From positions 225,306 through 289,305 of the forward strand of contig JAVXUO010000938.1 in NCBI GenBank assembly GCA_033065855.1: a stretch of 64,000 bases of DNA. The letters are read 5' to 3'. The position numbers and the translations under genes are program-made. The first letter of the stretch is position 1. Every line of letters starts with the position of its first letter. Below are positions 1 to 64,000 of this stretch, piece by piece. This DNA comes from Escallonia rubra (Eukaryota; Streptophyta; Magnoliopsida; Escalloniales; Escalloniaceae). The notes beneath the pieces are model-generated. The model saw only the letters and a program-made list of their open reading frames with translations, did not search any database and was not told the DNA's origin.

Positions 1-389
1 GTTGGACAAAAAAACACACAAGAGATAATTGTACAGCTTTGAATAGGGATGCAAGATTATAACAGTGGCAATTAAGGCTGCCTCGTGACATCAGTGGAGG
101 TTGATTCTTCAAGAACCAGGGTTTTTCTCCTTGCTTTTGTTTTGGGGAGTATGAAATGGGATAATTGAAAGCTTATATTAAAGGGCATGACTCAGTGGTT
201 GACAAAATCAGCGAGAAGCAGATGGGAAGCTGGAAGCTGGAAGTTTAATGCTCTTGTTTCTAGGCTTTACCCAGCTTTTAGCTTATAGGTTGACTACAAG
301 CCCAGATGTTTCAAGCTAGCTATAAGCTGTGGAAAAAAGAGCTGCAACAAACAGGGTCATAATTATGGCCGACAAAACGACGGTGAATA
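1..389. other. Left edge, no gene seen
   Basis: I see no coding sequence, RNA gene or clear repeat here. The stretch is ordinary AT-rich plant spacer ending at the target duplication of the element that follows. Confidence 0.5.
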
Positions 390-398
390 TAATTCATA

Positions 399-1735
399 GG
401 GTAAATTACACTAAACACCCCTGAGGTTTTACGTAATTACACTCCACTACCGCTATCTTTAAAAATTACATTCAGCTCAAAAAGTAACTTTTTCTCTTAC
501 AGTGTTAATGGTGTAGTGCAAAAAGACATGAATGCCCCTCAGACTGTTTTCTTGGAATTTTGGAGGGAAAACTTGTTTTTGAGAATTTTTGGAGGGAAAA
601 CTTGTTTTTGGGAATTATTGGAGGGAATACCCTAATTGAACCCTAGTTTAACGTCCTAATTCACTCAGACACATAATTGAACCCTAAATTAAAGTAATTA
701 AACCCTAAATTGAATGCCCTAGTCGAATCGAACCCTAAATTAAACTAATTGGACCCCTAATTAAACCCTAAATTGAATGCCCTAATCCAACCGAACCCTA
801 AATTGAACTTATTCAACCCCCTAATTGAACTCTAAATTGAATGTCCTAATTCAATCGAACCCTAAATTGAAGTAATTGAACCCTAATTGAACCCTAAATT
901 GAAGTAATAAAACCCTAAATTGAATGCCTTAATCGAATCGAACCTTAAATTAAACTAATTGAACCCTAAATTGAATGCCCTAATCCAATCGAACCCTAAA
1001 TTGAACTTATTGAACCCCCTAATTGAATGCTCCAATTCAACCGACCCCTAAATTGAACCCTAATTGAACCATAAATTAAAGTAATTGAACCCTGATTAAA
1101 CCATAAATTGAATGCCCTAAATTAAACTAATTGAACCCTAAATTGAATGCCATAATCCAATCGAACCCTAAATTGAATGCCCCAATTCAACCGAACCCTA
1201 AATTGAATGCCATAATCCAATCGAACCCTAAATTGAATGCCCCAATTCAACCGAACCCTAAATAGAACTAATAGAACCCCCTAATTGAACCTTAAATTGA
1301 AGTAATTGAACCCTAATTAAACCCTAAATTAAATGTCATAATCGAATCAAATCATAAATTAAACTAATTGAACCCTAAATTGAATGCCCTAATGTAACCG
1401 AATCCTAAATTGAACTAATTGACTCCTGAAATGAGCTAATTGAACCCTAAATTGGCTAAATTAAACCCCCTAATTCACTTAGAGTTTGTGGAGTTGACTG
1501 AAATTTTGAAAAACCACACAAGTGATTAAAGGACAAAGGGGGGGTATTTTGGGTATGAAAATTGCATAAAGTAATGTGTCAGGGAATCTTTTCACGGAGT
1601 TGGGCCTGCCGTTAAATGTGTGTAGTTGTCTGTAATGCGGGTACAAACCTCGGGGGGTCGGAGTGTAATTTTTAAAGATAGCGGTAGTGGAGTGTAATTA
1701 CGTAAAACCTCAGGGGTGTTTAGTGTAATTTACCC
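399..1735. mobile_element. Mutator-like non-autonomous element (MULE MITE A)
   Basis: The ends are inverted repeats of about 73 bp, both beginning GGGTAAATTACACTAAACAC and reading inward through a CCCCTGAGGTTTTACG block. They are flanked by a perfect 9-bp direct repeat TAATTCATA (390-398 and 1736-1744). A 9-bp target duplication with long terminal inverted repeats is the mark of the Mutator superfamily. No transposase is present. Most of the interior is a degenerate tandem array of AACCCTAAATTGAA-type units. The termini resemble those of 27655-28868, so both probably belong to one family mobilised in trans. Confidence 0.85.
640..1480. repeat. Degenerate tandem array with AACCCTAA units
   Basis: Irregular repeats of roughly 20 to 45 bp are built from AACCCTAAATTGAATGCCC and TAATCCAATCGAACCCTAAA. 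Each contains ACCCTAA, the plant telobox-like core. It is not a telomere array, because the spacing is irregular and the simple TTTAGGG unit is absent. The array lies wholly inside the Mutator-like element. Confidence 0.85.
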
Positions 1736-1744
1736 TAATTCATA

Positions 1745-2358
1745 TTAATACATTGGCAGAAATTGTCTCAGCAAAAAGCAACTTCTACTATGACCATTAC
1801 ACTGCACTAAGTTGCCCAAGAAATCAAATACTATTTGTACTATATTAAAATGAATAGCATAACAACATAGTCTTGCTTTCCTTCTTCATCGAAGCACAAT
1901 AATGCTATAAGCCAACGGCTGTCAGAGTAAGGGGGCTTTTCTTGTCTTTGCTCGTCTAATAGATCTCGGTGTGCATAGAAACCAATTTATTGCATCTAAG
2001 AGCATATTACAGCTAAAAACTGTAGATATCCAATGACATTGCAATCTAGGATGCATTCAGCCAAGCTCAGACTGGGGAAATTTTATGGGGCTAAGCCCAA
2101 GTGTGAGTTGACTTTTACCTCTTTCAAATTTGATTTCTCAAGTGAAACAAATAAAATGTCTACATTATGATAATTCTAAAGGTTTCAGAAACTCTAAATG
2201 AATGGCTACTAACTAAAGCTTTAATATTCATCCTCGTTATGTAGACCACAAGCCGACCAAACAAAAAAAGGTGGTACCAGTATGTTCTGTTGGATCTCGT
2301 AACCAAGACAAGTTATATTCCACAAAACAAAAATTTTAAATTTGGGCATGTCAGACTT
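1745..2358. other. Spacer, no gene seen
   Basis: No long open frame or recognisable repeat. It separates two mobile elements. Confidence 0.5.
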
Positions 2359-2367
2359 GCCAAAAGC

Positions 2368-3240
2368 CTCTAAAGCACGGCTGCGGCACTTTGGGTGAAG
2401 CACCAGCACCAGGTACGCGTAGGGTGCAGGTGCGGGTCGGATGCGGCATGGGTGTGTGTCGGGTGCGTGTCCGGTATTTTTGATTTATTTTTTTAATGTC
2501 TTAAATACTGGGTGTGGCTCGGGTGCATATTGGATCTGTGGAAAGGGCAGATCTGTGACCATCGGCAACTCCAGCTACCACCTTTTGCGACCACTGGCAA
2601 GGAATCTGAGAGGTGAGAGGAGAGAGGAGACTAGGAGAATAGGAGAGAAGAAGAAGCAGCAGCAGGAGGAGAAGGAGAAGAAGAAGTACTCGCTGGCAAC
2701 CCAAGGCAACGTATGGCGATGTGGGGTGCGACTGATTCCAGAGAAGAATAAGAACACGGAATCCCGATGTTATCGATGTGGCTGGAGACAGATATTTAAA
2801 TTGTTGGTTTTGACTTTTCAACAGCTTATATCCACAATTTGTTATATTATTGAAGTACCCACTTATTAACTTATTACTTAAACCAGCCCCTGTACTTCAA
2901 AGACATAAAAGTAATACCACATACAAATTTTATCGTGTTCAGCTATACAATTTAAATATTTACAAAGCAGCCGCCCATTAAACTTAACAAACTCTCACTA
3001 ATTTGGTTCAAAATTTACGAAGCAGCCCATTAAAATTAAATATTCACTACTTTGGTTGGTAAATCTATATACTCTTTACATATATTATGATTCTCAAGAT
3101 TCAAATTGTTTAGAAATTCAATACTAAGTGTACATAGTTAAAAAAATATTTACAAAATTTGTCGTATCCTCACCGCAACCGTATCCTAAAATTTTCAAAA
3201 AATGACGTATCCACACCCGCACTCGTGTCCATGCTTCATA
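2368..3240. mobile_element. Non-autonomous element with GCACGG/CATGGACAC ends
   Basis: This 873-bp stretch is bounded by a perfect 9-bp direct repeat GCCAAAAGC (2359-2367 and 3241-3249). The left end holds AAAGCACGGCTGCGGCAC, and the right end read inward begins TATGAAGCATGGACACGAG, so the termini are imperfect inverted repeats. GGGTGCGGGT-like subterminal motifs point in both directions. The same end motif occurs at 22910-23796, which suggests one family. Open frames inside are short and carry no recognisable domain. The 9-bp duplication suggests a Mutator-like origin, but the superfamily is not certain. Confidence 0.65.
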
Positions 3241-3249
3241 GCCAAAAGC

Positions 3250-5602
3250 TTTTGAAAGCCCTAACCGAGGCTGATCTCAAATTTTCACGGGCTCATAGTT
3301 TTAAGTGCAGGGGCCAGCACAGGTTATAAATAGTGAGCAGGTATTCTGGGGCTGGACAGAGTTTGCCCACCCCAAGTTTCACACCGAGAGTACAGGCTAT
3401 ACAATAGCAGCAAACTAACACACCTCCATTTCCTATCCCTCGGCAACATAAGAGAGGAGCCAAAATAAGGGCCTAGACACTTGGGAAGGATGGAAAGTTA
3501 TTTCTATGGAAATCCTACTCTGAGTCTTACCTACTGAACAGGGCGGTAGAACAGTTTGTGGATGTCTCCAATGATACCTATAACTCAACACCTGAAACAC
3601 CCTATGGTTTCATTCATCCACAACCACCAGAATAAACAAAGCGGAATGAAATCCCAAATCTTCTCTCTCCTCTTGCTTCTCAAAACCCACAAACACCATA
3701 AGATTTCGTCCCAAGTGCTAGATTAAGTATATTCATTCTTGTCCTTCTATGCCAGAGGCAAAGAGATAATTAATGCATAAAACTGAAGAGGAAGCGGCTC
3801 AACAAATTAAAGACAAACACATAAGATGGAAAGATTAAGTATAAATAGAATCCTATTCACTATATCAATGCATCCAAGGCCGAACTTGGTAAGCTCCTTT
3901 ATCTCTTAGAAGGTGAACGCTATCACTCAAAGTGACCTTTTTCTATGGAGATGCTCAATAACACCCTGACTATATTCAATGCTAAAGCTACTGAAGTCTT
4001 GTCCAGAAACTTAGCCTCTCCATTCTTCCTGATCAACACTGAAGGTATGAAAACCAAAAGGCCACTATAAGCACGATGCAGTTGCAAGCCTCAACAGTAC
4101 AAAAATGCCTTTTGTACTATAATATGAAGGAAAATGAATTTCTATGTGGCACAATCAGACCGGGCAATAGCACACCCATGTTCACAGCTCGCCGGTTTAC
4201 AAGCCAACATGTGGAAATAGAGGTATGGTTACTGCATTAATGATTGCTCGAAACAGGGATGGGTAACGGTTGAGTTGGGGCAGGCATGAACCACCTACAT
4301 TTAAGTGTGTATATTCTCTACAGAGAAAGTTAGTGTTTGTGCTTATAATCATATATGTGTCGACCAATCACCATGCAGCTTTTCTGAAGCTTTCCTCATT
4401 AGCTGAGCCTTCCTAATCAAGTGCCATTGTCTGCCAGCACTAGCCAGGCCATTTCTACCCGTATAGACATGTTTTCCATTTCTATCCGTGTAGACATGTT
4501 TTCCATTTCTATCTCAGATGTGCAAAACATATCATCCAAGCGTAAGCAAAAAGTTACCGTCAAAAGATAAGAAGATACGTAACAAGAATATCAGATGAAA
4601 GTTAAAACAAAAGGGCAAACACAAATTGAGTAACATCCTCCATTAACATACAACCCATAATTTCTTGCAGCAGCCATTATCAGGTAAAAGATACCTATAG
4701 ATAGATATCTATATACTGTAAGGTCAAAAAAAATTTGATCCCGTGCAAAATGTAAAACAAAAATGACATGGAAATTTATCGTGTAACCAACTCTTGCTAA
4801 TTACCCTATCTACTAAATAAGGGAACAGGGAAAGGAATTACTTCGATGGTTCAAGTAACTCCCAATTCAGGAATTCCACATGTTCACAATAACTGAAAGG
4901 GGTAGCATAGCATCTTCAAATCATAAGATCATGACAATCTATCACCATGAAATTGCTGGAAAACTATTTTAGTTATTCATTTATTTTGGTAGGAAGGTTG
5001 AATATTAACAACCTACACACCATACTTCTCTTCATTCCACTGGCATAGATTCATCAAGGACATCCATTCAAATGTCATACTACCCCAACTGCATTACAAA
5101 GTATTGTAATGTCATCTGGATAAAGGTGTTGAAATCACAGTTCCTAAATATCCAACATCCTTAATATAAATTTGCAAGATTGATGAGCAATTATAACCAT
5201 CTTTCCAAAGAACAAGCAAAATCTTAACTTCCCACATGTAAAAAGTAAAATCTGTGCATCTATGTATACTGCTAAAGAACTGCAACGAGTATGGTATGAA
5301 TAGTAGTACTTTTGGTTACTTGACTTTCCCCTCTCTTCTTGACACATGGCAGCCACAAAAAAAACCTATTTGTCTACCTATCCCCACTCTTCTCAATGTA
5401 AGACGCAGACTGTCCCCAAGTGTGAACATCCTTTCACCCTAATGCTAGTCATTAGTTCAATTATTGTATATGTCACTAACGCCAGTCTTCTACCACAAAT
5501 CCCCAATTTAATCATAGATTAGAAGGATGCATAGACATAAAATGCATTCTACAGAGAAATAAAAAGCAACATAATTTCGAAGAAGATGTTCAACCATTAT
5601 AC
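3250..5602. other. Region 3' of the MKP1 first coding exon
   Basis: This should hold the intron after the large MKP1 exon, a short C-terminal exon and the 3' UTR, because the exon at 5603 stops at a donor site and not at a native stop. I could not pick out the final exon with confidence. At about 4448-4512 a roughly 30-bp unit containing TAGACATGTTTTCCATTTCT is repeated in tandem. Nothing else is recognisable. Confidence 0.45.
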
Positions 5603-8155
5603 CTTGAATCGAGTCTCCTCTGGCAAACCCATTTGAGTGATAACATCAGAACTCACTTCATTCCACTTAATCTCTTCTAGCTCATGCTCGTTGCTAGCAT
5701 CTATGTGACCCTTCTTATTGTCATAACTGAATGCTCTTCCCACCCAAAAATATAGAACCTTATCCTCAAATTTTTTCAAAGCTGAACCTGGAGAAACGAA
5801 AATGAGCACAGCTCTAGAATCTAAATCATCTGCAGCAAATATCTCAATTTTTTCCAAGCTAGGCCATCGACATACGAATGGTTGCTTTAGGTTAGGACAC
5901 GCTGAACTACAGCTCACCATTCCGGCTAAACCCGTTAACCCCTTTCCTTCAGGAGAAATATCGATCCATGGTTTGTCACTGGTTTTATCAAATGAAGTTT
6001 CCTCAGAAAAGTGGGCACTAGCTACTCTACCCGAAGAACCCTGCAACATGAAATCTAGGAATGATTCTCCCTCTTCCTTGGAGTCTAAATTGTTGTCCGT
6101 TTTATCTTCATAAAGTGAACAAGTACTGTCGTTTATCCTGACACCATCTCGTTCATGGGTAAGAAAACTAGCTGGAGCTTCTTTTCCCTGAGAACCGTCG
6201 GTTACCATTGGCAGCTTGAGACACTTTGGCATGCTACCTCTGCGCTCCGCAATTGAAAGTGGAGATTTTTTAGACGGAGAGGATACTAACTGAGAGTGGG
6301 GCTTTGAAGTAAAATCCACGTCAATAAATTCTGAAGTTTTACATATGGACCGCGGAGAGAGTTTCGAAGGGAGAAGGGACAGACCGGAAAAGCTAGACAG
6401 GGTTGAAGATACTGGATGAGTACAAGACGATGTTGAAGGAGACATCGTAGGGGAATCTGAAAAGTACTTGGAGCTGATGCTCGAATCAGAAGATATGGAA
6501 TCTGGAGAGAGATAAGGAGGTGAAGCAGAAGAACAAGAGGAGGAAGAGGAGGATATTGCTGACGGTGACGAGGACGACGATGATGAAAGCGCATTTGTAG
6601 AGAAAAGTAATGGTTTGCTCACAGAACTATTTACGCCTACCATCAACATGGAATCTGGGTAGACTCTAGAACGAGGTACCTTCGAAGCCGAGACAAACTC
6701 CTTCATGCTGCCAGGAGCAAACTTACGCCTCAGTGCACTCCAACTGCTTTCTCTTGCAGGAAGGTGGGTCTCATGGTCAGTCTCAGATGCAAACGGGGGG
6801 ACAAAACCCCCCGCAATTGCTTTTAGGAAAATCTCAAAGTCAACATTGTACGATTCCACTTTTCTCTCGCCTGGTAAAATCTTTACTGACAGATCAACAG
6901 CATCTGTTCCGTTACTCGACTTGTCCATCAAAGGGAGAAAGTCTGAAAAAGCATCCCAAAAGTATGAAGGTTCTTCCCCTTCCTTGATCACTACAATCGG
7001 CCCCTGCACTTTCTCATAACGAACAATCTGGCAAACAGCTCCTCTTGCATCTCTTTCCATGATAGCCTCACATCTCTTACCAATCCAAACATAAATAGCA
7101 GAAGGTATATGAATAATAAATGCGCCTCTAGAATCCAGAGCAGCTGGAGAAGGGGCAATGAACATTTTTGGGACAAGATGCAAAGGATCGTATGGGGAAT
7201 GAGGAGCAAGTCTATACATCCTCAGTAATGAACTGGGGCTCAAAGGAAAAGCATGCACCCTCTTCTGGCATTGTAGTAACTGGCAAGCAAAACCCATATT
7301 CGGATCAGCAATCCCTCTAGCTGCCTTCACATATTGAAACGCGTCATCAAAGCTTTGCCCTTCTCTCCACATCAGATAAGCAATCACCAGTGACGTGGAC
7401 CGAGAGACCCCTTGACAACAATGAACAAATACTCTTCCACGCTGTTCCCTAACGTCTTCAAAATAGTCAAAAACATCGTACAGTATGCTAGTAATATCTT
7501 CCGATGGGTTGTCCTGCAACCACAAAGTTCGATACACAAAATCGGCCTTGAAATATTCGGGGCAGACGAAACCTACACAATTGAGGATATGGGTAATCCC
7601 ATGATGTTTGAGTATGTCCCTATCTCTTGCAACAACGTCACCGCCGAGATAAATGTGCTCGGCCATTTTAGAACACTCCTTATCAAAGAACGCAATCTTC
7701 TCTCTCTTAACAAGCCCCCCATTCTTATCCGGGTTCCTCTGAATCGACGACAAATCAAGCTTCAACCTCTCGCCACTGTTGTTCACGTCTCTCCCGCTGG
7801 GAGTGCTAGGAAGTGGCCACTCCCCCACGTCGTCTGACCCTGCTTTCGGCCACTCGTCCAAGCTCCGGCGAGCAATTGACAAAGGCTGCAACGGCGGCAA
7901 ACATGACCGAGCCTTGGAATGGGATCTGGGGGTTAACGGGACGGGAAACCTACGATGCCCGCCGTTATTATTCCCGTTCGGATCTGCACCGTCTTTCTCG
8001 CTGTCGGGATTAAGCGGCGGCAGCATCGTCCGGGAAGAGGACCACGAAGCCGACCGCCAGTACGTCTTCCGCGATCCGCCCAACTGGCAAGGCCCTCTAG
8101 AACCACCACCAACACCGCCGCCGCCGGCAGCCGCAGCATCCTCCTTTCCCAACAT
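5603..8155 (-). CDS. MKP1: MAP kinase phosphatase 1, large first coding exon
   Basis: This is a dual-specificity phosphatase that dephosphorylates and inactivates MAP kinases (MPK3/MPK6 in Arabidopsis) in stress and immune signalling. The exon gives 851 codons. The start is the ATG at 8155 (MLGKEDA..), matching the short N-terminus of the family. The open frame continues upstream only through non-ATG codons. Visible parts are the conserved TPRS and RRSLDEWPKAGSDDVGEWP blocks (residues about 75-115), the phosphatase domain (about 150-310) with P-loop HCCQGVSRS (245-253; Cys246 nucleophile, Arg252), a gelsolin-like stretch (about 335-410), a Ser-rich linker with the TASPP-like SASPPYLSPDS motif, and a C-terminal gelsolin-like segment (LDSRAVLIFV). 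The exon ends CGATTCAAG before GTATAATG. The family length is near 780-870 residues, so only a short C-terminal exon is missing. It lies downstream of HEXO1 on the same strand. Confidence 0.95.
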
Positions 8156-10561
8156 GCCCAAATTGAGCCAATGCACAACCCAATCCAAACAGACAAATAC
8201 CCAAAAACCCTAGCTTCTTATGCAGACAACCAAAAAAAACCAGCGGAAATACGATCAATCAGACGCCACGTCACCAGACTTGGCAGCCCGAGTTTCACCT
8301 GCGAGTGAAATTCATCAAACAACTATTCAACCACACACAGCCAGAAACTTGGAGGGTAAATCTGCACCCTAGCGTAGCGCATGCCGCGCAAAACCCAAAG
8401 ATCTGGCAGCGATACATACAGAAATCTCATGGTTTCCTAGGCCAATTTCTAGGGCTTGTGTGTATAACATATAAACATAAAGAAAAAAATGGCAAGATTT
8501 AGGGCTTACAGAGAAGGAACGTGACGAAGAGGAGAGCAGCTTGAAGGAGGCAGAGAGTAGAGACTAGAGAAAAGACTGGAGTGAGGGGAAATTTTGGGGG
8601 ACGGGGGCAATTGCAGTCTTTTTTTCTATTTTCAGTTTTTCTTTTATTTATTTATTGTTTTTGACGTCTCTCTCTCTCTCCTTACATACCATAATAATGC
8701 GAAGTCATGTGAAAGGTCCCATGGAAATAAAGAAAATGAATTAACTACACAAACCAGCCCCATTCATCGTCTTCATGAGGAAACCGAGCTTTGACACACA
8801 GACTTGAGAGAGAGCCAGGGAATTGTCTCAATCTTGGTAGGTTTACATGTTCTTGACTATTTCTTTCTTTTCTTTATGAGAAAGGGACCGTGTTTCTTCG
8901 CTTATTTGGACGGAACTGTCACGTTTTTCACATTAGATGATACGTTAGTAATACAAATTTGATTATTTAGCGATAAATTAACATATTTTTAACTTTGAAA
9001 AATGTTAATTTAGTTATGCTTTTGCAAAGTAAATTTATCGTGTTAGCTTAAGATACTTGGTTAAAAGTTTGGTTTTTTCCTTTTTTTGGACCAAAGAAAC
9101 TTGTTTTTGACAACTTTTAAGTAGCATTAGACAGATTTTTTATTTTCAGTTTTAAAAACTGGAAAGAAAAGATAGGTTTAACAGTCAGTTTTTTTTTTCC
9201 CCTTCAGTCTTGTAAACCAATTTATCAAAATGGGACATTTTTGAAAACTCCAATTTAGAGTTTTCAATTTTGGTTTTTATTGTAAGATCCATCTTTCAAC
9301 CTTTATTAGAAGCAAAATTAGACGATATTTTCTCAAATCCATTTTAATCTAGAAAACCAAAAACAAAAAAGTTGTCAAACATACCCTTAGATTCTGGAAA
9401 TTTCTTTTCTCTTTAAAGAATGCCTTCTTCCAAATAAACACTACATGTTCTACCATTTTTGTCTTTAAAAAATTCTTGTATAAGTGTTCACCGTGCCCAC
9501 AATTCTAAGAGACAATTCGAAAACTTGGTAGATTGTAAAATACATTAAAAAATATGTTGTATGTGATAGATGCTCGTGAGCTCTCGCTCATCAAAATTCA
9601 GACTACCTATCAAGTTTTAAAAGGGCACGGTTTACCACCATCTTACTTACCAGAAAATCAGCTGCGTTAAAACTAGCTTCATGCCCAGCTCGAACCCGGA
9701 TTAGTCGGCTTCATGTCCGGAAACAACCAAAAAAGGGCACGGTTCAATAATGTCGATTCCCTTCTAAGATCACAGTTTAGAAACAGACGCTCGTTGGCTC
9801 TTGCTTTCACTCGCAGACAGAATTGGCCACCAAGTCTGCGCAAGATAAAATGAAATTTATTTTCTTAGTCTAAAACCTTATTTCGGAAGTTTGACTGATC
9901 CATTGACCTCTACGCATTCCTGCTTGTGATTGTGAAGTCACCAACAGCATTTACACAAACCACTTTTGCCCTTCATCTTTCCCTTCCATTTTCTCCTTTT
10001 TGTTCTAGTGGCTGAGACTCGAAGTCAAACTGAAAGCTCCAGCTCTAGAAAATAAAGTCACAAGAACAAGAAAAAAACCTCACAAGATAGCTGCTTTTGT
10101 CAAAGTCACTTCTTTTTTTCTAAGCTTTTCCATCGGGTGGAAACCTGATCGTAAAAGCGAATTCACAGGCCGAGCAAGCACATAAAAGCGAATGCGTGAA
10201 GTACTTGCATAACAGTTCTGAAAGCATTATACACTGAATGGGCGACCGAGTGCTAGTAATTCTGGCGTGCGAGGACGTTTATATGACACAGCCTCGCTCT
10301 CAGATCATTTACATTGAATGGGTGAAGATAATGCCAACACGATTCGAAAACAACAACAAAGGCACAACAGCAAGGGAGGATACTATGAGGTTGCGAACCT
10401 AGTCTATAGATTTTTACAGGGGAGTGGTCATTCTATAATCAAGCCGATAACAATGTGTTTTACCATCACCTGGCAAAACTGAAAACGTTGCACTCTTTAT
10501 GCTTTATGAAGTGTGAGGTGCAGCTTTCAGACGCGTAAATTTGCCATCTTCGTAGCACAAG
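8156..10561. other. MKP1 upstream region and HEXO1-MKP1 spacer
   Basis: The first few hundred bases above 8155 should contain the MKP1 5' leader and promoter. A CT-rich microsatellite lies at about 8667-8682. The rest, up to the HEXO1 stop codon at 10562, is AT-rich spacer that includes the HEXO1 3' UTR. I see no further gene. Confidence 0.5.
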
Positions 10562-13500
10562 TTACTGCTCGTAGCATGAACCTGGACCATTTGGAACACT
10601 CCGAGCATACTTATTTGTAACTGGAGCCGCTTGAACACCACGCCTTGTTAATAGGCACCTGAAGTATTGCAACCTGGGCAATGCAATCGCTGTAGTGTTT
10701 CCTGAAGATATGGACCCCCTGGTGCTCCACAGGCGCTCTAAAAGGTGAACAGGCATCAATAGGTGAAAAGACACTTAGATTGTTACATATATAGCACTCC
10801 ATGTGCGCTCTAAAAGGTGAACAGGTATTAGTAGCAAACCAAAAAGTCTCCATAACAAAATAGAAAAACCAACAGAGGAGAGGGAGTAAAATAGAGTGAG
10901 ACCAAGAAAAAAGAATAAGCATATTTATCGATCTCCGAAGTCAGGGAAGAAAAAGTGCTACACTAGAGGCATCAATAGGTGATACACACTTGATTTTTAC
11001 ATATATAGCTCAGACAAATCTCAATGACAGTTCCATCAAACTTCTAGTGGTCTGATGGATAATTCAAGCTTGGACAGACTATTGCTTGCTTACCACTAAC
11101 CTCCCCACCCCCCCAAAGAAAAGAACAAAACTCCTAATAAAATCTATAAAATTAAGGTAATGAAGGTTTTAGATTCATAAATTTCGATTATTGTCAATAA
11201 CTTCACATAAATAGACGTGCAACTGCAACTCTTTGTTTCTTCTTCTTCTTTTTTTTCTTTTTTGCTCCATTTACTGCTAGTATTAACATTAGATGGAATT
11301 CCATCTTTGTGTCTACAGTTCATAAAAATAATCTGTTTTAGCAGAAGCATTACCTGCAGCAGCCGCAGCTCGAGGCCATATCGTTTGCTGAACATTTGAG
11401 GCATCAATTACCTCACTCCACATGCAAACTTCTCCTCCAAGCACAAGCTCTTGCTCAGAAGCATTGTTTATTCCTTCAAGTGGCTCAGCGTTATAGAAAC
11501 TATCCCACGGGACATCTATGTGATCAAGATACCAAACACCCTGATTGCTATAAATACATCTAAAGCCTTTTGCAACAGCCCTTGGACAAACACCTGGACC
11601 CAACCTGAGGTAACACAGAGAAGTGCTTATGCATAAAGCCACAACACCTCTGATTTGACAATTCTAAAATGTAGATAGAAATCAGAACAGAAGCTAACCA
11701 GTTGTGCACCACAGTCCGAGGATTGAGCTTAGTTGCAAACGTGTTGAATGTTTCTTCCCTAAGATAAGAAAACTCATATATTATGTATTTCTAAAGACAG
11801 TGTAAAGAACTGTAGAATAAGTGGACAACCAAGTACATACAAGACGAGAAAAAGTCAGCACACATCCTTTTTTATCTTTGATCCTTTGATTGTCATTTAA
11901 GAATTTCTCGGCGATACCCGTTTCCTTAACTCTTTCACTATCAAGTCATCAGACATTCTTTTTTATCTCTGATCCTTACATTTTCATTTGAAAGTCCACT
12001 ATGGGGCTATCCTTTCAGAACTCACTCTAAGATCCTTACATGTCCAAGTTGGAACAAGCGGGAAAAGAATCTACTGGAAAATATGTTGGCATGTTGCACC
12101 TTCTCAAAGTAGCCCAAAGATCAAATTTATATCCAAAATAAGGAGATACACATACCAGTTGACTGGGGTCCAATTTTTTGATATTGCTATTTCTTGAGCT
12201 CTGAGTACAAAATACTGATATGCATCTTTTGCTGTCATGTTGTGCTCTTGAAGCCTGCAAATAAAATGTCTAAATGAATAACTGTACACAGCAGAGCTTA
12301 GTCAAGAAAAGCTTAATTATGAATTTAGGTTCGGGGTTATGATTGCATAAAGACACATTTCAAGGAGGTATGCGATACCTCTACCCCTATACCCTCTTTT
12401 TCTTCTTCATTACGTCACGACCACCGTCGCAATCAACTACTACCTCCACCACCATGGTAGCAATCAACTTACCAACACCAAAACCACCACCATGACCTCC
12501 ACCACCTTTGGATCACCCCCACAGCCCCTCCTACACGGTCAACAGATCTGTAGATGCACACACAAAACAAAATCTAGAAATTGGGGGTTGAATGAAGAAT
12601 AATGATCAAAAACAAAGTAAAAAACTAACAAATCTGGGTTGTGGTTTAATGGCCACCTAGGGCACCACTGAGCCACACTCCAATAGACTCTAACACATTT
12701 CCAAGATCACCTTCTAGTGCTTAGGCCAAAATTTAATATTCGCCAAAGTTTGAGCCATGATTCAAAAAAAATTATCCCAAAATTGGTATTTTAAACACAA
12801 AATATAGGGACAACTATAAAAAATGTCCTTAAACTGCAAGCATTTGGCCAGGAACGTCCCTAAACTAGCATTTTAGCCAAATTTGTCCCTCAACTATCAT
12901 AAGTGCTCCAACCAAGTCCCTCTGTTGGGGGTGTTAAAGAATGGCTGTTAGATGTCCCCAAAGGAGGCACAAAATCGGCAAATCACTCTTTAATGATAGT
13001 TTCGGGACGATCCTCGCAAAAGGCTTATAGTTTAGGGACATTTTTTGTAGTTGTCCCTATTATTTTCTTCTCCTCTGTCTTCTTCCCTTCAACAATTCCA
13101 CCTCCCACCACCAGTTACGACATACTTCCTACCACCTCCGACACATGTTCGCACCATCTCGCCATCATCACCACCACCAGCATCAAGCCTACCATAGTGG
13201 ATCGAATCTACCATCAAGCCCACCACCCCATTTGATCTACCGTGATAGGATCGTTGAAGGTAGATCGACTATGAGCTTATAATCTGCAACAATGACATTT
13301 CATGATGGTGGTTGGGCGGGGCAATTTGATGATAGCTATGGGTGGTTCCAGAGTTGGGTTGAGCTGTTGGATATGGTGGTGGGGAATGGTGGTGGGTTTA
13401 ATGGGTTGTGTTGGTCAGCGAGGCGTCGGCTGTTGTGGGGGCTGCAGCATATGACTGTGGTGGGGGTGTGCAATGGTGGTGGGAGGTTCGATATGGTTGC

Positions 13501-16500
13501 TGTAGCGGTGGTTTAATGGTGTGGAGGTGGTGTTGATAATGGGTGGAGGGTAGGCGGACGGTTGGTTGGCTGTGGTGGTGGAGAACAATCGTTGTGGGTT
13601 TGATAGGGTGGTTGCCATGGTGGTGGTTTGATGGTGTGGTGGTGGTGATGATACTGGGTGGTGGAAGGGTGGGCGCCTGGGTGGTGGGTTCAATTCGGTG
13701 GTGAGACGATGGTTGTGGGTTCAATGGGGTGGTTGTTATGGTGGTGGTTTAATGGTGTGGTGGTGGTGGTGGTGTTGATGGTCGAACAGTGGGGGGCGGT
13801 GGGCTGGCTCAGGTGGTGGGGAACTGTAGTTGTGGGTTTGATGGGGTAGTTGTACTGGTGGTTGCTTCAGGGTGTGGTGGTGGTGTTGTTAATGGGTGGT
13901 GTGTGGGTGGGAGGTCGGCTAGTTGTTGTGGTGGGGAACGATGGTGGTTGGTCTGATCGGGTGGTTGTCGTGGTGGTGGCTTAAACCCACATAGGAGTTG
14001 GTAGTGGTGGCCAAAAGTATGCCATAACTAGTAGTGGGGGTGGAATTTTTTAAGGGAAGAAGAAGACGATGAGAAGGAGAGAATGAAAGGGACTACCACA
14101 AACGTCCCTAAAGTACATGCGTTTCGCCAAGATTGTCCTCAAACAATCATGAAGATTGATTTGCAAGTTCATTTTGGGGCATCTAAGAGCCATTTCCTAA
14201 CATCGGCTAATGTAGGGACCTAGTGGGAGCACTTACAATAGTTGAGGGACGAATTTGGCTAAAATGATAGTTTAGGGACGATCTTGCCAAAACGCTTATA
14301 GTTTAGGGACATTTTTTATAGTTCTTGCTAAAAAGTATAACCCTAATCGCCACAACCACCACCTACTACGGCCCATACCACCACCCTTAGTAGCAGGGAA
14401 CTCCTAATATGGTGACGCTTCTCTCTCGGAAACTCACTTTTGCGATCCCAAGTTAGGAGCTCCATGGGATCTCGTCCCAAGCTAATATGGATGAAATCCC
14501 GTCATCTGGAGAGAGATGCATGGAACAAGTGAGAGAGTACCTGAAAATCAAGCCCTATTGAACTCAATTCCTTTTTTCTCTCTTCCTTCAAGTCCTTAAA
14601 GCCTCCTTGTCTGTTGTTGCTAGCTACCTCCTTGAGAGAATAGAGCTTGTCAATCAGTGCTCTCTCTCTCTCTCTCTCTCTCGCTCGCTCGCAAATTATA
14701 CTAAACAAATGGTAATACTATTTACGCATTTATTTATTCAAGCCGCTCCCAACCTTAGATTCTTCCAGGTGCTCCCGCCCCCGTGGGCTTTGTGCAACTA
14801 AGCCACCACCCCACCACCCAATTATTTTTCTCATTGTCACAAAAATCTCAATCACAAAACGCACCCCACCTGAATTTACGGCTTACTATGGTGTAGGAAT
14901 GGTATACCATGGATGATGCCGATGGATCTGGTAGTGTGGTAGCGTTGGATTTGTTGTGATTGTTCTTTAGAGGGGTATAAAAGTAAAAACAAGAAAAGGA
15001 GGGGTAAATGAGTCCTTTCATGCAAGCTGTCTGTATTTTATCCAGTCAAAGGATTTTACTGATATCTCGAATAGGTAGCGGATATGCCTAAGATTACCCC
15101 TTAACCTCAAGGGGTTCGCTGAAATTATTCCAAGAAAGTATCTTAGTACCCTTCAAAGCAATATAGGAAATGTCATATGTTCCTTGCATCTACCATTTTG
15201 AATACCAAAAACTCAGATGAAGTTCTATGGATTCAGTACTTACTCGGCTAAACCAGCTGGATTGCTCTTTAAACTGTGATGCCTAATGTCCTTCTCACAT
15301 GCTATCCCAGAACACTAGTTCTTCACTTCACACAAAGCAAAGGTAATGACCCTCGATAAATTGGCAAGATAGTGGAAGGGTGAGAGATGCTGCCTGTTTC
15401 GGTGTGTTTCTGCAATTTACACTGTTGAGCACCTACTTCTGAAGTCAGATTAAAAAGCTCCGCTGTAATCTTTGCAATTCTGATCCTGAGGGGAGGGGGG
15501 TGATTTATGAGGCTCAGCCTTTAAAAGGGAAACCTTTCCCAAACTGGCAGAGCACCCTTAAACCGCGGTTATCATTTGTGTACAGAAAGGAACACTCAAA
15601 TTTTAAGAAGAAATTTTCAATTGTTTTGGCTGACAGTATAAGATCACATTTAAGCTAGGGCAGTATAAATCTTATTCACTTTGAGGAGGACCATTACCTT
15701 AACTAGGGGCTTTGGTGCCTAGGCATTTTTTTGGTTATCCAGGCAAGATTCTTGACGCCCTACCCAATCAACCCCACCCGGGCAACGAATAGGAGGAAGA
15801 TGAAAATCAACTTTGTTAGGGGAGATATTTAGATATTTGAACACTTCCAGGAGTCTCTGTACTGCGAAATATACAACTACAAGGCTTGTTATATAGAAGA
15901 GGAGTGAATTAATGTAAAAGGAAAGGGCTTTACCATTGCTTCACATGTGGAGTAGAGCTCCAACAATCTGTAAGAGAGGTAAGACAATTCAAAGAAACAA
16001 AAATTAGAAGCAGCAAAACTAACATTATGCTCTCAAGTAGAAGTGGCATTACTTAATAAAGTGATATAAAGTGCAAATATTCGTATATAAATGCACGTCA
16101 TCTATGGGTCCTAATCCCCAGCTAGAGCTGGCAAATTCCCTAACTTGCCAACGCATCTGTGGCCGTGAACGTTGGCGACACGGACGGTCAAGATCGCTTA
16201 TTTTTTTAGTGAACTAACACCTGCTTTCTAACAGGTAGAACAGTGATCTTGACAAAAATACCCTTCTCTCTCTAGTTCCTTCTCTCTATCGTTGGAGGTG
16301 ACCAACAAACCGACGAGGAGCGACAAACAGAGAGAGAAGCGACGAATCAAGAGGAAAGCATGGACACACGTGAAGAGGGCAGTTAACATTCAAGCTACAG
16401 CTCATGGAGTCGAACGAGCAGTAGTGGCATAATGGTGAACTTCACTGTCCTCGGGCGCTGAAAATTCGTCAAAAAAACTAATCTGGGCCATTCACATCAC

Positions 16501-19500
16501 CAACGTGGATGGCTGGATACGCGTTCACCACTTAGGGAACTTGACAGCGCCATCGATGGATCAGCTCCGATCATATAGATATATGATGGGAGCTGATCCA
16601 TCATTTATGCATTGTTGACAGTCGTGATAAATTTTCATTGTCCTCTACAGAACATAACGAGCGGTACTTTTTACCAAAATACCCCTGCTGTTGTATTCAC
16701 CCAATTACCCATCTCTCTCTCTCTCTCTCTCTCTCCCCCCCCCCCCCCACACACACAAATCTCCCCGTCTCTCTTTCCCTTGAGAACGAAAACCCAATTG
16801 GACTACAGTTCCTGTATAGTTGAATGACTTGAATCTTATATTCATTATTGTTTTGGGTTCAAGAAATCTACACATACCCACCATCGAATCTCAACATAAT
16901 ATTCTTCTGGTGTTTTGTTGATTTAGGTATGAATCACCAAACGGAAATCAAAATCTCATCCAACCCTGTCCATCTCACATGCAAAACTAGATTTGCACCA
17001 TCTGCCACAATCCAATCTCCACCCCCCACCCCCTTTCTTTCTGACGCACAAACAGAGGTGAACAACTAAAGATCTCAAACTCGCGAGTGAAATCTATCCA
17101 GATGCATACAAGGTGGTGATGACGGTGAAGCATAACCAGGTTTCTAATGGGTGGACGGACGGTTAGCCGTGATTCTCGATTACTTCAGGCGGCTATGGAG
17201 CGGTGAGGGTGTGGGAGGTGATGAAGTAGCGAGGGTGTTGGTGGTGATAACGTAAGTGGCGGTGGTCATGAAGGAAGGTGTGGGTTGTTGTGGTACGGAT
17301 TGCGATGGGTGGGGTGATCCATGATGGGTAGAAGAACGAGAAAAGAGATGAATGAAAAATGTTGACATAAGGAAATGCTTGAGCAGTGAGAAAAACGTTA
17401 TTTGGCCCGTCTGCCCAACACTGGAGCGGATGACAATAAAAATTGCTACAAAAAAAATTATCTAGACCGTCCACGATGCGTAAGTGAACGGCCAGATTCC
17501 CGCTGACAAGTTTGGGAACTTGTCAGCGATATCAATGGAGTAGCCCCTATATGTGTGTGCGAGTGTACACAAATACCACCACCCCCCCCCCAACCCCCCA
17601 ACCTAAATACACACACATATATGTAGATATATATGTGTATGTATATATGTATCTATATATATATGTAGAGAGAGAGAGAGAGAACAGAGGAAATGTGTCT
17701 CGGAATGCTTAAACCTACAAACTATTTTGCAAAATTGAGCAAAGTGTGAACTGAATAATCCGCAAGCAATTTGATCAGACCTAAGCTTTTCATAATCAAA
17801 TCAGTTGTACAAGTAGGTGCTATTACTTATAATTAGCCACACAGAGTAATGTATTAGTGGTTCCGGAAGCAAAACCAAACAAGAATTAAAATGGCAGCAA
17901 GGTCAGCTATAAAATTTTCTGGCAGAACATGGGGAAAATGTGATCCCCGCTATTTAAGAATCTCATACATCTGCTAGAAAATCGCACAATATCATTCAGA
18001 TGTCAAGATTGTCTTTGTAAGACTCGATGCCAAGTGTAAACATCTAGATAAAAGCTACCTTGCCTGATCGATTTCCTTTCATTATAGATGTTATCCCTAA
18101 GTAGAAAGATACCTCCCAACTATCTTTCCACATGTTCATTACAAGATTAATTTACGAAAGGAAATGGCAGAATGTTGTCTAGAGACACCCCACGGACCGT
18201 GGTGCCTATCACTATGAGCCATTACATAATATAAACATATTCTGTGCCTCTTTATGCGTGACCTTGCCCCCTAATCTACTGGTCGAGGACTAAACGAAGC
18301 ATGATTATAGTCCCAGATCAGTGAATGTATACTTGCTAGGCAAGATTAGTAGAAAGTCTGGACTCTACACCAGGACATAAAAATTTGCAACATAAAATTT
18401 GCTTCCGAACAGACAAGTAGCAAAGGTTATATGAATAGAGGGGCAGGATAATTCGACGTATTCAACAACACACTTACAGATATATAGAAAGAACCAGTAT
18501 CAGATTAAAACATTAAGCCTAAATAAGCATCAACCCCTTCTTCCAAATTCATCTAGGCTTACAAATGAGACGTAAGCTTGTGCATATAGCTTTCACTCCT
18601 TATTTGAAATTGAAATTTATTTTTGAGAAGAAAAGAGAAACAATATACTCAATTTCTTTAACTGAAAGCATAGATGCTAACCTGTATTGACCTCATCACC
18701 CCCCAAGTGGAAGAGCTCGAACGGAAAAATTTTCCTCATGTCTGCAAAAGTGAAAGTAAAAACAAAGAATGATTTACAAAGAAAGAAGATACTTACAGCA
18801 AACGCTAACCCTTAGTTCTGACATTTATAGAATCTTGAATATGTCATGTTAGTCATCACAACTTATAGACAACTACAAACCTATTGAGTAATAGTAGAAA
18901 ACTTGAGGGCTTGACGCTGTCACATCCTCTTTCTTTTTAGTTATCACGTTGTTCTGATTAAGCTAAAACCATATAGGTTTTGTCAAAGAGCCCCAAGGCA
19001 AAAGGATCACTGCAATATAACAGCATCTAGGATCATACTAATATATCACCAGGATACCTTTGAGTAAATTAACAAAGTGGCTCACCATGCAAGCCACTTA
19101 TGAAGCAGCATGGATCAATTGCTTGGCAGTTACTTGGGTTAGCAAGCAATTGCTCATATATGGTAGAGTAATAGAGTTAAAAATAACAACAGAGCAACTC
19201 TTTGGCGTATACAGTAAAAGACACCTGCATCTTTTCACTCAAACGTAGAGGAAATGGTTGGAGCATTCCAAGTTCAACTTATAAGATACGCTTATAACAT
19301 TTGACCACTCATGCTTAGTAGGCATGCATACAGAAAACAGAGTCCGCTTGTTTGATCCATGAACCATGTGACAATCACCTCAACAAAGTTGTTGGTAATG
19401 CATGACGCATTCAGAGGTCTTAGCTGTACAGTAGACCTTCACATGACATGAACACTTAGTCTTATGAAGCCATAACACATTCAAAGGTCTTAGCTATATA

Positions 19501-22500
19501 GTAGATCTTCACATGAAATGAATACTTGTTCTATGAGGCCATGCTTCTCTAGAACTATGAGCTGCAAATGAATAGTACTTGCTCGGAGAAGTCATTCAAA
19601 AGGCACACTTTAGGCAAAAACTCACAAGCCAGACAAAGCAGCAAGTTGCACATGCAGCTAAAACAGTAACAGAGAGCAAAGCATATTACTAAACCTTAAC
19701 CTGTAAGAATGCCAGACAACACATCAAAGGTAAAGTTTTTCGTAACATCCAGCGGCTCTCTACAGGAAGGCGAAGGCCACAGATCAGGATAACCAGCACC
19801 CCTGCATGGAATGCAGAAGATCAGCTAAAATTTCAAATTTTGAATGATGGAAATTAGTATACTGCACCAAACAATGGCCCCAAGAATGTTATTCGGCAGA
19901 CAAATCAAAATGTGCTATCAGGCTCAGATTGTTCAAATGCTCTTTCTTCTTAAATCAATAGAAATTAGTAGATATAAATCTCTCAGAGTATAAAGAGTCC
20001 AATTATAGTTGTATCATGAAAATCTGTACTATACTTTCAAAAGAACAGATATATACGAAGAGTTCCACTCCATCTTTATCTGATCATCTTCTAGGACAAA
20101 TCACATTAAAGTCCAACTTTTCCCTTATAAGGACCAAAAAGACACACAAAATTTTGTCATGTATCCTCGAAATGCCTATATGAAAATATTATTCCACAAA
20201 AAATGAAATCTTTTTAGTTTCAGAGTTTAACAGGTGATAGATTTTATTCGTCTCAAAATCACGAATAATATGTTTTATAACTCAAAATAGTGAGCCTATA
20301 CAGATTCTAACTTTTTGAACTTTGAAGTAGATGTTGATGAAACCGATCTGTGGCTTATTTTCCACTGACTTTGTCAATCAAATATAGCTGTAGCTATATA
20401 TGGTAAAGAAGATTAGCCAAGAAGTTAAATATTTATTGTAGTCGCATTGTAACATAAACGTCTCCCATAAATGAGAAAGTGCAGCCAGAAAAATTAGGAG
20501 AATTACAGTACTGGCATTTCAAAATATGAGGTCAATACAGTAACAATTAACAATTGACTATTATCTAGTTCAATTGTTATAACTCAAATGCTGTACTCCA
20601 CATGGTATATAACCAGACGGATGGAATGATTTGGTTTACACAGATGAACCGTTGGATATCCTTACTATTCTATCATGACTTTACGCTATTGACCAAATAT
20701 TGTTTCTCTTATGACGAAATCATTTAATATAACAGAATGTCCTATTTAAGGGGATAAAGACGGGCGTCATGAGATAGTCTACATTTGCAGAAGAATTTGG
20801 AAAAAAATAAATACTCTATATCGCCTTCTTGATCTAACAAAAATTTCTTCAGATTTGTCTGTTTTGTCCTTTACGATCTTCCTTCTAATGCTTAGTTTCG
20901 TATAAGCCACCCAATAAACAGGCATGATCAATTTAATTGGTGCATGAGCGTGATTATAATCACCCCTCGTGTTTGTAGTATGAATTTTGCTTATCACTTG
21001 GTTATTTGGATGCACTCGTGCTTGAAGCTGCAAAAGCTAAGTGGAGATAGGATTAATGATTTTGAACCCTTATTTAGTCCAATATATACGTACCGTCTGA
21101 CACCCTATTTTCATCATCAAGTCTTACAGAACTCTTTCGAAGAGAGTGACTGACTGAAAAACAGAATATCAAAGAAAGTAAATAAAAGATGGGATGTGTG
21201 AAAGAACTGTACCACGACTCTGCATGACCGGGAATGTCTATTTCAGCCATAACATTTATACCTGAGAGAAGGTAGTCAACATGGTCAGAAGAGGGCTCCA
21301 AAGTGAACTTCAGCTAAACCAAATGGGTAGTACAAGATCTAGCAATAGTAAGGAAACCCCAAACCTTTAGCCTAACAGGGAAATAACTAGACTGCTTTTC
21401 TGTAAGTTCACAAATGCACATATGTAGTACACAAAGCTTTGAATATGGATGTAAGACAACTCAACTAGCCTTAGCCTCAAACTACTTGGAGTCTGCTGGT
21501 TCATACAAACAAAATAACGGTAATTAAATTGGCACATGACTTAATTAGAGTATTAAGTATTTTGCATATAATCACGTACCTCTCATTTTGGCAAAGCTTC
21601 ATATGCAACCACATCGAGGAGAAAAGGAAAAGGAAAGCACAAAATTAGCATATTGCAGAAGGAGAAACAAAGACATGAACAGAAAAATAGAAGATAGCAC
21701 AAGGAGACTTGAAAGAGAAAGCACACGATTGTAATGAATAAGTACATTAGAAACAACAAGACACGATTGCAAATTAACTAAAACAATTTATCTTATTATG
21801 AATTATAGAAGAAGATTATTTAAATCAAGCAAGGCTAACAAATTAGAAAGAGATCTTACTTAACTATGTCATAAGCATCCTCAATAGTGTAGCGCTCCCA
21901 CTTTGTATATGCACCTTTCCACAGATTTGGATATGTAGGTACTTCTAACGGAAATGATTCCTCGTCTATGATATGCCAATGGAGGACATTCTACTTAATG
22001 CAATGCTCAGTATCAGGCTTACAGATAAATAGATCATACCCAGAATAACTTTCACTTGTGAAATACAAGCAAGAGAAGAATTGACAAGTGACTAACTTAC
22101 AAGTTTAGCATACGACATAGCTTCAAGTATTTGCTTAATCACATCAATTGGTAAATAGTGTCTTGAAGTATCTGCATACAGTTAAAAATACGATAGAAAT
22201 CAAATGAATATTCTAGCCAGGATCATAATAGATGCAGCCAAATTTTCGTTATTAACAAAGAATGTGGCTTACCAAGCAAAAGACCGCGATAAACAAATCT
22301 CGGTTTGTCTCTTATGTACCATGGAGCCTTGTATACTTTCACAGTTTTAGTTTCATAGTCGAAAGTGCATAATTGGCTGAATGTCTGAAAAGTAACAACG
22401 AGGTACAAAAAGTTTTCAGGAGAGAGATCTCATTTGTCATCAGTTCAATCATTTAAGGGCAATAGCATGTTACTGCTAGAGGAAAACCCATGTCACCCAA

Positions 22501-25346
22501 GTTAATTAGCCCTCGAAGGCCATTGTTTTGGAAAAAGACGTATGTAGCATTAAGAAATAGCTTATGTCACATGTTAGAGTTAGACACAGTAATAAATTAT
22601 TGTAATCAAGTTTATAGAGTTGTGCAATAGTAGCGGAAAACAATACCCGCCTGGACTGATGCCAACTTCTCATTGACAAGTCCACAAAAGGAAGTTCAAG
22701 TCAGATTTCCAAAAAAGAAGCTAGAGGACAGGAGAGTGGTCAACTGCTCATCAAAAGAAAGATGAGTTGATCGAGTTAACTCCAATATGGCCGCCCGAAG
22801 CTCCATTTGGAAGGGTGAATCTCCCTATCAAACCCCCACCCCCCAGCGATTGACCTAAATGAAGCCTGGTTCTGAACCAGCCGCTGGCAGAGGAGATATC
22901 TCATAGTCTAGGTAGCACGGACACGGACACGGTGTCGGTGTCCGACACCGACGGGGACACCGGACACCGCAATTTTCAAAAAATTAGATTTTGGACACCG
23001 CAGGACACCGCTATTTTTTAATATATTTTTATTATATATATATATAAAATAAATACCAAATATATTTCACAACCTAAAATAATAAACAATAATGAAATAC
23101 TACTAAAATAAGGAATTCAAATAAATACAAGTCATATTTAAAACATTTATTTGGTAACTAAACAAAAAAACTAAGTAAAAGAGGGAGGGGGGGTTTTTCG
23201 GTAGTGTCCCAGACTTAAAACATTTATTTGGTAACTAAATAAAAAAACTAAGTAAAAGAGGGAGGGGGGGGTCTTTCGGTACTGTCCCGACAGACAGATG
23301 AAGAGAAAAGGAAAAAACAAAGGGAAAGATGGAAGATGCAGACCTGTGGGTCAGCGACGGGCCGACGGCAGTGGAGGACCTCCGGCGACGACGACAGTGG
23401 ACAGATCTGTCGACTTCGGTAGCCGACGACGACGACAGTGGACAGATCTGTTGACTTCGGTAGCCGGCGACCTTCAGATCTGTTGGCTCCGGCAACATCG
23501 GCGACAGATCGGCAACACCGGCGACGATAGAAGAAGACGGCCGACAGATTAGAGCACTCGTGAGGTGAGAAAGAAGAAGACGACCCCCAAAAACTGTCCG
23601 ACACTTCTCCACGCCGTGTCCGACACTCCTCGACGAAGTGTCCGACACGGTGTCGGAAAATTAAAAAAAAAATGAAAAAATTCCGACACCGATTGGCGGT
23701 GTCCGACACGTGTCGGGCGGTGTCCGGAGGGTGTCGGGGTGTCCGTCCGTTTAGGACACCAAACCTCCACCTAGGAGAGGTGTCCGTGCTTCAGAGCTCA
23801 TAGTCTTGACCCCAAATAGACTTTCTAGTCAAATCCCGGCCACTTCTAGGACACTCACCAGTCACCACCACGTGACCGAGACGCCAAGACGACCATAGTT
23901 TTCCTTTTTTACCATTGGACAAAAATATGTAAACACGGTTTCATTAGAAAGTCTAGCACAGGCTTAAACATGATTCATGAATGTATCAATTGACAGAAGG
24001 CCAGAAGAAATAAGGGTCCTCAAATCTACCTATACAAAAACACATTCACGTTACACAAGTAGCTATAAACACATACACAAGCAAGTGCGCCAACATCCCC
24101 ACTCATTTTCTTCTATGCTCATATGCTAATATATCCCGATGTCATCCATAATAAGGTTGCGCAAATAAGGAAATTTTTTATTGCAGACAAACATCCAAAA
24201 AGCAAAGATGTAAAAGAAGCAGTGAACTCATGAATATTGTTGAATTCACATATTTGGCCTCATTAGGTAACAGGCATGCATATGCATGCACATAATGGAT
24301 CATAAAATTCTTATATGGAAGCAAGTTCCTATTCAAAAACAAGGGCTTCACTTCACAAGTTAACTACAAACATAAGCACATGTATCATATCATAATATCC
24401 TTCGTCACAAGTGCAGCATACATACCTCTAATCCACGCAAGGCACCATAAACAGAGTTTGCCTGTGGTCCACAGAAACTAAAAGCACTTAGCCAAACCAT
24501 CAGTGGAAAACCGCAAACCCAATTTACCATAGAAACTCATCTACTGCTATTATATCTCCAAAATAGAGCGAAAAGTTATCACGCTTCCACATGTTTTTGC
24601 AGCGCAGTTTAATCACATAACATAGCAATAGGGTCCAAAAACCATATAAAACTAGGGCAAACTACAATCATACAATAAATGTGCTAACTTAGATAACCAA
24701 GCGAGAAATTTGCACTCTCAGAAAGCTGCCAAAACCCCAAAACATAAGCATTCAGCATAAACTAAGTCAAAGTCTACCTCAATAACGGCCTGACCAACTA
24801 TTGATAGTCCATCATTCTTCGTCACAAACAACGAATAGCTCTCATCCACACCAAGCTGGAGCTGTAAATGAAAACACAATATCTAAAACAAACATCCACT
24901 CCGGTTCTAAATGCGAAGGAGAACGTGCCACGCTGGTCAAATTTTGAGAAAAGTGGCTCCACTCAAATGTTAACTACCTCCTCATTATCGGAATGGACAA
25001 TGATGATAAGATTAGTAATGTCGTAAACGGGCTCGCTCCTCTCGCCGGATGGCGACCCGGAGCAGTGCTTGAATATGATCCCCCTGTATCTCTCGAATGC
25101 ATCTCGTACAATTAGCGAGCCGCAGTCGACATAGAGCGAAAGATCGGGGCTGACGGTTAGGGTTTGGTCGCCGGAGGTGAATTTGGAGGGCAATGGCCAG
25201 AGGTACACGGGGGGGTCATCACTGAGGCTTGGGAGCGGATTTTGCGGGATAATACGAGAGTTAACAAAGAGGAGATTTATGAGGAAGAGGAATTGGAGAA
25301 GGGATTTGTTAGGGTTTGGTTTGGGGGAATTGGTGGTTATCATCAT
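10562..25346 (-). CDS. HEXO1: Beta-hexosaminidase 1, GH20 (15 coding exons)
   Basis: This glycoside hydrolase family 20 enzyme removes terminal GlcNAc/GalNAc. Arabidopsis HEXO1 is vacuolar and trims N-glycans. Exons in gene order: 25346-24978, 24861-24778, 24461-24426, 22384-22273, 22171-22101, 21990-21860, 21596-21580, 21261-21213, 19801-19701, 18741-18682, 15967-15934, 12254-12156, 11758-11699, 11604-11354, 10737-10562. All junctions are GT/AG and in phase, giving 1650 nt or 549 residues (Arabidopsis about 541). The N-terminus has a hydrophobic signal-like segment (about 16-29), then the GH20b domain. The catalytic domain shows NVLHWHIID, EIDIPGHAESW and HLGGDEVNT with the catalytic Asp339-Glu340 pair, and GEVCMWSE near the C-terminus. 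Exon 7 is only 17 nt. The frame looks intact. The 4-kb introns are swollen by insertions. It lies upstream of MKP1, as in Arabidopsis. Confidence 0.95.
10730..10998. repeat. Duplication around the last HEXO1 splice acceptor
   Basis: The block around the last acceptor (GCGCTCTAAAAGGTGAACAG at 10734-10753 on the plus strand) recurs at about 10812-10831. The adjoining CATCAATAGGTGA plus TTACATATATAGC sequence recurs again near 10968-11010. The second copy keeps a polypyrimidine-AG acceptor but leads into a short frame with a stop codon. It is therefore a decoy 3' splice site inside intron 14. Confidence 0.7.
12807..14325. mobile_element. Inverted MITE-like copies flanking a GT-rich array, in HEXO1 intron 11
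   Basis: Two related units of about 240-250 bp lie in opposite orientation at 12807-13057 and 14089-14325. Each is itself bounded by inverted ends of the type GGGACAACTATAAAAAATGT, with TTTAGGGACATTTTTT at the other end. Between them is a GGTGGTGGTTTGATGG-type minisatellite. Either this is one element with about 250-bp terminal inverted repeats, or two MITE insertions beside an array. I found no convincing target duplication, so the outer limits are uncertain. Confidence 0.6.
13290..13990. repeat. GGT-rich minisatellite
   Basis: Degenerate tandem units of about 80-100 bp are rich in GGTGG and contain GTGGTGGTTTGATGGTGTGG. Open frames on either strand are low-complexity artefacts (Gly/Val/Trp or Pro/His/Thr rich). 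Confidence 0.75.
14661..14692 (+). repeat. CT microsatellite
   Basis: A run of about 16 CT dinucleotides passing into CGCT, inside HEXO1 intron 11. Confidence 0.85.
16106..17547. mobile_element. Probable element with degenerate long inverted ends in HEXO1 intron 10
   Basis: The left end (GCTGGCAAATTCCCTAACTT, then GGCCGTGAACG and GGACGGTCAAGAT) matches the reverse complement of the right end (GCTGACAAGTTCCCAAACTT, then GGCCGTTCACT and GGACGGTCTAGAT) over about 85 bp with mismatches. A third partial copy lies near 16490-16560. A CT/poly-C microsatellite (about 16709-16751) and AT/GA microsatellites lie inside or beside it. No transposase is seen and the target duplication is not clear. Confidence 0.5.
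16709..16751 (+). repeat. CT microsatellite passing into poly-C
   Basis: About twelve CT dinucleotides run directly into about seventeen C residues, then ACACACACA. It is likely to be length-variable. Confidence 0.85.
17610..17682 (+). repeat. TA/TG-rich and GA microsatellites
   Basis: ACACACATATATGTAGATAT-type sequence is followed by an (AG)n run at about 17667-17682. It lies just outside the right end of the preceding element. Confidence 0.7.
19390..19545. repeat. Tandem duplication in HEXO1 intron 9
   Basis: A unit of about 75 bp containing ATTCAGAGGTCTTAGCTGTA and TTCACATGACATGAACACTT is followed by a diverged second copy. It does not touch an exon. Confidence 0.65.
22910..23796. mobile_element. 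Element with GCACGGACAC ends in HEXO1 intron 3
   Basis: This 887-bp insertion is flanked by a 10-bp direct repeat CTCATAGTCT (22900-22909 and 23797-23806). The left end is AGGTAGCACGGACACGGACA. The right end read inward is CTCTGAAGCACGGACACCTC. GTGTCCG/CGGACAC motifs are dense near both ends. Its GC-rich interior gives only low-complexity frames. It shares its terminal motif with 2368-3240. Confidence 0.7.
23139..23289. repeat. 77-bp tandem duplication inside the intron 3 element
   Basis: Two near-identical copies of a unit running from AAAACATTTATTTGGTAACT through GAGGGAGGGGGG to GTCCC lie head to tail. Confidence 0.8.
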
Positions 25347-25498
25347 TGGGGGCGAAGAAGAGAGGAGTGTTGACTGATAGAGACACTGCTGGTTGTTGAA
25401 GAAGGTGAAGAGCTGCTGTTTTTAAAGTTTGAAATTTGTTGTTTCCTAGTTTTTTAAAGTAAATATTTAAAATAACTTGAGGACTTAGATAGCAAGAA
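25347..25498. promoter_or_regulatory. Divergent intergenic region, HEXO1 and tRNA-His
   Basis: Only about 150 bp separate the HEXO1 start codon (minus strand) from the tRNA-His gene (plus strand). A TTTAAAAA element on the minus strand at 25419-25426 is a plausible HEXO1 TATA box. A CAA triplet at 25493-25495, just before the tRNA, matches the usual plant Pol III start. The HEXO1 upstream promoter must overlap or lie beyond the tRNA gene. Confidence 0.5.
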
Positions 25499-25570
25499 GT
25501 GGCTGTAGTTTAGTGGTTAGAATTCTACGTTGTGGCCGTAGAGACCTGGGCTCGAATCCCAGCAGCCACA
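25499..25570 (+). tRNA. tRNA-His (GTG), nuclear
   Basis: The 72-nt gene folds as a full cloverleaf. The acceptor GTGGCTG pairs with CAGCCAC and the discriminator is A. The anticodon stem CTACG/CGTAG closes the loop TTGTGGC with anticodon GTG. The T arm contains GGGCTCGAATCCC. CCA is not encoded, as expected for a nuclear gene. The sequence is of the nuclear type, not plastid or mitochondrial. The mature tRNA would gain G-1 after transcription. Confidence 0.97.
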
Positions 25571-25577
25571 TTTCCCC

Positions 25578-25581
25578 TTTT
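25578..25581 (+). terminator. Pol III T-run terminator of tRNA-His
   Basis: TTTT begins 7 nt after the tRNA 3' end, in the usual place for Pol III termination. Confidence 0.7.
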
Positions 25582-27645
25582 ATGTGGCCTATTAGAGGCA
25601 AATTATCTTTGTTCCGAAATCAAAAATTCCTGCAATTTTTTTTTATTCTGCCTTAAATATTTTGTACGTTTTTCTCAGTGAAATAAGGTGTGGCAAATCA
25701 GGTGCGAAGAGAATATCTATGATTTCCCTTCATTCGGAGAAAATGTACTCTCCCTTACATATGTCGATCTTGAGATGTACCATAAAGTGTGACACGCATT
25801 GTCTGATATAAGAAACGACTTCTTTACGTTTAAATGAGACGCAAACAATATATAGTTGTACATCCAAAGTTCGTCGTACGACAATTTTCACCTTTTTGCG
25901 GAAATTTTGACGTGCATTTTGTCCAACTATGATTACAGCTTTTTCGTGAGTGAATATGCGCTTTGTGCCCTTTGAAGCGACGTGTATATGAGCTTTTGAA
26001 AGTAGGGTGTGTCTTATGCTTGTCCGTTGCTTTTAATATGTATTTACTTATTAAAAGTAGCATTTCAGAGATAAAATTACTCATGTCGTCTCTGATTAGT
26101 TCGTACGTTCAGATTTAGAAGTATCCTAACTTTTGTGCGTGCACATCTAAAGTCTGACGTGTGGAAACGATTAATTGCTTGGATGTATGAACATGTTTCC
26201 TTTTCCTCTCAAGCGCTAGTATTAAATCTATATAATTATTCATGTACGCATACTTTCAAATCATATGTATGCATATAGTTATGTTTGTACGTACGCGTAC
26301 TTCCAAACTCATGTTTCCGTTTTGCCTTGTATATCCTTTTTTAAAAACTATGGTTCTGTTTTGCCTTGTACGTCAATTTTTCCTTTCTTTTTTTTTTTAA
26401 CTCAAATTCAATATACTCCCTCCGTTCCAAAAAAAAAATTTATTCATATTTTCTTTTTGAGTTGTTCCAAAAAAAAATTATCACTTTCTAAATTAAAAAA
26501 GATTCAATGGGTTGCTTTTTATATTTACTTTTTTTACATTTTTTTTATTCGATTTCTCTCTCTATATATAATCATCAACCAACCCATTTTCTCCCTCCCT
26601 CCCTCCCTCCCTCCTTCCGTTCCCCCTCTTCCCTCGGGATAGAATGGGAAATGACTTATATTCTTAATATGCGTGCCAAGTAAAAATAGAGCAATTTTTT
26701 TTTTTGAGAAATAGGGACTATTTTTTGTCATGGATTTTGCTTAATGGTACCAACATATCCCAAATAAACTATATTCTTGTATTATTATTTTTCCTACTCT
26801 AATTGCAAGATACCGAAGACTTTAGATGCCTCTTTTTGTCTTCTGATGATGGCTGCGTATACAAGATCTGATAACAGAAGAAAGACAGTCACAAAGACAA
26901 TTTAGCAGAAAAGAGTAGCATGAAAGGCAAGCAACAGTAGATAATCCTGAAGTTCAAAAGAAGAAAGAAAGCAATTCTTAAGATGGATTGTCAATTTAAG
27001 ATGCAAATGGTGGAGTAGAAGTGAGAGGAGTACCTTTCACCATCAGATGCAGCAGGTGAAAGGAGTATCAGTGTGAGGTAAGATGGTTCCTATCAAGGGG
27101 AAGGGCATCTCATGAGATGCTAAAAATCTTCCAACAACGGGTCGAAAAGCTCTGTTTGACAACAAAAAAAAAAATTGTTTTCAGTTTTTGGAAAAAAAAA
27201 ATTAAAGAGCAGCTTAATTTTATTTTTTTTATAAAAAACAAGTGGGTGTTTGATAACCCTGTTTTATTTTGAATTTTTTTTTTTGTTTTTTATAACTCCA
27301 GTTTTTATTTTGAGTTTTTTTTGTGGTGGTTTGCCGTGGCAGTAGTAGGGCGTGCCGGTGGCCGACGGTGGCTGGTGGCTGCCTGCAGTGGTCGCTGGCC
27401 GCCGACGGTGGTCGTCGCAGGTGGTCACCGGCCGCCGGCGGTGATCGCCGGAGGTGGCTGGCAGTCACCGGAGGTTGCCGCCGGTGGTAGCCAGAGGTGG
27501 TCGTTTGGGGTGGCTGCCGGGCGGCAGTGGTCGCTGGTGGTGGCTGTCGACGGTGAGAGGGTGGTGGTGGTCTCCAAAAAAAAAAACCAAAGCTGAAAAA
27601 AAAAAAAATTGGAGTTTTTTTTTTCTTTTTCAGTTTAAAAACTAG
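25582..27645. other. Spacer with low-complexity and MITE traces
   Basis: I see no gene. TACTCCCTCCGTTCC at 26414 is the terminal motif of Stowaway (Tc1/mariner) MITEs, and poly-A/T, CTATATATA and CCCT runs follow to about 26640, but no matching right end is clear. From about 27150 the sequence is T-rich with a GGTGGC-rich block (27320-27570) that gives only low-complexity frames. CTCTGTTTGAC near 27151 mirrors GTCAAACAGGG near 28900, which may mark an older element into which the next one inserted. Confidence 0.4.
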
Positions 27646-27939
27646 TTTTTTAAAGGGCAAATTACACTTATATCCCTGAGGTTTAGGTATAATTACAGTC
27701 AAGGACAACGAGTTTCAAAATGTAACATTCCGTGACCAAACACTTTTTAAATGGTCCATCCGTTAGGGTTCCGTCCAAAAATTGTACTTTTTTGTATGAT
27801 GTCATCAATATGTATTTTTAAAATGACGATACTACCCCTTGTACTATATATATTGAATATTTTTAAAAAATTTAAATTAAAATTTCAAGCCTTAATTTAA
27901 AGTCACAATTAGGATTTTATTGAAAACTTAATTTGCAAA

Positions 27940-28170
27940 TTAGGATATTATTGAAACCCTGATTTGTAAATTAGGGTTTTCTTGGAACCCTAATTTACAA
28001 ATTAGGATTTTCCTGAAACCCTAATTTGCAAATTAGGATTTTCCTGAAACCCTAATTTGCAAATTAGGATTTTCCTGAAACCCTAATTTGCAAATTAGGG
28101 TTTTCCGGGAACCCTAATTTCCAAATTAGGGTTCCAAGAAAACCCTAATTTGCAAATTAGGTCCAATCCC
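27940..28170. repeat. 30-bp palindromic array with AACCCTAATTT
   Basis: About seven units of about 30 bp each contain CTAATTTGCAAATTAG, a perfect palindrome, joined by GATTTTCCTGAAACC. The centre of each unit can form a hairpin, and each repeats ACCCTAA. The array parallels the one in the relative at 399-1735. Confidence 0.8.
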
Positions 28171-28500
28171 TCACCCTCGGCAGCCCCTTCCGACCCCGCC
28201 GGCAACCCCTTCCCTCCCCGCTGGCAGTCCCCTTCCCTCCCCGTCGGTAACCCCTCCCTCCCCGCCGGCAGTCCCCTTCCCCGCCGGCAGCCCCTTCCCT
28301 CCCCGCCGGCAGTCCCCTTCCATCCCCGCCGGCAGTCCCCTTCCATCCCCGCCGACAGCCCCTTCCCTCACCCCGACACCCTCCCCGCCGACAGCCCCTT
28401 CCCTCACCCCGGCAGCCTCTTCCCTCTCCGCCGGCAGTCCCCTTCCCAGCCAACAGCCCCTTCCCTCACCCCCCAGTCCCCTTCTCCACCGACAGATCCA
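28171..28500. repeat. C-rich array CCGGCAGTCCCCTTCC
   Basis: Tandem units of about 20-25 bp contain CCGGCAGTCCCCTTCC or CCGGCAGCCCCTTCC. The open frames across it (Pro/Ser-rich on plus, Gly/Arg-rich on minus) are repeat artefacts, not genes. Confidence 0.8.
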
Positions 28501-28933
28501 CCACCGGCGACGTCGCCGTCGCTCTTCCCCCTCCATCCCTTCTCTCCTCCCTCGCAGCAGGGGTGCGGCGATTGGGGGCTGTCCTTGACCCCGTTCATGC
28601 AGTAGAAGTGACAGAAATAGGGTTGGGGGGATGGGGGATGGGGGGTGGGGGCGCGGGGGGGTGGGGTGCTGGGTGTGGGGAGAGGAAGAATAAACATTAA
28701 ATTTAGTGGGTAATTTATTTTAAAGTCAAGGGAAATCAAGTCTTTTTGTCAAAACCGTTAAGTATTTTTGTATTCCATTTGTCAATGGACATAAGTGTTA
28801 CATTTTGAAACTTTGTGTCATCGCGTGTAATTACCCCCAAACCTCAGGGATATAAGTGTAATTTACCCTTTTTTAAATTAAAGAAGAAAAAAAAACTCCG
28901 TCAAACAGGGCCTTTAGTGTAGCGAGATATATA

Positions 28934-31900
28934 TAGAGTTGTCAAAAGGGCCGGACGGCCCGCGGGCTGGCCCGACCCGGCCCGGTTCTGGCCCGGGCTG
29001 GCCCGACCCCTGAAGGTGAACAGTAACGGCCCAACAGATTTGGGCTTGGGGCCAGGGCCTGGACCAGGCCAAAGAATTCTGGGAAAAAGCCCGGCCCGAC
29101 CCGGAAACGACCCGGTTATGGCCCGGTTCGGCCCCACCACTTGGTTTGAATTTTTTTGTTTTCCCCCCCTTTCTTCCACCCATTTTCCAAAATTCCACTT
29201 TTACCCCCCCAACAGCAATATAACGGCTAGTTTGGGGAGTATTTTAGTCTAACTTCATTTTTCCAACTCCTTTAAAGGTTTTTACACTCTTACCCTCCCC
29301 AACAACTATAAACGGATAGTTTGTAGGGGTATTTTGGTCTTTTGTAAAGTTTCTAAAATCTATAAATTCACACCATTTCTCTCTAATTTTTCACACCAAT
29401 CTTCTTACTCTCTCTTACCTAAACATTCTATATTTCTACAAGCTTTGCTACTATTTTCCTCTCCAATTACTACTCTTGCTAATTACTACTAGTATTTACT
29501 AATTAGTACTCTTGTTTATTAATTAGTAGTCTTACTAAATTCTAATTACTAACTACTACTCTTATTAATTTGTTACTCTCTAATTCTTTTGTCTAGTAAT
29601 TAGTAATTAGTGAATTTTTATTTATTAATTACTATTACTAAATGCTTTTTAATTACTAACTCTCTCCACATTGGATCAGAATTACCCTCAGTGATTAATA
29701 TTTGTTACTCGTTCATTCTTTTAATTGTTATTTCTTATTACTACTTTTATACTTGTGTATTTAGTTACTCTTACAATTTTTAGCGTGAAATATGGCTGGA
29801 TTATTGAAGAAAATGAGGCGTGCATCGTCATCACGAAAAACATCATCATCATCGCAAGCACCACCACCAGCACAAGCGCCAGCGCCACGGCCATCACAAA
29901 CACCAATCGAAGCACCAACACAACCATTCGTTCGTGGATGAATGAGTACAGGCTGTATGATAGATACCCAAGCCAATTGGGAGTTCAATCAAAACATTCC
30001 AGATTTTGAATACACGTCTGATGAAGACCCCCCGCATTATAGTCAAGGACGCAGCTCGGTTGGCGAAGCTACTACTCAGTGGCATAATCTCAACCCTATG
30101 CCTGGTCATGATGAAGAAGGGCCGAGCAATGCCTCCGATAACGTGCCAAAAGTCCAAAAGAGAAAAAAGAAGAAAGCCGAGTGTTGGAATCATTTCGATG
30201 TAGTTACGGTGGACGGCATCCGAAAAGCTCGATGTAAGTACTGCTCTAAATTATTTTCGTCTGGTAGTGGTAATGGACATCTTAACAGGCATTACCCTCA
30301 GTGTGCACCTCGACAAGGCCACGTCGAACCTACCCAAACGCAGATATCTTTTGACGGTAAGTTATTTGTTTATAATCAGCGAGAGCAAAGAGACGGTCTC
30401 GCTGAATTTGTTATTCATGATGAACAAGCCTTTTCTTTTGCCGATAATTCTAAGTACTCTAGATATATGAATACATACGTTCAACCTTTGTACAAAAAGG
30501 TTACTAGAAACACAACTAGATTCGATGCACTCCGACAGTACAATGCTGCCAAAGCACGCTTTATCAATTATTTCGATAAATTTGACGGTAAAGTTAGTCT
30601 TACTTCTGATATTTGGTAATCTCCATTTACTTTTGTTAGTTATTCTTGTGTGACCGCTCATTGGATTGATGCAGATTGGGTTATGCACAAGAGAATCATC
30701 GCTTTCGAGCACTTTCCTTATCCGCACGATGGAATGAACATTGCTATTCTTATATTAAAAGCATGTACCACATTTAAAATAAAGGATAAGATTATGAGTG
30801 TTAGTTTTGATAATGCTTCTAATAATAAAGCTGCTGTTGCAGCTTTAAAGGACACGCTTCAACATGTACTTCATAGTAAATTATTTCATGTTCGCTGTGT
30901 TTGTCACATTATTAATTTAATTGTTCAAGATGGTTTAGCTGCTGCAGAAGATATTCTGCTCAAAATGAGGGGTATGACAGCGTATGTTAATGGCTCGAGT
31001 TTGAGAACACAACAATTTAAAACGTTGTGTGTTCAATATAATATACCTCGCAGGAGAACAGTTACAGATGTGGTCCACAGGTGGAACTCTACATACTACA
31101 TGCTTTTACACATTCTGGCATACCGAGAAGTCTATACGCATTTTCTACTAACCCAGTTCCCAGCCGGCTTGCCAACTCAAGAGGAATGGCAGATGGCCAC
31201 ATACCTAGCTGAATTTTTAAAGGTATTCTATACGTCTACCAATTTATTGTCTGGTACGTACTATCCCACCTCTCCTCTCGCTGTAATAGAAATTCTCAAG
31301 ATGGCTACAATGTTAACAAAATGGAGATATATAGGACCCTTTCAACAAATAGTAAAAGAGATGGATAAAAAATTTAATAAATATTGGAAGAAATTGCCTG
31401 TTATTTTTGTTGTGGCTACTTGTTTAGATCCTAGGTTAAAGTTGCATGGCGTGAACGCCTCGATACAAGAGATATCGAAATTAATGTGTTACACAGCAGA
31501 TGAGACAACCGCACTCACAGCAAAAGTGAGCAAGAGGTTTGAGGACTTGTTCAACCTCTATCGTAATTCTGCTGACGTGCGCGGGCGAGCTACATCATCC
31601 ACTGCTGAGAGGTATTATGCGCCATACCTTCAAGGCTTTGAACATCTAGTAGCAAGACAACTACCAGGTGAAGGTACTTCTAATTCGGCAGGTTCATATA
31701 CTTTTTCCTCTTTTAATGAGATTGGTGTATATTCAAATACTGATCATTATTCTGATTTATCAAGGCAAGAACATGTTAATTTTAATTTGTTAAATTTTTG
31801 GAAACAAAATCAAAACATGTATAAAACTTTATCCCAAATTGCACGGGATGTACTGCCAGTGCAAGCCTCCACGGTTGCTTCAGAGTCGGCATTTTCAGCC

Positions 31901-32714
31901 AGCGGGAGGGTTTTGGATGACAGGAGGAGTCGTCTTAACCCCGAGTCGCTCGAGCTATGTGTATGTTGGAAGGATTATCTTGATGCGAATTACCGCGAGC
32001 AAGATAAACCGATTGATGATAGGAAGAGCAGTGACTCGGATATTGAAGTACTTCCGGATGATTAGGTAATTTCTTTTTATTTTCCTTCTCTTAAGTTTTA
32101 AGAATAAATTTTTTCACAAAATATACTTTTTTCCATATATATAAAATAAATTTTTACAAGCAAGATATATATTTTTTCGTATATATAAAAAAATAGGTAA
32201 CTTCGCCTGTTTGTTTACAAGCAGCCGGTCCCAAGCCCGGATAAAAGGATGAGGGCCTATGAACACATTTATTAAATGTAAAAGTAGCCTACAACAGTTT
32301 GCTCTATATAACGATCATTGTCGCTAAATGTTATTAGTGTCATTTTGCATGCATTCTTTTAACAATTGTTTTAGCATTACAATCGTTTTGCATACGTTCT
32401 TTTAAGAATTGTTTTAGCGTTACAAAATAAAAGTTACTAAACATATTTAAAAGGAAATACTCATGTAGTAACCAATTCTTTTTTCCCAATTCAAGATAAA
32501 TTCATGAGGAAGTGGTATCTCTAATAAAACAACATTATGAGTAAAGAGGGATAATTATATCCAATTAAAGAAAGAAATTACACACAAAAAAAATTTGGGC
32601 CCGGGCCCGGCCCTAAATATTGGGCCTAGCATTTCTCCTCAGTCGGCCCGACCCAGATTGGCAGCCCCTTGGCCCGGCCCCGCTTCAAGCCCGATGGGCC
32701 GTTTGACACCTCTA
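28934..32714 (+). mobile_element. hAT transposon, near-complete (hAT-1)
   Basis: This 3781-bp element is bounded by a perfect 8-bp target duplication GATATATA (28926-28933 and 32715-32722), diagnostic for hAT. The terminal inverted repeats are TAGAGTTGTCAAAAGGGCC and TAGAGGTGTCAAACGGCCC (right end read inward). Both ends are packed with GGCCCGGGCC-type subterminal motifs, which in hAT elements are transposase binding sites. It encodes a BED zinc-finger/hAT transposase broken by two stop codons. The intact duplication points to a fairly recent insertion. Confidence 0.93.
29792..32065 (+). pseudogene. hAT transposase (zf-BED, Ac/RICESLEEPER-like), two nonsense codons
   Basis: One reading frame runs 758 codons from ATG 29792 to the final TAG at 32063. 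It is interrupted only by TGA at 29939-29941 and TAA at 30617-30619, with no frameshift. The N-terminus is Ser/Pro/Ala-rich, followed by a basic KKKK region. A BED zinc finger (CKYCSKLF.. with HLNRH and a later Cys) lies at about 29.9-30.3 kb. The RNase-H-like core has SDIW, HCxxHxxNLIVQDGL-like HIINLIVQDGL and RWNST. The C-terminal hAT dimerisation domain ends ASTVASESAFSASGR and RSRLNPE. The TAA follows SDIW, a conserved catalytic-core motif. A start at 29942 after the TGA would still keep the BED finger. The protein cannot be made full length without readthrough. It would have cut and pasted the element and its short relatives. Confidence 0.93.
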
Positions 32715-32742
32715 GATATATATGTTGCAAGAAGCATAATTG

Positions 32743-33922
32743 TAGAGTTGTCAACGGGCCGGCCCAGCGGGCCTCCAATGAAATCGGGCCGGGGCCAGGC
32801 CTCACAAATGAAAAACGGGCCGGGCCGGGCCTAAAACCTGGGATATATGGGTCCAGTCCAAGCCAGGCCCTAGGCCCAATATTTAGGGCCGGGCTTGGGC
32901 CGGGCCCGGGCCCAATCCAAATTTTTTTTTTCCTTTCTTCCCAACTTTTTATTATAAAGACTTCTTCAACAAAGGGCAAAGTTTTTGTAAACGGACCATT
33001 GAGTATACAATCACTTTTTCACGAATTAACCCCCTTTCGAAAAGGCAAATTGATGTTGATTGACCATTAACCACGGATTAAGTGCAAAAACTAGTTGTTC
33101 TAACCCACACATACTGATTTTAAGTGCAAAATTCAATCTCTTTCGTAATATGGTGTAAAACCTGTAAATGTCAAAGAAAAATAGAGTAGATCAAACAAAA
33201 ACAATAACGAGATCGATGAAGATAAAATAACATCTTTTTTTGTTACATTCAAATTCTTTGGTCATTTAAAGAAACATGAGATTATTCTTCAAGGCTCTTT
33301 AACACGTCACCCACTTCATGAAATTAAATTTAGAATTCAATTCACCTATGTTGGTTTGAAACAAAAAGAATACATAATTTTTATTTATGTTTAGAATACA
33401 TGATAATTGTTTTTATAATTATTCCCTTAGCTTGTGATGTAGAACACAAAGCAAATTCTATAAAATACATTAAATGAAAGCCCACTCAGAAATCATCAAA
33501 AACACGTCATAGTCACCGCACACCCATACTTCTCTGCGTATGTTAAAGAAAGTACTGATCATATGAATTCAATAACACCTCAAAAACTATTAATTTAACT
33601 AAAAAGATCCAAAATATCAACAAAAAAAAAATGTAATAAAATAGACTTCAAAAAAAATAGAAAAGAAAAAAAATTTAGGGGTGGGGGGGGCCTAACGGGG
33701 CCGGGCCGGGCCAAACCCGGGCCATTTTAGGGCTGGGCCAAAAAAGGGCCTTTTTAGGGCCGGGCCGGGCCCGGGCCCGTTTCTCAAAGAATTCGGCCTG
33801 GCCCTGGCCCAAGCCCTAAGGGTTAGGGCCAGTCCGGGCCCAAAAACGGGCCGGGCCAGCCCGGGCCAAAAAGGGGCCAGGCCGGGCCAGCCCGCGGGCC
33901 ATCCGGCCCGTTTTCGCCTTTA
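32743..33922. mobile_element. Non-autonomous hAT element (hAT-2)
   Basis: This 1180-bp element is flanked by a perfect 8-bp duplication CATAATTG (32735-32742 and 33923-33930). The left end is TAGAGTTGTCAACGGGCCGG. The right end read inward, TAAAGGCGAAAACGGGCCGG, has several mismatches in its first twelve bases. Both ends carry GGGCCGGGCC subterminal repeats. The AT-rich interior has no transposase and differs from hAT-1. It sits 28 bp beyond the end of hAT-1, so the two are adjacent, independent insertions. Confidence 0.88.
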
Positions 33923-33930
33923 CATAATTG

Positions 33931-36900
33931 AAAGTTCAAAAAGGGTTGAAATTTGTTATTTGAACCCCTTTATTATTTTTATGATCGACCATTTATCTGA
34001 CATCTTGATCATTATCTTGTATTACTCTTTTAAGGGCATTGACTTTAGATATTTTGGTGGATTAAAAAGTCACATGGAGCGGTCAAAATGTTTTTTCTTC
34101 CATTGCCGCCCAATTTTGGGCAGCAAGAACAAGGCGCACCCAGAAAGTCCATACATCTTGTTTTCCCTTCCCTTTTCTTTTCCATGATGCAAAATGAAAC
34201 AAAACCTTTCATATTTCTCCGCTTTTCCATGCACCCTTTCTCATTTTTTTCACTTCTTTTTTCTTTTTACCAAACGAGCTCTAAAGCTAACCACCAACGT
34301 GTAAAGCTCGACCCCAAGAGGTGTCAATGTAATTACATATATCTAAAGGGTAATAAAGGAGGTAGCCATTGTAACTTTCTTTTTCTTCAAATGATTTTAA
34401 GTATGCTATCTAATTGGCAGTCATATTGTCAAAGTAAACACAGGTTTTCCAAAGTAATGTATGGTCGCACTCACCAACCATAACCTTTTTTGGTCGGTAT
34501 GGCATGAAAGTTGTAAATGAATCGAGTTGTTCATGAACAGCTCGTTGTTTGTTCGCCAAAAGTTCGTTCTTGTTCGTTTGTATTGTAAATGAATCGAACA
34601 TGAACACTTTTTCTAAGTTCATTTATTAAACGAGCCGAACATAAACATGTAAAAGTGTTCATGAATACGTTCGTAATGGCTTATTAGCATGAAATTTTTT
34701 ATAAAACGAATATTGCTTCAAAATATCGAATGGTCCCGAACTATTAGTTCCAACGACTGTTATTTGAGATCCATGTATTTTTTTTAGGTCATGTTAACAT
34801 AACATGTGTTACAGTAGAAAATATCGAATGGTCCCAAACTATTAATGGTCCCGAACTATTAGTTCCAACGACTGTTAAAAATTATCCACTTTACCCCGCT
34901 TCTTTGATGTCCGTCCGTCCATGTTAATCCAGTGATCCTCCAACCAGGGTCTGAATCTGCAACAATGGAAGCTTGGTTCTAAGCACAACATGGATAACGT
35001 AACAGGATAACAAGTGCTCTTACGCGACAGAGCTCTCAACCAAGTGCTCCAACAACAAACAAAACTTTACATAGCAAACCTTGAAAGTTATGAACCCAAC
35101 ACAAACAAAAGACTTAGCGTAAGGGACCGAAGGAAAGAAATTATGAAGATCCCACAATTTAAAGAGTGAGAAGTACAGTGAAGCATACTTTCTCATTCCG
35201 GCGTGTCCTCAAGAACCGAGAGAAATCCAACGTTTGCCTATCGTTATAGCGGAGACCAAAAGGTTAATGTCAGAGTTAAGCGGTTCGCCAACCGTTTCTA
35301 ATAAGGAAACTACACTTTTAGGTCGTTACTTAGGCACTACAACAATAAGGGTAGAGCTCAGATGCTAGGATGAAGCTCAAGAATCAACTCTTCTTTTGAG
35401 AAACTAAACTCAATACTGATTTTGCTGTCAGCAGTACTGATGTGGTTTAGCCTTTCCCTCTTCTAATATCCTTTCAGCTTCTCTTTTCTTTCTCTATACA
35501 ATACCTTTGAACTTCTAGATCACTGGGAAAGAAAATTTTGGTCAAACCAGCTACCTAATAAGTAACATTGAAGAGGAGCTAAACCATAATGGCGAAACAT
35601 TTTTTGCAGTTTCAACACTTGTATGTAAATTGGTTGAACAAATTTATGAAATTGATTGCTAAGGCCCTAAGAATTACCGTGCTTAAATTGGTCATTGCTG
35701 AGGGGTTTAATTTGGCGTTAGAGATTCACCTACTGCTTGTAGAGTTACTCTGTTTATCAATCTAATATTCCAATACCAAGATCCTCTCCATTTCCTTTAC
35801 TTTCTCTCTATGAAACGAAGCGCAATGAGACTTGGGGGTGCTTGTCACGCCCTGAACCTAGGATTAGGTCCGTGGGTTAGGTGTGATCAGCTACAGGCCC
35901 ACTTGACTCTTGTTATGGAGAAGTTTCACTGAACAAGTCATACTAGTCCTCTTATCTTTTTGTCTTTTTTCTATTCTTCTTCTTCAATCAACAACTTGCC
36001 ACTCCATACCCACCTTTGTTGCCACCACCATTACCTAAACAGATTCCGAAACTAAACAACCACCATCAAAACTTCATGAACGAAGCCATTAGCACTTCTC
36101 TTCGACTTTATAGGCACAAGAAACGATAATATAAGCAAAAGCCTAACAAAAACTCCTTTGGAGCATGAGGTAATCTAGCTGGATCAAGCACAAACTTACC
36201 CATCATTTCACTGCGTGCACAGATGCACCCAAAATAACCTGGATTCGGATCATCTGCTGTAGTTAGGATTACAGCACAAGTGTGGTAGGGGAGATCCACG
36301 CCGTCCAAATAAATCTCATGCTTTACAATCAGCTACATCACCATCTTTGCATTTAGGACCGACAAATGTTATAAAGGGCGTGAAAATCATTGTCTTGACT
36401 TCCTCTCTCCTGTATCCTCTTGTCTACTACCAAACCCCCATCGGCTGTTAGCCTGGTAGCAACTCGTCTTCCCACCACCTTTGCTACACCACCCCCCCCC
36501 CCCCCCCCAAAGGTTTCTTTACGTGTATGATTTAGGGATTACAAATACAAGCCCTAAAAAGAAATCTCTCAATGAATTTGTGGAAATTTTCATTCATAAT
36601 ATGATAAGATTAAGTCTGACCAATGCATACAATGATAAGATCCGCCTCACGCAGAGGTGAAAGCTCCTCTAACGACTAGTTTGTTGCCATCATCAGTGCT
36701 TCTCACCCCGTGGCATCATCTCGACAGCATCCAAACCCTCCACAATCAGTCTACATCCAGCCACATCCAACCTTAGGACTGTCTTTGCAATTGGAGGTAA
36801 ACACAGAGAAAGAGGAGAGAGAAGAAAAAGTTTGAAATGTAAAGCGAGAGAGAGAGAGAGAGAAAGAGAGAAAAGTTTAACGGAGAGGAAAGTTTGCTGT

Positions 36901-37058
36901 TAGTTTTTTGAGGTTTTAAGTGACTCGGGTGATGTGGCCAATTCTAGGGCCTAGGATTAATTTGAACGGTTTGGATCTCCCCTATAGCACCTATATTGTA
37001 GCCCTAGCTACACTAGAGCTCCTAAATAATTGCACCTAAAATAACTCGCTCTACAATT
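33931..37058. other. Spacer with repeat fragments and one unrecognised exon-like piece
   Basis: At 34515-34665 there are GTTCATGAACAGCTCG-like repeats in both orientations, probably a transposon remnant. At about 34727-34765 and 34845-34885 a block ending CCCGAACTATTAGTTCCAAC is duplicated. A poly-C run lies at 36491-36508 and an (AG)n run at about 36848-36863. The exon-like piece near 36200 is listed separately. I see no complete gene. Confidence 0.5.
36200..36322 (-). other. Exon-like open segment of unrecognised origin
   Basis: On the minus strand an open stretch reads LDGVDLPYHTCAVILTTADD, then PNPGYFGCICARSEMM, and reaches a consensus donor (ATGATGG before GTAAGT, exon end at 36200). 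Composition and codon use look protein-like, not random. I do not recognise the family, and I cannot find its start, an upstream acceptor or neighbouring exons. It may be an exon of a decayed gene or a captured gene fragment. Confidence 0.3.
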
Positions 37059-38428
37059 TAGAGATGTCAAAACGGGCCGAGCGGCTCGCGGCCCAGCCCG
37101 ACCCGGCCCGAAAAAAGCCCGGGCTGGCCCGGCCCTAGTATGAACAGTGCAGGCCCAAATTTTTAGGGCCTTGGGCCTGGGCTTGGACCAGGCCAAGGTT
37201 TCAGGGAAAATGGCCCGGGCCAGGCCCGGCCCAAAATTGGGCCCAATTTTGGCCCAAAATTTGGCCCCCTGTAGGCCTGTTTGCTGTTTCATTTCTCTTC
37301 TATGTTTCTTGTTTTCTGTTGGTTCTTCTTTCTTTCCCAAAAGGGAAAGGTTTCCCCCTTCTTTTTTTTCCTTCATTATTTTCCACCAAATGCATCCATT
37401 ATCCACATATCCCATATTTTAACATTTAACTAACTTAGTCATTGTAACAAGGAGGAGGTGGCAAGACTATAAAGCATGGTTTTTTTAAATTATTTTTTAT
37501 AAAATTACACAAATGTCCCTAAACTTTACGTATTTATAAAAGCACCCCAAACTTTGAGAGTCATGGTGATATTATTGAGAAACGTCTCTATAAGAATATT
37601 GTTGCTCCGCACTTCGGATAATTAGCAATCATTTTTCAGTAGACTTTCGAACAAAGAAACGTAATCTTGGGACATATTTTGAGATCGAGATTTGTGTACT
37701 ATTCGAATTATACTTACAAGATTTTCTTTGATTGCACGATTTTGACAAATCTCATATTCACGTCTCTTACTAAAACAACAACAATTGGCACACAAAAAGA
37801 AAACATTTTTTTGCTTCTCGCTTTTGCTCTAGTTCTTTTTTAGTATTGAGGAATGATAATGGTAAAATATAAGAGCGCATCAACAATAAAGTTTTTCGAG
37901 CCTCAACCCATTATTAAAAGTAAAAGTAGCCTACAACAGTTTGCTCTATATAACGATCATTGTCGCTAAATGTTATTAGTGTCATTTTGCATGCATTCTT
38001 TTAACAATTGTTTTAGCATTACAATCGTTTTGCATACGTTCTTTTAAGAATTATTTTAGCGTTACAAAATAAAAGTTACTAGACATATTTAAAAGGAAAT
38101 ACTCATGTAGTAACCAATTCTTTTTTCCCAATTCAAGATAAATTCATGAGGAAGTGGTATCTCTAATAAAACAACATTATGAGTAAAGAGGGATAATTAT
38201 AGTCAATTAAAGAAAGAAATTACACCAAAAAAAAATAATAAATTTTGGGCTAGGGCCTGGCTCAAGCCCGGCCCTAAATATTGGGCCTAGGGCCAGGGCT
38301 TGGATTGGGCCCATATATCTAGATTTTAGGCCCGGGCCGTTTTTCAGACATCAGACCAGGCCCGTTTTCGTTGGAGGCCCGTTGGGCTTGGGCTGGGTCG
38401 GCCCAAGCCCGGCCCATTGACATCTCTA
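37059..38428. mobile_element. Non-autonomous hAT element, deletion derivative of hAT-1 (hAT-3)
   Basis: The ends are TAGAGATGTCAAAACGGGCC (left) and TAGAGATGTCAATGGGCCGG (right, read inward), with GGCCCGG subterminal motifs. The block 37918-38230 is almost identical to 32277-32590 near the right end of hAT-1 (AAAGTAGCCTACAACAGTTT onward), so the two share one 3' part. The transposase region is gone. The flanks (CTCTACAATT and CTCTACAT) are only an imperfect target duplication, which suggests an older insertion. Confidence 0.82.
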
Positions 38429-39761
38429 CTCTACATGATAAGAATTGATCATTTGAAACTCAGTCCAATTGCGACTCTAGAAATTTAAGCGCTAAAATCG
38501 GTATAAATAGCACAACAAAAAATATATGAGGAAAATAAAAAATATCACACAAAAAAGTATGGACATAGATAACATATTTCAAACTTTTCCCTACACTTAC
38601 ATAGAAGACGGCGAAAATATTGTACTATAAAGTGAAGAAGTTACTAAGGAATTTTCACTAAGTCCCTCGTATTTACCTCACTATTTTTGTCTCGATCAAT
38701 AAAATTCTCTATGATTTTTCTGTTAGAATTATTTCATTCATCTTGACCTCATAATCAAGATCATTAAAATCTTACAATAGTATAAACATAAGAACAATAG
38801 GGTTATGAACTCACTGGAATCGAAGGAAACCATAAATTATCGAGAGCTTTATTTCGATGATGAAAGAACGCCAAGATGCAGAAGCGAACGATATCCCCTT
38901 TGGTATTGATATTCACTACTCCTCTATTCTTGATGATGAAATAGAGTGATGTATTTTTTTCTTTAGTCTAGAAAGCAAAAGAGTAACCAAACATTATGAT
39001 ACCCTAACCTTCAAGAAAAGAGATATTTATATAGAAAGAGTAGTGAGATCAACCCTAAAACCTGCCAAATTTTAACCGTCCATTAAAGTTAAGAGATTAT
39101 GGTCTATAAGTCTTTTATACATTATAAATCATTAGTGTATTGGATGCTAAATTAAATAGGCCCATAATGTTATTTAACCAATATAAATAATTAATGTTCA
39201 AGTCAAATAAATAGTCAACATTAGTATGACCCATTAGACCACTTAATTGGATTGGACCGACCAATTCCAACATTTTCTCACTCGCTATTACTATTTACGA
39301 ATCACATACACTTAAGCATTTAAGTTATAATCGAAAGTGTCAAATGGCTTGCACTCTCTCTAGCGGTACTCACGGTGTATCTCTGACTCAAAGGCCAAAA
39401 GGCTTGGACGTTGGTGTTCACTCTGCAGAATCCCTCAGCATTTGCTTCTTTATACAGGAGTGGGTGAAGAATTGAGTGAAACCACATCATGTGAAATCTC
39501 AAGCCCTTATAGAAATTGTACGCCGCAAGTTAACAAACTTTAAGCATAATGAAGCATTCATTGCTCTCTTGTAGGCACCTCCAACATATCTCCTGAAACC
39601 AAGGCATGTGTGTCCAATTGTATGTGCAAGAAATCACACTCCAAGCTTGGCCAAATATAGCTTCACCCGCATGTGTAGAAGTTTCATACAATTTTGGACG
39701 GCGACAACTAAACACCATGTATCTAGTTATCAACTAAATTGCAAACTACTCGAGAGCACCA
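38429..39761. other. Spacer, no gene seen
   Basis: AT-rich sequence with short open frames only. Nothing recognisable. Confidence 0.5.
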
Positions 39762-39768
39762 ACTAAAC

Positions 39769-40555
39769 CATACTTATGAATATCGTACTGGAGTGCGTAT
39801 CTTTTTTTTTTCCCCATAAAATAGTACGTAAAGATATCGGTATCGTTTCGGTACCGATACCGGTACCGTCTCAAAGTTTTTATCAATAATATACATTTGT
39901 AATATTTTTTCATTGGCTAACTAACAAAATATAATATATTTTTTACTAACAGCTCTTCTAGAATAAACTGTTTGTCCTACAGAGCTTGAATTACGTAAAT
40001 TTTTGAATAAACTAAATAGCTTATTCAATTGAATTACCTCATCTAGGATTATCCCTCCATTTTCAACGATTTCATTCATAAATTCTTATGTAAGAATAAA
40101 ATTTTTGTTCAATAATAACGTCTTCAGGTTAAAGAATAAGTTATTTGTGTGTGTGTGCGCGTATGTGTCTGCTCGCGTGCATGTGTGTAAAGTAGTGCAT
40201 CATATAAATGAAAGAATATGATCATAGTTTTCAAGTATAAAGTAAATCAAAACTAAGTGAATATTATGAGCAAGCACCTCCAGAGGCTTTGATTGATATA
40301 AAGAAATTTATAGTACTTTTTCTATTTAATCTTTATATAGTCAATTTACAAAATTTCTAACAAAATTTGTTACTTTTACATCCTTTAAGGAATCAGTACA
40401 AAATATAATATCTTTGCTAGTACGTAATTATCGATGATATCGGCCGGTACAACCAGTACATAACGGTCTTTTGACCAGTATAAAATATAAGGGGTACCGT
40501 ACCAATAGAAGGCAAAAATGGTACATGTTGGCCGGTACGATATTTATAACTATTG
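39769..40555. mobile_element. Small hAT-like element with GGTACCG motifs
   Basis: The ends are CATACTTATGAATATCGTAC (left) and CAATAGTTATAAATATCGTA (right, read inward), imperfect inverted repeats starting with CA. ACTAAAC occurs directly at 39762-39768 and 40556-40562, a possible 7-8 bp target duplication. Both ends are rich in GGTACCG/CGGTAC motifs, the kind of subterminal repeat seen in hAT elements. No coding capacity remains. Confidence 0.55.
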
Positions 40556-40562
40556 ACTAAAC

Positions 40563-43322
40563 ACTCGCTCTATAGCACAACATAGCTAACCCTTACCGAC
40601 ACCAAAACCTTAAAGCACTCACTCATTGCCGAGTGAACAATCACTTCGTTTAATTTGGGGGAGAGGAAAACCCAAATAAGGAAGAAATGGAAAAGCAGGG
40701 GAGATGACCAAAAACTAGACAAAAACAATGGCACTTTCTTTGAATTTGGGATTGTAAAACTAGGAATTACCAAGCGAATCCACATATTTTGGTTATTTGG
40801 TGAGCTGTAATTGATTGATCTCAAAGATAACGTACCAGGTTGTCCACCAAAAAATAATTCATGCCAAAAACCACATGTTTATGAATCTTTGCAGATTAAA
40901 ATCTTTCCCGCGAGCGTAAGCTTATAGATCAAAGTTTAATTTTCTCAATATCTTTGTATATTTAAAATCTTTATATCACATATAGTAACACATATCTACC
41001 CGTATTTTCAAACCGTTCACATATGTACTTTTCAATGAAAGGAATTGAGATCTTTGTTTCCTTTTGCTGCACCTTTGCATTCTTTTACATCTTTGTTATC
41101 CCCACGTAACCTCGTTTCCAAAATCGTGAGACTTGCTCGTTATTATCTATTTTTCAAGGGCTTAAATCCATTTCATGGCTAGGTTGGTCATGAGGGTACT
41201 TCAATCACCTCAAAGAGATGGATGTTAAGCTAATTTGTGTTTGAAAGTACCCCTTAAATGTCTATTTCACTTGACAATAATGGAAGATCAATCATAGTAT
41301 ACAATGTGCACGAAACCTAGTAAAGTAAAGGTGATAGGACATTTAATATGTTGGGTTGTTCCACCATAAGCATCTCATCCCCAATTTGGTGACAAAGAGT
41401 GCCAAGAGAAAGAACAAATCACACAAGTTTGAAAGTTCATTTGGACCGCTGTTGGTCTTGCGATTGCAATTTCTACGGCTAATGATAATATTCAGTATGA
41501 TTCGCGTGCTATTAAAATTTAAAGGTGATGGATCTAGGTTATGGCTGTGTAGTTCTTAATAATTTTGGTTTGTAATTTACTTGTTGTATTTCTCGTCTTC
41601 GATTGGGGTGTAATTTTTGTTATGCTCGATTGTACGTCTGTATTAATAATTTATTATTGCAATTCCCTTGGGCAAACCAAAACTAAAAAAGAAAGAAAGA
41701 AGGTTCTATTGGACACTTTCTCATGGAAGTAGACACTACTATATTTTTTTTCCCCTCCATGTGCTTGGCACTTTGAAGATGATAAAAATTCTATTCTTAT
41801 TTTCACATCTCTCATATACTTCCAAAGAGGAAAATCCCAAGCAAGGTAAGAAAAAGCTTTTCAATAAGAGATTTCTTTTGAGCATAAAAAGTACGATACA
41901 ATAAGGTCTCATATTATTTGACAGCGTTGTTGTTCCATCTTTAGTATATAATAATAATAGCGAAAAGGGAAATATCGCCATGCACGCCAGGCCCTTATGA
42001 TATTCGTAAACCACGAGCCACCTTTGCTCTTAGTATCGCAAGGTTTCCTACATTGGCTACGTGTAAGCAAAAAATTAGTCTTAGAAAAATTCTTGTCAAA
42101 AAGCTTAGCAAAAACCTACTTGTGAGTTGTCAGGACACTAACAAAGCTCGGAGAAAGCACAAGATCAAGCAGGTAAGATGTATCGAGAAAAGTTGCGAGA
42201 TTTCGTTATTACATGGTGTAGAACCAAATCAGTTAGGACAGTTAAATGGCGGGTGACCGTTGCGAAGAAAATTAAAGAAAGCATAAACTAATTATACAAT
42301 ATAGCAACTTTTGTAAGTGACAAAGATCATTAATTCCAGAACATACAACATTTTTTTTACGCTTATATTTATCTTGACTTGACATTTGTCTAGCAATATG
42401 ATACTTTTTTTTTTCTTTCTATAAGCATGCAATATGATACATTGGTTAGTCAAGGAAGACAACCAAGATTTACCTCTTGGTCTACGAAATCCTTTACTGA
42501 TCCGTCGCAGTCACGTGACTCACGTCATTCTTTCACCCTTCACCTACCGACAACATTTTGAACCCAAAAGAGGGTGCTCAATCTTGAATGGACTTGCACT
42601 CTTTTTTTACTCATTTTACATTATTTGATTCCTATAAATTTTTGTGTCACTTTCTTTTTTCCCAATTATTTAGCAATGAAAGAGCGTGAATTTTGTTTTA
42701 AATACAAATTTGACTTTAGCCTAGTCAAAACGTTAATTATGTTATTACGATATAGTTTTAGTGTTCCCAATATCACATTAAATTCAAAATAAATAAAACC
42801 TTGAAAGTTAAAAAGGACAAAATTTTCAAACACAGAACATTGTTTCCGACTCACTCCCGCATACGAATACTTTTGCTAAAAGTGTTTTGTCGTCGTTGTT
42901 AAAAATTATAGTGCCGATATTTCTTTATCAAGTACTACATTTTAGATAGAAAATCACATGCTAGCGACTCGAGTAACTCAAGACGTCACCGAGATCCCAA
43001 ATTCCTGTACCGGGCCCAAGCACAAGATAAAATATGACTCATAAATCGACACGTGGATCAATGAACCAATCGTAAGAGCGCGTGTATGTCAGTCTCTTGG
43101 CTCCTAAAATCCTTTTACATTTGCAGTTCCGCGTACCTGGTTCGAAAAATTCCGACTGTAGCAGCCACAATTAAACCCCTCTTGCGAGGATCACATCCCC
43201 AAAATGCCCCTCAATGCCCACTAAATTCACAATCTCCACCTCTCCTTGTTGTGCATAAATAAGCCTGCTCGGCGTTCTCTTTTCGCTCTACTCTTTCTAG
43301 GGGTTTTCGTTACCTGAGGAGG
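40563..43322. other. Spacer upstream of the MTP gene
   Basis: No gene is recognisable to about 43.0 kb, only short AT-rich frames. The last 150-200 bp should be the promoter and leader of the cation transporter; CATAAATAAG at about 43253 is a possible TATA box about 70 bp before the start codon. Confidence 0.45.
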
Positions 43323-46300
43323 ATGTTGGAACCGGTGACTCTCGACGGAGGCGATCGCGACGGCTCCGAGGAGCGCCTCCTCCTGGCGGGGACCGCCGCT
43401 TGCGACGGCTCGTGGCGGCTGAACTTCGACGGCTTCCAGTTGTCGACGGAGCACAAGGAGAAGCCGCCGCGTGGCCTCCATGACTGCCTCGGGGTTTTAG
43501 GTAACTTGAGGCGCTCTTCTCTGTGGTCATGGCTTCATGCCTCTAGCTATACGGTGGTTGTTTAATTTGTTTAGGCTTTTGTTGAACTTTATCTGTAGTT
43601 AGTGGCTGTTATGGTAACAGTGAGGCTGTTTGTGGAGTGAGTTTGTGTTTGAAATGTTGTTTCAATTGCAAATAAATTGCTAATCAAACACGGATCAAAA
43701 AGAAATTGAAAAAAGTCTGCCAGTATGGAAGAGTCACCTGTCTGTTTGGATTCAGTTCATGAATAGAACTAGGTTTGATGGGTTGGGTTACATCTATACA
43801 TAAACGGGCTACATGGAATCTGACTTGGATGTATAACTGGAAATACAAAGATATTGCGAATTACTATGATTTGAACCGAGCACACGTCGAGTACATAAAG
43901 CCTAACGAGATTTACACTGACACTGCTGATCAGGATTGTGCTCACACAACACGAGAATTTTTTTTAAGTGGCTCCTAACCGGATGGCTAGGAATTTAGGA
44001 TTATTCTGGATAAAAATTAAGGACAAGAGGTGGCTAATTTTTCATATTTTGGCTGGGATAAGCTTGTATGTGGTTTTATCTTAATGCACCACTCATTTTT
44101 ATGTGATCAGGGCCAGAAGATACCGTGGCCGAGTATTATCAGCAGCAGGTTGAAATGCTGGAGGGCTTTAATGAAATGGATGCCTTAGCAGATCGTGGTT
44201 TTATACCTGGCATGTCAAAGGTATTTCTGTTTTTGTGGAATAGATCTTCAGCTTATGGAAGATAATGAGGAAATAGAAGAGGCCTTGGAGTAAGATTTTT
44301 GATCCTTTTCGATGCAGGAAGAGAGGGAAAGTTTGGCTAGAAGTGAAACAACTGCAATTAGAATATCAAATGTTGCAAACATGTTTCTTTTTGCTGCCAA
44401 AGTATATGCTTCCATCAGGAGTGGTTCATTGGCCATCATTGCATCTACACTGGACTCGCTTCTCGATCTTCTGTCAGGCTTTATCTTGTGGTTTACAGCA
44501 TTCTCCATGCAGTCAAGAAACCCCTACCAATATCCCATCGGAAAGAAACGTATGCAGCCCTTGGTAAGTTTCTGCTCACCTGTGTCTTAAGTGCACGTGT
44601 TTTATTGCTTACATGATTAGCTATGGTTGCAACTTGATGCTTTAATAAAAGTATAGAGGAATGCACTTCAGTTGAAGCCTACTTAGCATCTCATAGAGTC
44701 TCGTTATCTTTTTCTAGTGAGCCCTCTGTTTGTGGAAAGGCCGTGTATACTTATCAACTGCTTGCTTCCAACATTGAACCTAAGGATCAATTGTAAGGAA
44801 ATGTCTATACCTTCACTTAGTCCTAAAGCTGCATAGTCAACTAAGCAAGGATAGTTAAAGCCATATTGCGAAAAATTGTCCAAGTTTTGAATCTTATCAT
44901 GGTTTTCTAGTCATTGCCAGGAAAGAACTTTTTGAAAGAAAGCAGGTGCTGATTCTAGAACTGATGTTATTGCATTTTTTATACCCAATGCTAGCAAACC
45001 ACTCATTGTGACCACAATAATGCAATGGATGGGATCAAGAATGATACACCAATGAGTTATGCTACGTATTTCTCGTTCTTGCCTTGTAATTGACTTTTAG
45101 TTTCTTTTGGAAAGGTAACTATCTGATCAAACCTTTTCCCTCCTGGTGGTTCACTTCAACCATTGATTATTGTCTTTGTACTTTGCTGTCAATCACATGG
45201 TTGGGAGCATTGACGAAGACAGGATTTTTTTATATGGGGGCGACCATGGTGGTGATGATTTTCACTCCCTTATGCTTTTTCATTCTTTTTGTCCCTTTAC
45301 TTGCATTTTTAGCGATAGTTGTTATCTTTTTAGCGACAAATAAAGCTTTGTAAAAGCAAATAAGGGGCGAAATTGACCTCTGAATATACTTATCCGTCAA
45401 GATAGTTAGGAGGGCCTTTATCCAAATATAAACCTAACAGGCTAACACCAACGGTACAATAGATAAAACATGTGGTAGAATACAGGACTCGAAGAATTTA
45501 GAATTTTTGGGAGGACCACGGCCAACCTTTGTCCCAAGGTAGCTCCATCCCTAGTTGTGAGGCCTTACGCCTTTGGCTCTTTTCCTTGTATATTTTGGTC
45601 AACTTCATAGGAACTGCTTATCGCAAGTTGTTTAAACCTGTTTGCATGCCAAGCCTCCACAGTATCATAAGTGGCTGTTGCTAGTTCTGTAGCTTGGCTA
45701 GTTACTTGTCTGGCATCATAGTGTGAGGCTGACTGCAATTTGATGTGTATACATGTTGCTATGTTTAGATGTAAAAGGAAGCTCATGCATGTCTAAGGTG
45801 TGTGTGATAGCATAAACTGCCACGAACAGTATACTAGTTATTTGGTGACATTTTATTTGGAGGTCTAGCTTTACATAGCACTGATAAAACTCAACTGCGC
45901 CTATAATTTTTTTTTAAACTTGTACTGCGCACCTATTGAAAGTCTTGGAATCTCTTACGCCTTTAGCTGGGAGGCAATTTTCCTCGTTTGCTTAAAGGGA
46001 ACCATTCTATAGACCCAACTTAATCATCCAATATGCTTCCAACTTATTAATTCTGAAACCATCCAAGAATCCTTTCTGAAGGCTGTACAACCCAACTCCG
46101 AGGGAGCCTTTCCAGTTGCCTAGTCAAGTTTGACGCTTCCATAAACATCTGTGCTGTGCCCAAGAGACTTATAAAAGAAAAAAAAAACAGTTTTTCCCAC
46201 AAAATGCGATTGAAATGGTCTGAGTTTGGTAGATTCCTAGTTGATGATGGATTTCTTTTTCTGATCTTCTCTGGCTATTTCTCCATTGGTTTTTTGCCCG

Positions 46301-47665
46301 AGCTAGTCGAATGCTATGTTAGATATCTGTCACGTCTACTCTCTTGAGGTTCATTGTAATTTATGTAATTGGCTGCCTCTCTTTAAATTCACAGTTCGTA
46401 CTGCATCGATTTGATTTGCGTGTATATATGTGCTGCAATATGAAATGTCAAGTCCATGGAACGAGATAAAGGTATGCCTGTTACCAGTGCTTAAAGTATA
46501 CACTGCGAAATGATTGTGCAGGGAATACTCGTTTTTGCCTCTGTCATGGCGACTCTGGGACTGCAGATCATCTTGGAGTCTATGCGCACATTAATATCTG
46601 ATGTAAGTAAACAGTTTATTATAGGATTGACTCTCTGGATTCATTTCCATGGAGAAAGTTCATGGTTTTATGCTTGGGTTCTGTTAATAGCAGTTCTCAT
46701 ATCATACTTTTTGAAAATGTCATTTTTATGGTAGTCTTGACATCAGCTATTTCCAGGGTGATGCGTTCAGCCTGACCAAGGAACAAGAGCAATGGGTTGT
46801 AGGCATTATGCTTTCTGTAACGGTGGTAAAACTCCTGCTGTGTGTTTATTGTCGCTCATTCACCAACGAGATTGTCAAAGCGTATGCCCAGGATCACTTT
46901 TTTGATGTTATCACCAACATCATTGGACTTATTGCTGCACTACTTGCCAATTATTTTAAGGAATGGATGGATCCTGTTGGAGCAATCATTGTAAGTGCAA
47001 AGCATCTCTCTCCCTCTCTGTGTGTGAGTGCGCAAAGGAGGCCTGTGTGTGGTGGCAAGAACCCCCTAAACCCACCCACCAGCCTCCCCCCCCCCTCCCT
47101 GGTTCTCTTAACATTTTTTTCTCAATAAGATCCTGGGTACAGTCTAGAGTTTTATTTCACGCGTAAAACTGCTATGATTGGATAGTTCAGGAGAGGAAAA
47201 CTATGAGATTTTACCTTACATTTGTACGGCTGTGGTTGCAGAAAACAGCTGCTTTTTTCTCATTCTAATCTCTTGAATTTATCTTTACTTAAAATTATGA
47301 CCGTCTATCCATTGCAGCTGGCATTGTACACCATCCGCACTTGGTCACTAACAGTTCTGGAGAACGTGAACTCCCTTGTCGGAAAATCAGCTGCACCAGA
47401 GTATTTGCAGAAGCTGACATACCTCTGTTGGAACCACCACAAGGCCATAAGGCATATAGACACTGTCCGAGCTTACACCTTTGGATCTCACTACTTTGTT
47501 GAAGTGGACATTGTCCTCCCAGCAGACATGCCCTTGCAAGAAGCTCATGACATTGGAGAATCCTTGCAGGAGAAGCTTGAGCTGTTGCCTGAGATAGAGC
47601 GTGCCTTCGTTCACCTTGATTACGAGTACAGTCACAAACCAGAGCATGCACAGGCACATCATTAG
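43323..47665 (+). CDS. MTP9/10: Mn-type cation diffusion facilitator, MTP9/MTP10-like (6 exons)
   Basis: This is a membrane transporter of the Mn-CDF group (Arabidopsis MTP8-MTP11) that exports Mn2+ from the cytosol by proton antiport. Exons: 43323-43500, 44111-44220, 44318-44563, 46522-46602, 46757-46990, 47318-47665. All are GT/AG and in phase, giving 1197 nt or 398 residues, close to Arabidopsis MTP9 (about 402). The group signature is the paired DxxxD motif: DSLLD (Asp142-Asp146) in the second membrane helix and DHFFD (Asp251-Asp255) in the fifth. Zn transporters have HxxxD instead. The cytosolic C-terminal domain has the conserved [19 protein letters not shown] run and ends in a His-containing tail. 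Intron 3 is about 2 kb. I place it in the MTP9/10 subgroup by sequence memory and cannot separate the two. Confidence 0.93.
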
Positions 47666-48668
47666 TCGCAAAACTTGTAAAACTTTCATTTGGCTCTCCG
47701 CTTTGTTGGTCACATTACAAGGTTTTGTTTATACTAACTGGAAGGTAGTTGATGTCATGTGTGATCAGCCGTTGTAGCATAACACCGTATGATATTCATA
47801 TGATCAACAGAGACCAGAAGTCTCTTGGAATCGTATAATGGTGATATTTTAGATGTTAGTAATATGCCTTTCGTTGACAAACAGTTGGCCCGAACATCGC
47901 ATATGCTTAGTTGGTCGCTGCAATGTCCGCAAATGGCGTATAATCGCATCGTGCTAGAACTCCATCGCAGTAAATCAAACATAAGGAAACAAATAAGAAA
48001 AAGGATAGACACCATGATTTTTTGCTTTGTTCCAACTTACTATTTGGTTTATCAAGGTTCTCTCTTCCATGATATCCATATGTATGTCTCGCACCCAGCA
48101 ACCGTTAGGGTCACCAAATTTTGTAAAATGTGCAACGATCCAACTCTGACTCCTCCTTTCGCTCTGCATTGTCACGCTCTCGCTACTCAGGCCTCGCGTC
48201 CTTGCTTTCACTACCTAGGCCTCACACCTGGTAACTTGCAGAAATTCAACCCTCGTTTGGCTACAACAAAACAATCACAGCAGTAGAAGAATAAGCCACG
48301 AAGGCTAGGTACAGTAGAATACCCTTCGTTTATGAACAACGTACAGTTGCAACAACTTCAAGCGCCAAGTTTTGCCTATAACAAATATCTACTGATTGAC
48401 AGTGTCACAAACATCCCCACAAGTGATTACTATTACAGAACTTCAATCCTTGCTAAATCTACAAAGAGATACAGTACAGTCAAGGAGATCGTCAAGAGTA
48501 GCAAAGGCAAAAAAGAGAGAAGAAACAAGGCTAGAACGCCATTGTAAATTCTGGATTAAGAGCATCTAAATATTTGTAAATCCTGCATCATGCTAAAACC
48601 TTGTTAATGACAAAAAAAACTCAGGCTTTATCTTCGATCATAGCAAGGGCTTCTGAATTCTTCATGCT

Positions 48669-50393
48669 TCAATCCACTGCCCAGTAGAATCCTGTAGGAC
48701 CAGCAACAAACAACCTGTGCAGAAATTCTATGGTAAGCTCCAATTAATACAAATCACTGATCCATAGAATCAGGGAAACCTGGACTTAGAAATCTAATAA
48801 CACCTGTACAATCATAAATATATTTCTGTTGTATTAGAAGGAAATCTGAAAGAAAAAATTGGGAATAGCCCCATGTCCATCTTTGGTGGTGAGAGTACAT
48901 CACAACAATTTTCAGCAGAATAAGCATTACTACCAAAAATAACACAACGCGGCCATTTGGAACAAGGGTACTGTATCAGCATATTTCAACAAACAGAAGC
49001 AAAAGAGAGCAAACCACATGACTTAAAGAACAGAGGAGAAAACGCACTTCACCCTTTGTGGTGCAAAGTATTATGTTTAGACGCCTGTGGTTCTTGCACG
49101 TGTAAAAATAAGAGAAAACCATCACAACATAACCGCACTTGGTCTCTGGCAGTCTATCTGAGCTCCATATACATCTTAGAAGATTCAACCTTGTAAGGCG
49201 GAACTTACTTACTTGACTATACTTCTAGTAAGGGGTTCACTTCATCATCTAACATGGTCCTACGGTGGGGAAAGAAGAATGTCCCCAAGTATGCATTCCG
49301 GGCTTGCATGCAAGAAGACCCAAGATACACCAAAAGTGGGGGTGTTTGATCAGTATAACGAGAGTGAACTCTTTGGTATGCAGTAGGAATTAGGTAGCAT
49401 ATGTTTTCTGCATGCTCTTGGTCTGCACAGCTGGGGACTGTCAACTTAAAGAAGGAACCTGGCCAGGAGTGTCGGCATCAACTATCTAGCGAAAGAGAGT
49501 CCTTCAAACCAAAGAAGAAAAGACTAGCCTTCTACCATTGTATCACCATGGTTAGAAAGGAAAAGAAGAATCTTTCAAACTATGCACAAAACAAATGGGA
49601 TACTTGATGGGTGATGCGGTGGACAGGGATGTAAATAGGTAATGCATAAGACAAATGGAACACTTGATGGGGTGATGCGATGGACAGGGATGTAAATAGG
49701 AAATAGATATGATAAGTGGCTACTGTGTTCACTTAATGGGTGCTTGTTGTTTCCATTGTGATTGGTACATAGGTATCTGTTATGCTTTACTAACATCAAA
49801 GTTTTTTTAATAATAGAGAAAGTGACCCTAACATAATTTTGCAAAAACCAGATCTTCCCTCTAATCCCCACATCTTCATCTAAAATGGCCAAAAAATCAG
49901 TGAAATGAAAAGTTTGATTAAACCACACTCCATGCACAATTAGCAGTTGTACCAAGCTGCTGCTTCAACTGGATCCACAAATATACAGATAAAATAAGTA
50001 ATGATGCATAAAATTAAAACCAAATGCTACTCATTAACTGCTTAGTGTAGTATGACCTTTACAGTATCCTTCGACAAACATTTTGCAAATATAGTCAACT
50101 TATTAGGATAGATCTAAGTTATCCCAGAAGACCTAAGAATAACTTAGATCCATGCCAAAAACCCAAAAGGCAAATATTTCAAATCCAACCGTAGAATTAT
50201 CCTTTGACGCAATCAACAAGTTTGAATATCTGGACCAAAAACCCCCTACATCCAAGAAAAACATACTATTTCGATGCAATTTTTTTGCGCTAGAGAAAAT
50301 CTTGAAGCCCCAGAACTCATAATCCTATCACCATCACTGCAATCACATTGCCCTTCCTCTACATACTTTAGGTATTGCTCAATCGGTGAATTT
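48669..50393 (-). other. Possible small multi-exon gene, unrecognised
   Basis: Two minus-strand pieces look like exons. At 50393-50267, after a good acceptor (TTTTAACTACAG), an open frame reads NSPIEQYLKYVEEGQCDCSD and on to a GTATGT donor. At 48714-48669, after TTTCTGCACAG, a frame reads LFVAGPTGFYWAVD and stops at TGA. The phases require at least one more exon of 3n+2 nt between them, which I could not identify. I recognise no family. It could equally be decayed gene sequence. Confidence 0.3.
49590..49705. repeat. 62-bp tandem duplication
   Basis: Two copies of a unit containing ACAAATGG, CACTTGATGG, GGTGATGCG and GGACAGGGATGTAAATAGG lie head to tail with a few differences. Confidence 0.75.
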
Positions 50394-51658
50394 CTGTAGT
50401 TAAAACATGTCATGCGCCATCAATGAATTGCAGAAAGATACTTTATTTAGTAATCATATCCAAAGGAATGAGTTTCTGAAGTCTGGGGTTCAAGGAGGTC
50501 GATTTGATGGCTGAACTCAAACTTCAATAACATTCTTGATCGAAGTGATTTCAAGGTTATTTTAGTCAAGTCCATTAGTTTTAAAACTGTGTTCCAAACG
50601 TTTGATGGTTGGACTTTTTGAATTTGAATACTAAAATCGTGAGTTTTTTGGTAAGATTTCCTTAGTTACTTTGCACAGTCTATCCTACTGCTATACACTG
50701 GTTCCCTAATTCTGCAACCTTCATGGCACCTCTCATATAATATATTAGGTGAAATATTGCCATACTGACTGTATGTCCTGTGCTTTGGTCAATACTGCAG
50801 AGATAACTATGAATTGAAGCTGAAGCAAGAGTTTCGTGCTATAACTAAATCTCAGTGAACTTGCATACCAGGAAGTTCCCTCACACCAAATCATGTACAA
50901 AAGTTTCCAAAAGTTTGCCAGGTGGTATGTTAGTCATGAAGGTGGGCAGACAAAGAGAAACGTGTAGGAAGACGTTGAGAGAGGAATTAGGTGGAGGTGG
51001 ATGTGATCGGCAGCCTGGGGGTAGGTTTTGGGAAGAGGAGATGGTTCCATGGGTTGAAATAGACGTGAGTTCTAAAAAGAGCGAAGCCAAAGAAAAAGAA
51101 AAGCTGAAGACAATATAAATGCTAAACCATCAACTGTTAAACATATAAGTATTTTTTCAGACTAGTAGTGATTAAAAGAGGTAGAATTTATTCTTGACAA
51201 CCACACGAGCTTATTATGTTATCACAAATTTCCGTAGAGGTAGTTGTAACATTGGATACACTTGGTGAAAATTATAACAAAACTGCAACGAAGGAGATTG
51301 AGTAGAGGTAATCACATGCAAAATGTCCTTCCCGAACCCCGTCAACCACAGCCCAAGTGTGAGTTTGTCAATTGTAAAATGGACTGCCAATAAAGTCCGC
51401 TCACCAAATTCACTTCCCAAACTAAAAAGTTACAGTATCTTACAAGCTCTAACAAGGGCACTGGACAAACTTCCACAAGTTCAATCCATCAACAACAAGT
51501 GTACAAGATCTATTAAGTTTTGAAGCTGAGCAATCATGAACTGAATAGCACAAAACAAGCATGTCAAATGCAATTTTTAGAGAGAAGGAAGCACAAAAAC
51601 TTATTCACATTGATCCATATCAAAAACATTAAACCTGCACCACTAGACGGCAGACCAC

Positions 51659-52717
51659 TCAGTAATCATATCCACTGCTCTGCTCCGGCTGCTGCTCCCG
51701 ACTATCGTTCTTCTCCCCATCCTGCACATCCACAATGTCATCCCCATCACCTTTGCTGGCCACGTCCGCCTCTTCCCTTTCCCTTTCCATTTCCCTATTC
51801 CACTGCTCAATCTTCGCCCTTCTCTCCTCGCTCCCTTCTCTATCCCCTCGCTCCCTCTCCCTATCCCTCTCCCCGCCCCTATGCATCCTCTCCCTCCTAT
51901 CGCCTTCCTCCCTATGCCTCCTTCCCCTATTCTCACCCTCGTAATCATCGTAATTCCTCCCGCGATCAAACCTCCTACCTTCCCCCCGCCCACCCCCACG
52001 TGACCGCTCCTCAAAGCTCCTATATCCTCCCCTTCCCCCACCTCCGCCTCCTCCTCCTCCCCCTCCTCCTCCCCCTCCCCCTCCCCCCCTCCCCCCCCCT
52101 CCCCCACCCCCGCGAATCCTATGCGGACTCACACTCCTACTCCTCCTCCTCTTATACCTCCCGAACAATTGCCTCCTCAAATCCTTACTAATCCTCTTCA
52201 GGTGCATGAAATTACAGTACCCCCCTCTATTACACGTATTCTCCTCATAAACCCCGCACATTGCCTCCCTGAAATCTGTCACCGGAGAAAAGTCCACGAA
52301 TATGGGCTGCCCAGCGTAAAACCTCCCGGTCAGATTCTTCAACGCGCTCGCCGCGTGCTCCTCCTCCCTAAACTGCACGTAGACGTTCCCCACCATGTGA
52401 TCCGACAGGTTGTCGCAAACGTTGAGCGACTCGATCTCGCCGTACTTGGACAGCTCCTCGAAGAGGTCCTCGTAGAAGTTTTCGAGGTGGTCCTGGAGCT
52501 TGCGGGGGTCGATGGGCTGGCCCTGGGCGTCGACGCCGGGGGTGATCATGTCGGGGCGGGGGTACATGTTGGAGAGGAGGAGGGTGGGGCTGATGGTGGG
52601 CTTGGTGTGGAGGCGGGAGCAGCGGTCGCCGTGGCGGCAGGCCCCGACCTTGAAGTAGAAGGGGCAGTTGACCCGGTCCTTCTCGGTGCCGTAGAGCGAT
52701 GCCAAGTGCTCTGCCAT
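51659..52717 (-). CDS. U2AF35: U2AF small subunit (U2AF35), intronless coding region
   Basis: This is the small subunit of the U2 snRNP auxiliary factor. With U2AF65 it recognises the 3' splice-site AG in the nucleus. The coding region is a single exon of 352 residues from the ATG at 52717 ([20 protein letters not shown]). The longer upstream frame is leader sequence. Domains are zinc finger 1, C18-x8-C27-x5-C33-x3-H37, with Ser34 conserved as in the human protein; a U2AF-homology RRM (about 43-146); and zinc finger 2, C154-x7-C162-x5-C168-x3-H172. The C-terminal tail is unusual: after [13 protein letters not shown] come two glycine runs (about 7 and 18), then an RE/RD/ER-rich stretch ending QSSGYDY. 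Arabidopsis U2AF35 proteins are shorter (about 283-296). The coding region is very GC-rich and gives false frames on the plus strand. A CACTA-like end lies 181 bp upstream. Confidence 0.95.
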
Positions 52718-52897
52718 TGTTGTTGTGGCCGGTGATCTATCTCTACTGCGTATTCTCTCTCCTAGGGTTCGTGATTTTGAGGGGAATAGTGACTCACAAC
52801 GAGGAGAGAGGAATTTATTTAACTTAAAAAAAAAAAATGAGGAGAGAGGTAGTGTGAATATATAAATAAATATGGAGGCCCAGTCTTCGTCTATGTA

Positions 52898-55302
52898 CAC
52901 TACAAGAAGGACTTTAGGACGGACCGAAGTCCGTTGCCTACGATCCTGTTATAAAAAATTTTACGACGAAATTTTATAATCTGTCGTCTAAAGTTGATCT
53001 TGAACGACGGACGCGCAAATACAATTAGCGACGGATACTTCGTCGCTAATTGTATTTTTCTCATTTTAAATTATTTTATTTCAGATATAATTTATTACGT
53101 AAAATATTTAGCGACGTAACAATTCGTCGTCAAAAGTTTTAACGACAGACATTTAGCAACGGATTTAAAAGTCTGTCGCTTAAAACTTCATTACGTTGCT
53201 AAAAATTATTTATTCACAGAATAAGTAAGACTTTAGCGACATAATAAAATTCGTCGCAAAAAGTCAAACTAATTTTAAAAATATATATTTTTTATTTTTT
53301 TAATACCTAAACCTGTAATTACAAGTTCTCAACAATCATTCTCAATCCAGCAAATATTTCTCAATGTACATTAGGGTTATATAATTATTAATACATCAGC
53401 AATTATTTAACCTTAAAACAGACACGACACATATGTATAAAGAATGGATTCTATACTAATCGAAAAATAAAATGTATACAAAGTTCAGGAGGGCACGGGA
53501 GCGAGGTACAATAGAGTAGGGGAAGGGAGCACGGGAGCGGGATTCAAACAATTAGGAGGGGAAGGGCTGATCAGGGGTCGGCATGTCCCGGATCTGGATC
53601 CTGCTGATCGTCCTTGTCCACGGGGGCACTGTGATTTAAATCCGGCTTTGGCATGTCTAGCAGCAGTGCCCTGCATGTAAAGGCATGGACGCATGAATCT
53701 CGATAACAATCGTATATATTGTTTACTCAATGTATATATTGGTTGTACCTGATTATTTGCCGTGATCATCCTATACACCTCCGCAGCAATGCGACGGATC
53801 TCGTCCTTTTGTAACGACCGTCGCTCCACGGTCGGTGTCTGCGTCTATGGAGGGGCAGCGGGGGTTAGGGACGCTCCTATTAAGACACGTGCAGTCGTAC
53901 CGGGGAGGCCGGTTACGTGGCCTTTTTGGCCTATTGATGATCCCCGGTGTATCCAGTCATTGGTTCAATCCCCTAGTACTTGTGCACATACTCGTGGACG
54001 CTGATGGATGTCTGGACTGCTGCCCAAACCCCCTGATTTGTTCATACAAGGCCTGCAAAATAATGATTTGACATTAAAAACATTAAGGCGACAAACATCG
54101 AATACAAAGGCAAAAATTTAACAAACTAAACAAATTAATTCGTAACTTACATCGATATGCCAAAAAATATCTGAAACATAGCCCCCCACCTGGTGTTGAT
54201 TGTCCTTATCCTTCTTCATCACGCGCGTTTGAGGAGAGTATGTCAAAGCACATACCTCATCCGTTGCCAAGTTCGGGTGCTCAATCGTATTCTTGTGTCG
54301 GAAGACGTGGTGAGCCACCGACCCCCCACCCCCCCCGGTGTGCATGGGATCTTTGTCCTGTCTATTTTTGCTCCCACTCTTACCCTTGGCCTCCCAAGAT
54401 GGATCAGTCCTCCACTTATCAACCATCTCTCCCCATATAGATGAAGATATCTAATGAGGGGGAGATTTCTTCCACTCTTCCATCGGCGCACCTTTAGGCG
54501 TCATCTTCCTCGCCCGTTCCCGTGCGTCGTGTAGCCATCGCCGATAATTTTTGTCAATGTAGGCAAAAAAAGCATGCTACTCCAATGCCTGCTGCTCAAG
54601 CAACTCAAACTCGAACCCCTCTGGTAAGGCATCTAATTACACAATCAATACGATTAATTTAGAATTACGTCTGAATTAAACAAATAATGACTGACACAAA
54701 TGGCTAAAAACCATATTAGCCACTCTTCCCATGAGGACTCCATCGTCGCGGTATCCCAGTCCTTCCAGTATAGCCGTGGCTCAAAGAATCGGTCCTTCAC
54801 AAGGACGCCGATCTTCGTCTTCGCCAGAGTCTTCAGTATCATGATAAAGAAATAAACATCGAATACATCAAATAAGTGGACCGTAATAAATATCAGAATT
54901 GAAGATTGTAAGTACTGCATTATGTAAGTTTTTTAGTTACTGGTCTCCCTGGGTGAGAGTAACTGTCTGCTTACACTGGGGATCGATGCGCACCCCGCAT
55001 GTCGGTCTACGACCTCGTCGAAATCCTACAAAACACCAACATTAATACATATCCAATATAATTTAAATATAAGTCTAGCATTATGACCAAACGCTGTTAT
55101 CAAATATACCTGAAGTAAAACCCACAGAAAAAAGAGAACCAGCGGGCGTGTGGGAGGAATCGGTCTGGGGTTGGGCCAGCGGTTGGGACTGGGACCGAGG
55201 CTAGGACTAAGACTGGGGCTGGGCCCCCACCTGCTAGATGTGAGCCCTATATGCCTCATCATCAGTGGGTAATGACGAGGCAGGAGCCACCAGGGTGGAC
55301 GC
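52898..55302. mobile_element. CACTA (En/Spm-like) element, truncated by a hAT insertion
   Basis: The terminus CACTACAAGAAGG at 52898 is the classic CACTA end. It is followed by subterminal GCGACG/TTCGTCGC motifs in both orientations up to about 53260 (for example GCGACGGATACTTCGTCGC). Beyond it, to 55.3 kb, lie minus-strand remnants of a plant CACTA-associated protein. The other end is not in the window, because a hAT element interrupts the sequence at 55303. The terminus is 181 bp from the U2AF35 start codon. Confidence 0.72.
53485..54920 (-). pseudogene. CACTA-associated transposase fragments (Transposase_24-like)
   Basis: Several minus-strand segments form a broken gene. They read KTLAKTKIGVLVKDRFFEPR then LYWKDWDT (about 54830-54730), AYIDKNYRRWLHDARERARK (about 54570-54500), and DPSWEAKGKSGSKNRQ then DPMHTGGGGGSVAHH (about 54410-54290). 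The order WEAK..NR..MHTGG is typical of the PF03004-like proteins carried by plant CACTA elements. Stops and frame changes separate the pieces. Some breaks may be introns, but no clean splice sites join them. Confidence 0.55.
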
Positions 55303-55956
55303 TAGACCTGGCAAAAATAAGCCCGTACCTGCAAGTCGAACCGTACCCGGTCCAAAATCCCTGGTACAGGTACCAATATTTAATACCCGTAGAAATCTGA
55401 CCCGTACCCGAACCGACCCGTAATTTTCGGGTAGGTTTGGGTCGGTTTTCGGGTTGCCCGTTTTTCTAGGTATATAATGGGAAAAAAATTGTGCCCTAAA
55501 TCTGATTTCAATTCTTCTTCTCAGTTCGTCACTCCTCCAGTCCTCTCTCCTTCTCACGCCGCCGTTGGCCAACACCGCATCTGCAGGCAAAAGATCGTGC
55601 CCTCCGTCGGCCGTCAGCCCATCTCACACGAGACGGTGAGACGCCGGATTTATTTCCACCGACCACTGTCGTAGCAGCTGTTCACGCCGTAGCAGCGTCA
55701 GCCTCTGTCCTCCGAAAAGTCTCCGCCAGTCCATCGCCGCTCAGAAGTCTCTGCCAGTCCACCGTCGATGTTCACGTCGTAGACACGGACCTCCACGTAG
55801 AAGGTTAGTTAATCTCTCCAATTTTATACTGATCAATTCGATTTATACTCTTTGTTCTTCCAAATTCGTATGAAAACGAGTAAGAATGACTGTAATCTTA
55901 CTGATTTTTAATTTTTTTATTATAGTTTGAGCCAACAATGAACAACCCATGATCCT

Positions 55957-56368
55957 TGTTGTGGATGAAATCCGGAACCTGATTCGTCAATAGACCTGCA
56001 CACCAAAAAGATAACACCGGTAACTCGCCGGAGAGATTTCCGGCGGGAAATCTCCGATGCTTAAGTCAGATAATGCTTAAGATGGATTTAGTGTGAACTC
56101 AGATAGAATTACCTACCTCTCATTGCTTTTTCCCCTTCCTTTTATAGAGCTCTCCATCTTTGGTAGTTAATTACCAGTCTAATGAAGGGTCATACCATTT
56201 AATGGGCGGTTACTGTTTTTAAGCAGGTTTATGGCCATGATGGTAAGAAGTGGGAAGGTGGGAGGTTCATTACTCTCCACTTCGTTTATTTAAGTAAATA
56301 GCAGTTCAGATCGTACGAGATCGTGACACGTGTCACGATCTCCTAGATGTTACTTTCTTTCCATATCA
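55957..56368. repeat. Left inverted arm (412 bp)
   Basis: This 412-bp stretch appears identical, base for base by eye, to the reverse complement of 60169-60580. It starts TGTTGTGGATGAAATCC and ends CCATATCA. On the minus strand it carries TATAAAAGG (56156-56148) pointing outward, and a 26-bp perfect palindrome (56317-56342) centred on ACACGTGT. The first 31 bases (55957-55987) look like host target sequence, not element; see the finding on the junction. Confidence 0.93.
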
Positions 56369-56519
56369 TTTGCCCCCCATTCCATGTTCTTTATTGGAGG
56401 ATATGGAATTATAGCATCACTATAGCTCTTTCTATTTAGAAATTCGCCTCTTTGGCATGGTTTTAGTAAGGGAAAGACAATCGTCTATTTTGTTCAGTCT
56501 GGCCGAATAGAAAATATCA

Positions 56520-57400
56520 AGGACGTCGTCTACTCGGCCTGGCCGAGTGGAGACATGCCATCTGCTCAGCTGAGTAGAGACGTGCCAAGGAGGTCGTCTA
56601 TTCGGCTTGGCCGAGTGAAGACGTGCAAAGGAGGTCGTCTACTCGGCTTGGCCGAGCAGAGACCTGCAAAGGAGGTCGTCTACTCGGCTTGGCCGAGCAG
56701 AGACCTGCAAAGGAGGTCGTCTACTCGGCTTGGCCGAGTAGAAGACGTGCCAAGGAGGTCGTCTACTCGGCTTGGCCCAGTGGAGACGTGTCCATCTATT
56801 CGTCTACTCGGCTTGGCCGAGTGGAGACGTGTCCATCTATTCGTCTACTCGGCTTGGCCGAGTAGAGGTGTGTTCATCTGCTCGTCTACTCGGCGTGGCC
56901 GAGGAGAGGCGTGTTATGGTACTCGTCTACTCGGTCTTACCGAGTAGAGGCGTATCCATTTGCTCGTCTACTCTGCGTGGCCGAATAGAGGCGTGTTATG
57001 GTGCTCGTCTACTCGGTCTTACCGAGTAGAGGCGTATCCATTTGCTCGTCTACTCTGCGTGGCCGAATAGAGGCGTGTTATGGTGCTCGTCTACTCGGTC
57101 TTACCGAGTAGAGGCGTATCCATTTGCTCGTCTACTCGGCGTGGCCGAATAGAGGCGTGTTATGGTGCTCGTCTATTCGGTCTTACCGAGTAGAGGCGTA
57201 TCCATTTGCTCGTCTACTCGGCGTGGCCGAATAGAGGCGTGTTATGGTGCTCGTCTACTCGGTCTTACCGAGTAGAGGCGTATCCATTTGCTCGTCTACT
57301 CGGCGTGGCCGAATAGAGGCGTGTTATGGTGCTCGTCTACTCGGTCTTACCGAGTAGAGGCGTGGACCAAAGTAGTTCATCTACTCGGCTATGTTGTAGT
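56520..57400. repeat. Hairpin minisatellite, about 21 copies of a 41-bp unit
   Basis: Each unit contains CTACTCGG, five variable bases, and CCGAGTAG, an inverted repeat able to form an 8-bp stem. Units are about 41 bp. From about 56922 they alternate as an 82-bp higher-order pair, one with TCTTA and one with CGTGG in the loop, separated by AGGCGTATCCATTTGCTCG or AGGCGTGTTATGGTGCTCG. Open frames across it are repeat artefacts. It lies between the left arm and the TATA box of the gene. Confidence 0.92.
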
Positions 57401-57517
57401 CATAGTCTTGGGGTAATTAGGTAATTTTGCCCCCCAGTTTTATCACTGGATCTTGCCACGTGTCTGGGGTAAGCCAACTGTCATGAGATCTCACCCGTTG
57501 GATGACATACTCGTTTC

Positions 57518-57526
57518 TATATAAGG
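57518..57526 (+). promoter_or_regulatory. TATA box of the gene at 57709
   Basis: TATATAAGG lies about 190 bp before the start codon and just after the minisatellite. It is followed by a pyrimidine-rich leader, a normal layout for a plant Pol II promoter. Confidence 0.6.
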
Positions 57527-57708
57527 GGGAAAACCTTTTATTCCCTTCATAACTTCTCACTTCTTCAAGTGTTGTTGAGAGAGTGAAGTTGTTTGGAGGC
57601 TTTGTTCAAAGGAGATTATCCAAAGTGTTCGAAGGTTCTTCTTTTACAAGTAAGCTTCAAACTTGTTTTCAAATTTTCTTTTGAAATCTCTTGCTTTGAT
57701 CTGAAATT

Positions 57709-59832
57709 ATGTCCAACTTTGATGAAGAAAGTGTTTCTGAGCCTAACGTTCAAGGCGTTAGGATAGAGCCTACGTTTGATCCTTTATTTTTAGAAACCGG
57801 GGTTCCCTTAGTTCCTTTCCAAGAGTCAAGAGGAATCCCTGCTAGGGAAGTTTTACAGGAGAATGCTCAGTCTCCTAAGCCCTTTGACGCGCACACTCTT
57901 AGAAGCAGGCTAAGTAGTTATGATTTGAAACTTCTCCGTGAGCGCTGCGATATTCCGCCGAGTATAAGACTTAGGCTCCCCGATGAGAATGAATCGGCCA
58001 ACATGACTACTTTAGACGAGGTTGGAGTTTATTGGGATATGTTCATCAATGGTTTTAGAGTTCCCCTCCATCCTTTCTTCATCAAGGTTTTGAGAGTCTA
58101 TGGCCTTGCACAAAGCCAATTTTCTCCTCACGCATGGCGCTTCATGAGTTTCTTTATATACCAGTGTCATAAACTAGGTTTAAACCCTAGGGTTCGTGTG
58201 TTCAGATGGTTTTTTACCATTTGTGCGATAACAAAGCAGGTAGGTTGGCACTTTTTGAGTCGGCGCTCGAAGGCCGAAGCCAACCTATTTCCGCATCCAC
58301 CGTCATCAAATCACCATTGGAAGGAAAGGTATTTGTTTGTTAGATTGCCTAAGTCTCAAAGGAGGGTAGTCAATAATGTATGGCTCCCTGAGTGCGAGAC
58401 TAAAGCCTGCAACAAATTAAAAGAAACGGATCTAACAGAGACTGACCTTGAACACATTGGGAAGCTTAAGGGGGCCGAGCCTTTAGAGTCCAGGTATCCT
58501 TTGAGTAATGATCAGCTTCGCGAATGCGGTATCATCTATCCTCTTGAACCCCAAGATCTTGTTGACGAGGAAGATGAAGAGGAAGAGGGAGAACATGATC
58601 CTGGTAAAGCTCTTACCAAACCTTAAGTTTGTCTAATCATGAATGGTAATCTTACTTGTGTTTTATGTGCAGAAAATATGTCGTCACAAGCGCAAGGAGA
58701 TCAACCATTGTTCAACGCCCAAGGAGTTTTGCGGGATATAATCCCTGATGAGCTAGCTTCGATTCATGGAATCGAGGAGGAGGAAGAGGAGATGCAAGCC
58801 TTGGACTTTGGTGCTTTGGTTTCTGGGGGTCAGCCGATGGCGACGGATACTCAAACCGAGCAATTCATCTTGGGCTTGAGTTCAGTGGGAGGCAAGGAGA
58901 CTTCCAAGAAGCGAAAAGTTTCTAGTAAGGCTGGGAGTAGAGCTACGTCATCTTCTGTTCGTCCTGATACCCCGCATCGTCCTGCCTGGGGGGTGTCCAT
59001 TGATGAGTCTGTGTTTAAGTCTCCTCGCACGGCATGGGATTGGTGTAGCCATGCAATTATTCCTATGGATAGGAAGACGTTGTCGGGTTATGGCATCACG
59101 GAGACGGCCAATGGGATGTTCCAGCTAATGTCGCAGGTTTATTTCTTCTCTTCCTTCTTTTCTTTTTTGAGAGTTATTTTATTCTAACTCTTTGTTGTAT
59201 AGGCTACGGCGCAAGTGCAGATCGGCGCCGAGAAGTTGATTGCTGCAGATAAGGTTTTGGACGAGGAGAAGAAGAAAGTGATGATTGAGAACAACTTTCG
59301 CAGGGAGGCAGAGAAGAAAGTTGAAGACTTGAGCAGGAAGGTTGAGCGTCTGGAACTGTCTAGTGAAGACTTGAGCAGGAAGGTTGAGCGCCTGGAACTG
59401 TCTAATGCCGGGCAGACTACTCGGATCGCGGACTTGGAGGCCGAGAGGTCCACGGCAGGATTTCAAGCTGTGCAGATGTTTAAGAAGTCTAAGGTTTTCT
59501 TAGATCAGCGTCTTCGTGATTCCAAAGGGGCGCTTGTGCATGGATATAACGAATGCAAAGATGATATTCGCAAGGATCATCCTGAGCTTGACCTGAGTAT
59601 TTATGAACACAAGTTTGCCCGAGAGGTTGCTCTAGAGATTGAGCGTCGGGCCGAAGAGCATGGACGTAGGAAAGCTGCCAGTTCCCGTGCACTCACAAGT
59701 CCTTCTGCGAGTCGCAGTGTAGGAGCTTCAGGGTCAGCGTCTGTGACCGCTTCAAGGCCGCCATTGCCGCAGGCTGGAGGTCGTTCCCAAGAGGTTGAAG
59801 TACCCAGAGATGTTGCAGAGCAGGATGATTAG
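57709..59832 (+). CDS. Transposon-associated protein, PF04195-like with coiled coil (3 exons)
   Basis: Exons 57709-58603, 58673-59136 and 59203-59832 join in phase at GT/AG sites, giving about 662 residues with no internal stop. Residues about 75-240 resemble the plant 'putative gypsy type transposon' domain (PF04195): TLDEVGVYWDMFINGFRVPL, HPFFIKVLRVYGLA, then HAWRFMSFFIYQC. An acidic stretch follows (DEEDEEEEGE), then the second exon with a basic KKRK patch. A heptad-rich coiled coil lies at about 465-530, including a tandem repeat of EDLSRKVERLELS. The Ala/Ser-rich tail ends EQDD. It has none of the motifs of a reverse transcriptase, integrase or DDE transposase. The family's biochemical role is not known to me. 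It looks expressed-type: TATA box, introns and an intact frame. The start is the first ATG in the frame. Confidence 0.82.
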
Positions 59833-60168
59833 AATAGACTTTTGCTTTGTTTACTAGAGTTTAGTCCTTGTAGTATCTTTTGAGTTGTATTTTGCTGCTC
59901 CAGGGCTTTTAATGTGTAAGACATTTGACTCTTTGAAGTTCTATTTTGGCACTTGTTGCAAAGTAAATATGTGAAGTCTTTCTCCATTTCTGACGAATGA
60001 GGATACATTAAAGAAACTTTGGGCTGCTAGGCTGCGAGGAGCCGTAGAGCTGATTCTGAAAAAATAAACTAAAGACTACTAAGCTATATAAAGCCGTAGA
60101 CACCTCCGAAGAAAGACAATCCCGAGCATGAGCAAGATCCTAGTGAATGAATGAAAACAGGTGTAGGC
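59833..60168. other. 3' region of the PF04195-like gene
   Basis: This should be the 3' UTR and downstream sequence of the gene, ending at the right arm. There is no purine tract before the right arm, unlike at the left arm. Confidence 0.5.
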
Positions 60169-60580
60169 TGATATGGAAAGAAAGTAACATCTAGGAGATC
60201 GTGACACGTGTCACGATCTCGTACGATCTGAACTGCTATTTACTTAAATAAACGAAGTGGAGAGTAATGAACCTCCCACCTTCCCACTTCTTACCATCAT
60301 GGCCATAAACCTGCTTAAAAACAGTAACCGCCCATTAAATGGTATGACCCTTCATTAGACTGGTAATTAACTACCAAAGATGGAGAGCTCTATAAAAGGA
60401 AGGGGAAAAAGCAATGAGAGGTAGGTAATTCTATCTGAGTTCACACTAAATCCATCTTAAGCATTATCTGACTTAAGCATCGGAGATTTCCCGCCGGAAA
60501 TCTCTCCGGCGAGTTACCGGTGTTATCTTTTTGGTGTGCAGGTCTATTGACGAATCAGGTTCCGGATTTCATCCACAACA
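60169..60580. repeat. Right inverted arm (412 bp)
   Basis: Reverse-complement partner of 55957-56368. It begins TGATATGGAAAG and ends ATCCACAACA. On the plus strand TATAAAAGG at 60391-60399 points out of the insertion toward the hAT-4 transposase. The ACACGTGT palindrome recurs at about 60195-60220. Confidence 0.93.
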
Positions 60581-60594
60581 TTTTCCTGATTCGT

Positions 60595-61229
60595 GTAGGA
60601 CTCCCTGTACAAAGTCACTGACCAGTTAATTTGTAAAAAGTTAGTTTGTAATTGCAGAAATTGTTGGTAGCCAGTTAATTTGTACAAAGTCAGTAGCCAG
60701 TTAATTCTGTTTGGATAAGCCTTTTATCAGCAATTTTGCCATTAACAAGTTAATTTGTAAACATGTATGTTTGCAAATTGCAATTGCAGAAGAGTAATTA
60801 ATTACCTTAAAAACTAGGCTAAATCCCCCTTCCCCCACTTTGTTTTGCATGCCGAAGTTGTTGGTAGGCTGGTAGCAGCTGCTATTTTCTAAAACTCAAA
60901 CATGTGTAGCTCCGATAAATCTTGTTGTGACATGTTTATGTTCAAATTCCTTTGTGAGGCAGTTTGCTACTAAGTTACTTATGATCTGAAGGGAGATTGG
61001 ATTTGGGCAGTATTGTGGATTTGTGGTGGATTTTATTATTGTTGGATGATATATATATATATTTTTTGCATTTGGATATATGTATTGGCGTATTGTTGAA
61101 TTTGCTGTTGGACTAGTGGACTATTGAAGTGTAAATCTAAAATTATGTGTTTTGTTGGTCCTGTTGGATCTGTTGACTTCTTGTTCTTGCTTTTTTTCTT
61201 ATTCTTTGTTTCGGACTATTGTAGAATCT
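60595..61229. other. hAT-4 5' region right of the insertion
   Basis: AT-rich sequence with repeated CAGTTAATTTGTAAA motifs and a TATATATATATA run at 61052-61063. It probably holds the 5' UTR and an intron of the hAT-4 transposase, because TTGTAG at about 61219-61224 could be the acceptor before the start codon. Confidence 0.45.
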
Positions 61230-63459
61230 ATGGAATCTGTAAACAAGACTCCACCCATTGAGAATGTTGAGGTTGTTGATGTTGAATATGAATGTCCTCA
61301 AGTTTTTACCAACCTTGATGAAGTTGCTAATGATATTGACATTAGTGTTGATGAAAAGTCTATTAGAGGTAAAATTTGGAAATTTTTGATATTGTGGAGG
61401 AGAATAATAAACATTGGGTTGTGTGTATGTGGTGTAAAGCCTCTAGTTTTGCCATGGGGACAACTCCTGATGGGAAGCCATGCAAGGGTACACATGGGAC
61501 TTCAAATATGTATAAACATCTTAAGGTTTGTAGTGTGTACAAAAAAAATTTATGGACGTAAAACAGATGCATTTAGATCATTCTGTGAAATTGAGGTCTA
61601 GAAAGATTTCTCAAGATGTTTATCGTGAAAAAATGGCTATTGCAATGATGAAGCATAACTATCCTTTCTTGGTTGCTGAACATGAGGGTCTTAGGGATGT
61701 TCACGGTTATTTGAATCCGGATGTCAAGCATTATACTCGTAATACTGCAAAAGCTGATTGTTTGAAAATCTCGTTGAGTCAGAAAGACATGCTTAAGCTT
61801 GCTTTGGGTAGAATTCAAGGGAAGCTATGTCTTACGGCGGATGTGTAGACTTCTATTAAATATGAGGTATATCTTTGCTTGAATGCACACTTTGTTGATG
61901 AATATTGGAAATTGCATAGTAGGATTCTTAATTTTTCTCAATTTACTCCGCCACATAATGGTAAATCCTTGTGTAACAAAGCATATGATTTTTTGAAGGA
62001 TTGGGGAATTGAGAAAAAAGTCTTTTGGATCACTTTAGATAATGCCACTAGTTGTGATAACATGCAAGACCACTTGAAGAATAGATTGCTAGTTAACAAA
62101 GTCTTGGTGAGTAATGGGGATTATTTTCATAAACGATGTTCAGCTCATATCTTGAACCTCATTGTGCAAGACGGGTTGAAAGTTGGTAATAAGGCTATTT
62201 ACAAGATTAGGGAAAGCATTAAGTATGTGAAAGGATCCGAGGGTAGGATAATAAAGTTTGCCCAGTGTTGTGAGCAAATTGGCGTGGCTACTTCGATGGG
62301 TTTGCGCATGGATGTTCCCACTCGTTGGAACTCTACTTTCTTTATGCTAGAGTGTGGGCTTAAATTTCGGTCGGCGTTTGTGAATTATTCCCTCATTGAA
62401 TCTAGCTACAAGTATTGTCCTACCAATGAAGAATGGGATATGGGGGCTAAAATTGCAAAGTTTTTGGCCCCATTTGCTGTGATGACCAATCTTGTGTCTG
62501 GAACTGAGTATGTAACTTCAAATCTGTATTTTAATTCAGTGTGGAGAATTCAGCTGCGTATAATGGAAGAGATGAAAAGTGAGAATCTAGTTTTGAGAAA
62601 AATGGCAATGGAAATGTACCCTAAGTTTTTAAAGTATTGGGAATCTTATAGTACTATCCTAGCTATAGCAACAGTGCTTGATCCTCGCAACAAGTTAGGA
62701 TATGTTGAATAGTGCTATGAAAAGATTGAAGCGGGTAGAGGGGAAGATAAGGCAAAAAAACTCAAAAAGAAGATCGAGAAGCTCTATGAAGAATATGTGG
62801 TTCAAAATTCTGTTGTTCCAAAAGATAAAGCTTCAGTTGGTACAAGTATCGTTTGCTTGGAAGAAGATGAGGCCGAAGTAAGTTATTTATTTTTTTATGT
62901 TTACGTTCCTTGTTTACTTGTTTATATTTTTTGTTTAATACATTTCTCATTCAAAAAATGTAGGAGTACTTTAAAGAGCGACGACTTGAGGCCAAGAAGA
63001 AGTCGGATTTAAATCTTTATTTGGAGGAGCCAGCATATGATCGCGTGGAATATGCATATTTGGATGTGTTGGAGTATTGGAAAGACAATCGGTCTAGGTA
63101 TACTATTCTTTCTAATATGGCACGTGACATTATGAGCATTCCAATTACCATTGTTGCATCCGAATCGACTTTTAGTATTGGAGCAAAAGTTCTTTCAAAA
63201 GTTCAGAGTTCACTTACTCCGGATAATGCCCGAGCTTTGGTTTGCCGACGTAATTGGTTGTATGGATATGCAATTCAAAGTAAGTTATTATTTTTAAAGC
63301 ATTCGAATATGAAGTTTATATTTATGTTTTGGGATTTAGTCTAATCATATTTCCTTAAATGTAGGTGATGAGCCGAACGATAGTAACCTTGTGATATCTT
63401 TGCCTATCAATGCAAACACGGATGGTTCGTTGGATGCACGAAGCTTAATGGAGATTTGA
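61230..63459 (+). pseudogene. hAT transposase (zf-BED), decayed
   Basis: The frame starts at ATG 61230 (MESVNKTPPIENVEVVDVEY), shifts near 61380 (one base short in AAATTTTTGAT) and again near 61545 in an A-run. It then has TAG at 61846 and TAG at 62710. The BED zinc finger is recognisable (CMWCKASSF, then HGTSNMYKHLKVC). The core has DNATSCDNM, HILNLIVQDGLKVGNK and PTRWNSTFFM. The C-terminal dimerisation domain has VEYWKDN-like LEYWKDNRSRYTILSNMARD and PITIVASESTFSIGAKVLS. Two introns are apparent (62879-62963 and 63281-63363, GT/AG), and it ends SLMEI-TGA. It is diverged from the hAT-1 transposase and belongs to hAT-4. Confidence 0.88.
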
Positions 63460-64000
63460 AGACTTGAAGTTTTAGTTGACGAGTGACGGCGATGGAATTG
63501 AAGACTTTAATTTCAATGAATTTATGCATATGATATGATGATGTAATTGTTATTTAAAGTTTTTGGATTATGGGCGGGTATTGGGGAATGGGGTTTAGAT
63601 GCTTGAATTTGTTCTTATGGTATTTAACAATTAGTATGCTAGTAACTAGTAAGTAATTAGTAGTAAGTAACTAAGTAGGATATTATGAGTTTTAATGTTT
63701 TATGTGTCATAACTTTTAGTTTTTGGTAAACTGAAAAGTGAAAATTGTTTTTACAATAACAATCAAAGACATGAAATGTGTTGGTAAAATAAGCAAAAGA
63801 AACAAAAAGAGAAAAATAACAGTTAGTAACAAGAAAAAACTGTTTTAAAAAGTGGGTAAAAAGGTGTTTTTANTAATTTTAAAAAAGGACATTACCCGCG
63901 GGTAGTAGCCTACCCGAAAGGGTAGGTACGGTTCCCAGAAAATCGTACCCGAAAAAACTCAGGTATAAATTACCCGACAAGTTTTTACCCGGACCTGACC
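63460..64000. other. hAT-4 3' region with subterminal repeats
   Basis: Transposon 3' UTR, then ACCCGCGGGTAGTAGCCTAC and further CCCG/CGGGTA motifs from 63895 that mirror 55380-55460. One unknown base (n) lies at 63874. The right terminus is not reached. Confidence 0.7.

Follow-up and report, generated by a model that had tools for sequence, protein, structure and literature searches.

What kind of element inserts 4.6 kb of DNA in which perfectly inverted arms enclose a spliced, intact gene, as seen in a 64-kb stretch of the Escallonia rubra genome (hereafter the window)? The earlier note found the arms LTR-like and offered three readings: a Pack-MULE-like carrier, an LTR element with one inverted LTR, or an undescribed inverted-LTR type. 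Sequence comparison revealed that the left arm is the exact reverse complement of the right (412/412 bp). The exact match extends in neither direction, so that the element ends at 60580, 14 bases short of the boundary first proposed (60594). Both arms contain TATAAAAGG, and GGGGGGCAAA adjoins the left arm on the minus strand, both by direct reading of the sequence.

Between the arms lie a minisatellite (periods 41/82/164, at about 56578-57364 by TRF) and a three-exon gene whose splice sites were picked by eye and whose spliced exons form an open frame of 662 codons (Table 1). The product matches PF04195 (E=7.4e-18). The intact frame and the PF04195 likeness claimed for this gene are thus confirmed, while its coiled coil is present only as a match to PF24627 under the curated cut-off (E=0.016). 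Except for frames within the minisatellite, no other long frames were listed between the arms, and a search of the 64-kb window for additional arm or interior copies found none.

Table 1. Features of the inverted-LTR locus and its flanks, in window coordinates.
Feature	Position	Strand	Basis or remark
Left host flank CCCATGATCCT, inside a hAT-related repeat	55946..55956	+	Alignable with four paralogous empty sites as far as the point of insertion
Left arm, the 3' LTR of truncated Y with its U5 end facing out	55957..56368	-	LTR sequence; adjoining polypurine tract
Polypurine tract GGGGGGCAAA of element Y	56369..56378	-	Same or similar tract precedes the 3' LTR in direct-repeat copies
Tandem-repeat region (minisatellite)	56578..57364	.	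TRF; also in C1564 X and Y, C869, C1390
TATATAAG, candidate promoter box of the antisense gene	57518..57525	+	Read from the sequence
Accessory gene exon 1 (PF04195 / TRP28), antisense to gag-pol	57709..58603	+	
Accessory gene exon 2	58673..59136	+	Splice sites picked by eye
Accessory gene exon 3, weak coiled-coil match	59203..59832	+	
Junction of truncated Y end (a point shortly past pol in a full-length element) with U3 end of X's LTR	60168..60169	.	
Right arm, solo LTR of element X	60169..60580	+	C1564 has LTR_B, interior, LTR_C there
T-tract at right U5 end	60581..60584	+	2-4 T unexplained by the empty sites; match the LTR-PBS spacer (TTT, then TGGCGCC)
Right host flank TTCCTGATTCG	60583..60593	+	Comparison with four empty sites

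A genome search with the arm gave at least 74 matches, among them 34 weak matches to the LTR's internal palindrome that were dropped. At least 40 LTR copies were scored (40 of 576 candidates), and at least 15 contigs carry a same-strand pair; among the scored copies, 14 of 15 such pairs are spaced 9.4-11.6 kb and one 6.7 kb. The direct-repeat copies examined carry a primer binding site (PBS), a polypurine tract (PPT) and 5-bp target-site duplications (TSDs), which identifies an LTR element and bears out the LTR nature read earlier from the TG..CA ends, TATA and PPT. The TSD is perfect in nine of the ten usable direct pairs and matches at 4/5 positions in the tenth, and TTTTGGCGCC follows the 5' LTRs of all ten, as well as LTR_B and the single LTR of C1083. 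These ten pairs exclude element X (see below), C2166, which has both LTRs but whose outer termini failed to align, and C1390, which repeats the 3' flank of the counted C1389; C1390 and C1389 are probably one element on different contigs.

A domain scan of one copy, C869, revealed gag, RT, RNase H and integrase in gypsy order, and reported no protease domain there. Its long pol-3'LTR region contains tandem repeats (TRF) and measures 4,278 bp (pol frame end L011:7685; 3' LTR start L012:4463), within the 2,933-6,566 bp reported for Retand (Vicient 2025, PMC11963269). The accessory gene and minisatellite adjoin the 3' LTR in C869, C1390, C2913, C752 and X of C1564. A captured host gene is rejected, since the gene belongs to the gag-pol LTR family itself. 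Minisatellite and antisense PF04195 gene together make up the pol-3'LTR region known from the Retand lineage, in which an antisense PF04195 (TRP28) ORF and tandem repeats lie between pol and the 3' LTR; the 5-bp TSDs of the direct copies are a further likeness (PMC11963269). Accessory genes of Grande, RIRE2 and Retand are likewise described as antisense and 3' of pol; the Pfam domain of the window gene is shared by Retand ORF4, and the Grande gene is reportedly transcribed from its own upstream promoter (PMC7264820).

The locus is therefore a rearranged member of a known Retand-type Ty3/gypsy family, the name resting on anatomy and PF04195: an antisense PF04195 ORF lies between pol and the 3' LTR. 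The window copy differs from Retand in being 5'-truncated and facing a solo LTR, which yields inverted LTRs and leaves no gag-pol. The gypsy-order domains found in C869 are absent from the window locus, and direct LTRs with a 5-bp TSD occur in family copies, not here.

The arrangement became readable through a second contig, C1564, which is collinear with window positions 48317-64000, differs by element X, and is most likely the other haplotype of the locus. It holds a 14.8-kb composite in which element Y, truncated at its 5' side, and X, complete in length, run in opposite orientations; the 5' LTR of X directly abuts Y at a point a little downstream of the pol position. The window equals this arrangement minus X's interior, one LTR standing for X; the right arm is thus X's solo LTR and the left arm Y's 3' LTR. 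As in solo LTR formation, the window has a single LTR at the place, probably allelic, where C1564 has an LTR-interior-LTR structure. In contrast to an ordinary solo LTR, the one in the window lacks a flanking TSD, and so does X itself, which is preceded by TAGGC (before LTR_B) and followed by TTTTC (after LTR_C) in C1564.

The same inverted junctions recur in C1564, so they are not private to the window contig. An LTR element with one inverted LTR came nearest of the three original readings, but the inverted LTR corresponds to a second, oppositely oriented element that is complete in C1564. With up to 3 mismatches allowed, the Y-X junction was found at two genome sites only, C3200 (the window) and C1564, which are the same locus. 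A recurring inverted-LTR type is not supported and was rejected; nor were other inverted neighbouring LTRs found among the 40 scored copies (of 576 candidates).

Divergence between the copies is low. For the accessory gene it is 0.29% from contig to contig and 0.25% from X to Y. The two LTRs of X are identical but for 1/412 bases, and the flanking sequences of the contigs are 0.3-1.1% apart on the two sides; the minisatellite was excluded from these figures because its alignment is unreliable. Given the gene divergence, roughly one mismatch would be expected over 412 bp, so gene conversion is not needed to explain the identical arms, which would be expected of recent, near-identical sibling copies. 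X could instead be present on both haplotypes, its two LTRs collapsed into one in the window contig, a plausible error with LTRs this similar and with both contigs ending inside the shared region, overlapping at their ends. However, the flanks diverge as between two haplotypes, albeit with a possible contribution of sequencing error, and the inverted junctions stand in both contigs whatever X's status. We regard such an artefact as unlikely.

The four paralogous empty sites read ATC(C/T)TGATTCCTG(A/G)TTC. Comparison with them indicates no 5-bp TSD, a target loss of 2-4 bp and extra T's at one U5 end. The left U5 end has no extra bases and looks processed; at the right end, a change of GA to TT by two point mutations could account for the two unexplained bases without any added T's. 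The target contains a 7-bp near-tandem unit, exact as CCTGATTCCTGATT in one of four paralogs and with one mismatch in the other three. Should this target copy originally have held just one unit, U5+TTT and a 4-bp duplication, TCCT, would be a possible reading of the ends, and one that suits an irregular integrase event. Integration primed by a 10-bp LTR-target match, CCTGATTCGT, does not predict the observed junction and was rejected. The Y-X junction itself has a clean TG terminus.

The reading we favour, with a probability of about 0.75, is a head-on pair of Retand-type cDNAs end-joined at a break, X being later reduced to a solo LTR on the window haplotype. A truncated Y cDNA would have become attached to the U3 end of an X cDNA. 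With U5 ends on both its sides, the resulting pair would have entered a chromosomal break through end-joining and not through concerted integrase action; it is the junctions that suggest such a capture. On the window haplotype, X's two direct LTRs would then have recombined with loss of the interior, leaving a solo LTR that faces Y's LTR.

Nesting is described as common in LTR retrotransposons (PMC6911290), and a full-length Y could have received X in the opposite orientation, lost its 5' half by deletion and, on the window haplotype, lost X's interior. Removal of element parts by illegitimate recombination is described (PMC7251063), and the clean LTR-host junction at Y's left flank fits. However, X has no TSD, and the deletion would need to start 0-4 bp from X's LTR end and stop within a few bp of Y's target site; the LTRs of X and Y are mutually inverted, so LTR recombination could not have produced it. 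This history seems improbable.

It is quite improbable that the inverted-LTR 4.6-kb unit is the older state and that C1564 gained X's interior when the right LTR took up a cDNA or circle of the element by recombination. In yeast, cDNA and circles are known to recombine homologously with LTRs, and the same two structures would result; solo-LTR formation is, however, the commoner direction. The documented route to solo LTRs is recombination between an element's own LTRs (PMC7251063). A gain of the interior would, moreover, still require a lone LTR fused to Y. Pack-MULEs carry MULE terminal inverted repeats and 9-10 bp TSDs around a captured host gene, and the long perfect inverted arms enclosing an intact spliced gene recall them, but a Pack-MULE-like carrier is scarcely credible when the arms are LTRs of gag-pol elements, the gene is native to those elements, the 9-10 bp duplication is lacking and the junction has no second site.

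Within the favoured end-joining of cDNAs, we give roughly even odds to a more specific course, in which two sibling Retand cDNAs fused U3 end to truncated end and were captured in a germ-line break without concerted integration, Y being an incomplete reverse transcript halted beside a G/C hairpin after pol. The RNA fold around the pol end (z -2.37; 5/200 shuffles fold equally well or better) is compatible with a reverse-transcription stop and proves nothing. X and Y have unlike PPTs, minisatellites of different length and different sequence adjoining the breakpoint; Y was therefore probably not copied from the X of C1564, and the same differences disfavour snap-back or self-integration of one cDNA as its source. 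For Ty, self-integration reportedly yields circles, including a type whose LTRs are inverted, and not a linear pair (PMC4751563).

The nearest counterpart is Ty1 cDNA capture at yeast double-strand breaks, for which a preprint (PMC10802722) describes several fragments joining in one break, as the two would have done here, with the 3' LTR region as a hotspot and cDNA-only nucleotides in 40 of 56 wild-type Ty1 3' LTR insertions. The present case differs in concerning a plant Ty3/gypsy element, in being inherited, in its size of about 14.8 kb including a complete-length copy, and in a mechanism read from junctions. Among the matches listed in open-licence literature on inverted LTRs, odd LTR structures and cDNA capture, we found no plant report of a comparable locus.

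These results remove a candidate new transposon class and reveal a case of mimicry: when a solo LTR stands opposite the LTR of a truncated sibling copy, the pair passes for the long, perfect inverted repeats of a gene-carrying DNA transposon. Together with the empty sites, C1564 offers a readable example, in a plant, of LTR-retrotransposon cDNA that was probably inserted without integrase. If multi-fragment capture is the true origin, the locus would be a natural plant example of such retrotransposon cDNA capture, and the event would have placed two accessory genes at one locus. The 412-bp perfect inverted pair may also give rise to hairpin RNA directed against the LTR of the family. The window's accessory gene, with no gag-pol adjoining it, provides a natural setting for the question of what it does on its own.

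The inverted arms that end the insertion are LTRs of a retrotransposon family. As the earlier note had described, the arms are perfect inverted copies (412 of 412 bases by sequence comparison, with identity ending abruptly at either side), and between them lie a 41/82-bp minisatellite and an intact three-exon gene, whose joined exons, with splice sites picked by eye, give a 662-codon open frame matching PF04195 ("Putative gypsy type transposon", E=7.4e-18, domain scan). The whole assembly (566 Mb, 3,222 contigs), searched with one arm as query, contains at least 40 LTR copies (40 scored of 576 candidates). Same-strand pairs occur in 15 contigs, 14 of them spaced 9.4-11.6 kb and one 6.7 kb; the other scored copies are two inverted in the window contig, three in contig C1564 and one each in five contigs. 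Among these 40 of the 576 candidates, inverted neighbours are found in the window contig and C1564 only.

The direct pairs carry the hallmarks that bear out the earlier likeness of the arms to LTRs. TTTTGGCGCC, which we read as a TTT spacer plus primer binding site (PBS), follows the 5′ LTR in each of ten direct pairs, one LTR of C1564 (LTR_B) and the single LTR of C1083, and a tract like GGGGGGCAAA directly precedes intact 3′ LTRs. A 5-bp target repeat is perfect in nine of ten direct pairs and matches at four of five positions in the tenth, C1514, where the start of the 3′ LTR is missing; an eleventh pair (C2166), whose termini failed to align, lies outside this count. The solo LTR of C1546 has a perfect 5-bp repeat. 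Domain scanning of the copy in C869 identified gag, reverse transcriptase, RNase H and integrase and reported no protease domain.

Features at the insertion locus
Feature	Position in window	Description
Second hAT transposase gene	29942-32062	PF14372 and PF05699 above cut-off, zf-BED slightly below
Left flank	55657-55956	hAT-related repeat
Left arm	55957-56368	exact reverse complement of right arm
Shared 10-mer, LTR copy	55978-55987	CCTGATTCGT
CACGTG palindrome, mirror copy	56310-56348	
Right arm	60169-60580	exact reverse complement of left arm
CACGTG palindrome	60189-60227	near-perfect, GAGATCGTGACACGTGTCACGATCTC
Right flank	60581-61580	hAT-related repeat
Shared 10-mer, flank copy	60585-60594	CCTGATTCGT
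PF14372 frame downstream of insertion	61849-62706	domain scan

The LTR's own palindrome surrounds CACGTG, a G-box-like site.

C1564 is collinear with window positions 48317-64000 (left 99.66% over 6.7 kb, right 98.9-99.1%), and we take it to be the other haplotype of this locus. The ends of both contigs fall inside the shared overlap, which differs by 0.3-1.1%; on the right, the window extends as far as its contig does. One 3′ element flank is common to C1389 and C1390 (stretches L014 and L019), so redundant contig ends or haplotigs are probable there too. In window orientation, C1564 reads left flank, LTR_A, minisatellite and gene of a 5′-truncated element (Y), LTR_B, PBS, gag-pol part of an opposite-oriented element (X), gene and minisatellite of X, LTR_C and right flank, with 14.8 kb from LTR_A to LTR_C. 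LTR_B and LTR_C differ at 1 of 412 bases, and long open frames occupy the gag-pol position of X. The window has a single LTR in place of LTR_B-X-LTR_C; on this comparison, the right arm is the solo LTR of X, and the left arm belongs to Y as its 3′ LTR, Y being truncated just downstream of pol. Alternatively, X may have been collapsed during assembly of the window contig. X and Y are siblings with almost the same sequence (gene divergence 0.25%, against 0.29% between the Y copies of the two contigs), which would explain the perfect match of the arms. Flank substitutions of 0.63% and 0.43% between the contigs make it plausible that the composite is shared by descent and predates the loss of X's interior.

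The Y-X junction is clean: Y stops at GCCTACACC (toward its 3′ LTR) and X starts at its exact U3 terminus. In intact copies, the part missing from Y begins at a G-run/C-run hairpin directly after pol; around it a 12-bp stem is predicted at the end of pol in C869 (L011:7640-7760, z -2.37), and Y is cut inside this fold. A genome-wide pattern search (up to 3 mismatches) located the junction at this locus only, in both contigs, and its reversed control pattern had no match genome-wide, which argues against the recurring inverted-LTR type or mobile unit that the earlier note had considered. Minisatellite length, the polypurine tract and the sequence adjoining the breakpoint all distinguish X from Y; Y was therefore probably not copied from this X.

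In C869, C1390, C2913, C752 and C1564, a match to the window interior lies beside the 3′ LTR and runs antisense to gag-pol; the PF04195 gene is the retrotransposon's own. The reading frame is complete in five of the seven gene copies compared, including Y of both contigs; the C869 copy has one internal stop, and gaps and stops interrupt the incomplete copy in C752. Pairwise dN/dS of 0.14-0.66 (21 comparisons), highest where changes are fewest, suggests purifying selection. The search with exon 1 recovered 26 protein relatives, all labelled Escallonia herrerae (46-89% identity). For the Retand lineage, Vicient 2025 (PMC11963269) describes pol-3′LTR regions that span 2,933-6,566 bp, with 97% of clusters carrying antisense PF04195 ORFs and about half carrying tandem repeats. 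The present family has the same anatomy, with a pol-3′LTR region of 4,278 bp in C869, and on the basis of this anatomy we place it in Retand. The Grande counterpart is described in a review (PMC7264820) as transcribed antisense from its own promoter.

The insertion lies within a hAT-related repeat whose flanks have four paralogs (90.6-95.8% identity). From these, the empty site reads ATC(C/T)T-GATTCCTG(A/G)TTC, against ATCCT-insert-TTTTCCTGATTC at the filled site. By this comparison, the composite lacks a 5-bp duplication, 2-4 target bases are missing and the right U5 end has 2-4 T's for which the target does not account; C1564 has no target duplication around X. The T's match the LTR-PBS spacer, which integrase normally removes; the left U5 end, which carries no additional bases, appears to have been processed. 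A 7-bp near-tandem unit is present in the target, as exact CCTGATTCCTGATT in one paralog and with one mismatch in three; if only one such unit was originally present in this target copy, the ends would be compatible with U5+TTT and a 4-bp duplication. Point changes from GA to TT could also have produced the two odd right-end bases. The 10-mer shared by LTR and flank may be why the insertion end had been placed at 60594; it accounts for none of the junction models.

According to a preprint on yeast (PMC10802722), captures of Ty1 cDNA at breaks fall preferentially in the 3′ LTR, frequently include cDNA-only nucleotides and can yield multi-fragment inserts. Taken with the junction and target features, this behaviour favours an origin in which two fused cDNAs would have been captured by end-joining. 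The insertion resembles a DNA transposon with perfect inverted repeats because a solo LTR faces the LTR of a truncated sibling. It represents a known retrotransposon lineage in rearranged form, and its unusual feature is that a composite was inserted without the usual target duplication.
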